Shown in pieces: positions 1-64,000 of a DNA stretch of 64,000 nucleotides (its first letter is position 1; each line of letters starts with the position of its first letter). The DNA comes from Spiroplasma tabanidicola (GTDB lineage: Bacteria > Bacillota_I > Bacilli_A > Mycoplasmatales > Mycoplasmataceae). Position numbers and translations under genes: made by a program. The stretch lies in NCBI RefSeq assembly GCF_009730595.1, contig NZ_CP046276.1, forward strand, positions 682,001 through 746,000, written 5' to 3'. The notes beneath the pieces were generated by a model that searched no databases, was not told the DNA's origin, and saw only the letters and a list, made by a program, of their open reading frames with translations.

Positions 1-2182
1 TAACTATATAATAAAGCCAACATATCAAAGTTTAGTTCTACTACTACATAATTTTACAGGGTACCATAACTAACTGACCATGTATTGATCTTTACTAGAA
101 GTTCTACTACTACATAATTTTACAGGGTACCATAACGGTTTGACGACCTTATATCTATTCTTTTTTGTTCTACTACTACATAATTTTACAGGGTACCATA
201 ACTGATATATTCTAAATATTGATTTGCTAATGGTTCTACTACTACATAATTTTACAGGGTACCATAACAAAAACCTGATTATATTACTTATCAGTTAAGT
301 TCTACTACTACATAATTTTACAGGGTACCATAACTTGTATTTAGAAAACTCAAAAGTAATAGTAGTTCTACTACTACATAATTTTACAGGGTACCATAAC
401 CATTAGCAAGTTGGTTGTCTTTATTTACAAGTTCTACTACTACATAATTTTACAGGGTACCATAACACGGCGTTGCTAACCCAGAAGACTTTGCTGGTTC
501 TACTACTACATAATTTTACAGGGTACCATAACTGATTTCCAGGACAAAAAAGTAGCTTGCCTGTTCTACTACTACATAATTTTACAGGGTACCATAACTA
601 AATAAACTTTTCATTTTATCTAAATATCGTTCTACTACTACATAATTTTACAGGGTACCATAACTAGGAGCAATTAGCCTTGTAAGAATTGTATGTTCTA
701 CTACTACATAATTTTACAGGGTACCATAACAAGATGTACATTTTCATAAATCAAACATATGTTCTACTACTACATAATTTTACAGGGTACCATAACTCTG
801 CTTATTATTCTCTCTCACATTAAATAGTTCTACTACTACATAATTTTACAGGGTACCATAACTAAAAGTAGTCATCTCATACTCACTAAAAGGTTCTACT
901 ACTACATAATTTTACAGGGTACCATAACTAATATTTTATTTAACTCTTCTAACGCTCAGTTCTACTACTACATAATTTTACAGGGTACCATAACTTGTAT
1001 TGTTTATCTTCAATAGCTTTAGCAGTTCTACTACTACATAATTTTACAGGGTACCATAACTGACTAATCAATAGGGACGCTCCCCTTAAGGTTCTACTAC
1101 TACATAATTTTACAGGGTACCATAACAGGGGGTTTTATCAACAAATTGGAAATACCGTTCTACTACTACATAATTTTACAGGGTACCATAACCATCATAC
1201 TAAATAACATATATATCTAAATGTTCTACTACTACATAATTTTACAGGGTACCATAACGAAAACACAACTCTGTTATAGACATGTTTTGTTCTACTACTA
1301 CATAATTTTACAGGGTACCATAACATATATGATTCTTTAAATGTATTTCTATATGTTCTACTACTACATAATTTTACAGGGTACCATAACATAATAATTG
1401 TCAATGTAAATAAAAGGAGGGTTCTACTACTACATAATTTTACAGGGTACCATAACCTAAAAATATCGCTATCTCTAATTCTAATTGTTCTACTACTACA
1501 TAATTTTACAGGGTACCATAACTGACTAATCTTTTGTTTTTAAACCCTATCAGTTCTACTACTACATAATTTTACAGGGTACCATAACACTTCTCTTTTA
1601 ATTTCTCTAATCTTTTAGGTTCTACTACTACATAATTTTACAGGGTACCATAACCATACAACTTTTTATAATCATCTTTTTTAAGTTCTACTACTACATA
1701 ATTTTACAGGGTACCATAACTAGAAACACAAGTAGTCTTGCCACTATGTCGTTCTACTACTACATAATTTTACAGGGTACCATAACAATCAAGTTTGCTT
1801 GTTAATTGTTTTGCTTGTTCTACTACTACATAATTTTACAGGGTACCATAACATATATACATGTTTATTTTAAACTCTATATGTTCTACTACTACATAAT
1901 TTTACAGGGTACCATAACTTAGATATGTTTAAAACTAATTCTGTCGATGTTCTACTACTACATAATTTTACAGGGTACCATAACGATTTAGATGGAATGA
2001 ATAACCCAGTTTATGTTCTACTACTACATAATTTTACAGGGTACCATAACGATATAAAAGATTACATGGTAATTTACAAAGTTCTACTACTACATAATTT
2101 TACAGGGTACCATAACCTGCTTCTATTTTTTGTAAAATAAATCTGTGTTCTACTACTACATAATTTTACAGGGTACCATAAC
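1..2182 (-). CRISPR. CRISPR array, type II-A, 33 complete repeats, continues beyond window start
   Basis: Repeats of 36 bp begin at position 35 and recur every 66 bp without exception to 2147-2182, giving 33 complete repeats plus the last 4 bases of another at 1-4. All 33 spacers in the window are exactly 30 bp. On the plus strand the repeat starts GTTCTACTACTACATAATTT and ends GGGTACCATAAC; I see no repeat variant. The crRNA sense is the minus strand, because the tracrRNA anti-repeat at 4421-4446 pairs with that sense and the cas genes are on the same strand. The leader end is therefore near 2182 and the oldest spacers lie off the left edge. Apparent ORFs in the array are repeat translations. 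Confidence 0.99.
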
Positions 2183-2209
2183 CTCAAATCAAGTGTTTTT
2201 TTAAAATAA
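2183..2209 (-). promoter_or_regulatory. Very short leader between csn2 and first repeat
   Basis: Only 27 bp separate the csn2 stop codon from the leader-proximal repeat. Any leader motif used by Cas1-Cas2 for spacer integration, and any array promoter, must lie largely inside the 3' end of csn2, or the array is transcribed from the cas operon. Position is seen; function is inferred. Confidence 0.5.
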
Positions 2210-3139
2210 TTATAAGTTTAAAAGGTAATGGAAAACAGGATAATTTATTTCTAAATTTTTACTATTATAACTACTTATTAGGTTCTTAGTGTTTAAAAGT
2301 AGCTCATTATAAAAGTCATTTTCTAAAGTACAATTTGAAAAATTCATATAAAACTTTAAATTATCAATAATAAATGATAAATCTAAAAACTTGTTATCTA
2401 TTCATATTTTTAAATTTTCTAGATTTAAATCATTTTCATAAATAAACTTGTCACTAACAATTGTAAAATTTTTTAACTCTTTAATATCATCAAAAAACTC
2501 TTTTATTTCTATATAATTTAGCCCAAAAAATGGATTCACAAATAAAAAATGTAAATTTTTATCATCAATTATTAATAAATTTTTTAATATTTCAATATAT
2601 ATTATTCTTAACTTGTTTTGATTTAAATAAGTGTTGGTTTCATTTTCATCGATATTTTGTAACTTTAAAATTGTTTGATCACAAATATAGTTAATAATTT
2701 GATCTTGAATCTCTATAGTTATTTTTAAGCCTAATTTAGATTCTAAATTAGTAATTAAATTTTCAATTATGTTGAGTTCAGTTAAATCAATTGTATTAAT
2801 AAACCCAAATAAAGTTGATAAACTTTGAGAAGAAAAAGCATCATAAGTTATACAAAGATTTAATAACTCTTTTAAAATAGTTTTACTTCCTCCACAAATA
2901 CTTTTAGTAAAATCTATGAAGTTGGGTACTTTTATTAATTTAGTTGTTAATTTATCTATCATAATATCATTTTCTTGCATTTTGATTTCATAATCCGGAC
3001 TAGAAAATTTGTTTAAAAAACTTAAACTTAAAGCTAACTCCAAATCATTTATAACATCTAGATTGTTTATAATAAATACATTATTATTTGTAAAATTAAA
3101 GTTAATATTTTTATTACTATTTTTATTTAAAATTTTCAT
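2210..3139 (-). CDS. csn2: CRISPR-associated protein Csn2 (type II-A)
   Basis: The gene encodes 309 aa when the TGA at 2402-2404 is read as Trp; a standard-code reading would stop 64 residues early. Csn2 is the ring-forming, DNA-end-binding protein of type II-A systems that works with Cas1, Cas2 and Cas9 in spacer acquisition. Identification rests mainly on position (last cas gene, next to the array) and on the pattern of an N-terminal beta-rich part followed by a helical segment; sequence similarity to well-known Csn2 proteins is weak, as is usual for this family. The length fits the longer Csn2 subfamilies. Its start overlaps the cas2 stop (TAATG), so the two are translationally coupled. 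Confidence 0.8.
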
Positions 3140-3462
3140 TATATTTCTATAAGTCTCCTATCATCATTTATTAATTCATTATTATTTTTTTTACCAACAA
3201 CAATTTTAATATTTTGATATTGTTTTTCTGTAATTATTAGAAATCTTACATTTCCAAGCTTAGGTAAAAATTTATTAATTCTTTTAATAACAAAATCAAC
3301 ACTTTCTTTGTTATAACAAATTTTTGAATAAATTGAATATTGCATCATGTGAAACCCTTCTTTAAATAAGTTATTTCTAAATTTATTATAAGATCTTACA
3401 TTGTCTTTTGAATCGAAAGGTAAGTCATAAAATACCATTAATCTCATAAATTTATAGCTCAT
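3139..3462 (-). CDS. cas2: CRISPR-associated endoribonuclease/integration protein Cas2
   Basis: The protein has 107 aa, normal for Cas2. The N-terminal strand MRLMVFYDLP carries the conserved Asp (D13 from the first ATG), followed by a ferredoxin-like beta-alpha-beta pattern ending in a beta strand typical of the Cas2 dimer interface. Cas2 bridges two Cas1 dimers in the spacer-integration complex. The chosen ATG overlaps the end of cas1 by 11 bp; the alternative ATG at 3447 (Met6), 4 bp after the cas1 stop, is equally possible. Neither has a clear Shine-Dalgarno sequence, which suggests coupling to cas1 translation. Confidence 0.95.
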   Translation of the reverse strand: MSYKFMRLMVFYDLPFDSKDNVRSYNKFRNNLFKEGFHMMQYSIYSKICYNKESVDFVIKRINKFLPKLGNVRFLIITEKQYQNIKIVVGKKNNNELINDDRRLIEI

Positions 3463-4357
3463 AATATTCTACTGATGAACTTATTGGATAAATTACATCA
3501 TTAGTACTTTTATCTTCAAAAAAGTTTAAAACCATATCAACATATTTATCAATAGCATTTGTTAAATAGATTTTATTATTACCATAAATAACTTTAGAGT
3601 TTAAAATGTTTATTAATTCTAGTTTTGTAGATCTAGAAAAATAATCGATTTGTGTTACATATTTATAAACATAATTATCAACAATTGGGCGAAATGGTTC
3701 CATTAAATCATCCGCAAGAGCAAAAGCATTGTACATATTATGATGAAATAAGGCTATGCTTGGATGAAGTCCTTTTGAAGTGATTGATCTAATAAATGCA
3801 TTTCTTATAATTGTATAACCAAAGTTTAAAGCTGCATTTATGTGATTTTCTTTTTCTCTTGTAAAAGTGTTTCCAAATAGCTCTTTAAAATAAACCTTAG
3901 CCGCGTGTCCTTCTTTATTTGTTGAATCACTAAATTTCATTTCTTCAATATATTTATATAACAAGTTAACTTTTTCTAGTTTTTTTAAGTTAACTTTTAA
4001 TATATCAATTTGTGCTTCAATTTTTTGTTTTACAATTTGTGTTCATAAATATAATTTATCTTCTTTTTTTCAATTTAATTGATTATTAATAATTTTTAAT
4101 TGTAAGTGATTTGCTTCAATTGGTTGAATAATCGATATTGGTTTTAACTCCACATCACAAATTAAAGTTAAAATCTTTTTTTGAGCAAGTTTATTAATAA
4201 TTCTTGTAGTAACAACAGTTTTATAATTTTCAAATAATATTGCATTAATGTCATCTAATGGAATATGATATTTAACATTTGCACTTTCAACAACTAAATT
4301 ATTTAAAAATAAATTTATCCTTTCTCCATCTTTAATAATTATTGTTTTTCAAGACAT
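3452..4357 (-). CDS. cas1: CRISPR-associated integrase Cas1 (type II)
   Basis: 301 aa, the usual size for type II Cas1, starting MSWKTIIIKDGER. Metal-binding catalytic residues are in place: E149 in KEGHAAKVYF, H205 in LFHHNMYNAF and E220 in DDLMEPFRP. The N-terminal ~100 residues form the beta-rich dimerisation domain and the rest the helical catalytic domain. Cas1 with Cas2 cuts and joins new spacers at the leader end of the array. The gene follows the tracrRNA terminator by only 8 bp, so it is transcribed either by readthrough of that terminator from cas9 or from a promoter I cannot identify. In-frame TGA codons encode Trp. Confidence 0.97.
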
Positions 4358-4365
4358 TTTTTAAT

Positions 4366-4388
4366 AAAAAAAGAGGAATAAATTCCTC
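4366..4388 (-). terminator. Intrinsic terminator of tracrRNA
   Basis: A 6-bp stem GAGGAA/TTCCTC (4373-4388) is followed by T7 on the minus strand (4372-4366). It sits directly in front of cas1. Confidence 0.85.
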
Positions 4389-4454
4389 AGTTACGGCATT
4401 AAAGCCTTATATATGATAGTCCTGTAAAATTATGTAGTAGTAGAACTCATATAC
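4366..4454 (-). ncRNA. tracrRNA
   Basis: On the minus strand, 4446-4421 is a 26-nt perfect anti-repeat to the repeat in crRNA sense. Six further bases at 4418-4413 pair with AUGGUA of the repeat across a small bulge, which gives the usual lower stem - bulge - upper stem. Downstream come a short GGC/GCC hairpin (4406-4395, nexus-like) and a GAGGAA/TTCCTC hairpin (4388-4373) followed by seven Ts. Predicted length is about 85-90 nt. tracrRNA pairs with pre-crRNA, allows RNase III processing and loads Cas9. It lies between cas9 and cas1 instead of upstream of cas9. Confidence 0.93.
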
Positions 4455-4460
4455 ATAATT

Positions 4461-4490
4461 AATATATCATATAATATTTAAATTAGTCAA
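4461..4490 (-). promoter_or_regulatory. Promoter of tracrRNA, -35 inside end of cas9
   Basis: TTGACT (4490-4485) and TATATT (4466-4461) are spaced by 18 bp and would start RNA near 4454, just before the anti-repeat. The -35 box is made of the last Leu-Asp codons and stop of cas9 (TTGACTAA). Confidence 0.7.
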
Positions 4491-7400
4491 GATATTTTAT
4501 TTTTGTTCTTGTTGAATTTGATGTGACTAATTTAATTTTTTTCATTTTCTTAATTGATTTGAAAATTCTTTTTTCATTTTCTACACTTTTATTTAAATAT
4601 TTAAATTCAAATCTTTCAGCATTTTTGTCAAATCCTACAACGATATAATTTAAAATCTCACCATCATATTCAAAAATCAATTCATTATTTTTAAATAATG
4701 TGAATTTTTTCTTATATGTTTCATCAATTTTATATAATAATTTTTCTTGCTCATATTCTTTTGTTTTAAAATTAATATTTGAGTTATTTTTATTACTTAC
4801 AAAATATGCTACTTTATGAGTAATTGGTAAAACTTTATACAAATTATACTGTTGTGAATAAAATAAATCTCAACCTAAAGTATTTGATCCTGTCATAACA
4901 ATTTCTTTACCTTTTTTAACATTTTTAAATTTATGAGTAATTTTTGTATATTGATTAACAACTCCATTATTGTATTTTAAATATCTTATGTTTGGTGGAT
5001 TTTTTTCATTAGATTGTTTTATAATTTTTTCATTTAGTTCATAAACAAAATGATGAAATGGGTTTTTAACTGGTTTATTATCTTTATCAACATCATTTAT
5101 ATAAGTATCATATATTTTTTTTAAATGATTAAATGTTTTTGAATCTGACTCATAAACTAATAAATCTTTATAATCTATGGTAAATAACTTATTAATTTTT
5201 TTTATTTTTTCTGAATCTTTTGATAATAAATCTATTTTTTCAATTTTATATAGATTATTGTCAATTACTTTGCAACTATAAATAGTTTCATTAAACATCA
5301 TTTTGTTTGAACTTTTTTCTATCTTTTTAGTAAATTTATAATCAAAACTATTAATGTCATTAACAATTAAGTTTATTTCTTCTCTTTTAATAATTTCTTT
5401 TTCATCTAATTCTCCAATTATTTTATTCATAGTTCTTCCATCATAAATATCAATAATTGGAGCTAATGCACAAATTGTTGCATCAACTGCATGATGTTTA
5501 AAATCATCACGATCTTTTTTAGGTAAATATAAGAAGTTACTTCTTATATAATTTGTAAATCCCCCATTAATTGTTTTAATTGAATAAGGTTTTTTTAATT
5601 CTTTTTTAAAAAAAGTTAAATAGTTTTTTACTTCTAAAGTTGCATATCTAGTATCATTTAAGTTTCTATTAATAAAACTTTTTTTAACTTCTGTGTCATT
5701 TATATCTTGTTCAAATATTAAATTTTGATACTTATTATAACCATACTTTCCAAATTTTTTACTTCCAACATAATTTATATACATTAATGATTTAAATTGC
5801 TCTCAATCACGATGTATTTCTCTAAAATATTCATATGGTGTTTTTTTACCCTTTTGTTGATTTTCATTTTGTAATACCAATACTTTATTGGTTCTAGAAT
5901 CGTCTAATGATACTGAAAAAGGAATAATATGATCAATTTCACAATAATTTGGATCATTAAAAAGTCTAGTTATATCTATTGTTTTACCAGAGTACACACA
6001 TTTACCATCTTGTTCATTTAATAAAGTTAATTTTAATCTTGTTTTAAAATCAATTCTTTTAGTGTTTTGATTATATTTTTTTTCAATTTCAGTTCTTTCT
6101 TTTTCATTTTTCTTTTGAATTTCATTAATATATTTTTTTCTATCTTCTGAATTTGATTCTCTTGCTAATTCAATTACAATATCTTTAATTTCAATATCAG
6201 ACATATTTTCAATTTCTTTAATGATTTTTAAACTTTCAATTAAAGATCTTTTAACAACTGGAGATATATACATCTCTGAAATTTTTTGTCTTAAAACAGG
6301 CATTTTTGTAAATTTTCTATCAATTTTGATGTTGTAATCTGGTTTTATATTTTTTTCAGAAAAAATTTGCATGTGATTTTTATTTTCATATCACATTTCT
6401 TCAATAGCAATATTCATAGTTTTTGCACTTAGACTATGAGTACCTGTTAAACTTATTAAACTAATTGCTTCAATTTGTTTATCATCTAATAAATTGCTAT
6501 TTATTTTTAAAAGTTGTTCTTTTCTAGAATCTGAACTTTGAAAAACAGTTAGTATTTCTACAATTTTATCTAATAAATCAATATTTTTTAAACTTATAAA
6601 ATCATACTTTAAATTTGAACTTATTAAAATACTTCTAATTTTATTAATAGATTCAAATTTTGTGAAATTTGGTTTTTCCTTTTTATCGATTCGATAACCA
6701 GTAATATCACTTTCTTTTACTTTTAATAACTTTGCAATAATTTTTAAAGTAATATTTTTACTTTTAGTACCATCATGATTTATTACAGATTCAATTACTT
6801 CATACTTTTGATCATAAGTTAAACCGTTTTCAACATCATTAATCTTTAAATTACATAAATCATTTAAAATATTAAATAAGTATGAAGTCATCGAATGTTT
6901 TGGTGCTCTTTTTTCTTTACTGTTATATGTATCATAACCAGAAAGACGTTCAAAAAATTCTGATTCATCTTTTCAGCCATACTCACTTTTAGTTGTTTTT
7001 GAACTAGTAGTTCATCCAGGACCATCAAAATATTGTCTTTTTCTTTCGTATAATTTTATAAAACTTTCTTTAAATTCTTCATTTATTAAACCATTAGCTA
7101 TTTGTGTATCTAATATTTTTTCAACTTCTTTTTTATATCAATCATGAGCAATTAATGCATCTTCTGCTTTTAATCCTCGATACTTACCAAATGTTTTAAA
7201 ATTGTTTGCTTGAATATCAACAGGAAGTTTATCTTGTTTTGCATTAATTTCATCTAAACTAACATCTTCTTTTTTTTCTTTTTTTAATTCCATTAAATCG
7301 TCTTTATAATTAAAACTTCCTCTTTTTTTAGTGTAATTATAAAGTATTAACATTAATTCTTGTAAACTTATCTTATTTTCAAGTGATTTTTTTCTCACTT

Positions 7401-7692
7401 CTAAATAGTCGATATTAAAATCAAGTTTATAAAAATCTTCATAACTATTTAAAAAATCAAACTTTACAAATATATTTAGTAAATCTCTTTTTCTTAAAAC
7501 TTTTCTTCTTAGATTTCTTCTTCTTGTTCTTTGCATTCTTCTATCAGAAGTAGTAGAAGTTTTTTGACCTCCAGCATTTGCTTCACTAAATAAACGTGAT
7601 CCTGCATTTATGATTTTTTTATTTTCTATATCATATATTGATCATCCAACTGAAGCTATACCTATATCTAATCCTACATTTACTTTTTTCAT
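4483..7692 (-). CDS. cas9: CRISPR-associated endonuclease Cas9 (compact, type II-A)
   Basis: 1069 aa with TGA as Trp; close to the compact Staphylococcus-type Cas9 in size. Visible in order: Ruv[17 protein letters not shown] (D9); Arg-rich bridge helix around residues 52-70 ([20 protein letters not shown]); recognition lobe with KKRGSF and FDGPGWTT...YGW; Ruv[12 protein letters not shown] (E508); HNH domain [10 protein letters not shown] (D587, H588) with N611 in [14 protein letters not shown]; RuvC-III HHAVDA (H734, D737); C-terminal PAM-interacting region. All catalytic residues are present, so both DNA strands should be cut. Start ATG at 7692 is preceded by AAGGAG. First gene of the cas operon; the tracrRNA follows immediately. 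Confidence 0.98.
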
Positions 7693-7717
7693 ACCATTAC
7701 TCCTTTTATTCTTAAAT

Positions 7718-7746
7718 ATTTAACTATAAACTTATCTTATATTCAA
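7718..7746 (-). promoter_or_regulatory. Probable cas operon promoter
   Basis: TTGAAT (7746-7741) and TTAAAT (7723-7718), 17 bp apart, lie about 25 bp upstream of the cas9 start. Boxes are non-perfect, so this is tentative. Confidence 0.45.
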
Positions 7747-7760
7747 GTTAAAAACAAAAA

Positions 7761-7787
7761 ACAACTCTTAAGAGTTGTTTTTTTTTT
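7761..7787. terminator. Palindromic intrinsic terminator between DUF2828 remnant and cas9
   Basis: ACAACTCTTAAGAGTTGT (7761-7778) is a perfect palindrome with ten Ts on the plus side and an A-run on the minus side. It can insulate the cas operon from upstream minus-strand transcription. Confidence 0.8.
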
Positions 7788-7809
7788 AACGATTTATTAA
7801 TAATATAAC

Positions 7810-7885
7810 AAGGTTCAATAACTCGCTTTTACAGAATAAAATTCAGTCTCAACAATTATTTGTGTTTTTTTTCTGTATGAACCTT
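7810..7885. repeat. Small inverted repeat of unknown role
   Basis: AAGGTTCA (7810-7817) and TGAACCTT (7878-7885) are inverted, with ACAGAA/TTCTGT copies just inside. The piece lies between the DUF2828 remnant stop and the terminator. It could be a short mobile-element footprint or a structured RNA; I cannot decide. Confidence 0.35.
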
Positions 7886-7896
7886 TAATATAATCA

Positions 7897-9351
7897 TTAT
7901 ATATCAAATAAACTCAAATAGTTTTTATATTTTTTAAATGTTTCAATCATAAATACTTCTGGTGTAAACTCATTTATACTTTCTAAGTTAAATAAATCTT
8001 TTAAAATAAATGTTGAAAATTACTAATTAAAATTACATTTTTTTTCATTTTTAACCACTGAAAACTTTGATCAATATAAAAATCAACATTTCAAAAAATA
8101 ATTTTTGGTAACTCAAGATTATAACTTTTAAATTTATTTTTTCAATGTTTAAAGTTACTATCTTGATTATTTGACGTAGCTTGGTCAAACTCCATATAAC
8201 TAATAATTAAAATATATTTTGGATTATCAGAAAAATTAATATTATTTTTCATAGCTAATAATATTTTTTTTAAATACTAGATCAATATTTGTTGTACCAA
8301 CTGCATTAAGAGTTTTTAAAATATTAATATCATTAATAAAATTACCTTTTAATTTAATAAATTTAGGTTAATTTTCAAATTCAAATAAAACATTTTTAAA
8401 TACACCTTGATTTTGATGTTCTAAAAACATTTCTAAGCCCATTGAATTGTATAAAGACAACACTTCTATGGAACCACTAAAATCACACACTGGTAAAATA
8501 TTTGTGTTTTTTGGAACTGCAATTTTTTTCATATTATTTCAATATGCAGCAGCTTCATTTATATCATAAAAAGCATGTTCGATAATTTCATATGCAAAAA
8601 AAGTTATTAGCATTTAAATTATTTGAATAACTAATTGATTTATTTAAAAAATCATTATATTTATCAAAATCATTTCTACTAAAAGCATTTGCATATTTTT
8701 TTAAAGATTTACCTGATAAATTACTATAATTTATACTTTGATAATCTTTGATTCTTAAGTTATTTTCAACAAGGTTTAATTTAGCTTTTAAACTTGTAAG
8801 TATTTTATGATATACTTTGTAATAAAAGTTTATATCAAAATTTAGTTTAACTAAGTTAACAAATTTTTTAGCTAAAGTTATTTGTTTATGATTAGAAACG
8901 TTGATTGAAGGCATTCATTTTGAAATTTATGAAATACTTTTATCACTTTGATTAACTTCGCTAATTAAAGTTGAATAAATTAACTCGATTAAACGCAAAT
9001 CTGTTGGATTAATTGCAAGATTAATTGCATAATCATATTTACCTAATTTTAAAATAACATCAAATAAAACTTGACGATCAACTTTATTACTTAAAAAATT
9101 AATCATGCTTTTTGCTACTCTTCTTTCTCCTTTTCCTCCTCTTATATCTAAGTAGTTTAAAAAGTTAAGAATAAATAATTTGTTATTTTCTTCTCAGGCT
9201 TCATCAACAATTTCTTTTAATAAGTCAACAGGATAAAAACTTAAATTTTTAGAAAAAAGATCTAAGTTTTTTTCAAAGTAGATAAATAAGCAATAGAATT
9301 TTTGGTATTTCTTATTAGGTTAAGTTGATTTTGTAATTTAGTTAAAAACAT
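7897..9351 (-). pseudogene. Decayed DUF2828 (TROVE/vWA-like) protein
   Basis: Translated fragments in shifting frames line up as one protein of about 480 aa, opening at ATG 9351 behind a GGGGG Shine-Dalgarno. Recognisable blocks: YLDIRGGKGERRVAKSMI near the N-terminus, PVCDFSGSIEVL (a MIDAS-like DxSxS motif of the vWA fold) in the middle, and NPKYILIISYMEFDQAT further on. These match what I know of DUF2828, whose members have a TROVE-like helical part plus a vWA domain; cellular role unknown. Defects include a frameshift at an A7 run near the start, TAA at 8927-8929, a shift near 8600, another TAA within the vWA part and a shift near 8010. Clearly inactive. Confidence 0.7.
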
Positions 9352-9527
9352 ATAAATACCCCCTAAAAGACATAAAAAAAATATTTTTTTAAAAATTAAA
9401 TATTTTTAATTTTTATTATACACTTATTTATGTATAAACATAAAAATAATATTTTTTTATACAAAAATAAAGTTAAAAAATTGTTGTTCTTGTAAAGTTG
9501 TAAAATATTTATAGGAGGAAAATATAA

Positions 9528-10967
9528 TTGATTAAAAATATTGATGAGTATTTGATTGAAATTGAAAAAGACATTGAAAAAGTTTATGAAATTTCAAATA
9601 ATTTAATTAGTTTTAAAAAAACAACTAAAGAAATTAAAAAAAGCATAATTCAAGATTGAAAAGATAAAAATATTGATGATAATCAAAAAGTTAAGTGCTT
9701 AAGCACTTTAAAAGAAAGTTATAAACAATATTTAAAGATTTTTGATAAAAAAAGTAAAGATAACCTTATAGATTTAAATCAACAATATAATCAATACGTT
9801 GATACTTACAATAAAGATAAAAAACCTTTAAAAAAGAAAATACCTGTTAAAGGAATGAAGATATTAGGAATAAGTTTAGTTCCATTAATGATGTTATTAG
9901 CTTTGTGTATAAGTTATTTATGTGTAAACAAAATTAATCTAACTAATCAAAACTCTATAATTGCATTTAGTTTATCAATGCTAATTTTAGTAGTTTGTTT
10001 AATATTTTTAGTTTTTATAATCATATTTTCAACTAAAAAATCAGTTTTAGATTACAAGAATAAATCTTATATTTGTGCAAGCATTGGATTTACAGCAAGC
10101 TTTTTTGATACATTAGGAATTGGTTCATTTGCAACTAACACTGGTCTTTTAAAAGCAACAAAAAGTTTAAAAGATGATAAAAAATTACCAGGAACATTGA
10201 ATATTGGTATGGCAATTCCGAACCTATTTTCTGGTGTATTATTTATGACAAGTGTTAGTGTTGATTTAACAACTTTAATTACATTTGTATTATCTGCAAT
10301 TATTGGTTCTTTAATTGGAAGTAGTATTGTTAATAAAATTAATAAAAAACTAATCGCTATTATAATGGGAGTAGTTCTTGCAATTACTTCAATTCTAATG
10401 CTTTTAACAGTCAAAGGAATTGAAGTATTTCCATCAGGAAGTGCTATGGGAGTTTCAGATGTTTGATGAAAATTATTCTTAGGATGTCTTGCTTTTGTAT
10501 TTTTAGGAATAATGATGAGTTTTGGAGTTGGTCTATATGCTCCAGCAATGGCAGTTATTTCATTTTTAGGAATTAACTTCTTAGTAGTATTTCCAATAAT
10601 GACTTGTAGTGCAGGATTAACAATGCATATAAATGGTTATAAATTCTATTTTAAAAATAACTATATGCCAAAAACAAGCTTTTTTATGACAATAGGAGGC
10701 ATAATTGGAGTTTTAACTTCTTATACGATTGTATTTTTAGGTTTAATTACTTTATTAAAAATTGATCAAACTTTAATAACAGATGTTTTCAAATGATTAA
10801 GTGTTTTTGTTATTGCCTATTCTTCTTATACTTTATTTAGAAGTTATTTTAAACAAAGAAAAGTTGTAATAAGTGCTGTACCAAAAATAAGTTATAATAT
10901 TGATTATTTGGATTTTAACAACTATATTAATAGTTTTTATACAAATACTTTTGTAAAAAATATCTAA
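9528..10967 (+). CDS. TauE/SafE family membrane exporter with N-terminal extension
   Basis: 479 aa from TTG at 9528, chosen because AGGAGG lies 9 bp upstream and the frame is open to the stop through TGA (Trp) codons. Residues 1-109 are Lys/Glu-rich, helical and soluble; then follow about eight hydrophobic segments. The stretch GIGSFATNTGLLKATKSL and the later GVGLYAPAMAV repeat the internally duplicated pattern of the TauE/SafE (sulfite/organosulfur exporter) family; the substrate here is unknown. The soluble N-terminal extension is not part of the usual ~250-aa family core. The gene stands alone and converges with the PTS gene across a shared terminator. Confidence 0.75.
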
Positions 10968-10970
10968 AAA

Positions 10971-11007
10971 AAATGTTTCTTAAATAATTTATAAGAAACA
11001 TTTTTTT
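10971..11007. terminator. Bidirectional terminator between exporter and PTS gene
   Basis: Stem AAATGTTTCTTA/TAAGAAACATTT (10971-10982 with 10992-11003) flanked by A and T runs. It lies directly after the + gene and overlaps the stop of the - gene. Confidence 0.85.
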
Positions 11008-12670
11008 ATTTGGTTTGTTTTACTTTATTAGTTTTTATTTTTTTATTTTCTTTATAAGTTTTTTTTAATTCAAATATATCTTCATTAAAATCTTCTAAAA
11101 GTAAATTTCTTGTTCTTTGAGAAAAATATTTAACTTTGCCTAAAATTATTGTCATTAAAAACGTTACACAACAACTTACTAAAATTGATATTGCTCCTCA
11201 TAAAAATCCTCCACCAAATCAAGTTGATACTCCAGTAGCATCTGGTGCTTTATGTTGGAACATCAAATAACCAAATATAGAACTTGCTCCTTGTAAAGCA
11301 TAAGTGTTAGAAGCAACTAATACAAGACTTCCACAAAATACACCAATTGAACAAGCAATTAAAGGATATAAATGTTTTAAATTAACAGTAAATAATGAAG
11401 GTTCAGTTATACCTCCTATTATTGAAGATACACCATTTGATATTCCTAATTCTTTTAACTGTTTAACTTTTCTATTTAAAACTACAAAAGCAATTGTTGC
11501 TACTCCTTGCGAAACATTTGAAAGTGTACATAATCCTTGAATGATTGTTGCTCCATACATTGCTTGACCTTGTAAAATAATTGGTGTTAATGAATGGTGT
11601 AATCCAGTAATTACTAAAGGACCATATAATGCTCCAATTAAAGGAACTGCTATATATTTTGCAATGTAATTTGTACTTAATCAATTCACTGAAATTGATA
11701 AATAGTTTGTAAATAACATTCCAATTGGAGCAATAATAAATACTGAAAATAAGAATGTAACTGCAATTATTAATACTAGACTTAAAATGTTTCTAGCAGT
11801 AACATTTTTTATTTTAGAAGTTCATCTTTCCATATAAGCTCCAAAAATTGCAACTATAATCATTGGAACCATTAAACCATTAAAGTTGATTTTAAAAGGA
11901 TAAGTAGTTCCTTCTCCAAATAAAGTTCAACCAGGATATTGACCAAGAATTGTTTGACCTTCTTCAGGTTTTACATCTCCCATATTAATTAAACCCGGAG
12001 CAGTTAATACAACTGCAATTAATATTCCGTAAATTGGAGTACATCTCATTGCTTTAAAAACAGTATAACCTACAGCAATTGTTATAAATAATGAAAAAGT
12101 ACTAGTTAATACATTTAAGATATCTGCAAATTGTCCTAAAAAATGAACACTATCTCCAGCTGAAGTATTAGTTCCATTTCATTCTACAGTTAATAACGAT
12201 CAAATTGTTAATAAAAGTCCATATCCAATTAAGGGATAAACTATTGGAGAAAAAACTTTACTTATAAAAGATAAACACTTATTAGTAATTCCTTTTACTC
12301 GAAATTTACCTTTCATTTTTGATATTTCATCGTTTTGTTTAGTAACAAAATTTATATCATCACTTGAGACTTTTATGTTGTTATCAATTATAGTTTTTCC
12401 ATCAATATCATAGTTATTAATCTTACAAAATGTTTCATAGAAATTTTTAACATCCATCCCAATTATGACTTGATATTCATTTCCTCCAACATTTTTTTTA
12501 ATACCAGTTGAATAACTTGCTTTTTTTATCTCTTCTTCATTTACTATGTCTCAATTTTTAAGTTGAAATCTCATTCTAGTCATACAGTGCATAAATGAAA
12601 TGATGTTTTCATAACCACCAAGACTATTAAATAATTCTTGAGCACTGTTAATATAATCTTTTTTAATCAT
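11006..12670 (-). CDS. PTS beta-glucoside-type transporter, EIIBC
   Basis: 554 aa. The N-terminal EIIB domain carries the phosphocysteine in MHCMTRMRF (C29) and ends in a NVGGNEYQVIIG-like turn. From about residue 150 on there are some ten hydrophobic segments of an EIIC domain, with YGPLVITGLHHS and GGITEPSLF, typical of the glucose/glucoside superfamily. No EIIA domain is present, so phosphate must come from a separate EIIA, perhaps the one fused to the second PTS protein in this window. It imports and phosphorylates a beta-glucoside or related disaccharide. The start lies 4 bp after the stop of the GH1 gene, so the two form an operon. Confidence 0.9.
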
Positions 12671-12674
12671 TACT

Positions 12675-14036
12675 CTATCCTTTCTTAGCTTCAATCATTT
12701 GTTTATATCAATATGCTGATTTTTTAAATTTACGACTTTGATCTTTTAAATCAACTTCAATTAAACCATAACGATTTTTAAAAGCATTTCTAAAACTTCA
12801 ACAATCAAGTGCTGCTCATAAATGATATCCAAAGCAATTTGATCCATCATTAATTGCTTTTTTAATTTGTAGTAAATGATCTGTTAAAAATTCAATTCGA
12901 TAGTCATCTTCAATCATACCTTGTTGATTTCTATAGCGTTCTTCATTTTCAACTCCCATTCCATTCTCTGCAATATATCAAGGAATGTTATTAAAATCAT
13001 TTTTTATTTCCATTCCAATTTCATATAATGCTTCAGGATATATTTCTCAACCTCTATGAGGATTAATTTTTGCATTTTCTGGTATTTTTATTTCAAATTT
13101 ATCCATAACTCATCTATTTAAATTATTTTCTTTACATTTAACTCGACAAGGAAAATAATAATTTATCCCTAAAAAGTCTATTTTAGTTTGTTTAATAATA
13201 TCAATTTCTTCTTGGGAGTGAGCTGGTAACATATCATATTCTTTTAAAGTTTCTATTAAAATAGGATCAATTTGTCCATTATACATAATTTTTAAAGGTC
13301 CTTTATTTACATATGCATCATAAATTCTTGCTGCATCAATATCTTCTTTACTTTGTGAATAAGCATAAGTATAGTTTCAATTAAATACAACTCCAATTTT
13401 TGCTTTTAAATTATGTTTTTTGTATTCTAATAAAACTTTTGAATGTACTAAAAATATTCCAAATGCTTGGTTAACAGCTTGTTTTGGATCATTTAATGCA
13501 GGATAATGTTTATCATTTAAATAACCTTCATAAACTGGAACTAAAGGTTCGTTAAATGTAACATAATAATCAACTTCGTCATTAAATTCTTGAAAAACAA
13601 AGTTACAGTAGTTTACAAAACTATTAATCACTTCACGTGATTCTCATCCACCCTTTTGATGTGCTCATAAAGGCATATCAAAATGAAATAATGTCATAAA
13701 TATTTTGATGTTATTTTTTTTATACTCGTTAATATAATCATGATAAAAATTTACAGCTTCATGGTTAAGGTTTTTACCATCAGGAAATAGTCTCGCTCAT
13801 GAAAAACCAGTTCTTAATGAATCAAATCCAATTTCTTTAAACATTTTTATATCATTTTTATAATGTCTAGTAATGTCACAAGTTATTTCTGGTCCAACAC
13901 GATCATAAAATAACTCTGGATGTTCTTGAAAGTATTTATCAAAAGTTAAATCCCCAATTTTTGTAATACCCTTTCCTTCTGTTTGCATAGAACTCATAGA
14001 AGCTCCAATTTGAAAATCTTTTTTAAATATAATCAT
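12675..14036 (-). CDS. 6-phospho-beta-glucosidase, GH1
   Basis: 453 aa, the usual GH1 length. Acid/base Glu is E163 in VTFNEPLV and the nucleophile is E357 in YIAENGMG; the start GASMSSMQTEG matches the substrate-entry strand of the family. It would hydrolyse phosphorylated beta-glucosides delivered by the PTS EIIBC encoded immediately downstream, giving glucose 6-phosphate and an aglycone or glucose. AGGAGG stands 8 bp before the ATG. It is the first gene of the operon and is divergent from the truncated RpiR gene, with a ~120 bp shared upstream region. Confidence 0.93.
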
Positions 14037-14156
14037 ATATTATTCCTCCTAATTTGATACTAACTATTAGAATTTTTTTTACAATTAAAATATCATAATA
14101 GAGAAATTTTTCATAAATTAAGAAGTTTTTTGTTAATATAAATAAGAGGTAAATTT

Positions 14157-14507
14157 ATGTTTAAAAGTATAAAAGAAAAGCTAACTTTAATTAAAAATAA
14201 TTTGGAAAATCAAACTCATATTTTAATAGCAAACTATTTATTAGAATGTATCGAAAATAAAAAAACACCCAAAATAAATGAGTGTTCTAAAAAAGCATTT
14301 TGTTCTGAATCAGTTATAACTGCTTTTTCAAAAAAATATGGATATGAAGGATTTAAAGAATTAGCTACAAGAATTAAAGTAGAAATTGAATATTATAACT
14401 ATAATACAAAACATAATAATATTGAAAATGAAAAAAATAAATATTATAAAAAGTTATTACTTAATTCTTTTGAAATGATTGATTTATATTTGTATTATTT
14501 ACTATAA
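14157..14507 (+). pseudogene. RpiR-family regulator reduced to its HTH domain
   Basis: 116 aa with the MurR/RpiR N-terminal helix-turn-helix (KINECSKKAFCSESVITAFSK... GFKELATRIK). Full-length family members, such as the two others in this window (244 and 258 aa), continue with a sugar-phosphate-binding SIS domain; here the frame ends in TAA inside the 31-bp repeat that borders the insertion element. As that stop is in the duplicated sequence itself, the gene was already short before the insertion. It faces away from the GH1-PTS operon and most likely once controlled it; without the SIS domain it could at best bind DNA without sensing sugar phosphate. Confidence 0.7.
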
Positions 14508-14516
14508 CAAAATAAT
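14486..14516 (+). repeat. 31-bp direct repeat, left copy (target site duplication)
   Basis: Begins ATATTTGTATTATTTACTAT and is identical over 31 bp to 15989-16019. The two copies abut the terminal inverted repeats of the element between them. IS1202-type elements are known for long (about 24-29 bp) target duplications. Confidence 0.88.
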
Positions 14517-15988
14517 GTCAATAACTAATTAATATTTCCTAAAACTTTATTTTTTGAGTTTTTATAAAATATTCAATTAGTATACTTTCAAGGACTGCTT
14601 GTTTTTATTGGATTATAAATTTTATTTATCTCAGCCGGGTTTTTATCTTCATACACCTCTTTATAAGTAGAATTTTGTAATACTTCTAATAAAGGCATTC
14701 ATTCACTATATGAGTTTGAATATAGTTTTCCGTCAAATGTCTCAACAACCATTATTTTTGTTTTATTTTTATAAAAAACTGGTTCTCCATTTGAATGTGG
14801 AATATAGTACTTATTTTGGTATTTTATAGTTGAACCCTTATTTACTGTTCTTTCAAATCTTCTAGATAAATAAAAATCTATATTTTTAGTTTCTTCAAAA
14901 AATCTAAAAGAATTAGTGATATTCCCTATTGAAGGGAAAACTGTGAATTATATTTATCTATATATTCATCTAAAAACAAATTAGCTTAGTTTATAGTTGA
15001 TATATTATTTTCTTTAAGTTCCTTTGGTAGGCGATCTTGAAGTGTATTTCACAACCTTTCAATACGGCCTTTAGTTTGTGGAACGCTAGATGTTGTTAAT
15101 TTTATTCCTAAGTTGTGACGCAAAAATTTGTATTGTGTTAAGGTGTCAGAATGTAGATCTGACTCCTTTTCTTTTGGACTTCAAAATACCGTTCTTTTGT
15201 CTGTCAATAATTCTTTAGGAACCCCATAGTTAAGCAAAACTTTCTTTATGATATTGTAATAACCCATAAGAGTTTCTTTAGTGTCAAAATATAAAGCCAA
15301 TATTTTGCCAGTAGCATCATCAATAAAACCATGTAGATATCATTTTTCTTCTTTAATTCAGTAATGTACAGAAGCATCTGTTCGCAACCTTTCTCCAAAC
15401 TCAGTTTTTCTATGTTGCATCGGATGACTATTTTCAATACTTTATTAAGTATTGAAATACTCTTTTTTTTCTATATTTTTTATATTTTGATTTTTTAAAC
15501 TGTTAGCTATTTTTTGTTTAATTATTTTTTTAGTTACTCTATGTATTCTTGGAAAATACATGTTATTTTCCTTTAATAAACTAAGTAAATATGTATACGA
15601 AACTTTTATATTATAATTTTCTAGCAACTTTTCTTGAAAGTGTTTGTAATTATAGTCAAAAAATTCATCTATATATAATTTAATTATTTTTTGACTAATA
15701 TCACTGCTAATTCTTCTGCAAGACAATCTGCCAGTGTTCTTATGAATAAAAGTTATGTAACCATTTTTTTATATTTATTAATTAATATATTTACATTTCT
15801 AATTGTTTGACATAACTTTATAGAAGCTGACTCTTTTGTTTTTTTGATCTATAACGTCTTTGATAATTTACATTCTCTTTTTTTCATTCATTTTTAAATA
15901 TCTCCTCATTTTAAACCTCCCAAAAAATAATTATAGTTTGGGAAATTTTAATTTGTTATATATAAGGAAAATATCATATGTTATTGAC
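14517..15988 (-). mobile_element. IS1202-like (ISNCY group) insertion sequence, 1472 bp, degenerate
   Basis: Both ends begin GTCAATAAC reading inward, and the imperfect inverted repeat runs on for about 23 bp with TATTTCC/TATTTTCC near its inner end. A 31-bp direct repeat flanks the element exactly. The single transposase gene on the minus strand is broken. Length, end structure, long target duplication and transposase type agree with IS1202 relatives. It is bounded by the truncated RpiR gene and a lipoprotein gene. Confidence 0.85.
14525..15891 (-). pseudogene. Transposase of the IS1202-like element, broken
   Basis: Start at ATG 15891 (MNEKKRM) and stop TAG at 14525-14527. Pieces in different frames reconstruct an N-terminal HTH part (IIKDVIDQKNKRVSASIKLC), a linker, and a DDE integrase core: GERLRTDASVHYWI, LHGFIDDATGKILALYFDTK, YGVPKELLTDKRTVFW, then KGRIERLWNTLQDRLPKEL. 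That is the pattern of IS1202/ISNCY transposases. At least one stop and several frameshifts (near 15870, 15800-15720, 15440, 14980) make it non-functional. Confidence 0.8.
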
Positions 15989-16019
15989 ATATTTGTATTA
16001 TTTACTATAACAAAATAAT
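15989..16019 (+). repeat. 31-bp direct repeat, right copy (target site duplication)
   Basis: Identical to 14486-14516; it marks the right border of the IS1202-like element. Confidence 0.88.
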
Positions 16020-16070
16020 TGTATATTTTTAAATAAAATGTTACTATAAATTAGTAATTAGGAGGAAATA

Positions 16071-16841
16071 ATGAAAAAATTATTAATACATTTAATTTCT
16101 ATATTCATAATAACTAGTTCTTCAGTTCAAGCTACATCATGTTATAACGGAAATGAAAATAAGACAGAGGAAACTAAACCTGAAGAAAACCATGAAGTAT
16201 CAAAATTTAGTAGTTTTATTGATTTTATGAAAGCACAAATGAAAAATGAAAACGGAAGAATTGACAATTGATACCATTTATTTTGAAAAGATTACAGTGG
16301 AATATCAGAAGAAAAACAATATGATGAATTTTTTAGCAATACTGTAAATGGACAATTTAATTCTATTCGTTACGTAAACACTAGTTACGTAAGAAACTTT
16401 GGAGAAAGAATTAAAAATCAATTATTAAATAACGAAGAAATAAATAAAGATTTTATAGATAAAAACAACAATCAATTCTCAAAAAATATGTATTATAAGT
16501 TAAGTGAAAATCCTTATAAAGTTGGAACAATTTTTGATGATTTGTTTATGTCTTTACACCATTCTTATGATAAAAATGATCAACCAGTTTTAAATGATAA
16601 ATCTATAGTATATGCTATGCTTGATAATAAAAGCTTTCAAAATTATAAAGAATTTAAATATATTGAAATAAGAGTATATAAATCATGATATTTATGAGAT
16701 TTAAAACCTGAAAAAGTATATGACTATGAATATTTCTACATAAAAGCAGAAGAAAGTTCAAAAGATTTGTATAACGGAAATTACAACAACATTTTTTATG
16801 AATTAGAAGATTTAAATAATAATACACTTAAAAAAAATTAG
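16071..16841 (+). CDS. Putative lipoprotein
   Basis: 256 aa with AGGAGG before the ATG. The N-terminus is a signal peptide (MKKLLIHLISIFIITSSSVQ) followed by ATSC, where Cys23 could be lipidated, then an acidic Asn/Glu-rich linker (NENKTEETKPEEN) typical of mollicute surface lipoproteins. The body is hydrophilic, rich in Tyr, Asn and Lys, with no domain I recognise. In-frame TGA codons encode Trp (DNWYHLFW). A monocistronic unit immediately downstream of the insertion element. Confidence 0.75.
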
Positions 16842-16873
16842 TTAATAAAATTAAATTTTATAGTTTTAAATAC

Positions 16874-16908
16874 TAACGTTGGCAATAGCGAACGTTATTA
16901 TTTAAATT
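16874..16908 (+). terminator. Terminator after lipoprotein gene
   Basis: Stem TAACGTT/AACGTTA (16874-16880 with 16891-16897), followed by TTTAAATTTTTTTT. Confidence 0.65.
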
Positions 16909-18355
16909 TTTTTTCGTAATTTTTACTATATTGATTTATACAAATTTTATATGACTATATCTAGTGTTTTTTTCACTTATTTATTTTTCTTTATTAATAT
17001 GATTTAAATAATTACATTTTATACTAATAAAAAATAATTTATTTTATTAGTATAAAAATTACAATAATTACTCATAAAAGTTTTCTAAAAATACATTTAA
17101 TGATTTTGTAAATTTATTAATTATATTTTAAACTTCTTCAAATAATTATTATATTTTTAAATTTTTTTGCATATTAAAATTGTTTATTTTTTATTATAAA
17201 TAAAGTAGTTATAGTATTATTTATTTTATAATTAATAATTACATCATAATCAATCATAAACCATTAAAGTGTTTAGCTTATTAAATATCTTGAGTTATTT
17301 GAAAGTGTCTTAAATTAGTTCATGAATACCTGTAAAAATAGTTGTTTTTATAACATTTTTTAATTAAATAATTTTTAAGATATCGATTATGCTTCTTATA
17401 TTCATTTGATAAAAGTTTTAAATATTTTATTTACTTTTTTTAGATACTTTTAATTTCTTTTCTTATTGTTTTTTAATTAATTTTATATAAACTATAGTAT
17501 TTTTATTTGCAAAAATTATTTCTATTAAAGTCAGAATCTCATGCTAAATTATTATTTTTGATAATATATTCTTTAATTTAACCAATATCTATATCACATT
17601 TAGAAATCCTAAAATCAGTTAAAACTTAAACTTTTAATTATTTTTGCATAAAAATTATATTTTATAAACTTATTATGTTGTTTTGAAAACACTTAATTAA
17701 TTAATTTATACCAATTTTATATTTTTAATAAAAATACAAAATTAGCAAATTATAAAATGTTTATAGGTCAATTTTTTTACATTTACTTTTAAGTTTATTT
17801 AAAATAAGTTCTTTTTTTAGTTTTTTACTCATTTTATCAACAAAAATATGAAATTCACTTAAACTATTAGAATAATAAAATTTATCTTTCTTAACAAATA
17901 TTCTGGTTAAATTGCTAACTGATTTAATATTTTGATCAAATTCTATTTGGTAAATAGCATTCCATTAATATATATCTAAAGCTATTTTTTTTTTTTTTTT
18001 GTGTTTTATAGATATTTTTCCTATTTAGTGTAAAAAATATGTTTTAACTAATTTAATTAGGTTTGTTTCTTAAAATCTTAGATATATCATTAATAATTAT
18101 TTTTTACTTATAAATATTTTTTTCATAGTATATATTAATATGAATTTTAAACGAACTAACACAATAATATTGTGTACGCTTTGAGATTTTATTTCTGTTT
18201 TACTTGTAAATTTTATAAACTTGTTACGATATTTTAGATTTTTTGTTTTTATAAAATTATTCATATTAAGTATGTCTATGTATATAAAATTAAACTTACT
18301 TTTTGATCAGTTATTTTTATTAATATTATTTTTTTACTTGTTTTTTTATCTTAAT
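16909..18355. other. AT-rich decayed region, no intact gene
   Basis: About 1.4 kb without a gene. On the minus strand, 17964-17761 stays open for 67 codons (IYQIEFDQNIKSVSNL... KKIDL, stop TAA), and further short pieces in mixed frames between 17650 and 17270 (e.g. NNNLAWDSDFNRNNF) suggest one eroded gene I cannot identify. A T16 tract lies at 17985-18000. No RNA gene seen. Confidence 0.45.
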
Positions 18356-18404
18356 AAAAATTTCAAAGATAATTCAATAAAATATAATTATCTTTGAAAT
18401 TTTT
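18356..18404 (-). terminator. Terminator of the herA transcript
   Basis: Perfect 19-bp stem (18356-18374 with 18386-18404) starting AAAAATTTCAAAG; its inner end overlaps the herA stop codon. Confidence 0.85.
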
Positions 18405-19896
18405 ATAGTTGTTTATTTCAATTATCGAATACATCACTATTTACAACACTTAACTTTTTAGTACTTTTTATTTTAATGCTAAAAAAGGTTGAGAATGCTT
18501 CTCCAAAAACTATTGCATTTTGAACTCCAATTGTGGATAAAAACTCAAATAATTTTAATCTGAAGTCGCAACAATTTTGCACTTGCATAATATCTTTATA
18601 GTTATTTAAAGTGTGTACAATAAAATTAGAGCATTGACTTATATATAATTCAGGAATATCTGATAGTGATTGAGTCGACAATCATAAACTAAAATTAAAT
18701 TTTCTTCCTTCTCTGACAAGAAGTTCTAAATACTTATGGAATATTTGATTATCATCTTTAAATAACCTGTGACTTTCATCCATAACAATTAATATATGCC
18801 TATTATTAGTCATAGAAGAGTTGTGAATCAATTTTGTTATTAATGTAAATATTAACTTGTCAATTGGATTTTTATAATTCATTTTTATTATCATTACGTG
18901 CTTAAATTTATTATTCATAAAATCATATAAAAAATTTAATTCTGGTTTTTCACTTTCAAAGACTTTTAAATTTTTAACAAAAAATGGATTCTTAATAAAC
19001 TTATTTATTCTTGGTAAATCATATTTTGTTTTATAATCTTCTTTTTCTTTTGCTACATCCATTAGTTTTTTTAAATTATCTATTTCACTGATACGTCCTA
19101 TTAAATGATTACTCATTGTTTCTGTGAAACCAAAAATTTCAATATATTCATATAAATCTAAACTTTCATAACTACCTATATTAAAATTTATAAGTGGTCA
19201 TAATGTTTCATCATTACTTAACAAGTCATATCTTTGTATATAATTTTCATTGACAATATTTGTATATTCCCCATTATAATCAAAAATTATTATTTTAGGA
19301 TTAAAATATCTTGAAAATTCTATTTTTTTATCATTTTTATAAAGCTCCTTATTTAATGTACTTCTAATTAAATGGGCGATGGTTCTTGACTTTCCAGAAC
19401 CTGTTTTACCAAATATGCCTAAGTGTTTTCCGAATAAATTATTAAAATTAGAAGATATTTCAATATTTTTATTATTTATAAGATTTCCAACTTTAATAGA
19501 TAAATATTTTGAATCAACACTACAAATAGTTTTCAACACTTTTTCTTCTAATAGATAAACTTCATTATTAATTTTTGGATATTTTTCTAACTTATCACTA
19601 AAGCTATTTTCTATCTTATTATAAGTTCCTATAATAGTCGAACAAACAGTTACTTTACTTCTCTTTCATTCAATGACATTAAAATTATTGTCATAATTAT
19701 CATTTATTGAATTTACTTTCAAAATTATTGAAAAATTATTAGTTATATTTGTTTCTAAAAAACTATTAATATAAAAATCTTTATTAATGCAAAAATTTTG
19801 ATCAATGTTATCAAACGGGACTTTGATAATTATTTTATCTTGTGTTATAGAACTAATATATCCAACAAAATTATTCATTTTCTCAAATTTCTTCAT
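18403..19896 (-). CDS. HerA-type DNA translocase/ATPase of a SIR2-HerA defence pair
   Basis: 497 aa, intact when TGA is Trp (last residues WNKQL then TAA). A small N-terminal beta-barrel-like (HAS-barrel) region is followed by the Walker A motif GKTGSGKS (163-170) and Walker B ILIVMDE (D373, E374), then LVREGRKFNFSLWLSTQSL, a typical HerA/FtsK sensor segment. HerA forms a hexameric ring that translocates DNA. Immediately upstream and overlapping by 26 bp is a SIR2-domain gene, an arrangement known from the SIR2-HerA antiphage systems, in which SIR2 degrades NAD+ when phage is sensed. Start ATG 19896 lies inside the end of sir2, so expression is coupled. Confidence 0.85.
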
Positions 19897-21157
19897 TTTC
19901 TTCTAAATCTTCATATTCTACTAATCTTTTGTTGTTTCACAACAAGTTTTTTAATAAATTATTTATATTTTTACCATTATCATACCTTTCGTTTGATATT
20001 ATTTTTTTAGAAATTAAACTGAAATCAGAAAATTCTTTTCCAAAAAAAAAAAAAAAATATTTAAGTTATGACCTCTATTAAATAATTTTACAAAATCTTC
20101 GTGTCTTTTGTTATTTTTATCGTAATAATCATACACAAATATATAAGCCTCAAGACTAGAATTACTATAAAGTGAATCAAATAATAACGAATTAACATGG
20201 GTGTCATTTAATGAATAACTACAAACAACAATATTAGTTTTTTGAATAGATAAAACGTTTTTAAAATATCTAAATAAATCAGAATATATAGATAAGTTTG
20301 ATTCATTAAATTTATTAGATGTATGTAAAATAAAATGAGAACTATTTTCTAAATTTTTAATCAATAATTTATTAACAACAGCATCTCTATAAAAATCGAT
20401 TTGTTTTTCAATTATGTTATTATTTTCCTTTTCTCAACCTATTAAACCATGTAGTTTTACAAGATTAATATGATCCATTTTTATTCTTTGATTTTGAAAA
20501 CTATTTGTATACTTTATAGTATCATATTGAGAAATTTTAAAAGTTCTTGTCAAAACGCCTGAAAAACCATTATTAATATTAAAATCAAAAAAATCAGCCA
20601 TCTTTTCTAACAAAACATCATAATTTAAGGAAAAAATAGTTATAGTTTTATTATTTTTAAGTTTATTAAAAATACTATTTAAAAAAATAATTATATCTAT
20701 ATTAACTGTATAGTCATAATCAATATTTCCGATAGCCGCTCTTAAAAACTGTTTAATAAAAGAGTCATTATCTTCAGAAAATTTATTATAAATAAATTTA
20801 TAGGCATCATTATCTTTAATTTCAAGAAAAGTTAAAAATTTCATAAAATAATTTAGTTGTTCTTCTATATTTACTTCGTTTTCTAAGGCAAAATGATCAA
20901 TAGATTCTTTTAAAAATCTTTATTTTTTAAATCCTTATTTTCATCTAAGGAATTAAACAAACTACTTATTCAGTTAGTAAATAATTTATTATTTATTTTT
21001 TTAAAACACTATTTATTGATATTCCATTACCAAATAAAAACACAAGATTTTTACTTGAACTTATTCTTTCATTCAAATCTAAATAAGTTTTTTCCATTTC
21101 TGAGTTCTCTAAATAGTCTTTTGAAAAATATTTAGAGAATATTTCGTATTTCTCCAT
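19871..21157 (-). pseudogene. SIR2-domain NADase, frameshifted (or phase-variable)
   Basis: ATG 21157 follows AGAGG by 9 bp. In three frames the sequence gives a full ~430-aa SIR2 protein: NLVFLFGNGIS (NAD-binding Gly-rich loop), TIFSLNYDVLLEKM (the TxNYD-like motif), VKLHGLIGWEKE (catalytic His loop), then a C-terminal region ending at TAA 19871-19873. Three shifts separate them: an A7 run near 21000, a T5 run near 20920 and a 16-nt homopolymer at 20042-20057. Each would be repaired by adding one base to the homopolymer, so sequencing undercalls, slippage-controlled expression and true decay all remain open. It overlaps the start of herA. Confidence 0.75.
20042..20057. repeat. A16 homopolymer inside SIR2 gene
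   Basis: Sixteen As on the plus strand (Ts in the coding strand). With 16 the frame runs to a stop 8 codons later; with 17 (or 14) it continues as FGKEFSDFSLIS to the proper end. A candidate contingency tract. Confidence 0.9.
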
Positions 21158-21444
21158 TTTTATATCCTCTTTAATATTATATTGCAATTTATATAGAATA
21201 GATAACTAATATGAATATACATATTTATTTATATGAATAATAAGCAATTATGTAACAGGTAAAATATACTTGGAAGTAAAATTACGAAGTAATTGAATTA
21301 TGCATAATTAAATAAATAAAATTAAAAATATAAAAATTTATCAAATAAACCAACCTATTTAATCACAAGTTTAGAAACACTTGGAAAATCGAAAAAGACA
21401 AACATAGAAAAAGTTAAAAAAATATAAAGAATTTAGACCAATAA
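21158..21444. other. Non-coding stretch between SIR2 and IS3 copy
   Basis: About 290 bp of AT-rich DNA holding the SIR2 upstream region. I see no gene or repeat in it. Confidence 0.5.
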
Positions 21445-22789
21445 ATATACTTTGTCAAGTACACAAAATGTTTTTTATAAGAATACTTCAAAATTATTTG
21501 AAGTATTCTTTTTATTTGTAATAAAAACAATATAAGCATATGCTGGAGGTTCATTATGTTTAAACATTATTCTTGTATAGTTATAAAACTCTACATAATT
21601 ATCTATTACCTTTTTTAGATTGATAAAACTATTTTGTTTTAATTTATTTTTTCATTCTTCTTTTAATGAAAAAAAAGTTTCACACATTGCATTATCAATA
21701 GAATTGCCAGGTCTAGATAATGATATTATTATGTTATTTTTTTTAGCATATCGCCTTACAAATACAGATGTTTACTTAATTCCATTATCAGAATGAATAA
21801 TTAGTTTTTTAGATATATCTTTTCTATGTAGCGAAGCTTTTTCCAGTTATTTTTTATAAATATCTATATCGTTTTGAAAGATACTTCATAACCGACTATA
21901 AGCCCAGTATTTGCATCTTTTATAACACTTAAATACGTATACTTTTTATTAAACGGTATATAAGTTACATCTCTAACTCATAACTCATTTTTTGAGTATA
22001 AAGATCAATTTCTATTAACTTGATTAGGGCCGTGTGTAATTTTTTTGACTTCTTTAGGCTTTCTATTCATTTTTTTAATTCTTATAACTGAATATAATTT
22101 AAAAATTTTTATAATTCTAGCTATCTTAGTTCAACTTGCCACAATTCCATTATTATTTAAAACTATTTTTATTCTTGGCGTCCCATAAATTTCATTATTT
22201 TTTATAAAAATATCTTTTATTTTAGAATCTAAATTCATATCTACTTTTAAGTTAAATTATGACTTATTCTTTTTCAACAGATATAATAACTAGCACTGAT
22301 TATATTTAATAATTTACATAAAGAAAAAATTGTATATTTATTTTTATATTTATCTATTTTTTAAAATAATTAATTATTCTTTTTCTGAATCCTCCATTAG
22401 TTCCTTGAACTTTTTTAAAACCTTATTCTAATTTTCTAATCATTTTAGTTTTTGTTAAGTTCAGCAATTTTTTTGTCTTTCGGATCTTTTGAATTAGTTC
22501 TAATTTTTTCGTTATGTTTGTTGTGTTTTCCTGTTTTTGAAATAAGTGATTCATCACCATAAACTTCTCAATCTAAACACATTCTTCTAACTGTTGAATA
22601 TGATATGTTGTAAGTTTTTGATAAATCTCTAAAAGATAAATTTTGCTTAAAGTATTTATTTATTAATTCTTTTTTAGTATAAAAATCTAGAATATTTGAT
22701 TTGTTTCCTTTTAAATTTGCCATATAAAAAATTCTCCTTGTATAATTTTATGTTTTTTTAACACAATGTATACTTAGAGAATTATATTT
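21445..22789 (-). mobile_element. IS3-family element, copy 1, degenerate
   Basis: About 1345 bp. Its outer ends, TATACTTTGTCAAGTACAC on the left and TATAATTCTCTAAGTATAC reading inward on the right, form imperfect inverted repeats. The content is a two-frame IS3-type transposase on the minus strand. It is a close relative of the copy at 25486-26834, in the same orientation. Confidence 0.85.
21475..22723 (-). pseudogene. IS3-family transposase (orfA/orfB), copy 1, broken
   Basis: orfA starts at ATG 22723 after AAGGAG: MANLKGNKSNILDF..., with the HTH segment LSFRDLSKTYNISYSTVRRM, and breaks off in a shifted frame after KIAELNK. Pieces of the DDE core of orfB follow in other frames; the last one, SRPGNSIDNAMCETFFSLKE... 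NEPPAYAY, is the typical C-terminal end of IS3/IS150 transposases and is intact to TAA 21475-21477. Several stops and shifts between rule out activity. Confidence 0.85.
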
Positions 22790-23400
22790 AAAAACTTTTT
22801 AAATCTTTATTAATTATATTAATAAAACTACTTTTTATAAAAGTACAATAATAAATTGTTAAAATTATTTTTTATCATTCAATTTCATTTTACTCTTTTG
22901 TTAAAAAATATGTTTTTATTAATAAAAGTTTTTTGAGCCTAATTTTGTATATCTAAAATATTTAAATCTATATAAAATTATTTACTTATTTTGAAGGGTT
23001 TTGTTATTAATATTTCAAAAAAATAATATCGCAATAAGATTTTTATCAATTATTATATCATTTTAACGAGTGAATAATTTATTAATCAATAAATTATTTT
23101 TTATAAATTTAAATAATAAAATAAAAATATAAAATTTGTAAGTTTTTAAAACAGTTTTTATTGCATTATCAATTATTCGTAACTAGTTATTTAATTTATA
23201 TAAAAATAAAATAATACACTTTATGTAAAAAGGTCAAGTTTTAAATATAAAATAGTTTAAATTTAAACTCAATATAAACTATATTATAGCAAGATAATAT
23301 TTAAAATATATTAGTTTTTATACTATTAAAAAATTCAAATTTATAACATTTATTAGTACATTATAAATAGCACTAATAAATGTATATTTAAAAAGCGGAG
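22790..23400. other. AT-rich non-coding region
   Basis: About 610 bp between IS3 copy 1 and the lipoprotein pair. I see no coding remnant, only the ribosome-binding site GCGGAG directly before the next gene. Confidence 0.5.
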
Positions 23401-23408
23401 AAAAAATT

Positions 23409-24356
23409 ATGAAAAAATTATTAATAACTATAAATACTCTATTATTATCTTCTCTTGGCGCTTTAACTTTATCTGCTTGTGATCCAAAGTCTAACTATCC
23501 TAAGACTAACTATGTAAAATGAGAATTAAGCGATACTAAATTCGAATTAATTAAACAAGGTCTTAAAAAAAGTTCTATAGAGATTATAATTGAAACAAAT
23601 TTAAGAGAAATTTCTAATAAAATAAATAATTATTCGGCATCAATTAACAAAGATTTTTATGTGAAATTTTATAATAAAAACAATTTATATAATGAAATTA
23701 AATATACTGATAATGATAATATTTATGGTGACACAACAATTATTATTACAGCATCAGATACAACTGAAGTTTTAAAAGGACAAAAAACAATAAAAATAGA
23801 TAAATTAAACTTAGAAAAGTTAAAAAATACTCAGTTAGATGCTGGTTATAAAATGAATTTTTATGAAGAAAAAATAAAAGCAATATTTTATAATGAAAAT
23901 AGCAATATTAATCCTATTTTAAATGTAGATTATAAAATAATTAATCAATGAACAAATAATGAAAGTTTTGAAAGCGGAAGTTCAATTAAAGTATCAGCTA
24001 TAAAAAAGTCAAAAATACTATCAGGTGAATTTGAAATTAATGTAGTATCTTATGATTCCGAAGATGAAAATAGTGTTTTTATAGAAAAATATAATTTTAG
24101 CTACACTCAAAAATTTTCTTTAAAAAAGGAAAAAGAGCACTATGATTATTTAAAAAGTATTTTTGAAAAAGAAATTTTTAGTTGATTTGTTTTTAAAGAC
24201 AAAGAAGATTTATCATATAGATTTGAATATAAAAGCTCGAGCGAAAATTATCTAGATCTTAAAATTATCACAGGTGTTTTTGTAAAAATAGTAGAAACAT
24301 CAAAATACATTAAGCAAACGCAAAATGAATTTAAACTAAATATAAAATATTATTAA
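23409..24356 (+). CDS. Putative lipoprotein, tandem paralogue 1
   Basis: 315 aa. Signal peptide MKKLLITINTLLLSSLGALT with lipobox LSAC (Cys24). The mature part contains KFELIKQGLKKSSIEIIIE, YTDNDNIYGDTTIIITASD, LDAGYKMNFYEEKIKAIF and VDYKIINQW, each of which reappears in modified form in the next gene, so the two arose by duplication. Repeating modules of about 90 residues with a D-x-T-x-V-L-x-G pattern suggest small beta-sandwich-like domains. Function unknown; probably surface-exposed. Two TGA Trp codons interrupt a standard-code reading. It is in an operon with the next gene (28-bp gap). Confidence 0.8.
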
Positions 24357-24384
24357 AGTATTTTTAAAAAAGGAAGTTAAGTAA

Positions 24385-25338
24385 ATGAAAAAGTTATTAC
24401 TTTTTATAAATAGTATTGGAATATCTCTTTTAAGTGTGTCAAGTTTAGCAGCTTGTTTTACAAATAGTAAGAATCAAAATGAATCTCAAAAAAAATGAGA
24501 TATTGATAAAACAATTTTACAAACTATCAAACAAGGTTTGAAAAGACAAGAAATTGAAGAACTAATTATAAAAAGTTTAAATGATGCTGTATGATTATTT
24601 AATAAATATTTTGTAGACATCAATAAAGATTTTCGTATTCAGTTTTTTAATAGTGATGATTTAAATAAAGAAATAATGTATACAGATTTGGATGTTATTT
24701 ATGGACAGACAACAATTATTGTTAAAGCAAACGAATCTAGTAAATTTTTAACAAATCAAAAATCTATAAATATTGATAAAATGGATATTTCAAAGTTTAA
24801 CAATATGAATACAGAAGCTGGGTATAAAATTGATTTTTATTTAAAAAAAATTAAGGAAATAATTGAACTTGAAAATGAAAAAATAAAAATCGATTTAAAT
24901 GTTGATTATAAGATAAATTATCCAGAAAACGATTCTAAAAGTATAAAAATAGGACAAAAAATATATGTAAATGCAGTTGATAGTTCAAAAGTACTTCAAG
25001 GAAGTTTTAAATGAGATGTTATAGCGTATGACCCTTTGAGATCTGATAGTGTTTTTAAAACAAAAAACGATAGCAATTTTAACTTTACTCTTGAATATGA
25101 ACCAAAAAATAGTGATGAGTTTTTTAAAAGTTTAGAAGATTCATTAGAAAAAATATTTTTTAAAGATTTTGTTTTTAAAAATAAAATTGATTTTATATAT
25201 AGGTACGAAGATAAAGATTGAGATTTTGAGGAAGGTTATAAAATAATTACAGGTGTTTTTGTTTTATTCCAAAAAGATTCAGACTATATTAAATATACAG
25301 AGGAAGAAATAAAATTACCACTTACTTATTCAGAATAA
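24385..25338 (+). CDS. Putative lipoprotein, tandem paralogue 2
   Basis: 317 aa, AGGAAG before the ATG. Signal peptide MKKLLLFINSIGISLLSVSS and lipobox LAAC (Cys24). The body is a clear paralogue of the preceding protein: TIKQGLKRQEIEELIIK, YTDLDVIYGQTTIIVKAN, TEAGYKIDFYLKKIKEII, VDYKINYP and IITGVFV match it in order. The pair lies between two IS3 copies in the same orientation, a composite-transposon-like layout that may explain how it was acquired or duplicated. Confidence 0.8.
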
Positions 25339-25485
25339 TGTTAATTTTAATAAATTTTATTTTAACGATTTTACTTTATCAGCATTAATATTTTCATTAG
25401 CAATATTTAGATTTTTATTAACCCCCACCTACTTTTATTCATTCAGTTAAAAAATATAATAAAAAAAGAGAGAAATAGTTTTTTA

Positions 25486-26834
25486 AATATACTTTGTCAA
25501 GTATACAAAAAGTTATTTATAAGAATACTTCAAAATTATTTGAAGTATTCTTTTTGTTTGGAGTAAAACTAATATAAGCATATGCCGGCGGTCCATTATG
25601 TTTAATAATTATTCTTTTATGGTTATAAACTCTACATAATTATCTATTACCTTTTTTAAATTAATAAATCTATTTTGTTTTAATTTAGTTTTTCATTCTT
25701 CTTTTAATGAAGAAAAAAAGTTTCACACATTGCATTATCAATAGAATTACCAGGTCTAGATAATGATATTATCATGTTATTTTTTTTAACATATCGTCTT
25801 GAAAATACAGATGTGTACTGAATTCCATTATCAAAATTAATAATTAGTTTTTTAGATATATCTTTTCTATGTAGCGAAGCTTTTTCTAGTGATTTTTATA
25901 AATATCAATATCGTTTTTTAAAGATACTTCATGACCGACTATAAACTCAGTATTTGCATCTTTTATAACACTTAAATATGCAAACTTTTTATTAAACGAT
26001 ATATAAGTAACATCTGTAACTCATAACTCATTTTTTGAGTATAAAGTTCAATTTCTATTAACATGATTAGGCCGTGTGTAATTTTTTTGACTTCTTTAGG
26101 CTTTCTATTCGTTTTTTTAATTCTTATAACTGAATATAATTTAAAAATTTTCATAATTCTAGCTATCTTAGTTTAACTTGCCACAATTCCAATATTATTT
26201 AAAACTATTTTTATTCTTGGCGCCCCATAAATTTCATTATTTTTCATAAAAATCTCTTTTATTTTAGAAGCTAAATTCAAATCTACTTTTAAGTTAAATT
26301 CTGGCTTATTTTTTTACATCATCGATAATAACTAGTTCTAGTTATATTTGATAATTTACATAAAAAAATAATTGTATATTTATTTTTATATTTATCTATT
26401 GTTTTGTAATAATTAATTATTCTTTTTCTGAATCATCCATTAGTTCATTGAACTTTTTTAAAACCTCATTCTCCATTTCTAATCATTTTATTTTTTTGTT
26501 TAGTTCAGCAATTTTTTTGTCTTTCGGATCTTTTGAATTGGTTCTAATTTTTCCATTATGTTTGTTATGTTTTCCAGTTTTTGAAATAAGTGATTCATCA
26601 CCATAAACTTCTCAATCTAAACACATTCTTCTAACTGTTGAATATGATATGTTGTAAGTTTTTGATAAATCTCTAAAAGATAAATTTTGCTTAAAGTATT
26701 TATTTATTAATTCTTTTTTAGTATCAAAATCTAGAATATTTGATTTGTTTCCTTTTAAATTTGCCATATAAAAAATTCTCCTTGTATAATTTTATGTTTT
26801 TTTTAACATAATGTATACTTAGAGAATTATATTT
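25486..26834 (-). mobile_element. IS3-family element, copy 2, degenerate
   Basis: About 1350 bp, beginning ATATACTTTGTCAAGTATAC and ending GTATACTTAGAGAATTATAT. It is nearly the same as copy 1 over its whole length, with scattered substitutions and indels. Same orientation as copy 1. Confidence 0.85.
25517..26767 (-). pseudogene. IS3-family transposase (orfA/orfB), copy 2, broken
   Basis: ATG 26767 opens an orfA that reads through to LEMENEVLKKFNELMDDSEKE and a stop, the normal orfA end with its leucine-zipper segment, so orfA is more complete than in copy 1. The orfB frame carries many stops and shifts; recognisable parts are VTDVTYISFNKKFAYLSVIKD (first catalytic Asp region), GHEVSLKNDIDIYKNH and SRPGNSIDNAMCETFF. 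Not functional. Confidence 0.83.
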
Positions 26835-27130
26835 AATTTAAAATATTTAAATATTATTAATAACTACTAATATAATTTATTTAACTAATATTTTTAAAAA
26901 TTAGTAAGTAATAATTTTGTATTTCTACATTAATTAAATAATTATTGATATTACTTTTAGATTTTTTATTTATTTAAGTCACCTTTCTAATTTTATCACT
27001 ATTTATATTTTGGTAAAACTATTTAAAATATATAATTATTTGTTATTAAATAAATATACCATCTTTATTTTAACAAATTTAAGTGTATTTTATCTTATAT
27101 AATCAACTTATAAGTTGAAAGGATAATAAA
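26835..27130. other. AT-rich upstream region of the ATPase gene
   Basis: About 300 bp without a gene; the only clear signal is GAAAGGA 8 bp before the next ATG. Confidence 0.5.
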
Positions 27131-29443
27131 ATGATAATAAATAAATTTAAAAATATATACGGAATTAAAGAAATTAAATTTGAAGATGCGAATACTACCT
27201 TTACTAAAAGTGTAACATTAATTTATTCTAAAAACGGATTGATGAAATCTTCTTTTGTAAAAGGAATCAAAGATATAGTTTCAGGAAAATTTCCAATAGA
27301 AAGAATTTATGGTAATAATCCAGAATATGATATTACGATTTTAAATAAAAACTACACTAATGGGAAAATTGTTGGCAAAGATGATCGAGTAATTTGTATG
27401 GAAAATAACAATTATCAAGAAAAGTTAACTGAAATTAATCAAATTGTATCCTTATTGCAAAGTGATGAATTAACTAAAAAATATAATGAATTACTCACAA
27501 AAAATGAAAATGTTATTAAGGAAATAAAAAAGTTATTTGAAAACAAACTTGATTCTAATAATTCTACATTAAAAAATATAGGTCAACAAGTTTATGGTTT
27601 GAGTGATAACTATGAAATTGAACTAATTAAAACATTAGTAAATACTGATGTAGATGTATTAATAGAAGCTAAATCATTAACTACTAAGGATTTATTATCA
27701 TTAAAAAAAGATTTTTTAGACAATCTAAATAATTCAAAACCCGGAATAGAACTTTTTAAAACTATAAAAACTATGAAAAGAGGTATTTTTACAAATGACA
27801 TTTTTACTATGGAGGATTTCAATGATTTAAAGGAATTTTTTAAAAATAAAGTAAAAAATTTCTTTTCATTAGGAGAAATTATTTTAAAAACTAATTCCAA
27901 TGAGAATATAACTATAACTTCAGTTGATGAACTTAAAGAATATTATGACAAAGAAGTTCTTACAATATATGGAAGTGAAGATGTTTTAAAGAAAGTAAAA
28001 GAAGTAAAAAAGTTTTTTTTTAATAATAAAACTAATAGAGAATCTAGTGAATTATTTTTGCAAAACCCTTGATTATGAGATAAAACACAAAATAAAGATT
28101 TAGTAAAAAGCTGTTTTAGAAGTATGTGTGAAGCTTTTTTTGAAGATATTATAAATATTTTTAATAATATAAGTTCAAATGTTAAAGATATAGAAGAATT
28201 TAATGAAAATATAGTAAATGATAAACAATATTCGACCGTATGAGAAAAAATATTAGATAAATTTTCTAGTATAATTGACTTACCTTTTAAAATAAAAATT
28301 ACAAATAAAAAAAACGCTCTTCTTTTAAAAGAAGTACCCATATTTGAATTTGTTTATGAAGATGAGAAAGTAGTCAATCATAATGAGGATAAGGTTTTAG
28401 AAACTCTTAGTTCAGGAGAAAAAAAAGCTTTATATTTTTTAAAACTACTCTATAAGATTGAAATTGCTAAAAAAAATAATAAAGAATATGAAATGGTTAT
28501 TATATTAGATGATGTAATTGAATCATTTGATTATAAAAATAAATACGCTATATTATCTTATCTTAATGAGTTAATATATAAAGAAGTACCAAATGTTAAA
28601 AATAAAATAAAATTAATAATTTTTTCTCACAACTTTGATTTTATTAGAAACTGTCAATCTCAGTTTAAAGCTAAAAGTAACACTTATATGGCAGTTAAAA
28701 ATAAAGATAATAAAAATATTGTTTTAAAGAATTTTTTTAAAGGTTATAGTACTTTGAAAAATGTGGATGATGGTTTAAAGTTATTTAAAGGTTGAATAGA
28801 TAAAGCTAGAAATATAGTTGATAAACAATCAACTGAGTATAATGAAATATTAATTGCATTATTGCCAGTATTAAGAAATATAAATAGTATAAAAATAAAA
28901 AATGATAATTCTTCAATAATAAAAGCTCTACATTATTATGGAGATACCAGTTTTTCAAAAATAAAATGAGAAAATTTAATAGATATTTTCGATGATATCA
29001 AGTTAGAAATTGACAAAGCGTATTATAATCAAAATATAGAAACTGTTGCTGTCGAAGTATCTGATGAATTAGTTAAAAATGAAAGAGATGATATCTATGA
29101 TAGTTTACTTAAAAAATTAACACTTTCGATAACAATAAGGTTACTTTTAGAAAAATATATGTATAAATTAACAAGTAATAATTCTGATGAGAAAAGTGAA
29201 AAGAAAAAAATATTTGCCAACGAAACAGGTGAGATATATAGTAATTTAAAAAATAAATATAAAGCGAATAATAAGGAATTACCTTCTGAATTTAAAGATG
29301 TTATAACAAGTTCGTTAAGAGTTATTAATGATCATATTCACATTAACTCTTTTATGTATGAACCACTTTTAGACTTAGATGAAGAATTGCTATCAAATCT
29401 ATATAAAAGAGTTAGAAATTTATCTTTTGAAAAAAATAAGTAA
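27131..29443 (+). CDS. ABC/SMC-like ATPase, candidate stand-alone defence protein
   Basis: 770 aa with TGA as Trp. Residues 29-42 (TLIYSKNGLMKSSF) form an unusual P-loop in which Met replaces the last Gly before Lys39. This NGxMK(S/T)S variant occurs in a family of ABC-type ATPases annotated only as AAA-family or ATP-binding proteins. Residues 80-300 are helical and probably coiled-coil. The ABC signature LSSGEKK (426-432), Walker B MVIILDD (D460, D461) and a His-switch segment FSHNFDFI follow. The C-terminal HIHINSFMYEPLLD (735-748) is, as I recall, conserved in that family. No nuclease motif is visible. It is a single gene next to SIR2-HerA and transposons; a role in phage defence is inference from context. 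Confidence 0.7.
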
Positions 29444-29445
29444 TT

Positions 29446-29470
29446 AAAAAGCACAAAATGCTCTTTTATT
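29446..29470 (+). terminator. Weak terminator after the ATPase gene
   Basis: AAAAAGCA ... TGCTCTTTT with one bulge, followed by ATT-rich DNA. Confidence 0.5.
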
Positions 29471-29545
29471 ACAATTGATTTTTTTATAAGATTTTGTAAT
29501 TCTTTTTTTATAATAAGTACTGCTCTTTTTTTTAAATATATTTAT

Positions 29546-29974
29546 TTAATTAGCTTTTTTGTAAAAATCTAACAAGTTTAAAAATTTTAATAAATTTGAC
29601 TTATTTAAAGTATGATAACAACCTAATTTATAATAATCTTCTTTACTTTGAGATTTAGAGTATTTATTTGATAATTCTTGTATTTCTAGATCTATTTCAA
29701 GTTATATTTTTTTTATAGTTTTCTCAATTATTATTACAAATAATATATAACCCATAATTCATTAAATTTAATCTGTTATATACTTCTACTATGTGTTCAT
29801 TTATTTTTTCTTCTTAAGATTTTAAGTTAATAAATACTGGGCAAGGTTCTTCATAGTCATTCCGTCATTTGATATAGAAATAATTAAGTCACTTAAATCA
29901 GAATCCTCAATAAAAACTTGATAATTAGCTTTTAATCATTCAATAATCTCTTTTTTTGTTTCTTCTGTTGTCAT
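29546..29974 (-). pseudogene. Small decayed gene of unknown function
   Basis: In three frames the minus strand gives a ~142-aa protein: MTTEETKKEIIEWLKANYQV, IEDSDLSDLIISISNDG, then YEEPCPVFINLKS, EEKINEHIVEVYNRLNLMNY, and a C-terminal LGCYHTLNKSNLLKFLNLLD ending KKAN-TAA. Frameshifts near 29855 and stops near 29820, 29730 and 29700 break it. No family recognised; it converges with the ATPase gene. Confidence 0.5.
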
Positions 29975-30236
29975 CTTTTAAATTTTTCATTTTTAAATTT
30001 ATCAAAGTTTATGGTTAAATAAAAAAAATTAAACCTATCCATATATTGAAAATTATTGATAGCAAGCAATTACGTACATTCAAAATATGCTTGATTTCAA
30101 AATTTTTATAGTAATTAAATAATTTATAGTAAAGACATAAAATTATATGTCAAAAGTATTTTTTATAAAAAACATAAAAATAAAATTTATTATTAAAATT
30201 TAAAAAAGAGAAAGTATTTTTTTTCCTTTCTAATAT
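29975..30236. other. AT-rich non-coding region
   Basis: About 260 bp between the small decayed gene and the terminator of the RpiR gene. I see nothing supported in it. Confidence 0.5.
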
Positions 30237-30272
30237 AAAAGACCAGTTTTTTAACTGGTCTACTTAGGTTTT
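30237..30272 (-). terminator. Terminator of RpiR gene
   Basis: GACCAGTTTTTTAACTGGTC (30241-30260) with TTTT following on the minus strand. The adjoining GGTCTACTTAGGTT (30257-30270) recurs in the terminator near 42.0 kb. Confidence 0.8.
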
Positions 30273-30285
30273 TTTTCTAATAAAA

Positions 30286-31062
30286 TTATTTATATATTTT
30301 TTTATTAATTTTTAAATTAAGATAAAAGAATAAATTTATTAGAGCAAAATGTCTTAGAACATGGTGTGAGTCGTCATAATTAAAACTTAATAAATGTTTA
30401 TTTTGATAATCATTATCATAAATTTTATTAAACTTAAAGTAAGTTGTTATTAAATAAGTATTTTTAGTTTTTTTATTTATTATTTTTTTAATATACAAAG
30501 AAGCCAAATTTTTAAAATCACTTTCAGATATAATTATTAATTTTATACATTTATTATCATCAAAGTAGGATTCTAAGTCTAAATAATCTAACTCTATTTT
30601 AATTACTTGACTGGAGATATTTTGCTCTTGTAATACTTTTTGAAAATAACTTACTGAGTCTAAATTTTGTCAAGAAGATAAAATCTTTATTTTTTTTTGT
30701 AATAAAATATTTTTTATTAATGAATCTAAAAAACTTTTACTTTGAATAACTCAATTATTCATACTTTTAATAGTTTCTAATTCTTTATTGATTTTGTTCT
30801 TTTTAATTTCTTCTTTTGCTTTTAATATTGTTTTTTCATATTCAAGTTTTAATTTAAAAATAAGTTCACGATAACCACTACATCCAGTTTCTTTTGCAAA
30901 ACGAGTAACTGTTGCTTCTGAAACAAAACATTCTTTTGAAAAATCTTTTTCGCTTTTAAATTCTCCGATTAAAAACATATTTAATAATTTTTTACTTATA
31001 ATATGTTTTATTGTATTTTTTTCATCTTTTGACATTTCATCAATTTTTTCATATATATTCAT
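30286..31062 (-). CDS. RpiR-family transcriptional regulator
   Basis: 258 aa from ATG 31062, preferred over the upstream TTG because GAAGGA stands 8 bp before it. The N-terminal HTH (DFSKECFVSEATVTRFAKETG, then GYRELIFKLKLEYE) is typical of MurR/RpiR regulators; the remaining ~170 residues should be the SIS domain that binds a sugar phosphate, though its core is poorly conserved here. It follows the GH1/PTS operon on the same strand, at a distance of about 120 bp, and probably controls it together with the second RpiR gene at the other end of the cluster. Confidence 0.8.
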
Positions 31063-31184
31063 AAATTTATCCTTCAATTTTTTAATAATATTTTTTTAAC
31101 TTATCAATATTTGGAAGTAAATTTTAAATTAATATTTTTATAAATCTATAAATTTTTAATTACAAATCAATTTTGTTTGATAGA

Positions 31185-32610
<1,426 letters not shown>

Positions 32611-32621
<11 letters not shown>

Positions 32622-35040
32622 GTTCTTTAACCTTCTTTCTATTCAAAGTTAATAAATTATTTTTACACTCAGTTAAATTAAAATGTATATCTAGAGAGTG
32701 AATTGAATTAAAGTAATTGTTCATAATATTTTCAAGATTTTCATTTTTAATAAAGTATTTATTCAACGTTTTTTTTATTTTACTAATCATTAAAACTTGT
32801 AAGTTGCTTAATGTTTTTAAAGCTTCTTGATAACTATTTAAAAATTTTTGCTTAATATTTAAATAACTTTCAAGTTTTGCATCATTTTTAATCTTATTAA
32901 TTTTTATTTGTAAATTATTTACTTTAATTAAGTTATTAATTGCAAAATCTTTTTTGTTTTCTAATTTAATAATATCTTCGTTTTGCTTATCTGTTAAAAT
33001 ATTAATCTTAGAATCCATTCTAGAGTATTTTGATAATTTTTTTTCTATACTTTTAATCAACATTTTATCTTGTTTTGTAAACTTAAACTCTTTGTTTAAA
33101 TCATTTAATAATTGATTATTTTTATCATTAATTATGATTTTATTTAATTTAATAAATTTTACAAAAATTTTGTTAACTTTTTTAATTGAATGATTTTCTT
33201 CAAGTCTTTCTTTGTACATCAAAAATGTGAAAATATATGAGGCTCCAATAGAAATAAATGACCCTAAAAAGAATATTCCTATTTGATAAGCTCCTCCCGG
33301 TAAAAATCTTGTTACACCTAAAAACCCCATTCCTCCAGCTACCGAAGCATTTATTTTTAATAATCCTGTAACTAAACCTGCAAAACCAGCACCTAAACAA
33401 CCTGAAATAAAAGGTGTTAATCTTGGTAAAGTAATTCCATAGATAATTGGTTCGGTAATTCCAACAAGTGCAGAAGGAATTGTAGAATATGCAATTTCTT
33501 TTGTTTTATAATTTGTTGTTCAATTACCTATACAAATAACAGCACCTAATTGTCCAAAGACCCCAAAGACTGTTGCTGCATATAATGGACTTGGTAAATT
33601 TTGAATCACAGTCACTATAACAGGTACATGAACACCTGTAAGTACAAGTGGTTGTCATAAAAGTGCAAACAACATAGTACCTATTCCATAAGGGATATTT
33701 CCAAGTCAATTAACACTAACACCAACAAAACCTTCTATAATTCCAAGAATTGGTCCTAATACAAACATAACTAGTAGCATTACTGTACTAAATGATATTG
33801 CAGTTCTAAAACATATATCTATAGAAGGTGGCATTCATGATTTTACTCATTTGTCAATATATACATATAATGATCCTGCAACAACTTGTGGAATTATAGA
33901 ATTATAATAACCTCCTAATTTAATTTTTAAAAATCCTCATTCAAATAAAGTATAGTTAACCCCTCACATTAAATAAGGACTAGCGATTGCAACTCCAATT
34001 AATGCTCCAACAATAATATTTCCTTTAAGATATTTAACAGTACTAATGCATAAAAATATACCTAACATTCCAATACCAACTTCTGATATTATGTATATAA
34101 AAGCTGAAAATATTTTTGCATTCTTCATTTGTTCATAATTTTTAATATCATCAATGACATTAAACTGTATTAATAATGATTTTATAGCCATTAATATACC
34201 TGCTGCTAAAATAATTGGTATAGTTGGGACTACTACTCCACTTATAAAACCTAATGTTTTATCTTTAAAACTTTTTTTTGTATTTTTAATTTCTATTTTG
34301 ATATCTTCATTGTTTAGTTTATCGATTTCTTCTTTAACTTTATAAACCTCTCCTCCAATGATAATTTGCAATTCTTGTCCACTTCAGTTAATCCCTTTAA
34401 CAATTACTAATTTTTTAATTTTATCTTCTTCAACTAAATTTTTATTATTTATTGAAAATCTAAGTCTTGTCATGCAATTATAATGGGTTAAAAAATTACT
34501 TTTACCCCCTATTAAATTTAATATTTCTTTTGCTGCTTTTAAAAACTTTGTTTCGTTTTGTTCAAATTTAGTTTTTACAATATCATCTTCTATAACTATA
34601 TAACCTATTAATTCACCTTGTTTTACCACTCCACTTTTTTGTAAAATAACTTTTTTTATATTTTCAAATACAACAATGGTTTCATTAGATAAGTTATTGT
34701 TTTTTATTTTATCATAGTCTATTTTTAAAATAACTTCATTTAAATTGATAAAGTCGTGTTCATTTTTTAAAAAATGAAAGGGTTTTCCCTTTAATTTAAC
34801 CGTATCAATTCCGATATGAATTAAAGCTTTTGGACCATAAACTGATTTAACAAAAAATGCATGTTTAGTATCAAAAATCATCTCTATACTTGACTCATTA
34901 AATACGCTATGCAATTCGGTCCCATCAGGAATTATTAAAAAACCTTCACCCAACATTTTAGATCTGAATGTATTATCACTAGACTCTGCGATGTTTTTTA
35001 AATAACCTGAAATTGGTGCATATATTTCTACTTTTTTCAT
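32611..35040 (-). CDS. PTS beta-glucoside-type EIIABC with helical C-terminal extension
   Basis: 809 aa. Order is EIIA - EIIB - EIIC: the Crr-like EIIA (MKKVEIYAPISGYLKNIAES; H75 in LIHIGIDTVKLKG, H60), EIIB with phosphocysteine C189 in HYNCMTRLRF, then about ten hydrophobic segments of EIIC (e.g. YPLW... VTVIQNL, GITEPIIYGITLPRL). Usual glucoside EIIs are EIIBCA with EIIA last. After the last membrane segment come about 190 residues of Lys/Asn/Leu-rich, helical, probably coiled-coil sequence (YKERLEENHSIKK... to VKEHVS) not found in the standard transporter. AGGAGG precedes the ATG. First gene of an operon with the GH1 gene. Confidence 0.88.
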
Positions 35041-35106
35041 TCATCCTCCTACGAGTATATAATTACAAAATCTAGAAATTTATTCTATAAAACCAATTAA
35101 ATCAAA

Positions 35107-35133
35107 AACTAGTTTCTAAAAAAGAAACTAGTT
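35107..35133 (-). terminator. Terminator of upstream RpiR gene
   Basis: AACTAGTTTC/GAAACTAGTT (35107-35116 with 35124-35133), T-rich on the minus side. The regulator's stop codon lies in the stem. Confidence 0.82.
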
Positions 35134-35862
35134 GACAATATTTATTATTTGAGCTATTAAATAACCTACTAATATACTTCTTAAATAATAACTAGTTGAT
35201 GAATTATTCAAATCAAAAATTATTTTGACTTCACATTTATCAATTCTGGTACTTAAAGCAGTACTTGTAAGGAAAATAATATTATTGTTGTATTTTATTT
35301 TGTGATAAACATTAAATATACCCCCAACTTCCATTCCTCCTACTAAAAATAAAACTGTAGAGTTTTTTAAATTTATATCTAAATTGTAGTTAGCAACAAG
35401 CATTTCTGTAAAAAATACTTTATAACCTTTTTTATTTAAATAAAAATAAAGTATTTTTGCTTGATTAATTAATTGATTAGAAGCAACAATATAAGTATCA
35501 TTTTTAATAAGTTCAGCAATTGTGAGTAGTTTTTCTTTATAATTATCAAAAAAATTGATACAATTTATAAAATAGTTTTTTGTATCATCATATGATTTAA
35601 TTTCCATTTTATTATCTAGAATATTTAAATAATTTTCTCTTTCAAATTTAAGTCTACTTACTAATTCTCTATAACCTGTAAAACCAAGTTTATTACAAAA
35701 CTTAGATATTGCAGATTTACTAACAAAACAATTATTTGAAATTGTTTGAATTGGAAGAAAAATATTTTTATCAAAACACTCTAATAAATTATTTATTATA
35801 ACTATTTTTAATTGATTATGAGTTTCTTTTAAAACTAAAATAAGTTTTTCTCTGAGATTCAT
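35128..35862 (-). CDS. RpiR-family transcriptional regulator
   Basis: 244 aa. HTH domain at about residues 20-75 (TISNNCFVSKSAISKFCNKL, GFTGYRELVSRLKFERE) and a SIS domain from about 105 on, with NDTYIVASNQLINQAKILYF and VLFLVGGMEVGGIF as its phosphosugar-binding strands. It is transcribed toward the EIIABC-GH1 operon from its own terminator-bounded unit and is the probable sugar-phosphate sensor for it. The operon thus has RpiR genes at both ends. Confidence 0.88.
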   Translation of the reverse strand: MNLREKLILVLKETHNQLKIVIINNLLECFDKNIFLPIQTISNNCFVSKSAISKFCNKLGFTGYRELVSRLKFERENYLNILDNKMEIKSYDDTKNYFINCINFFDNYKEKLLTIAELIKNDTYIVASNQLINQAKILYFYLNKKGYKVFFTEMLVANYNLDINLKNSTVLFLVGGMEVGGIFNVYHKIKYNNNIIFLTSTALSTRIDKCEVKIIFDLNNSSTSYYLRSILVGYLIAQIINIVN

Positions 35863-37069
35863 GTGATTACCTTCTTTTACATATGAGTTTATTGCTATTT
35901 TTATTTATTTTTAATGCATAAAATATAGACTAAACAAAAGAATATGTTAGTTTAAGTTAATCAGTTAGCATGAAAAACTAATTTGTTTATCTATTTATAT
36001 TATATTGAAAATTATGATTAAATTACCAAAGTTTGGTTGAATTATTAGATTATTTTCTAAACATCAAGTAATTAAGCTGTAAAGAAAATATTCTTCGAAG
36101 TAAAAGTTTTAGAAAAATTGGATTTGACACAAAATTATAAGTTATAAAATATTGATCAAACAAACTTAACAACATAAATCCAAAAGAATATTATTTGTTG
36201 ATTAAAAATCACACACGTTATAATTGATAAAATCCACAAAAAAATCAGCAAGTTATTTTTGTAAACAATACACAAAATAGAGTCAATATTATAATTAGAA
36301 AAAACCTTTTACATATTGAATTTCACAAACACTTAACTGATATTCTAAAATGTGTATCTAAAAAATAAATATAGACTTTGAAGGGTGCGTACTCAATTGC
36401 AATTTATTTTTCAATTGTTGAAAATATTATAAAAATTACCTCTATACCCTAAAAATTTTTTAGTTGATAGAACTCTTGCACCCTGCAAAGAAAATTGCTA
36501 AAAAGAATTTGAATTAAAAAATTTTTTTGTTCAAGTTATGAACATCTATATTTAAACCAAAAATACAAATATTATTGCTATAAAAATTTAAGCTAAAATA
36601 TATTATTGTTTAATTGACAATGATATTTATAATTTAATATAAGTAGTCATCATAAACTTTATGGTAATGAAGAAACAATTAAAAAAAATATTTAAAATCA
36701 TAAATATTAAATAACAACAAAAAATATAAAAAGTATTTATTAATATATTGTTTCTGACATAATCGCTTACAGTTAAAATTTTGATACCTTAGCTTATAAA
36801 TTGCAAGCAAAATAAATCATATAAGTAAAAATTTTTAGACAGAAAGTTTGTGAGATCTTCTTGTAAACATTCAAATAATAGCTTTAATTTATGTTTAATT
36901 GCCATAATAACAATTAATAATTCTAAAACAAAATGTATAGTTGTGATCACCAATTAATCGAGATAATATTTAACATATTAATAATTAATTACAAATGTTT
37001 TTTTGTAATTAATTTATTAATGTATATTTAGTTTGTGATCTTAATAAAACTAGACTGCTTAGTGCTATT
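35863..37069. other. Non-coding, partly decayed region
   Basis: About 1.2 kb with no intact gene. On the plus strand a mixed-frame stretch at 36010-36370 (e.g. NPKEYYLLIKNHTRYN and HIEFHKHLTDILKCVSKK, stop TAA) looks like the end of an eroded gene I cannot name. A compact inverted repeat follows at 36376-36490. Nothing else supported. Confidence 0.45.
36376..36490. repeat. GC-richer inverted repeat element, about 115 bp
   Basis: CTTTGAAGGGTGC (36376-36388) and GCACCCTGCAAAG (36478-36490) are inverted with 12 of 13 bases paired. Between them is a smaller CAATTG.../CAATTG pair. It stands out from very AT-rich surroundings and could be the ends of a non-autonomous transposable element or a structured RNA. 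Confidence 0.5.
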
Positions 37070-37103
37070 ATTAATATTACAAAGATGTAATATTAATTTT
37101 TTT
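37070..37103 (+). terminator. Terminator-like hairpin without assigned gene
   Basis: ATTAATATTAC/GTAATATTAAT (37070-37080 with 37086-37096) and a T7 run on the plus side. No plus-strand gene precedes it, so its role is unclear. Confidence 0.45.
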
Positions 37104-37203
37104 AAGCAATTTATATAATTAAATTAAAATAAAAAACAATCTTTTTTAAGTCTATTATTTAAGACATAATTAAAAATTGCTCTAATATTTTATAAAAATA
37201 TAA

Positions 37204-39210
37204 TTATTTTTTTCTTGTATTTTCAATAAATGATTTATCTCTATACATCTCTGACGCACTTCCATGTAATTTTCAAATTTTATCAGTAGTAAATGTAACA
37301 TCGACAAAGTTTAACTTAAATCTTATATCTGATGTTTCATCACCTAACTTATAAATTTTGCACATATAAAATCCATTTGTATCAGGATCACCATTAATCT
37401 CATTTTTTAATATAAAACCTATTAATGTTTCTGTTAAAAATTCTCAATTATATATTGTTTGGTTGCCTTCTTTTAATAAAAATTTTCTTGCTGTATCTTG
37501 AATTTCAAGTCCATTATCACTTCTATTTGAAACATCAAGTGATAAAACTTTACTAAATCTTTTTAAAGTAAGTTGTCAATGCATCATAGCAACGCCTTTA
37601 TATTCACCACTATATAAACCAGAAATATAATTTTGATCAAAACTATCTCATAGGTTTTTATCATATATTTCACCACTAAAAGCAGCTATTTTATATTCAT
37701 CTGATGTATTTTCAATTCCAAAAGTTTTATGATAAGATTCTATTCCTTTTTGTAAGTTTGCAATAATTGATTTAAAAATTACAGAATTTTCATTCAAATC
37801 AGGACTTGTAATTTCTTCATCACTAACTTGATATCCTACTGCAATATAAAATTCATTTAAGTCAACTGAAAAATTATTAATTTTTAGTTTTAATCCTTTA
37901 ATATTAAATAATCCCATGTTTGTAGATTTTTTTAAAGCCTTTATGTCTTTTGATTCTTCATCATTCGAAACACTAGCATAGTAATCAGCTAATCAAGTTT
38001 TGTAATTATTTTTTACATAATCATATAAAGATTTATCATAATTATCTTTTGTTTTTTCTATAGAAATATTTTTGAAAATATAATTATACAACTCTTCATT
38101 TTTTATCAAATTTGGAGTTATTGAATAATTATCATTGTTTTTTCATTTGAATTTACTATTAGTTGTAGCTTTTAATGAGTAATCTCAATACTCACCATCA
38201 GCATTTAAATTTTTATCATTTAATTCAAAAATTTTTTGATTTGGATCATTGCTAAAATCAATATTTATATTTTCATTTAAATTTGTAGTTTCTTTAATTT
38301 TATCAGAAATTGCTTTTTTAAATCCTTTCTCACTAAACTTTTCTTCTATTAAACTTTTTACTTCATCTTTATTATTTGTTATAAATTTATCATCATCAAC
38401 AAAATTTGTTTTCTTAATTAAAGTGTTAAATTTATCAGCACCTAAAAATGCATATTTTAATTCCTTTACTTTATTGTTTATTAAATAAGTAAGCGCTTTA
38501 TTTGAAGTAGAAATAAAATTAAAATCAAAGTCTTTAAAAGTTCTATCTTCTTTAATTGACTGTGTTTTATTATTTTCAGAATATCTTATTATAAAATTAA
38601 ACTTTACATTTATACTAATGTATGATTCTTTAGACTCATTTCTTTTTTTAAAATTATTTGAGCTTCCTTGATCTGTTTCAAAAAATTTAATTCCGCCCTC
38701 TTCATTTGTTAATAATTTATCTTCATCAATTGAAAATAATTCGTTATCATTAACATTATTTAACAATATACTATATTTTTCTTTTCCTTTTAATTTTATA
38801 ATACTTTCAACTATTCTTTGATAATTAATTAAACTTTTAAAATCACTTAAAAACTCAACTTTTTTATCATTGTTTTTAGGATTTTCAAAAATAGTTTTTA
38901 ATGATGTTGTTGACTCTTCATTAATACCATCTATCATTTTAATTACTTTAGGTTTAATAAATAAATAACTAGAGTCATAATTTACTTCTTGAAATCAATT
39001 TTCACTTGCACGTTTAATTTCAGAATTAATAATTTCACTTACTTCTTTTAAATAATCCACAAGAGCTATATCATAATTTAGCAATTCTGGAAGTTTTTCG
39101 CTATCTTGATCGTTTTCCTTTTGTGAACTTTTTTTAGAACAAGCAACAACATAAGATACAATTGATGCTGTTAAAGTTATAGTAGACAATAAGTATAATA
39201 TTTTTTTCAT
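37204..39210 (-). CDS. Large putative lipoprotein
   Basis: 668 aa with TGA as Trp. Signal peptide MKKILYLLSTITLTASIVSY followed by VVAC, with Cys24 as lipidation site, then a Ser/Lys/Glu/Asp-rich linker. The body is hydrophilic and acidic, without a domain I recognise; near the C-terminus are FKLNFVDVTFTTDKIWKLHG and short aromatic-rich strands. It is presumably exported and anchored to the outer face of the membrane. Monocistronic, with non-coding DNA on both sides. The strong Asn/Lys/Asp content is like that of the other lipoproteins here. Confidence 0.78.
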
Positions 39211-39788
39211 TTGTTATCTCCTCTTTTCTAGTATTTTTAATATGCATTTATTATATTTTCAATTTAAAAGAAAGTACTTTCACTTTACAAATACTGTTAT
39301 CAAAATTATGAATAACAAGTCATTATGTCAAAATAAAATATACTGGCACGTAAACTGTTTGAGAAATTGCAATAGATATAATTAAAAAAAAAAAAAAAAT
39401 AGAAGTTATAAAAGGTTTATTAAATAATCTAAAATTCATAAACACAAGTGCAAAAAGACATGTATACAAAAGTTAAAAATTATAAAAAATCAAAATTTAT
39501 AAATTAAAATATTATAATTTTAGAATGTTAGATTATTGAAAAAGTCGTTAAAAAGATACAATCAGCTATTCTTCATTAAGAAATATAATGAAAGAAAATT
39601 AAAAGTTAGTAATTAGTATGAGCAAAAAAAACTAAAAAAAACAGTTTAAAAATAACTTAGACTCATTAGTTATAATTAAAATAAAATTCCATTATTAAAA
39701 CTCTCTAACCCAATCTAAAGAAAATAACAAATTTTGGTGCAGTTTTTTAAGAATATGCTCATATCGTTTTATTCTATATAGAAAAAAT
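39211..39788. other. Non-coding region with A16 tract
   Basis: About 580 bp, no gene seen. An A16 homopolymer lies at 39384-39399. Confidence 0.5.
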
Positions 39789-39839
39789 TCAAATAATTTT
39801 GAAGTATTCTTATAAAAAATTTTTGCATACTTGACAAAT
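39789..39839 (+). mobile_element. Remnant of an IS3 element end, inverted
   Basis: Reads CAAATAATTTTGAAGTATTC and ends CATACTTGACAAA: the reverse complement of the left ends of the IS3 copies at 21445 and 25486, with a few changes. Only about 50 bp remain, so a third copy once stood here in the opposite orientation or recombination moved its end. Confidence 0.7.
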
Positions 39840-39977
39840 TATAATTAAAAATATAGTAATTGATGTTTGCGTAATAAGAAAATATAACAAATATATGTTA
39901 ACATATTGTATTTTTATTATAAACTTGCTTACAAAAAACAAATATTATATAAATAAAGGACTATATTTATGATTAAA

Positions 39978-40020
39978 AAAATTCAGTCCAAGCTTATTTA
40001 TAGGCTTGGACTGAATTTTT
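39978..40020. terminator. Strong bidirectional terminator-like hairpin
   Basis: ATTCAGTCCAAGC/GCTTGGACTGAAT (39981-39993 with 40004-40016), extended by A and T runs on both sides. It lies downstream of the Fic remnant. Confidence 0.75.
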
Positions 40021-40426
40021 CATAAATTGTTTTATTGCTTTGATAAAACTTTAATAATTTCTCTTATATGGGGTGTTTATAAAATTTGTTTCCCTAAAAC
40101 ACTGACTTTTGATCTAAATAAGTCTTAGAAACATAAAAAACTTTATTAAAAATATTTATTAAAATTTATTTTTTAAGTAATATCACATCAAGTTTCGATG
40201 TTTTTATCCAAATCTTCAATAAAAACATTATTTTTTTTTTTTTTTTATATTTATTTTTACCTCTATAAAATGTGTATATATTATTTTCTTAAATTAGTCA
40301 ACATAGTTTCAAAATCTCAATGTTATATTATTCTAACATCCAGGCTTGAAATTCAACATTAATTATAATATTTTCATAAATAAACTTATGAATTGTTTTT
40401 AAAATTTTTTTTATCTTCTGGTTTTA
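40021..40426. other. Decayed tail region with T16 tract
   Basis: About 400 bp downstream (minus sense) of the Fic remnant. Mixed-frame residues such as KKILKTIHKFIYENIIINVE may be its eroded C-terminus. A T16 tract lies at 40231-40246. Confidence 0.35.
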
Positions 40427-40660
40427 CTATGCTACATTAACCATAACGTTTTTAAATCTTTTTATAGTTTCAAACTTATTTATCTTTAAAAGGTCAAAAC
40501 CTCAAGATTTTAAAAAAGAGATACATGTAAGTAATGCTGTTCTATTATTGCCATCAAAAAAGGATGATCTTTAATGATCAAATAAAAATTATAACAGCTT
40601 TATCTACTACATTTTTATAAAGCAACTCACCACCAAACGATTTAAATAGAGTAGTGCAAC
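40427..40660 (-). pseudogene. Fic/Doc family protein remnant
   Basis: The minus strand encodes FKSFGGELLYKNVVDKAV and, after one frameshift, YNFYLIIKDHPFFDGNNRTA followed by LLTCISFLKSWGFDLLKINK and a stop. HPFFDGNNR is the Fic active-site motif (HxFx(D/E)GNxR), and FGGELLY... with IKDHPFFDGN is the pattern of the Fic/Doc part of RhuM-Fic/Doc-like proteins. Fic domains transfer AMP or phosphate to target proteins; Doc toxins act in toxin-antitoxin pairs. No intact start or antitoxin is visible. Confidence 0.7.
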
Positions 40661-41229
40661 AGAACAAAACTAATTATAGTTTATTATTTTATAATTATTA
40701 GACTTATCTCTAATTGTGATGCTAATATTAAATTATTTCTCAATTGAATATGTAGAGAGTCAATTCAATTATTCACTTGTTCTCAATAATTTTTTGAGTT
40801 CCAATTATGAACAAGAACTATAACAAGAAACTTTCAAACATATTCTTGCTTTATTTTTAAATATTAACTTTTAACTTTTGTTCTATAAGGGTTTGCGTTA
40901 TATGCGTAATATATTCTCAATAAGTCTTATTATAATTCATTAATTTTTTTATGTAATTCAAAATAGTGTATTCATCTAAATCTTTATCATCATTGTCATA
41001 GATATAAAAAAAATTGGTAACTTGTAATTTTTTTATTATTTTTACCTTGGTTTATATAATAAAAATACTATATTTTAATAATTGTCTTCTTTACTCAGTG
41101 TTTTTCCCTTGTGCATTTATATTTATAACAAATATTTTATTGCAATATTTACATTTCAAATCTTTATAGCTTAAATTGATTTCGTAATTAGATATTATCT
41201 ATAAAAGATATTTATTAATTTAGATAAAT
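40661..41229. other. Decayed region between two toxin-like remnants
   Basis: About 570 bp; only short open pieces in mixed frames on the minus strand (e.g. NKTYWEYITHITQTLIEQKL), which I cannot identify. Confidence 0.35.
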
Positions 41230-41849
41230 TTATTTTATTATTAGTCAACGTTGCTTTAAAAATTTTATCTCCAATATAAAATTTTAATAATCATCATAAA
41301 TAAATAATAGTCTATGATGACTTAAAGCATTTCTTAAACTTTTAATATCTTCTAAGTTTTTATATAAATATTTTTAAATTTTCAAATAGATCATTTTTTA
41401 ATTTATTATCTAATAGAATAACTAAATCTATTAATTCTGAGAAAAATAAATTTTCTATACCGCGAGATAAACTACCTTTATGTTCATTTAACTTTTTTGT
41501 AATTTTTTTATTTATTTTATTAGTTCTTGCTTTTTTAAAATTATTTAAATAATCATTGAAAGTATTTCCGATAAGTGCTCTTATACTTTCTTCAAATGCT
41601 TATAAATATTTATATAGTATATTTCAAATTTTTTTATCAAATTGATTTAATTTAACTAAATGTATGAGTTCTACTTACCTTGGTTATTCAAACCTATATA
41701 GTTTGCAAGCATAGTGTGATATGCTAGACGTTTAATTCAATGTAATTATTAAATTCATTTATAAATTTTTCTTTATTTGCTTTTGGAAATATTAATCTGT
41801 TAAAAACTTCTCTTTACTAATATTTAAACGTTTTTTTATTTTCGGTCAT
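41230..41849 (-). pseudogene. Abi/HEPN-like protein remnant
   Basis: Opens at ATG 41849 (MTENKKTF) and runs through several stops and shifts. Pieces: REVFNRLIFPKANKEKFINE, RLAYHTMLANYIGLNNQG, AFEESIRALIGNTFNDYLNN, SLSRGIENLFFSELIDLVIL, then IKSLRNALSHHRLLFIYDDY. The RNALSHH element resembles the R-x(4-6)-H ribonuclease motif of HEPN domains, and the all-helical layout is like Abi-type abortive-infection proteins; this assignment is tentative. Inactive. Confidence 0.45.
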
Positions 41850-41960
41850 ATTTGTTGTAAACATTATTAATTGATGCATAAAATAAAGAGAAACTTCTTT
41901 TATCAGGGTCCTTATTATTATTTTTTAAATTTAAATAATCATTTTTTATTTCTTTTAAAA

Positions 41961-42012
41961 AAGAAGAACCTAAGTAGACCATTTATTGTAAAATTAATGG
42001 TCTACTTAGGTT
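41961..42012 (-). terminator. Terminator of lipoprotein gene
   Basis: Perfect 17-bp stem AACCTAAGTAGACCATT/AATGGTCTACTTAGGTT (41967-41983 with 41996-42012), followed on the minus strand by CTTCTTTTTT. Confidence 0.82.
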
Positions 42013-42053
42013 TGGTCATTCTAATTATATTTACTTTATTGAAATATAGTTTT

Positions 42054-42611
42054 TTATTCTTTAATAGGTGTTATAACAAATTTATTATAAAGATCTTTTG
42101 CAAAACTTATTGATAATTGATGCATGCAATTAATTCATTTTACAATAGTTTTATCAGTGTCTTCTTTATTTTTTTTATTTAATGCTTCATAATAATTTAA
42201 ATATTTTCCTACATAAGAGCTGTTCACTTCTTTAATATCTTTTGGTTGAATTCCGTTATAATCTTTAAAAATAACTAACTTAATATTATATGCAAAACTT
42301 AAAAAAGTATTTTTAATATAACTTTGAACATCATCGTTCAATCTAAAATTCTTTTCTACTTCTTTATCATTTTCATTTTCTTGTTCTGATATAGCTTGAA
42401 CGAAATTTGCAAAATCATGAACTTCTGTTAGATTTTCTAGTTTTTCTTTTTCATTTTGTATATCGTTCAATTTAGCTTTCACTTCATCTTCATCTTTTGG
42501 TTGTAAAGGAATATCATATCCTACAAACATACCTAACTGACATGAAGTTGTTAAAAAAGAAGTTGAACATATCAAAGTAAATGATGATAACCAGATTATT
42601 TTTTTTAGCAT
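42054..42611 (-). CDS. Putative lipoprotein
   Basis: 185 aa. Signal peptide MLKKIIWLSSFTLICSTSFL, then TTSC with Cys24 as probable lipidation site. The mature part is short, with a Glu/Lys-rich predicted coiled-coil (KAKLNDIQNEKEKLENL, residues 45-62) and an alpha-helical rest; no known domain. A TGA Trp occurs near the C-terminus. It lies 16 bp downstream of valS on the same strand and may be cotranscribed with it. Confidence 0.72.
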
Positions 42612-42627
42612 TTAATTCCCTCTTTTT

Positions 42628-45273
42628 TTAGTTTTTTAACTTATTAAGTTTTTCTATAATTAAATTATATTGAGTTTTATAATCTTTTGCTTTATGTTTT
42701 TCTAATTCTATTTTTTTAACATCAGCTTTTTCTAGAAAGTTTTTATTAATTAAAATTTTTTCAGATCTTTCAATCTCTTTTTCTAACTTAACTTTAGTTT
42801 CTTCTAATTTAATTATTTGTTTTTCATTATCAATAAAATCAGCATTTGCAATTTCTAAAAAACAATCTCCAATTGGAACACTAGTAAATTCTTCGCCTAT
42901 TTCTTTTAATTCTATTGCGGAATTAACAAGCGTTTTTAAAAATTTATTCAAATCATTTATCATTGATTTTGCTATATTTTTATATTTTGAATTATGATAA
43001 TTTAAGTTAAATGTTAAATGTAATTCATTTTTTAATTCTTGATTTAATCTAAATTCTCTAATTTTTTTAATAGATTCTATAACTAGACTTTCAAAACCTT
43101 CAATTTCATAATTAAATTCATTTATTTCATAATATTCTTCTAAAATTGATGTTTTTAGATCTAGTAATTGATATATTTCTTCACTAACAAACGGCATTAA
43201 AGGATGTAAAAGTAGTAATATTTGTTTTAAAGTAAATCCCAAAACTGCTAGTGTAATGTTTTTGGCATTTATATCATTTGAGTTTATTTCTGCTTTTGAT
43301 AATTCTAAATATCAATTACAAAAATCATCTCAAATAAAATTATAAAGTATTTTTCCAGCAAGTGTGAACTCATATTTATCAAAAGCAATAAAAAATTCTT
43401 TTTGAGTTATTGAAAGTTTATTTAAAATTCATTTATCAGCGATATTGTTACTTTCTTGTAAGTTTGATATGATTTTATCTAACTCTTTTTTATCAGGGAC
43501 TTTATCAATATTTAGCATAACAAATCTTGATGCATTTCAAATTTTATTTACAAAGTTTCAACTGGCTCTTAATTTTTCTTCACTATATCTTAAATCTTGC
43601 CCAGGAGAAGAATTTGTCAATAAAAAGTAACGCATAGAATCTGCTCCAAAGTCTTGTACAACTTGCATCGGATCAACACCATTTCCTAATGATTTTGACA
43701 TTTTTCTTCCTTGTTCATCTCTAATTAAACCATGTAACAAACAATCTTCAAAGGGTTTATTTTTAGTAAATTCTAAAGAACTAAATACCATTCTTGCAAC
43801 TCAAAAGAAAATAATATCATATCCAGTTACCAGAACATTAGTCGGAAAATATCTTTCAAATAATTTTGAATTATTTTTTCCGTTTCAATTTAGTGTTGCA
43901 AATGGTCATAACGCTGATGAAAATCATGTATCTAAAACATCTTCATCTTGAAATCAATTTTCAATATCTTTTGGAGCTTGTTCTCCCACATAAATTTCAT
44001 TAGTGTTTTTGTTATATCATGCAGGAATTTGATGTCCTCATCATAATTGTCTAGAAATTGTTCAATCATTAATATTTTCCATTCATTTATTTAAAACATC
44101 ATCAAATCTTTTTGGATAAAAGTTGATTTTATTATCACTTTTTTGTAAATCTAAAACTTGTTTTGCTAATGTATCCATTTTCACAAATCATTGCTCTGAT
44201 AAATATGGTTCAACAACGGCATTACTTCTTTCAGAATATCCCACTTGATGATCTATTTCTTCTTTTTTTATTAATAAATCAAGTTTTTGCATTTTTTCAA
44301 CAAGTTGTTTTCTTGCTTCAAATCTATCTAAACCTTTGAATTCTAAAGATTTTTCATTCATAGTTCCATCAATATTCATACAAATAATTTGGTCTAAATT
44401 ATACTTTTTTCCAATAATATAATCGTTTGGGTCATGTGCCGGAGTACATTTCATAACTCCTGTTCCAAACTCAACATCAACATACTCATCAGCTATAATT
44501 GGAATAAGTTGATTATTTACTGGGTTAATAACTTTTTTACCTATATAGTTTTGATATCTTTTGTCATTTGGATTAACAACAACACAAGCATCTCCAAACA
44601 TAGTTTCAGGTCTTGTGGTTGCAATTATTAAATAATTTTGTTTATCATTTTCAAAAAAGTATTTAAAATGATACATTCCACCTTTAGTTTCTTTGTAAAT
44701 TACTTCAATATTTGAGATTGCTGTTTTTTGAACTGGATCTCAATTAACAATTCTTTTATCTTTATAAATTAAACCTTTATTATACATTTCAACAAAAACT
44801 TTATTTACTAATTTATTCATCTCAGGAGAATAAGTAAACTTTTCCAAGCTGTAATCTAAACTTAAACCTAATTTTTCTCATTGATTTCTAATTGTTTGAG
44901 CATACTCATCTTTTCACTCTCAAACTTTTTTTACGAAAGCATCTCTTCCAATTTCAAAACGACTAATTTTTTGTTCTTTTAGTCTTTGTTCAACTTTTAC
45001 TTGGGTTGCTATTCCGGCATGATCCATACCTGGTAGATATAAAGTGTCAAATCCAGATAATTTTTTATATCTAATCAAAGCATCTTGTAAAGTTCCGTCT
45101 CAAGCATGACCAAGATGTAATTTTCCTGTTACATTTGGCGGAGGAATAACGATTGAATATGGTGGTTTTTTTGAGTGAATATTTGCTTTAAAATAATCAT
45201 TCTCTAGTCAAAACTTGTACTTATCTTTTTCAACGATTAAATGATTATATTTTTTATCAAGTTCTTTTTTCAT
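42628..45273 (-). CDS. valS: Valyl-tRNA synthetase
   Basis: 881 aa, the usual bacterial ValRS length. The class I signatures are present: HLGH at 53-56 in [18 protein letters not shown] and KMSKS at 524-528 in [23 protein letters not shown] marks the CP1 editing domain, and the C-terminal coiled-coil arm ([20 protein letters not shown]) is characteristic of ValRS rather than IleRS. It charges tRNA-Val with valine. Start ATG 45273 has AAAGGAA 9 bp upstream. Expression is controlled by a T-box leader immediately upstream. Confidence 0.98.
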
Positions 45274-45291
45274 AAACTAGATTCCTTTCAT

Positions 45292-45496
45292 AAAAAAAGT
45301 TCCTATTTATTTATTAAAAATAAATAGGAACGAATAAATATCCGCGATACCATCCTAATTAGTCTATTAAATAGACCCGCTTAATTAGTATTAAGTTTAG
45401 AATTGTATAACCTTCAAAATATAGTTTTATTAGTTCACACCAACCACTAACTCTCTGTAAAAACTAATTATTTTTACTCCTTACAATTTTTAACAG
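45292..45496 (-). promoter_or_regulatory. T-box riboswitch leader of valS
   Basis: On the minus strand the leader contains AGAGAGTTAGTGGTTGGTGTG (stem I part, 45446-45426), the T-box sequence AGGATGGTATCGCGG (45356-45342) and an intrinsic terminator GTTCCTATTTAT... AGGAAC with T7 (45331-45292). Uncharged tRNA-Val would bind a specifier codon and the T-box bulge and favour the antiterminator. A GUU in GAAGGTTATAC could be the specifier; that detail is uncertain. Confidence 0.9.
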
Positions 45497-45503
45497 CAAT
45501 GTT

Positions 45504-45533
45504 ATTATACACTTTTTAATAATCACATAACAA
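45504..45533 (-). promoter_or_regulatory. Promoter of the valS T-box transcript
   Basis: TTGTTA (45533-45528) and TATAAT (45509-45504), 18 bp apart, just upstream of the T-box leader. The -35 box lies in the 3' end of the preceding gene. Confidence 0.72.
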
Positions 45534-45926
45534 TATAGGTATTATAAAGAATGCAAACACATTCCCTATTATAGATATGAATGATGAAATGACGTTTGAT
45601 ATTGTATGAATGAGTAAGTTTTGTGAATTAATTTTAAAAAAGTAAAATAACATAATCCATATCGCAATTATAATATATGTTATTAATGCTTGAACAATAC
45701 AAAATATTATCCCGATAGTAACCATTTTAGTATTGTTTTTACGTATTTGTTCGATCATTACAAAGTTAGATAATAGAAAAATAAAGACTATAAAACCTAA
45801 TTGAACTCATAAAAATCCTTTATAAATATGAATAGATTTTAGATGTGACAAAATAGCTAAAATAATCCCGACAATTAAACAGCCAGTAAAGCCAACAAAC
45901 AAAAAACCTATCTTAAGTTTTCCCAC
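45516..45926 (-). CDS. Hypothetical four-helix membrane protein
   Basis: 136 aa from GTG 45926, chosen for AAGGAG 9 bp upstream. Four hydrophobic segments: IGFLFVGFTGCLIVGIILAI, FIVFIFLLSNFVMI, IGIIFCIVQALITYIIIAIW and SFISIIGNVFAFFIIPILLC. I recognise no family. It stands in front of valS on the same strand, and its 3' end holds the valS promoter. Confidence 0.7.
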
Positions 45927-46043
45927 TCTTTTTTTCTCCTTTGTAGAGTTTAATTATATAAAAGTACATTAAGTATATTAAAATTTTATTTTATTTTAAA
46001 AGATTATTTTTAAATTTAAAAATAAAACTTAAAAATTAATATA
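45927..46043. other. Short intergenic region
   Basis: About 115 bp, holding the AAGGAG of the previous gene and AT-rich sequence; no further signal. Confidence 0.4.
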
Positions 46044-46898
46044 TTAAATCACACTTGTATTTTGGATAAATTCAAGTGCATATGGTGGTTCTGAACTCTT
46101 TTTAAAAGTAGTTAGTAAAATAGATTTTTTATAGTTAGCAATAGCTATATCTTCATCTTTTTGTTGATCAAGATAATTTTTGATTAAGTCTTCATTATGA
46201 CTATAATTTATTAATAATGCATAAGCTTTTGCGTTATTTTCATATAAATTCTTTTTAATTTTGATATTTTTTAAAAATCTTCTTGTAACTCTTTCAGAAA
46301 TTCTTAAAATAGAAATTTTTAAACAAAATCAAAAAATTGATGTAAATAATATTGAAATTAATATTAAAAACGAAATAACTATAATTGTTAAATGAAACTC
46401 ATTTGAAAATAAATATTTTATTCCTGGGAAAATATCTGAAATAAAACTATCTTTTATTCCTTGATTAAAGTCTAATCAGTTATCAAAGCGGAAAAAGTAG
46501 CTAAAGTTCATATTAAAGTTTTTATTGAAATAACTTGAAATATTAAATATATAAAATGAACTTAATGCTAAAAAAGGAACTAAACAGCAAGCCATTTTAA
46601 ATAATATTTTCATATTATCTTTTTTAAAAATTCAAAGATAAGATTTTACAATATTTTGATCAATTAAAAACTTATCAACTAAACGCATTAAAAGAGAAAT
46701 ATATTTAGAAATAAAGTATATTGCTAAAGTTATACCAATTACTAATTTTAAAACTGTAGAGATATAGTAGTCCGTTCTTGTTTTTATTAAAAAGTCAAAA
46801 ACTGGTGTCACAACAAACATTAAAAAACATATAAAAAAGTTTATATATCTTTTAAAGTAATTCTTAAGTTTTAATTTCGTTTGTTTTAAGACTTTCAT
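46044..46898 (-). CDS. Hypothetical membrane protein
   Basis: 284 aa with TGA as Trp. A basic N-terminus (MKVLKQTKLKLKNYFKRY) is followed by about five hydrophobic segments (e.g. INFFICFLMFVVTPVFDFLI, VLKLVIGITLAIYFISKYIS, MACCLVPFLALSSFYIF, TIIVISFLILISILFTSIFW) and a soluble C-terminal tail of about 75 residues. No family recognised. One of a run of minus-strand membrane protein genes (45.5-49.7 kb). Confidence 0.75.
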
Positions 46899-46961
46899 AT
46901 ATTCACTCTCTACATAATTATAATTATTTTACTATATATACCTATTAAATGCTAGTTTTTA

Positions 46962-47846
46962 TTAAATTGCATAAAAATCTAAAAAAATTTGATCATATAC
47001 TCTTTCAATATAATACAATTGCTTGCTAGCTCTTTTAGAAAATTTATTTTTTAATCTCTCTTGTAATAAATTATAGTAACTTGTTCATATATCTTTGTAA
47101 GAATTTAATATTTTTTTGTTTAATTCACCAATATCTTTTGATTCTTGTAAATTTAAATCATCACTATTTAAAGTTACAAAAATACCATTTTTTGAGCTTA
47201 ATTCTACATTTTTACAAGTTAAATTAAGTTGTTTATCTCCTCATTCGATATTTTCAAATAAACTTTCATTTGAATAATATTGATCTTTAACTAATTTTGA
47301 ATAGTTATTTTGAATATTTTTTTTGCTTGTAGTAATAGCGCTTAATGTGTTGATAAATGATGGTACTAATAAAATATTTAAAACTATATTAATTATTGAC
47401 ATTATTAATGTATCTGTATCAGTATTCGTTCCAATTTTTTGAGTTTCATAAAAACATATGATTGCAGTAATGATTACCGAACATATTGTTCAAGTCATGA
47501 ATCAAAGTGGTTGGTAATCCACTTCTCTTCCAACTTTAATTTTATTTTTATCTACTTTTAAAGAATATTCAAAAACTTTTATATATTTAAAGTATACATT
47601 TAGTCCAAATCAATTTATAATAACAAACTTTATAACTAAATAAAAAGTTAAAACTAATATTATTATACTTTCTCATGATTTTGCTCCTTTTTCTATAGCT
47701 ACTCCTTTTGCAATTGCATAAATAAATAAAGAAACAGTTAATAACAATAATATTTGATCAATAATAAAATAAGCAAATTTTATTGGTTTGAATACTAAAA
47801 TATTTTTTATAAATTTTTTTTGATTATTCAATAAAGCTACTTTCAT
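46962..47846 (-). CDS. Hypothetical membrane protein
   Basis: 294 aa from ATG 47846, where AGGGGG stands 6 bp upstream. Four hydrophobic segments at about 30-50, 60-80, 100-125 and 140-165, then a hydrophilic, mostly helical C-terminal domain (LVKDQYYSNESLFENIEWGD... LLQERLKNKFSKRASKQLYY). No family recognised. Organisation (membrane half, soluble C-terminal half) is similar to the neighbour at 46044-46898. Confidence 0.72.
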
Positions 47847-47915
47847 AAATCCCCCTAGTAAAATAATGACCATATTTTTAAATAGTTTTAATAATATATG
47901 TTTATTAATATTTTA

Positions 47916-48278
47916 TTAATTAATATTTTCTTGTTCAAATTTATTCATTTTAGATAGATTTTCAATAGTTTTATCGATTTTTAAAGACACTCTAAAATAA
48001 AACAATCCAAAATCAAGAGCTTTTTTTACTTTAAAATGCTCTATATCTTTTATGTTTTTATTTTTAGTTAAAAACAATGCCCCGCAAACTGAAGAAATTA
48101 ATAACATTATATCAATTACTAGTAATAACGCTATTATTCCTGTCTTCCAACTAGAAAAGTTTTTTCAATTTAACATAAGCACGACTGCTCCTGATATAAA
48201 AAATAATATAAAAAGAAAAATTGAAACTATGAATATTTTTAAAACGGATTTTTTATATTTGTCAACTTTTAATTCCAC
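47916..48278 (-). CDS. Small hypothetical membrane protein
   Basis: 120 aa from GTG 48278 (AAGGA about 11 bp upstream; no ATG in frame fits). Two hydrophobic segments (FIVSIFLFILFFISGAVVL and GIIALLLVIDIMLLISSVCG), then a basic C-terminal helix. Unrecognised. Part of the same run of membrane protein genes. Confidence 0.6.
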
Positions 48279-48369
48279 TTTATAATCATTCCTTTTTTAT
48301 ATTATACAATATTGTCATTAATGATATCAATACTATAAATAAATTTTATCTATAAAAACTCTAAATATA

Positions 48370-49197
48370 CTACATTTCTTGTCGTTTTTTAGCACTTTTA
48401 GATTTTGTTAAATTTTTAACTTTAGTAGAAATTTTTTTTGTAAATTCTTCATATCTATCTCGATATTTATTTTTTAGATAAAATCCTAAATTATTAACAG
48501 ATATTAATAAAAGATGTTGTAGAACAATCCATGTTCCAAAAACCACTATAACTATAAAAATATATAAAGGTACAGAATTAGTTAAAAATAAATCTTCTTT
48601 TTCAAAATCTAAAAACTCATAAGGCCATAGATGAATATCATCTTGCAAATAAATTAAACCTCTAATATAAATATAAAATAAATAACATACAGGATATAAA
48701 CACGATATATAAATATCTCTTTGTTTAATTCATTTTATGTAACTTAATTTTTGTTTACATGATGTTATTGGAAATATTATAAACAAAATTAATGGACATA
48801 TAAAGTGAGTTACAATTGTACATGCGATTTGACTTTTTGAATAAGCACTTAACATGTTTTCTTCAGAAACTAAAGAATAAATAATACCTGCTCAAAAAAC
48901 TAAAAATACAATCATATTTCAGTTCATTAAAGAAAATTTGAAACCTTCTGAAGTAACTCCAACTGGTTTTTTATTATATGAAAATATTTGAAAAAATAAT
49001 CAAACAATTGTCATTATATTAACATGAACTGACATATAGCTCATTAAGTCTTCAAAGTTTCTAGATTTTGGCTGATCATAGTATCAATATTCGTGAAAAC
49101 AACACTCATATACTCCTCAAATTAGAAAACTTAAAAAAAACAATGCTAGAAATAAATAACAATATCAAATTTTACTTTTATAGTATATTTTATTCAT
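48370..49197 (-). CDS. Hypothetical multi-pass membrane protein
   Basis: 275 aa with TGA as Trp. About six hydrophobic segments: IWYCYLFLALFFLSFLIWGV, VNIMTIVWLFFQIF, NMIVFLVFWAGIIYSL, ACTIVTHFICPLILFIIF, YISCLYPVCYLFYIYI and IFIVIVVFGTWIVLQHLLLI; the C-terminus is short and basic. The pattern, with conserved SVHVNIMTIVW and THFICPLILFI, looks like a mollicute-specific family (possibly DUF1600-like), but I cannot verify this. Confidence 0.7.
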
Positions 49198-49272
49198 AAA
49201 TTAATCCTTTTTTAAATTTTTTTTATTATATCATAAATATAAAAAGCAGTGTTTTAAATCTAATTTCCATAT

Positions 49273-49313
49273 AAAGAATAAAAGCAATTAATACTGAATT
49301 ACTTTTATTCTTT
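49273..49313 (-). terminator. Terminator-like hairpin at end of small ORF
   Basis: AAAGAATAAAAG/CTTTTATTCTTT (49273-49284 with 49302-49313); overlaps the stop of the 60-aa ORF. Confidence 0.65.
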
Positions 49314-49487
49314 CATAGAAGTTGAAAATGATAATGTTACATAATATAATATTGAAAATATCAAAAATGATATATAAATATAAATTGTATCTTTTGTAAA
49401 AGGTACAATTATTGGATAAACAATAAACAAAATAATAACAATAGTTGTAAAACAAACAATAATATTAAGGACATTTTTGATTTTCAA
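49305..49487 (-). CDS. Small two-helix membrane protein
   Basis: 60 aa from TTG 49487. Two hydrophobic segments (VLNIIVCFTTIVIILFIVYP and IYIYISFLIFSILYYVTLSF). There is no good Shine-Dalgarno sequence. It starts 7 bp after the stop of another short hydrophobic ORF, so it may be half of a broken gene or a coupled pair. Confidence 0.4.
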   Translation of the reverse strand: MKIKNVLNIIVCFTTIVIILFIVYPIIVPFTKDTIYIYISFLIFSILYYVTLSFSTSMKE

Positions 49488-49493
49488 ACTTTA

Positions 49494-49664
49494 CTAAATA
49501 AAATAAGTATTTAACATTGAAGTTGTTATCGTTAATAACCCTACAATTACAGAAGGAATAATGATAGCTAAGTTTCGTCCAAATAATAATATTGCCAATA
49601 AACTAATAAATCCAAATGAAATAAATATAACTAATTTTGTCTCTCGTATTTTTGATAAATAAAT
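49494..49664 (-). other. Short hydrophobic ORF without a normal start
   Basis: 56 codons, open after a TAA, with only ATT or ATA as possible starts: KLVIFISFGFISLLAILLFG then IIIPSVIVGLLTITTSML and TAG. Probably the remains of a membrane protein gene, possibly one with the following ORF. Confidence 0.35.
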
Positions 49665-49735
49665 TTAATATTAAATATAGTATAGTGCAAAGAAGTGTTA
49701 TTATAAATTTATTTTAATTACTTGCTAATAGAATA

Positions 49736-49766
49736 AAAAAACTGCATTTTATTTATGCAGATTTTT
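49736..49766 (-). terminator. Terminator of the cation ATPase gene
   Basis: CTGCAT/ATGCAG (49742-49747 with 49755-49760) extended by A6 and T6 runs. Confidence 0.85.
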
Positions 49767-49768
49767 TA

Positions 49769-52714
49769 TTATTTTTGTTGTTGTTTTTGTTTTTTTAATT
49801 TTGCTTTTTCTTTTTCAGCTGCAGCAATAGCTTTATCTACTTCTATAAATTCTTTTACTATTTTTTGATTTCTTCTTCAAGGATCTGGGAAATAGTGATA
49901 ACTGACAAATACAACCCCATCAACAAGCAAGATACCAACTGTTGGTAATATTACCAACCCAAAGATAACTGGAAGCATATATCAATGATCAAAGTATTCT
50001 TGAGTATTTAATAAATTTAAAATATTATTATTAATTCCCGGTACAAATAAAGCAATAGCATTTAATGCTGCTGCAATAAATGAAGCTATAATTAATGGTT
50101 TATTTGTTACAAAATTGATTTTTTTACTTGTTTGTCATTGACTTAATTTAATAAAATTCGCAAACAAACAAGGAGCACATGTGATTGTCATAAAAATTGA
50201 AGTTCTTCCATAATCTCCAATTTCAATTTTTAATCCCATTGGTATTTCAGGGTGATTTCGATAAACTTGGAATCAACCTTCTTTCGCTAAAGTCGCAGTA
50301 TCCAAATCTGCATATTTTGCAATATTATCTGGATCATTTTTAAATGTATCTAGTATTTTTTTTAAATGATTTTCATCAACAAACGACATTCCAAAGTAAA
50401 ATGCAGCTATTGAACAAATTGTTAAAAAGAAGATAATTTTCATCATTGAAAACCATATTCCTTTAAATAAGGAGTTTTTACCTTTAATTGGTTTGACTTT
50501 CATTAAACTTGGATCATTATTTCCCATACCAACCGCTAAAGCAATACATGATTCAACTATTAAATTCATTCATAAGATATTTGTAGCTTCTAAAGGAGAA
50601 ACGGTATTTATTGTTGAAAGAATAAATATTGATAAAACGTTTGCTAAGTTAACTCCTAGAATAAAAGTAATAGCTCTTTTGATTTTTGCATAAACGTTTC
50701 TACCTTCATTTACACCTTTAATAATTGTTTCAAAGTTATCATCAATTAAAATAACATCAGCTGCTTGTTTTGCAACATCAGTTCCTGTAATTCCCATTGC
50801 AACACCAATATCTGCTTTTGCCAGTGATGGTGCATCATTTACCCCATCCCCAGTCATACTGGTAATGTTTCCTCTTTTTTGTAAAGCATTAACTATTCTT
50901 ACTTTATGTTCTGGATTAACTCTTGCAAAAACACGAATTTGTTCAATAATGTCAAATAATTGTTCATCATCCATTTCATTTAGTTTTTCAGAACTCATAA
51001 CTTCAGTTTCGTCTTGTGCTAATTCTAAATCTCTTGCAATTGCAAGAGCAGTTACAGCATGATCTCCTGTAATCATAACAACTCTAACACCAGCTTGTTT
51101 TGCTTGACGAACAGCAGAAACTGCAGATTCTCTAACAGGGTCAATCATTGCAACAGCACCTAATAAAGTTAAATCAGATTCTAAATCTTCATTTTGATTA
51201 TCAATTGTTTTATAAGCGAATGCCAAAACTCTTAAAGCATCTCTTGAAAGTTTTTTAGCAATATTTAATAATTCCACTTTATCTTCTTCTGTGATGTCTC
51301 TAATAACATTATCAATCATAATTTTTGAACAACATTTGATTAATTGATCAATTGCTCCTTTTGTAAATACATTATATTTATCATCAATATTATTGACAGT
51401 TGTCATCATTTTTCTTTCACTATCAAAAGGTAATTCATTTACTCTTGAATAAAGTTCTCTTGCTTTTTGTTCATCTAAACCGGTTACTTCTGCAAAATCA
51501 ACTAATGCTAATTCAGTAGGATCCCCAATTCTTTCATCGCCTTCAGTAACTGAGTCATTACATAAAACTAAGGCTTTTAAAAATAAATCCAAATGACGAT
51601 CTTTTTTATGTTTTAAATAATCTTTTGCTTCAGATATTTTATTATCCATAACTAATTTAGTTACTGTCATTTTATTTTGAGTTAAGGTTCCAGTTTTATC
51701 TGTACAAATTACATTAACACTTCCAAGAGTTTCAACTGCTTTAAGTTTTTTGACAATAACATTTTCATCAGCCATTCTTCTAGCGCTTAAACTTAAAGTT
51801 ACTGAAATAATTGCTGCTAAACATTCTGGGATAACTCCAATTGCAAGTGTAATTGCAACCATTAAGTAGTTTGATCATGCAGTTCTGTCTCCAGAGAAGA
51901 ATAATGCAATAAAAATGATTACACCTAATGAAAAGCTTAACAATGCAATAATCATTGTAAAAAATCCTAATTTTTTTTCTAATGGCGTTGCTTCTTCATC
52001 ATTTTCATTAATTGAAGTTGCAATTTTTCCTATTTCAGTGTCAACTCCAACTTTAATAACAATACCAATTGCTCTTCCTGCTGTTGTAAACGTTGACATA
52101 AATCCAATATTTTTCATTTCCGCTAAAATACTTGTACTTATAATTTCTTTTGAAGTTTTTTCAACAGGAACTGATTCTCCAGTTAAAATTGATTCATCAA
52201 TCATCAGTCCGTTCGCTTCAATTATTCTAATTTCTGCAGGAATATATTTTCCCGCTTCTAAAACAACAATATCTCCAACTACCAAACTTGATGCTTCAAC
52301 TTCTTGTTGATTTCCATTTCTTATTACAATTGCTTTTGGTTTTGACAAACTTTTTAAAGCATCCATTGACTTTCTGGCTTTTAATGTTTGAAATGTTTCT
52401 AAAATCGCATCAATAATAACAATCATAAAAATGACAATAAAATCGATAAAGTCTTCTAAGTTCACTTTTCAAGTTGTACCAATTAAAGGAGCAACAACAC
52501 TAATTATTGCAGCTACCATTAATATTATTTGAATAGGTTCAAATAAGGAATGTAAAAAAACTAAATATCATGGTGTAACTTTACCTTGAGGTAGTTCATT
52601 TTTACCATATTTAGTTAAATTGTTTTCAACTTGTATATCATTCAATCCTTTTTTAATATCTGAGTTTAAATTATTTGCTATATCTTTTATACTTTTCGAA
52701 AGATAATCATCCAC
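49769..52714 (-). CDS. P2A-type cation-transporting ATPase (Ca2+-type)
   Basis: 981 aa. Start GTG 52714 with AGGGG upstream; no in-frame ATG precedes LSKSIKDIANNLN. In order: cytosolic N-terminus; first membrane pair; actuator domain with TGES (LMIDESILTGESVPVEK); GVIPECLAAIISVTL, matching the IPEGLxA helix of Ca2+ pumps but with Cys for Gly; phosphorylation site CTDKTGTLTQNK (D339); FTKGAIDQL in the nucleotide-binding domain; MTGDGVNDAPSLAKADIGVA hinge; six C-terminal membrane helices. Length and motifs fit P2A (PMR1/SERCA-like) pumps, which export Ca2+ or Mn2+; ion choice is not certain. The C-terminus is Lys/Gln-rich. Confidence 0.93.
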
Positions 52715-52823
52715 GTTTGTTTAATTCCCCTTTATTTCTTAAAAATCTAGTAAAATTATATCAAATAGAAAATAAATATACAAAAAATATTGTAAAATTA
52801 TTAAATATACAAGGAGGTTTAAA

Positions 52824-53222
52824 ATGTATAAAAACCAAATTGAACAAGCAATTAATTATTTTAAACATCAAATCACAGTTAAAGCAAAAGAAATATTAAT
52901 AGAAACTACAAGAATAAATTTAGAAAATAAATTTAATATAATAACAAATCGTGCATTAATTGCATTTTGAAAAGCAATTCAAATTTTTCCAGATCAAGAA
53001 GATATCAATGTAACACTTACAGCAACAAAAGTAGCAAACGAAATTGAAAGCAGTAGTATGAAAAATCAAATTAATAATTTTACAAGAAGTTATAATAATG
53101 CTGGAGTTGGATTACAAATGGATGAAATTTGTGAATCTGAAGTTGTAAAAATGCTTAATATATTTTTTATATCTGGAAATTGTGATTTAAAAATTCTTAA
53201 TTTTATCTTAAATAACATTTAA
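52824..53222 (+). CDS. Hypothetical protein, 132 aa
   Basis: Starts at ATG 52824 after AGGAGG. The protein is hydrophilic and mainly helical: YKNQIEQAINYFKHQITVKA, then a central FWKAIQIFPDQEDINVTLTA and a C-terminal EICESEVVKMLNIF. No signal peptide, membrane segment or motif I can assign. It is divergent from the ATPase gene across ~110 bp and convergent with the aldo/keto reductase gene across a shared terminator, so it is a single-gene unit. One of few plus-strand genes in the core part. Confidence 0.75.
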
Positions 53223-53246
53223 AAAAGCGCATGGTTGCGCTTTTTT
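53221..53246. terminator. Bidirectional terminator
   Basis: AAAAAAGCGC/GCGCTTTTTT (53221-53230 with 53237-53246) between convergent genes; overlaps the stop of the plus-strand gene. Confidence 0.9.
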
Positions 53247-53252
53247 AAATAT

Positions 53253-54074
53253 CTAAAAGTTAAAATTACTTGGATCTGGTCCATCTCTTTGTTCTTTGAT
53301 TGTTGCAATCAAATCTAAGTCTTCTTTTGTAAGAGTAAAGTCATCAATATTTGCATTTTCTATAACTCTTTGTTTTTTTGAAGATTTTGGAATAATAACA
53401 TAATCATTTAATTCAGCTCACTTTAAACATATTTGTGCTTCTGATTTGTTATATTTTTTTGCTAATTGATTTAATTGTTCAACCTCAAAACATTTTCCTC
53501 TAATTAGAGTTCCTCATGATTCAACAACAATTTCATGTTTTTTACAATAATCTACAAGTTCTTTACAAGTTAAAGCTGGATGCAATTCAAATTGATTAAT
53601 AACTGGTTTAATTTTTGCAACTTTCAATAATTCTTCTAAATGTTCAACTAAAAAGTTACTTACTCCAATTGATTTTACCTTTCCTTCTATTACAGCTTCT
53701 TCTAAAGCTTTTCAACACTCTAGTCTTTTTGGTGTTGGTCAATGAATTAATAATAAATCAATATATTCAATACCTAATTCATTTAAGATTACATCAATTT
53801 CTTTTTTAGTATCTTCATAAGCATGTGAGCTATTTCAAATTTTTGAAGTAATAAAGATGTCTTCTCTTTTTACTCTTGTACTTTTGATAGCTTCCCCTAC
53901 TGCTTTTTGGTTTTTATAAATCATTGCTGTATCAATATGACGATACCCTGCTTCAATTGCCGCTTGCACAGCTTCAAAGATTTCATCTTTTTCTTTTAAC
54001 TGATAAGTTCCAAGACCCATTTGTGGAATATTCAATCCATTGTTGAATTTTATATCTTTTTTTAGAATGCTCAT
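53253..54074 (-). CDS. Aldo/keto reductase
   Basis: 273 aa, typical for the short bacterial AKR5-type enzymes. The catalytic tetrad is visible: D48 and Y53 in HIDTAMIYKN, K78 in ITSKIW, H111 in LLIHWP. GVSNFLVEHL, INQFELHP and IPKSSKKQRVIENANI give the rest of the barrel and the NADPH-binding segment. It reduces aldehydes or ketones (e.g. methylglyoxal or 2,5-diketogluconate-like substrates) with NADPH; the real substrate is unknown. GGAGG lies 8 bp before the ATG. Confidence 0.95.
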
Positions 54075-54122
54075 TTTTTTCCTCCATTCACTAAATATTT
54101 TAGAACAAAAAAATAAAAAGTA

Positions 54123-54950
54123 TTAACTTTTTATTTTTTTAACAAATAAATCTATTTCTGCAGATCCGCTAAATAATGATTCTGGAGGATCTCCATACAT
54201 GGTTGCTTTTAAATGAATGTGGTTATCTATTCCATCATTATTTTTTACTTCATTAATAGAATCAAACTTAAATTTTTGATTTACTAAATCCATAAAATCT
54301 ATTTTATATTCGTCTAAAAATTTTGTTATTTTATGAGTTTTATCACTATAAATTGCTGTCATAATTGAAATGATATCAGCAATTAAATTATTATATTTAT
54401 CTTTATCATTAAGAATTGCATTATAATTTTGACTAGTTATATCCAAACTATATATATCTAGTTTTTTTTGCAAATCATCAATCGGGATTGTATTATTACC
54501 ATACATTGCTTGATATGCTATTTTTGTTTCAACAACATCAGATCAAACTAATTTATCTTTTTGCTTTATAGCATTTGCAGTTTTTACAATTAAGTTTAAT
54601 TCTGGTATCTTATCATTTGTTTCGTAATTATTATAATTAGAAATAGTTGAACTAATTTCTTCATTTGTAAAATTAACATATACTTCTTTTTCAAAAGTTG
54701 GTTCATTTTTCATAGTGTTAGATCATTTAAAATTTTTTTCTTCTTTTAATTTATCCATTACTTTGTTGGCTCTAATTAATGCATAATCACCAGAAATATA
54801 TTTTTTATATTTTATTTCTTTTTCTATTTCATCTATAACAGTATTTTCTGCAATTGATAAACTTCTAGAAGCTTTTTTACAAGCAATAATCGGTTGAACA
54901 TTCACACCAATTAAACTACCAACACTTAAAAACAAAAGCAACTTTTTCAT
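54123..54950 (-). CDS. Putative lipoprotein
   Basis: 275 aa with TGA as Trp. Signal peptide MKKLLLFLSVGSLIGVNVQP, then IIAC with Cys24 as lipidation site. The mature part is acidic and mixed alpha/beta: VDEIEKEI-like helix, EKEVYVNFTNEEISSTISNY, and a C-terminal NHIHLKATMYGDPPESLFSG. No known domain. It has the same overall plan as the other lipoproteins here. AGGTC-type weak Shine-Dalgarno upstream. Confidence 0.78.
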
Positions 54951-55010
54951 TATTTGACCTCCAATTAAGTCTTGTATAATTATACAAAATTTTATTAGTA
55001 TAAATCTATC

Positions 55011-55871
55011 TTATTTTTTAAATTCTTCGACTAATTCTAAAAGTTTTTTACCAACACCATCTTGATCAATTGGTAAAATAACTTCTTTTGCCAATTCTTT
55101 TATACCAGGAATCGCATTTCCTACTGCATAAGTATTTTTAAAATTTCTAAACATTGGATAATCGTTAAATTCGTCACCAAAAACATAAATATTATCTTCA
55201 CTTATTTCCAAATATTTTGCTAAAGCTTTTAATCCTCAATCTTTTCCTGCACCTTTTTTATAAATTTCAATTGTAATTAAATCTTTATAATCAAATTTTA
55301 AAGTTGCTAATTCAAATTTACTTAAAGTTTTCATTGCGCTATTATATTCTTCTTCGCTATAACAACTTACATTTAACGAAGTAAATGAACCTTTTACATT
55401 TTCTTTGATTGCATGATATAATTCATCTCTTGTTTTATAAAAATGAGTTAAGTCATCTAAAGAATTTACAAAATTATGTTTTTCTTGATGATCTTTATCA
55501 GCAAAATGAATTGTTTCTAAAGCATATATTTTTATATCATTTAATAAATAAAAATCAAATCCATTTTCATATAAAACATCTAATATTTCATTACCTTCTT
55601 GATTTGTAAAATGATGTTGAGCAATATATTGATGTGTTTTTGGATCAATTAAACTTGTTCCATTTGTTGTAATAATTGGTAAAGATACATCTAAATCAAT
55701 TGCATGTTGAAGTGCTGAAAAATAATTTCTTCCAGTTACAATTGTAAATGCATTATTAGTTTTTTGCATAAACTCTTTAATTAATTGTTTATTAGAATTT
55801 GTTAAAATGTTTCCTTCTTTTACGATTGTTCCATCAAGATCTGAAGCTGCAACTTTTTTAAATTTACTCAT
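55011..55871 (-). CDS. Cof-type HAD hydrolase, paralogue 1
   Basis: 286 aa. HAD motif I DLDGTI (D11, D13), motif II TTNGTSL, motif III Lys near EIYKKGAGKDWGLKAL, motif IV FGDEFNDYPMF. The Cof/YwpJ (type IIB cap) subfamily removes phosphate from small sugar phosphates or flavin-type substrates. ATG 55871 is preferred to ATG 55877 because AGGA is 9 bp before it. It is followed on the same strand (i.e. preceded in the window by upstream sequence) by a close paralogue at 55941-56798; the two probably arose by tandem duplication. Confidence 0.92.
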
Positions 55872-55927
55872 ATTCATATTTCCTTTTTTATCTTTTATTA
55901 TTTTAAACCTATTTTTATCAATAAAAG

Positions 55928-55957
55928 AAAAAAACATTTATTAAAAAATGTTTTTTT
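55928..55957 (-). terminator. Terminator after HAD paralogue 2
   Basis: AAAAAAACATTT/AAATGTTTTTTT (55928-55939 with 55946-55957) between the two HAD genes; overlaps the stop of the upstream one. Confidence 0.75.
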
Positions 55958-56798
55958 CTTTTAACTCTATTAATTTTTTTCCTACTCCATTATTATTAAT
56001 ATTATCTATTATTTCATTTGCAATACTTATAATTTCAGGAACAGCATTTCCTACTGCAAAATTATTTTTTAAACCCTTAAACATTGGAATATCATTTACT
56101 TGGTCACCAAATACATAAATATCTTGTAAATCAACTTTTAAATAATTTGCAAGCATTTTTAAACCACTTAATTTATTTACATTTGGTTTAAAGTATTCAA
56201 TTGTTGGTTGATCAAAATAAGCAAAAGTTAATTTACTAAAGTTATAACTTTCAAATAATTTTTCAATTTCATCAAACTCTTGTTTTGTTTCATACTCAAT
56301 AAACACTGAATTATAATATTTACAATCTTTTTTGATTCCTTGATATAGTTCATTAAAATCATCATACAAATGATAAATATTTTCATCAATATTACTATTT
56401 TTAAACTTATCTCTTCTAAAGTGTTTATTTCAAATTGAAGTTTTTAAACAAAATATTTGAAAGTCATTTACTACACTAAATCTAATATTATGTTTTAACA
56501 TAATATCTAATATTTTAAAATATTCTTCTTTATTAAAATGTAATGAATCTATTAATGTTTCGCTAACCGGATCAATTAATGATGATCCATTAATTGTAAT
56601 AACAGGTAAAGTTACACCAATATCTTTAATATGATTTTTTGATGAAAAAAATTGTCTTCCTGTTACGACACTAAATGCATTATTAGTTTCTATCATAAAT
56701 GCTTGAATATCTTTTTTTGTTTCTTTTAAAAGTTCATTTTCTTTTGTAATAATAGTTCCATCCAAATCTGAACAAACTATTTTTTTAAAACTTGACAT
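55941..56798 (-). CDS. Cof-type HAD hydrolase, paralogue 2
   Basis: 285 aa. Motif I DLDGTII (D11, D13), motif II TINGSSL, motif III in KPNVNKLSGLKML, motif IV FGDQVNDIPMF. About the same architecture and many identical blocks as the paralogue at 55011-55871 (e.g. NNAFSVVTGR against NNAFTIVTGR, VGNAVPEI against VGNAIPGI). Function: a small-molecule phosphatase of unknown substrate. A TGA Trp lies near residue 123. GAGAGGT lies upstream of the ATG. Confidence 0.92.
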
Positions 56799-56833
56799 GA
56801 ATACCTCTCAACTTAAATATAATATATCATATT

Positions 56834-57421
56834 TTAATTTAAAACAATTTGTTCAATTAAATCAATCGCTTTATCTAAATTAGCTTTATCAACCGATGAG
56901 ATTGATAAAAATATATCATTTTTATCTAAATCTAAGGTTGATTTTACTAATTTTTCGTTTTTTATAATATCATTTTTTTTACATTTATCTTTTTTTGTAG
57001 CGATTATTAAAACTCTAATATTATTTGTTTTAAAAAATTGATATAAACTTATATCATCATTGGTTGGTTTATGTCTTAAATCAACTAATTGACATACTCC
57101 TTTTAAATTACTTCGATTTAAAAGATATTCTTCCATCATTATACCGAAAGCTTCTTTTTGAGAAAAACTGACTCTTGCATAACCATAACCTGGCGCATCA
57201 ACAATGCGATATGCTGAGTTATTAATATCAAAAAAGTTCAACAATCTTGTTTTTCCAGGTGTTGAACTAGTTTTTGCTAATTTATTTTGATTACATATTG
57301 CATTAATAAAGGTCGATTTTCCAACATTACTTCTTCCAACAAAACATATTTCTGGTACATTATCTTCGATTCAATCTTTTTTTGCAGCACCAGATTTCAT
57401 AAACTTAGCTTGTTTTATCAT
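56834..57421 (-). CDS. engB: Ribosome biogenesis GTP-binding protein EngB/YsxC
   Basis: 195 aa, the usual size. G1 motif GRSNVGKST (29-37), switch with SSTPGKTRLLNFF, G3 DAPGYGYARVS, G4 ATKKDK and G5-like SISS. EngB (YihA/YsxC) is an essential GTPase that assists assembly of the large ribosomal subunit. ATG 57421 overlaps the end of the upstream gene by 7 bp, indicating translational coupling. The residue after KKD at position 17 is a TGA Trp. Confidence 0.97.
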
Positions 57422-57753
57422 TTTGAGACTTTTTTTTGTATCCTTTTAATTGGCTTTATTAATTTTTGATACTCTTTTTCAAAAATTTTTTCTTCTTCAG
57501 TACTAGTATCTGGTTCTAAAAGCACTACTTCATAGTAATATCTATTCAATTTATTAACAAAATCGCGTTGTTTTTCTATTTCTTCTTCAATAATTGAGTT
57601 TCTAATGTCATCTTTTTGATATTTTTCTATTAAAGACTCTAAAAGAGATTGCTCCATTTCTAGGTAAGAAAAAAAGTCATCTTTTTTGATTTTCTTTAGG
57701 TTTTTTTTAGAAAAAATTTTTTTTTCTTCTTTATTCAAGAACTTTTCTAACAT
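57415..57753 (-). CDS. Conserved small hypothetical protein, coiled-coil
   Basis: 112 aa, ending VSKW-TAA when TGA is Trp. Highly charged, predicted coiled coil over most of its length (LEKFLNKEEKKIFSKKNLKK, EEEIEKQRDFVNKLNRYYYE, KEYQKLIKPIKRIQKK). No family recognised. Overlapping with the engB start suggests an operon and perhaps a role linked to ribosome assembly, but this is inference from context only. Confidence 0.72.
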
Positions 57754-57901
57754 AAAAACTCACTCCTTTATTTTTCATAATGATTATAGTTTAAAACAAC
57801 AAAAAAACCAAATAAACTATTTAATATAACCCCTATTTATCTAGGTCTTATGAGAAAATAAATATTCTTATTTTTTATAAGATTATTAGAAAATATATAT
57901 A
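57754..57901. other. AT-rich intergenic region
   Basis: About 150 bp upstream of the engB operon; presumably its promoter. No clear boxes. Confidence 0.35.
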
Positions 57902-58435
57902 CTATTTTTCATCAAAAAAATCTTTCAATTGTCATGAATATTTAACTTGATAAACTTCTCTTAAATTAGATTCACTACTGTATGAAATAACTAAATAATT
58001 TCTTTTTAAAGTGTTCGAAATAGCAATAATTGTCTTTTTTTTGATAATTGTATTATCTAAAAAATAATAGCTTTCATTTGCTTCTACAATTAGCATTGCC
58101 TTATATAATTTAGTTCCAACTATTATTAAAACAAATATAAAAACTATATAAGCTAAATAAGAACCAGTAAATAAATATGAATTTAATCCAGTAATTTCAT
58201 CTTTTTTATAAATATTTAAATACACTATTAGACCAATCATAAGACCTAAAATTATAGGAAAAACACAATATGTAATTGCATAAAATCAATATAATATTTT
58301 TTTACTATAATAAACTCTTTTGTTTTCTAGTTTTTTTAATGCTTTCATTTTTAAGTTTATTCATACTACAGATCCAAAAAATAATAAACTTACTAATGTT
58401 ATAAAAATGATACCTATTAGCATTTTATTTGCCAT
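57902..58435 (-). CDS. Hypothetical membrane protein
   Basis: 177 aa from ATG 58435 after AAGGAG. Four hydrophobic segments: MLIGIIFITLVSLLFFGSVV, FYAITYCVFPIILGLMIGLI, YLFTGSYLAYIVFIFVLIIV, then a soluble C-terminal domain of about 75 residues (VEANESYYFLDNTIIKKKTI, SYSSESNLREVYQVKYSW) with a PH-like strand pattern. It overlaps the end of the gene at 58425-58991 by 11 bp, and the two share the topology of membrane anchor plus beta-rich cytosolic domain. Confidence 0.75.
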
Positions 58436-58991
58436 TTTCTTGCTCCTTTATTAATTCATTAAAACTTAAAACTAAATTTACATCTTCTAAATCGAATAAA
58501 TATCGCTTATTTGCAAGAACTAATTCAATCCCTTTTATTCAATCTCCAATATAAAAAGTATAACAAATTAATGAAACTATATTTTTTAATTCAACTTTTA
58601 AATATTTTTGTTTAAACTCAATAACTAAATGTTTATTAGTTAAAAACAAGTTTGCAAATTCAGATGTTAGTTTATTATCATTATAATAATACTTATAATC
58701 ACTTATTCTTAGTTTATTATCGGCTTTTTCTTTTTTTCTTTTTCGATAATATATTTTAATTGCATTTTGATTAAAATAACAAACTTCAGTATCTGGTAAT
58801 TTATAGTTTATATTTACTTTTTCTAGTTTAAAATCTTTTTGTTTTTCTTGAAATTTTTTTAAATACTCATTATTAATTGTTTTATAACCTTTTATTCTAA
58901 TTGAATAAAATAATGCTAAAAGACCACTTACTAATAAAGCACAAAGTCAAATAGATATAAAAATTATTAAAACATAATCTCGATTTTGCAT
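58425..58991 (-). CDS. Hypothetical membrane-anchored protein
   Basis: 188 aa. One N-terminal membrane segment (YVLIIFISIWLCALLVSGLL) and a cytosolic beta-rich domain (FKLEKVNINYKLPDTEVCYF, LVIEFKQKYLKVELKNIVSL, GIELVLANKRYLFDLEDVNL) resembling a small PH-like fold. No family recognised. Its stop lies 11 bp inside the next gene, so the two are coupled and may form a complex; that is inference. Confidence 0.75.
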
Positions 58992-59044
58992 ATTTTACCT
59001 TTTATCTAAAAATGATTTTATCATTATAAATAAGAATTAATGGT

Positions 59045-59080
59045 AAAAAAATACAAGTAATTTATCTCCTTGTATTTTTT
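59045..59080 (-). terminator. Terminator of the oxidoreductase gene
   Basis: AAAAAATACAAG/CTTGTATTTTTT (59046-59057 with 59069-59080); overlaps the stop codon. Confidence 0.75.
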
Positions 59081-59660
59081 ATCCGCTTACCTTTGTAGAT
59101 ACTTTTTCTAAAAATTTAATTCTATCTTCAATTGAAGAATTTGATAAATGATCATATAAAATAACTTCTGTATTAAATAATCCAAATCTGTCTAAGATGG
59201 TTTTTTTCATTTTATCATATTCTGCTTTTGCAATTGATTTTCCTAATGATCATTCTCTACTTAAACTTGTTTGTATTATATATGTTTTATCAATATCAAT
59301 AACAGATTTCCATTCGAATGGTTTATCTTCATTATTAATAATAGTCCCAACAAATACCCTATCAAAAAAACCCTTTAAAATTGCTGGAAAATCTATAAAA
59401 TACAAGGGATAGATTACAATTAATTTATCCGTTTCGTCTCTAAGAGTTAAGATTTTGTCTTTATATGGACTTTTTTCAAATGTTCCAAAACCAAATGACT
59501 CTATTTCTTCTTGAGTTATTACTGGATCAAATTTTTCAGCATATAAATCCCATAATTCATAATCCTTATTATTTGCTTTTAAATTTTTAATAATAACATT
59601 AGCTATTTCATGATTGAAACTCTTTTTATTAGGATTTGCTAATACTATTACTGTTTTCAT
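59079..59660 (-). CDS. NAD(P)H-dependent FMN oxidoreductase (flavodoxin-fold)
   Basis: 193 aa. Start ATG 59660 with AAAGGAG about 10 bp upstream; the ATG at 59669 is too close to it. The N-terminus VIVLANPNKKSFNHEIANVI matches the phosphate-binding first loop of the flavodoxin-like NAD(P)H dehydrogenase (quinone)/AcpD family, followed by IVIYPLYFIDFPAILKGFFD, the FMN-binding segment with PxxxKGxxDR. It would reduce quinones or azo/nitro compounds with NAD(P)H. Monocistronic, bordered by terminators on both sides. Confidence 0.9.
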
Positions 59661-59747
59661 AATTTTCATCTCCTTTAAAGTTCTATAAAATAGTTATTCT
59701 TTTATTGATTATAGCAAGATATAGGAAATATATACACTATAATAAAA

Positions 59748-59781
59748 AACTCTGTAAATAGTAGATTCTATTTACAGAGTT
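59748..59781 (-). terminator. Strong terminator after surface protein gene
   Basis: AACTCTGTAAATAG/CTATTTACAGAGTT (59748-59761 with 59768-59781), 14-bp perfect stem with A and T runs. Confidence 0.9.
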
Positions 59782-59783
59782 TT

Positions 59784-62700
59784 TTATTTTTTCTTGTTAT
59801 TTTTTGTAGCACTTCTTTGTATATTTGTTTTATTTACATAAGTTTTAGTTTTTATTTCACGTTTTGTTTGTTCTTTATGTGTTGATCAATAATTCACAGC
59901 TGGTGAAGCATCTTCTAAATCTTTTTGACCAGATCAAACATATTTTTTTTGATAATTTTTTTCATTCATTTTACTCACACTACTTTTTAAGTCTTTTTTA
60001 AATACACCACTTCTTGAAAAACCATCATCAAAATATGATTTAGCAGACATATGATTTTTACTTTTTGGATTTTTATTAACATTTTTAGAAGTTAAAATAT
60101 TATACACACTTGTTGAAGAAGAAACTTTTCTTCTTGATTTTGTTACTCCATATTTTATAAATAAGAATCAACTTAATCAAATAATTAATCCTAAAGCTAA
60201 TAATGCCCCAAATATTGCTAGTAATAATATTGCTCAAAATGGCAACGCTGGAGCTGGAGGTAAAATAGTTACACTAAATGTATCTGTTTTAACTTCATTT
60301 TTAATATTAGTTCCTTTGACATTCACTTGATATGTATTTTCATTTTCGATATATTTTATTGCTTCTAAAATAATTTTTCCTTCTTCAATGTTAGCTTTTA
60401 AATAACTCTCATTACTTGAAATAATTGTTACTTCTTCAAATACAACATAATTTTTTAATTCTATAATTTGTTTTTTATTTTGTTTGATTTTAATATCAGA
60501 AATATCTATATCTCCAAAATCTAAACTCTCTTTATAAACAGATAAATTGATAGTTAAACTTTGTTTTGCATTACTTGCACTTATTGTAAATGAAGTATTT
60601 CCAGCTGTTTTTGAAACAACTTTTACATTTTTATTTTCTAAACTCACAGTCGCAATGTTTAGATCATTTGATACAACACTAACATCTTCTAAATCATCAA
60701 AGTTATTTATTTGATAAATTCCTGAATAACCATTTTCAATCATTTTATCAGGATCAAAATTATCTAATCATTTACCATCGATTACATATTTTCTATTAGC
60801 AAAATTTGTTAAAGTATATTCAAATTCTCTTGAGTTAGATGAATTTTTTTGCGATACTTTAACTTTTACATTAGCACTTTTTTGGTGATCATTTCATGTA
60901 ATATTTGTAATTTCAAAATCTAATTTATCTAAGTCAGGATAATCTTTTAAAATATTTTTTATTCAATTGATTATATCTTCGTTTATATCTCCTAAACTTA
61001 ATTTTTGATTTACATCACTATTTTCTTTTAAGATTTTTTCTACTTCTTCTAAATCAATTGTTGAAGATTTTATAATATTTTTAAAATCAATTTTAATTTT
61101 TCCTACTAATTGATTAATCTGATCTTCGGTTAAATAACTTTTAGCTTTTGAATTAGGAATAACATCTACATCTGAAATTAAATGATTTTGATTTGAAATT
61201 TCTCAAGTAAAGATTTTTGATTCATCAATTTGTAAATATTGATCTTCTTTTAAAATTTGACTATTTATATTTTTTATAAGATTTTTTAAATCATCACCTA
61301 CATAGTTTTTCGCTTCTATACTTTCTTTGTATTCAAAAATGTAATTACTTGTTCAATTTAAATTGCTATGTGTTGAAAAATATAATTTAGGTCCAATTTG
61401 TTCTCCATTTGTATAGATAAATTTTGCATCAGTATCTTGACCTAAAGTATATTCTTTTCCTTTTAATCAATTATTTATTTTAGACTCTGTCATAAAATAT
61501 CTATTTGAATTATCTAAAATTTTTGTAACATTTATTAAATTTGGTAGGTCTTCTTCATGTAAAGAGCTTTTAATATTTTCAAATCCATTAGTTAATGAAA
61601 TTTTTTTATAAATATTTTGATATGTCTGATATCTTAATTTATTTTTTTTACTTATCTCACTAGTTTGATAATAATTTTTAATTAATTCATTATCTAAATC
61701 CACTTTAAGATTTTTTAAAAATGAGAAATCTAAATTTTTTCTTATTTCAACATTATCTATACCATCTATATTAAAAAAAGAAGTTAAATAATTATCATCA
61801 TTTAATTTATATATGTATTCATTATTATTTTTATTAGTATTAAAAGAATAATTAGAAATTTTATTTCCGTTATCAAAGTTATTGTTTGTCAAAAATCAAT
61901 TAATTAAGTCTTCATTTGAATTTTTAGTTACTGTGTATAATCCATCATTTGAATTATTTGAATTTGCATCATTTTTTAAAACATAATTAATCGATACTTC
62001 TGTATTTTTTTCATATATACCTATAGATTGAATTTTTTCATTATTAGCAGAAATACTTATTTTTTTTATGTTATTTGAGCTTTTATCGACATTAAAAAAA
62101 TAATTTGCTTTTTCCGTTTTATTTCTAGCCACATCATAGTTTGAAAGATCTTTTAATTTATCTAAACTGTAAATAAAATCACTTGATGCAACATTTAATG
62201 TGTTATTACTAGGTAGTAATCATAATTTTTTATTATTATTACCAACTATTATCCCATCTGCACTACTTTCATTTAAATAGTAATGAATAACACCATCAAA
62301 ATCTTCTCAAACTAAAACATAATCTTTTGTATTCGCTTGTTTTACACAATAAATACTTTTAACGCTTGAAGCATTAATTATTTTAGGCAAATTGACAGGT
62401 TCAGGATTTAATAATCTTTTATTAAAAGTTTCAAAATCTGGAACGTTAAACTTATATATATATTTTCCGTTATATTGCAAGAAAACTTTATTATAAGCAT
62501 CAAATAAATAGTTTGCATTGTTAGCAAATATTTTATCTAATTCTTTAAAATCCAATAATTTAGAATAATTTAAAGTCATTATTTCATTCCCATTTGAAAT
62601 GTCTTTATAAATTTCATTTAGTAATTTTTTAACATTTAGTCTGATAAATGATTTGTCGGTTCAAGCATATATTTCATCTTTATATAGGTAAACATTTTTT

Positions 62701-63053
62701 ATTACTTCTTTAATATTTTCTTTTTCAAAATCTATAATATTGTAAGTTTCTCAAATATTACTAAATTCATTATATAAAATAATAGAAATTTTACTTGAAA
62801 AAGTATATTGTTCGCCAAAAAAAATAACATTTTGTTTTTGGTTTGTTGTGTCATTATAAAAAGTTGTAGGTAAAAAATAACTTAATTTATTTTTTTTAAT
62901 ATTATATTTATACGAAATATCATAATCTTTTTGAATATAATTTTGGATAAAATTTTCTTTTAAAAAATTTTTTTTCTCATAAAATGATTGAAAATTAAAC
63001 GCAGTAAATATTGTACAAATTACAACAATTAATACAGTTAAATACTTTTTCAT
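59784..63053 (-). CDS. Large membrane-anchored surface protein with Ig-like segment
   Basis: 1089 aa with TGA as Trp. ATG 63053 has GGAG 10 bp upstream. N-terminal signal/anchor LTVLIVVICTIFTAFNFQSF without lipobox, then a very long Asn/Lys/Ser-rich extracellular part. Around 785-845 the sequence DVSVVSNDLNIATVSLENKN followed by VKVVSKTAGNTSFTISASNA has the look of a bacterial Ig-like (Big_2) domain. A C-terminal membrane helix (FWAILLLAIFGALLALGLII, about 939-965) precedes a basic cytoplasmic tail of ~125 residues. Anchored at both ends, it is probably an adhesin or other surface structure. The gene next upstream has a similar plan, so the two are likely partners. Confidence 0.8.
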
Positions 63054-63080
63054 TTTCAAACATCTCCTTTTAAAATTAAA

Positions 63081-64000
63081 TTATTTTCTTTTTTTTCTTA
63101 TTACAAAAAATCATATTGATAGAGAAACTGTTAATAGCATAAGAACCGATAAAGAAGATACTAAAGGAACTAATCATTTATTATTTTCAATTTTTCCTGA
63201 TAATCCTAAAATTCTAACTTTAACCTTATAAAAGTTTCCATTTTCTAATATATTATTACCAGAATCATGAACAGGGTTATTAAATAATCTATCATAAACA
63301 TAAACTTCTACTATTGTATCTAATGGTTTTAATTTATTTTTAATTTGTTCTTCACTAACTGCAAAACCTATTCCAAGAGCTAATCTTCTATCACTATTTA
63401 ATATTCATTCTATATTCATTGCACTTGAATCAATAGAAAAACCTTTTCCATTGAATTGCATACTTTCTATTTTATTTAATTGAGACTTTATGTCTAATTG
63501 TCCTTCTTTATTTTCACTATTTTTATAATCATTTCTATCTTTAAGCACTTTTTCCTTATAAGAAACTGTAATAGGTGGTAATTTTATATATAAATTATTT
63601 TTATAATCGATCAGTGTGTTATTTTTTTCTTCTTCGGTAGCTTCTCCTAGTTTTAAAAGATTATAATAATCATTATTTTTTCCAATTTTTATAAAAATGT
63701 TATCTAATTTAGATTTATATCTATTTGTTAATTGATCAAATCTGGTATTATTTTCTTTGTTGAATCCTCAATCAAGTAAGTTTGGGTAGTTTTCTTTTCC
63801 CCCAATTCAATCATTAATTTCTCACAAAGTTTGTTGCTTTTGGAAAACACCTTTATATTCATTAGATAAATTAAAACAACTACTTAAATTATCTTCAATT
63901 TCATTATATATATGACCAACAATATCATTTACTTTATCATATGTATCTAATACAAAATTATTTTTTGTATATTTATTAAAAAAATATCTAGCAACTTCAA
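63081..64000 (-). CDS. Surface protein with C-terminal membrane anchor (partial)
   Basis: The last 306 codons are in the window; the 5' end lies beyond the right edge. The visible part is extracellular and hydrophilic (DTYDKVNDIVGHIYNEIEDN, RLALGIGFAVSEEQIKNKLK, VEVYVYDRLFNNPVHDSGNN), followed by a C-terminal membrane helix (LVPLVSSLSVLMLLTVSLSI, WFFVI) and RKKRK. It ends 27 bp before the start of the large surface protein gene, so both belong to one operon. Confidence 0.8.

What the first reader, a model, noticed from the sequence alone, without database searches (positions are those of the whole stretch)
18403..21157. SIR2-HerA defence pair in a mollicute, effector possibly phase-variable
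HerA is intact, while SIR2 needs one added base at each of three homopolymers (A7, T5, A16) to be whole. One A16 tract is a classical slippage site; a switchable NADase would limit autoimmunity. But three defects of the same kind could also be sequencing undercalls, or plain decay with HerA left over.
Basis: partly seen in the sequence, partly recalled or inferred. Interest (0 to 1): 0.65.

Follow-up and report, generated by a model that had tools for sequence, protein, structure and literature searches.

The report
Broken phage-defence gene beside intact partner
A known two-gene anti-phage system (SIR2 and HerA) is present in this spiroplasma-like bacterium, but its killer half is broken in three places and most likely is simply decaying rather than being switched on and off; the same chromosome keeps a second, intact copy of the system.

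Summary
HerA (18403-19896, minus) is intact. The upstream SIR2 NADase gene (about 19871-21157) is coding in four consecutive segments whose frame steps by -1 three times: in an A7 near 20996, near a T5 at about 20919, and at a T16 (coding strand) at 20042-20057. Profile searches confirm both genes, and the catalytic motifs are kept.

The phase-variation reading is not supported. The tract sits after nearly all of the SIR2 domain. Two frame breaks lie upstream of it, so changes in tract length cannot restore the protein. Sequencing undercalls are unlikely: in 284 kb sampled from the same assembly, apparent frame breaks fall in lipoproteins and mobile elements, none seen in a housekeeping gene. 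Three in one gene is about 1e-5 at that rate. Recent decay of the effector fits best. The genome carries a second, intact SIR2-HerA pair and lacks MutS.

A by-product is more interesting than the locus. Here A/T runs nearly stop at 8, with one of 11 and none of 12-14, yet seventeen are exactly 15 or 16 long. Sixteen are intergenic, several terminator-like; only the SIR2 tract lies inside a gene. Long tracts occur in 52 of 60 genomes of the family.

The parts
18403..19896 (-). HerA-type ATPase, 497 aa, intact (Walker A GKTGSGKS, Walker B IVMDESH, REGRK); an alternative start ATG lies at 19878
20993..21157 (-). SIR2 N-terminal piece with the NAD-binding GxGxS motif (FLFGNGIS), ending at a stop just after the A7 run (20996-21002)
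   Evidence: profile 12-48, E=8e-4
20920..20996 (-). short middle stretch of SIR2 in a third frame, between the first and second frame breaks
   Evidence: coding likelihood; no significant homology on its own
20014..20919 (-). main SIR2 piece (ATG-initiated ORF 20014-20844, 276 aa) with NYD and KLHG catalytic motifs
20042..20057 (-). T16 tract on the coding strand (A16 on +), out of frame at its present length; the only one of 17 such tracts in the genome that lies inside a gene
19871..20041 (-). SIR2 C-terminal tail in the next frame; its stop codon overlaps an in-frame HerA start at 19878
21442..22827 (-). broken IS3-type transposase copy immediately upstream of SIR2, 92% identical to a second copy at 25484-26875
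25484..26875 (-). second broken copy of the same IS3-type element
27083..29443 (+). intact 786-aa ATPase matching PADLOC candidate defence family PDC-S46, a further defence candidate nearby
   Evidence: (E=1.6e-87)
17985..18000 (+). T16 tract, non-coding, same length class

Best explanation
This is a SIR2-HerA (Nezha-type) anti-phage operon whose NADase gene has recently become a pseudogene, while the adjacent, overlapping HerA gene is still open. By analogy with the known system, the intact pair would assemble HerA hexamers with SIR2 and deplete NAD+ on phage infection. Here the effector cannot be made, because translation stops about 55 codons in, before the catalytic centre is reached. Loss was probably tolerated because a second, intact SIR2-HerA pair, Cas9 and other systems are present. 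With no MutS, unrepaired slippage at A/T runs gave frame breaks as the first lesions. The T16 tract is one of a class of slippage-grown poly-T runs that this lineage otherwise keeps out of genes. Shown: both gene identities, three frame breaks, retained catalytic motifs, intact second copy, absence of mutS, tract class. Inferred: loss of function, order of events, redundancy as the cause, slippage as the cause of the tract lengths, and the biochemical mechanism.
For: Frame steps and homology. Catalytic NYD, KLHG and GxGxS kept, so the loss is recent. Intact second pair at G000 C1 509107-512026. Background rate of non-IS frame breaks outside SIR2 is about 6 per 3752 A/T runs of 5 or more in sampled coding DNA (hand count), and all lie in accessory genes. 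At that rate two or more in this gene has P=8e-4, three or more 1e-5. No MutS in this genome or 20 relatives, against 11 of 14 control genomes. Neighbouring IS copies are also broken. Only 1 of 17 tracts is in a gene although about 82% of sampled sequence is coding (P about 2e-11).
Against: HerA is fully open, and apart from the three frame breaks the SIR2 reading is otherwise stop-free, so selection has not been absent for long. No reads, other strains or close orthologues were available, so a mixed population or an assembly error cannot be excluded. All three steps are in the same direction, as undercalls would also be.
Confidence: 0.7

Rival explanations
1. The frame breaks are undercalls in the assembly and the gene is intact in the cell.
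For: All three are -1 steps at or next to A/T runs; the domain is otherwise intact.
Against: Genome completeness 99.82%. 3752 A/T runs of 5 or more, 610 of them 7 or more, lie in sampled coding DNA with only about six unexplained frame breaks outside SIR2, none seen in housekeeping genes. SIR2 is single-copy, so polishing would not fail because of repeats. A T5 is not a particularly error-prone run.
Confidence: 0.14
2. The T16 tract is a contingency switch: replication slippage changes its length and turns the SIR2 C-terminal tail on and off, limiting self-poisoning.
For: The tract is out of frame at its present length and followed by a coding-like tail. Long A/T tracts are expected to be hypermutable without mismatch repair. 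Two paralogous sites in G018 have T18 and T20 in nearly identical flanks, so lengths do drift.
Against: Two further frame breaks lie upstream, so no tract length restores the protein from its start codon. The tract comes after nearly all of the SIR2 domain (profile position 351 of 378). The intact SIR2 genes of relatives are open and were not found to carry such a tract. Of 90 tracts in four genomes only this one clearly lies in a gene.
Confidence: 0.09
3. RNA polymerase slippage on the T16 run, with or without ribosomal frameshifting, produces some in-frame product, so the tract is silent rather than a lesion.
For: Selection against A/T runs in genes is evident from about 9 nt in many bacteria and is ascribed to slippage (PMC1088944); in Buchnera slippage gives heterogeneous mRNAs for frameshifted genes (PMC2831843).
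Against: It would bypass only the tract; the A7 and T5 breaks are in runs shorter than that.
Confidence: 0.05

Closest known systems
Nezha / SIR2-HerA anti-phage system (solved complex PDB 8j4u, 8sub, 8suw)
   Same: SIR2 gene directly upstream of and overlapping HerA; SIR2 piece matches the 8j4u SIR2 chain (E=3e-16), HerA matches the 8j4u HerA chain (E=8e-15); catalytic motifs present
   Different: SIR2 is broken in three places; HerA is shorter (497 aa against 610); scores are far below the NCBIfam equivalog cut-offs
Intact SIR2-HerA pair in the same genome (C1 509107-512026)
   Same: same gene order and families; complete ORFs of 378 and 592 aa
   Different: only about 26-30% identical, so not a recent duplicate; follows a nicotinamidase-like gene and precedes what look like nusA and infB
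Tuberibacillus calidus SIR2-HerA (L082)
   Same: closest HerA in the genome collection (26% over residues 43-497), also a short HerA, with an intact 451-aa SIR2 directly upstream
   Different: SIR2 intact; standard code

Membership tests
SIR2-HerA (Nezha) defence system | HerA-type ATPase gene with Walker A, Walker B and arginine motifs | tested here: met
SIR2-HerA (Nezha) defence system | adjacent SIR2-domain gene with NAD-binding and catalytic motifs | tested here: met
   (domain and motifs present, spread over frames)
SIR2-HerA (Nezha) defence system | complete, translatable SIR2 effector ORF | tested here: not met
   three frame breaks
SIR2-HerA (Nezha) defence system | NAD+ depletion and phage protection | not testable with these tools
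   needs an experiment
NCBIfam NF042942/NF042943/NF042944 anti-phage SIR2 and HerA equivalogs | score above curated cut-off | tested here: not met
   93.9 of 500 bits (SIR2 piece) and 106.6 of 800 bits (HerA)
phase-variable (contingency) gene | a repeat tract whose length alone decides the frame | tested here: not met
   two further frame breaks upstream
phase-variable (contingency) gene | tract length varies within a clone | not testable with these tools
   no reads available
phase-variable (contingency) gene | such tracts used inside genes in this lineage | tested here: not met
   none of the 73 tracts examined in three relatives clearly lies in a gene

The most novel reading that the evidence does not exclude
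The SIR2 effector is carried as a reversible, mostly silent gene whose frame is reset by slippage at several A/T runs in a cell without mismatch repair, so that a small fraction of cells is armed (bet-hedged abortive infection).
Probability: 0.06. Interest if true: 0.65.

Novelty: new member of a known kind. Interest (0 to 1): 0.3.

Why it matters
It documents SIR2-HerA in several spiroplasma-like mollicutes, one of them with two copies and one effector lost, a clean example of defence turnover. The contrast between a lone in-gene T16 and many intergenic tracts of nearly fixed length gives a sequence-only argument for separating decay from phase variation in this lineage. It also exposes a length-quantised poly-T class that deserves study.

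Tried and rejected
Proof by homology that the middle and tail pieces belong to SIR2: not significant, so coding likelihood was used instead. Search for a close SIR2 orthologue in 320 genomes of the order: only one genome besides the own matched, so no dN/dS. The idea that the A16 reflects a general assembly artefact: rejected, because other genomes show the same kind of tract with lengths up to 21. The idea that the tract inside SIR2 is a terminator: no stable hairpin ends next to it. Literature search for such tracts in Spiroplasma found nothing in the held library.

Full report
Setting. The window is bases 682001-746000 of a single-contig genome of 1,284,335 bases, 99.82% complete.

What is there. 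HerA at 18403-19896 is one intact frame with DUF87 and HerA_C domains and PADLOC HerA E=1.1e-47. Upstream lies a SIR2 gene in pieces. The 276-aa piece matches PADLOC SIR2 at 1.8e-27 and the SIR2 chain of the solved SIR2-HerA complex 8j4u at 3e-16. I collected 31 SIR2 neighbours from 80 HerA loci of other genomes, built profiles with these and the intact genes of relatives, and searched all 1889 stop-to-stop pieces of the window. The two best hits are the adjacent pieces 20996-21205 (profile 12-48) and 20017-20919 (profile 85-351). A codon-periodic model trained on long ORFs of the same genome gives exactly one positive frame in each of four consecutive segments, stepping by -1 three times. The tail's stop overlaps an in-frame HerA start at 19878.

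Is it sequencing error? In 284 kb of the same assembly (234 kb coding) there are 3752 A/T runs of 5 or more in coding DNA, 610 of 7 or more. Frame changes without a gene boundary were found in lipoprotein-type genes (L020, L023), one accessory gene in the window (about 8598) and IS elements; none was seen in a housekeeping gene. My hand count is six non-IS events outside SIR2. At that rate two or more in SIR2 has P=8e-4 and three or more 1e-5. The count is a judgement and the sample is partial, but clustering in one gene is what loss of selection gives and what random undercalls do not.

Is it phase variation? The tract at 20042-20057 is downstream of nearly the whole domain, and two breaks lie upstream of it, so its length cannot decide whether SIR2 is made. 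Intact SIR2-HerA pairs in the same genome (L019 11108-14027) and in four relatives (L030-L033) are fully open.

The tract class. A/T runs in the window and in genus relatives decline smoothly to 8 and then almost vanish. Genome-wide, this genome has one run of 11, none of 12-14, eight of 15, nine of 16 and none longer. Nineteen of 20 genomes of the genus matched the tract pattern, and 52 of 60 in the family have runs of 14 or more. Across four genomes, 90 tracts were mostly 15-18 long, and only the SIR2 tract is clearly inside a gene (one further automatic call, L170, is an upstream region nearly identical to L169 and reads as intergenic). Mean folding energy of the 36 bases before the tract on the T strand is -3.3 against -1.6 for shuffles and -2.0 for the 36 bases after it, and 51 of 90 have a hairpin ending next to it (117 of 360 random positions, 119 of 276 intergenic runs of 7-8). 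So a part are terminators, not all. A simple reading is that runs above about 9 grow by slippage to an equilibrium near 16 where no selection holds them, and that genes are purged of them. MutS is absent, which fits. On this reading the T16 in SIR2 is a sign that the gene was already unprotected; this is inference.

Mechanism. If intact, the pair should act like Nezha (Sir2-HerA complex with NADase and helicase components; PMC12948488, Table 1, citing Tang et al. 2023). Here HerA is left without its effector. The second SIR2-HerA copy is only about 26-30% identical, so cross-pairing is doubtful. A Cas9 locus and a PDC-S46 ATPase are also present in the window, so redundancy is plausible.

Verdict. 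Observation confirmed; defence pair confirmed as a broken member of a known kind; phase variation not supported; undercalls unlikely but only reads can settle it.

Noticed in passing
G000 C1, 17 positions; in the window 17985-18000, 20042-20057, 39384-39399, 40231-40246: A/T homopolymers form a discrete length class: 17 tracts of exactly 15 or 16 nt, one run of 11, none of 12-14 or above 16. 52 of 60 genomes of the family have runs of 14 or more. In four genomes they are nearly always intergenic, mostly with T on the sense strand of neighbouring genes, and about half follow a hairpin. Why the length is so nearly fixed is unexplained.
   Followed up: partly
window 1-7692: Type II CRISPR-Cas locus: an array of more than 30 repeats with exact 66-nt period, a 309-aa ORF, Cas1 (3452-4357) and a 1069-aa Cas9 (4483-7692), apparently intact.
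   Followed up: partly
L019 10597-14027 (G000 C1 508596-512026): The intact SIR2-HerA pair directly follows a nicotinamidase-like gene, which would act on nicotinamide, the product of an NADase. It may be coincidence.
   Followed up: no
L033 4719-13886 (G031): A divergent SIR2-HerA-like pair sits inside what looks like a type I restriction-modification locus; its SIR2 gives no PADLOC hit at 1e-10.
   Followed up: no
window 21442-22827 and 25484-26875: Two broken IS3-type copies, 92% identical, flank two lipoprotein genes (one spiralin-like) between SIR2-HerA and the PDC-S46 ATPase.
   Followed up: no
L020 2857-4153 and 14307-15336 (G000 C1 about 52.9-54.2 and 64.3-65.3 kb): Two lipoprotein-type genes each with two frame changes; candidates for decay or variation.
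   Followed up: no
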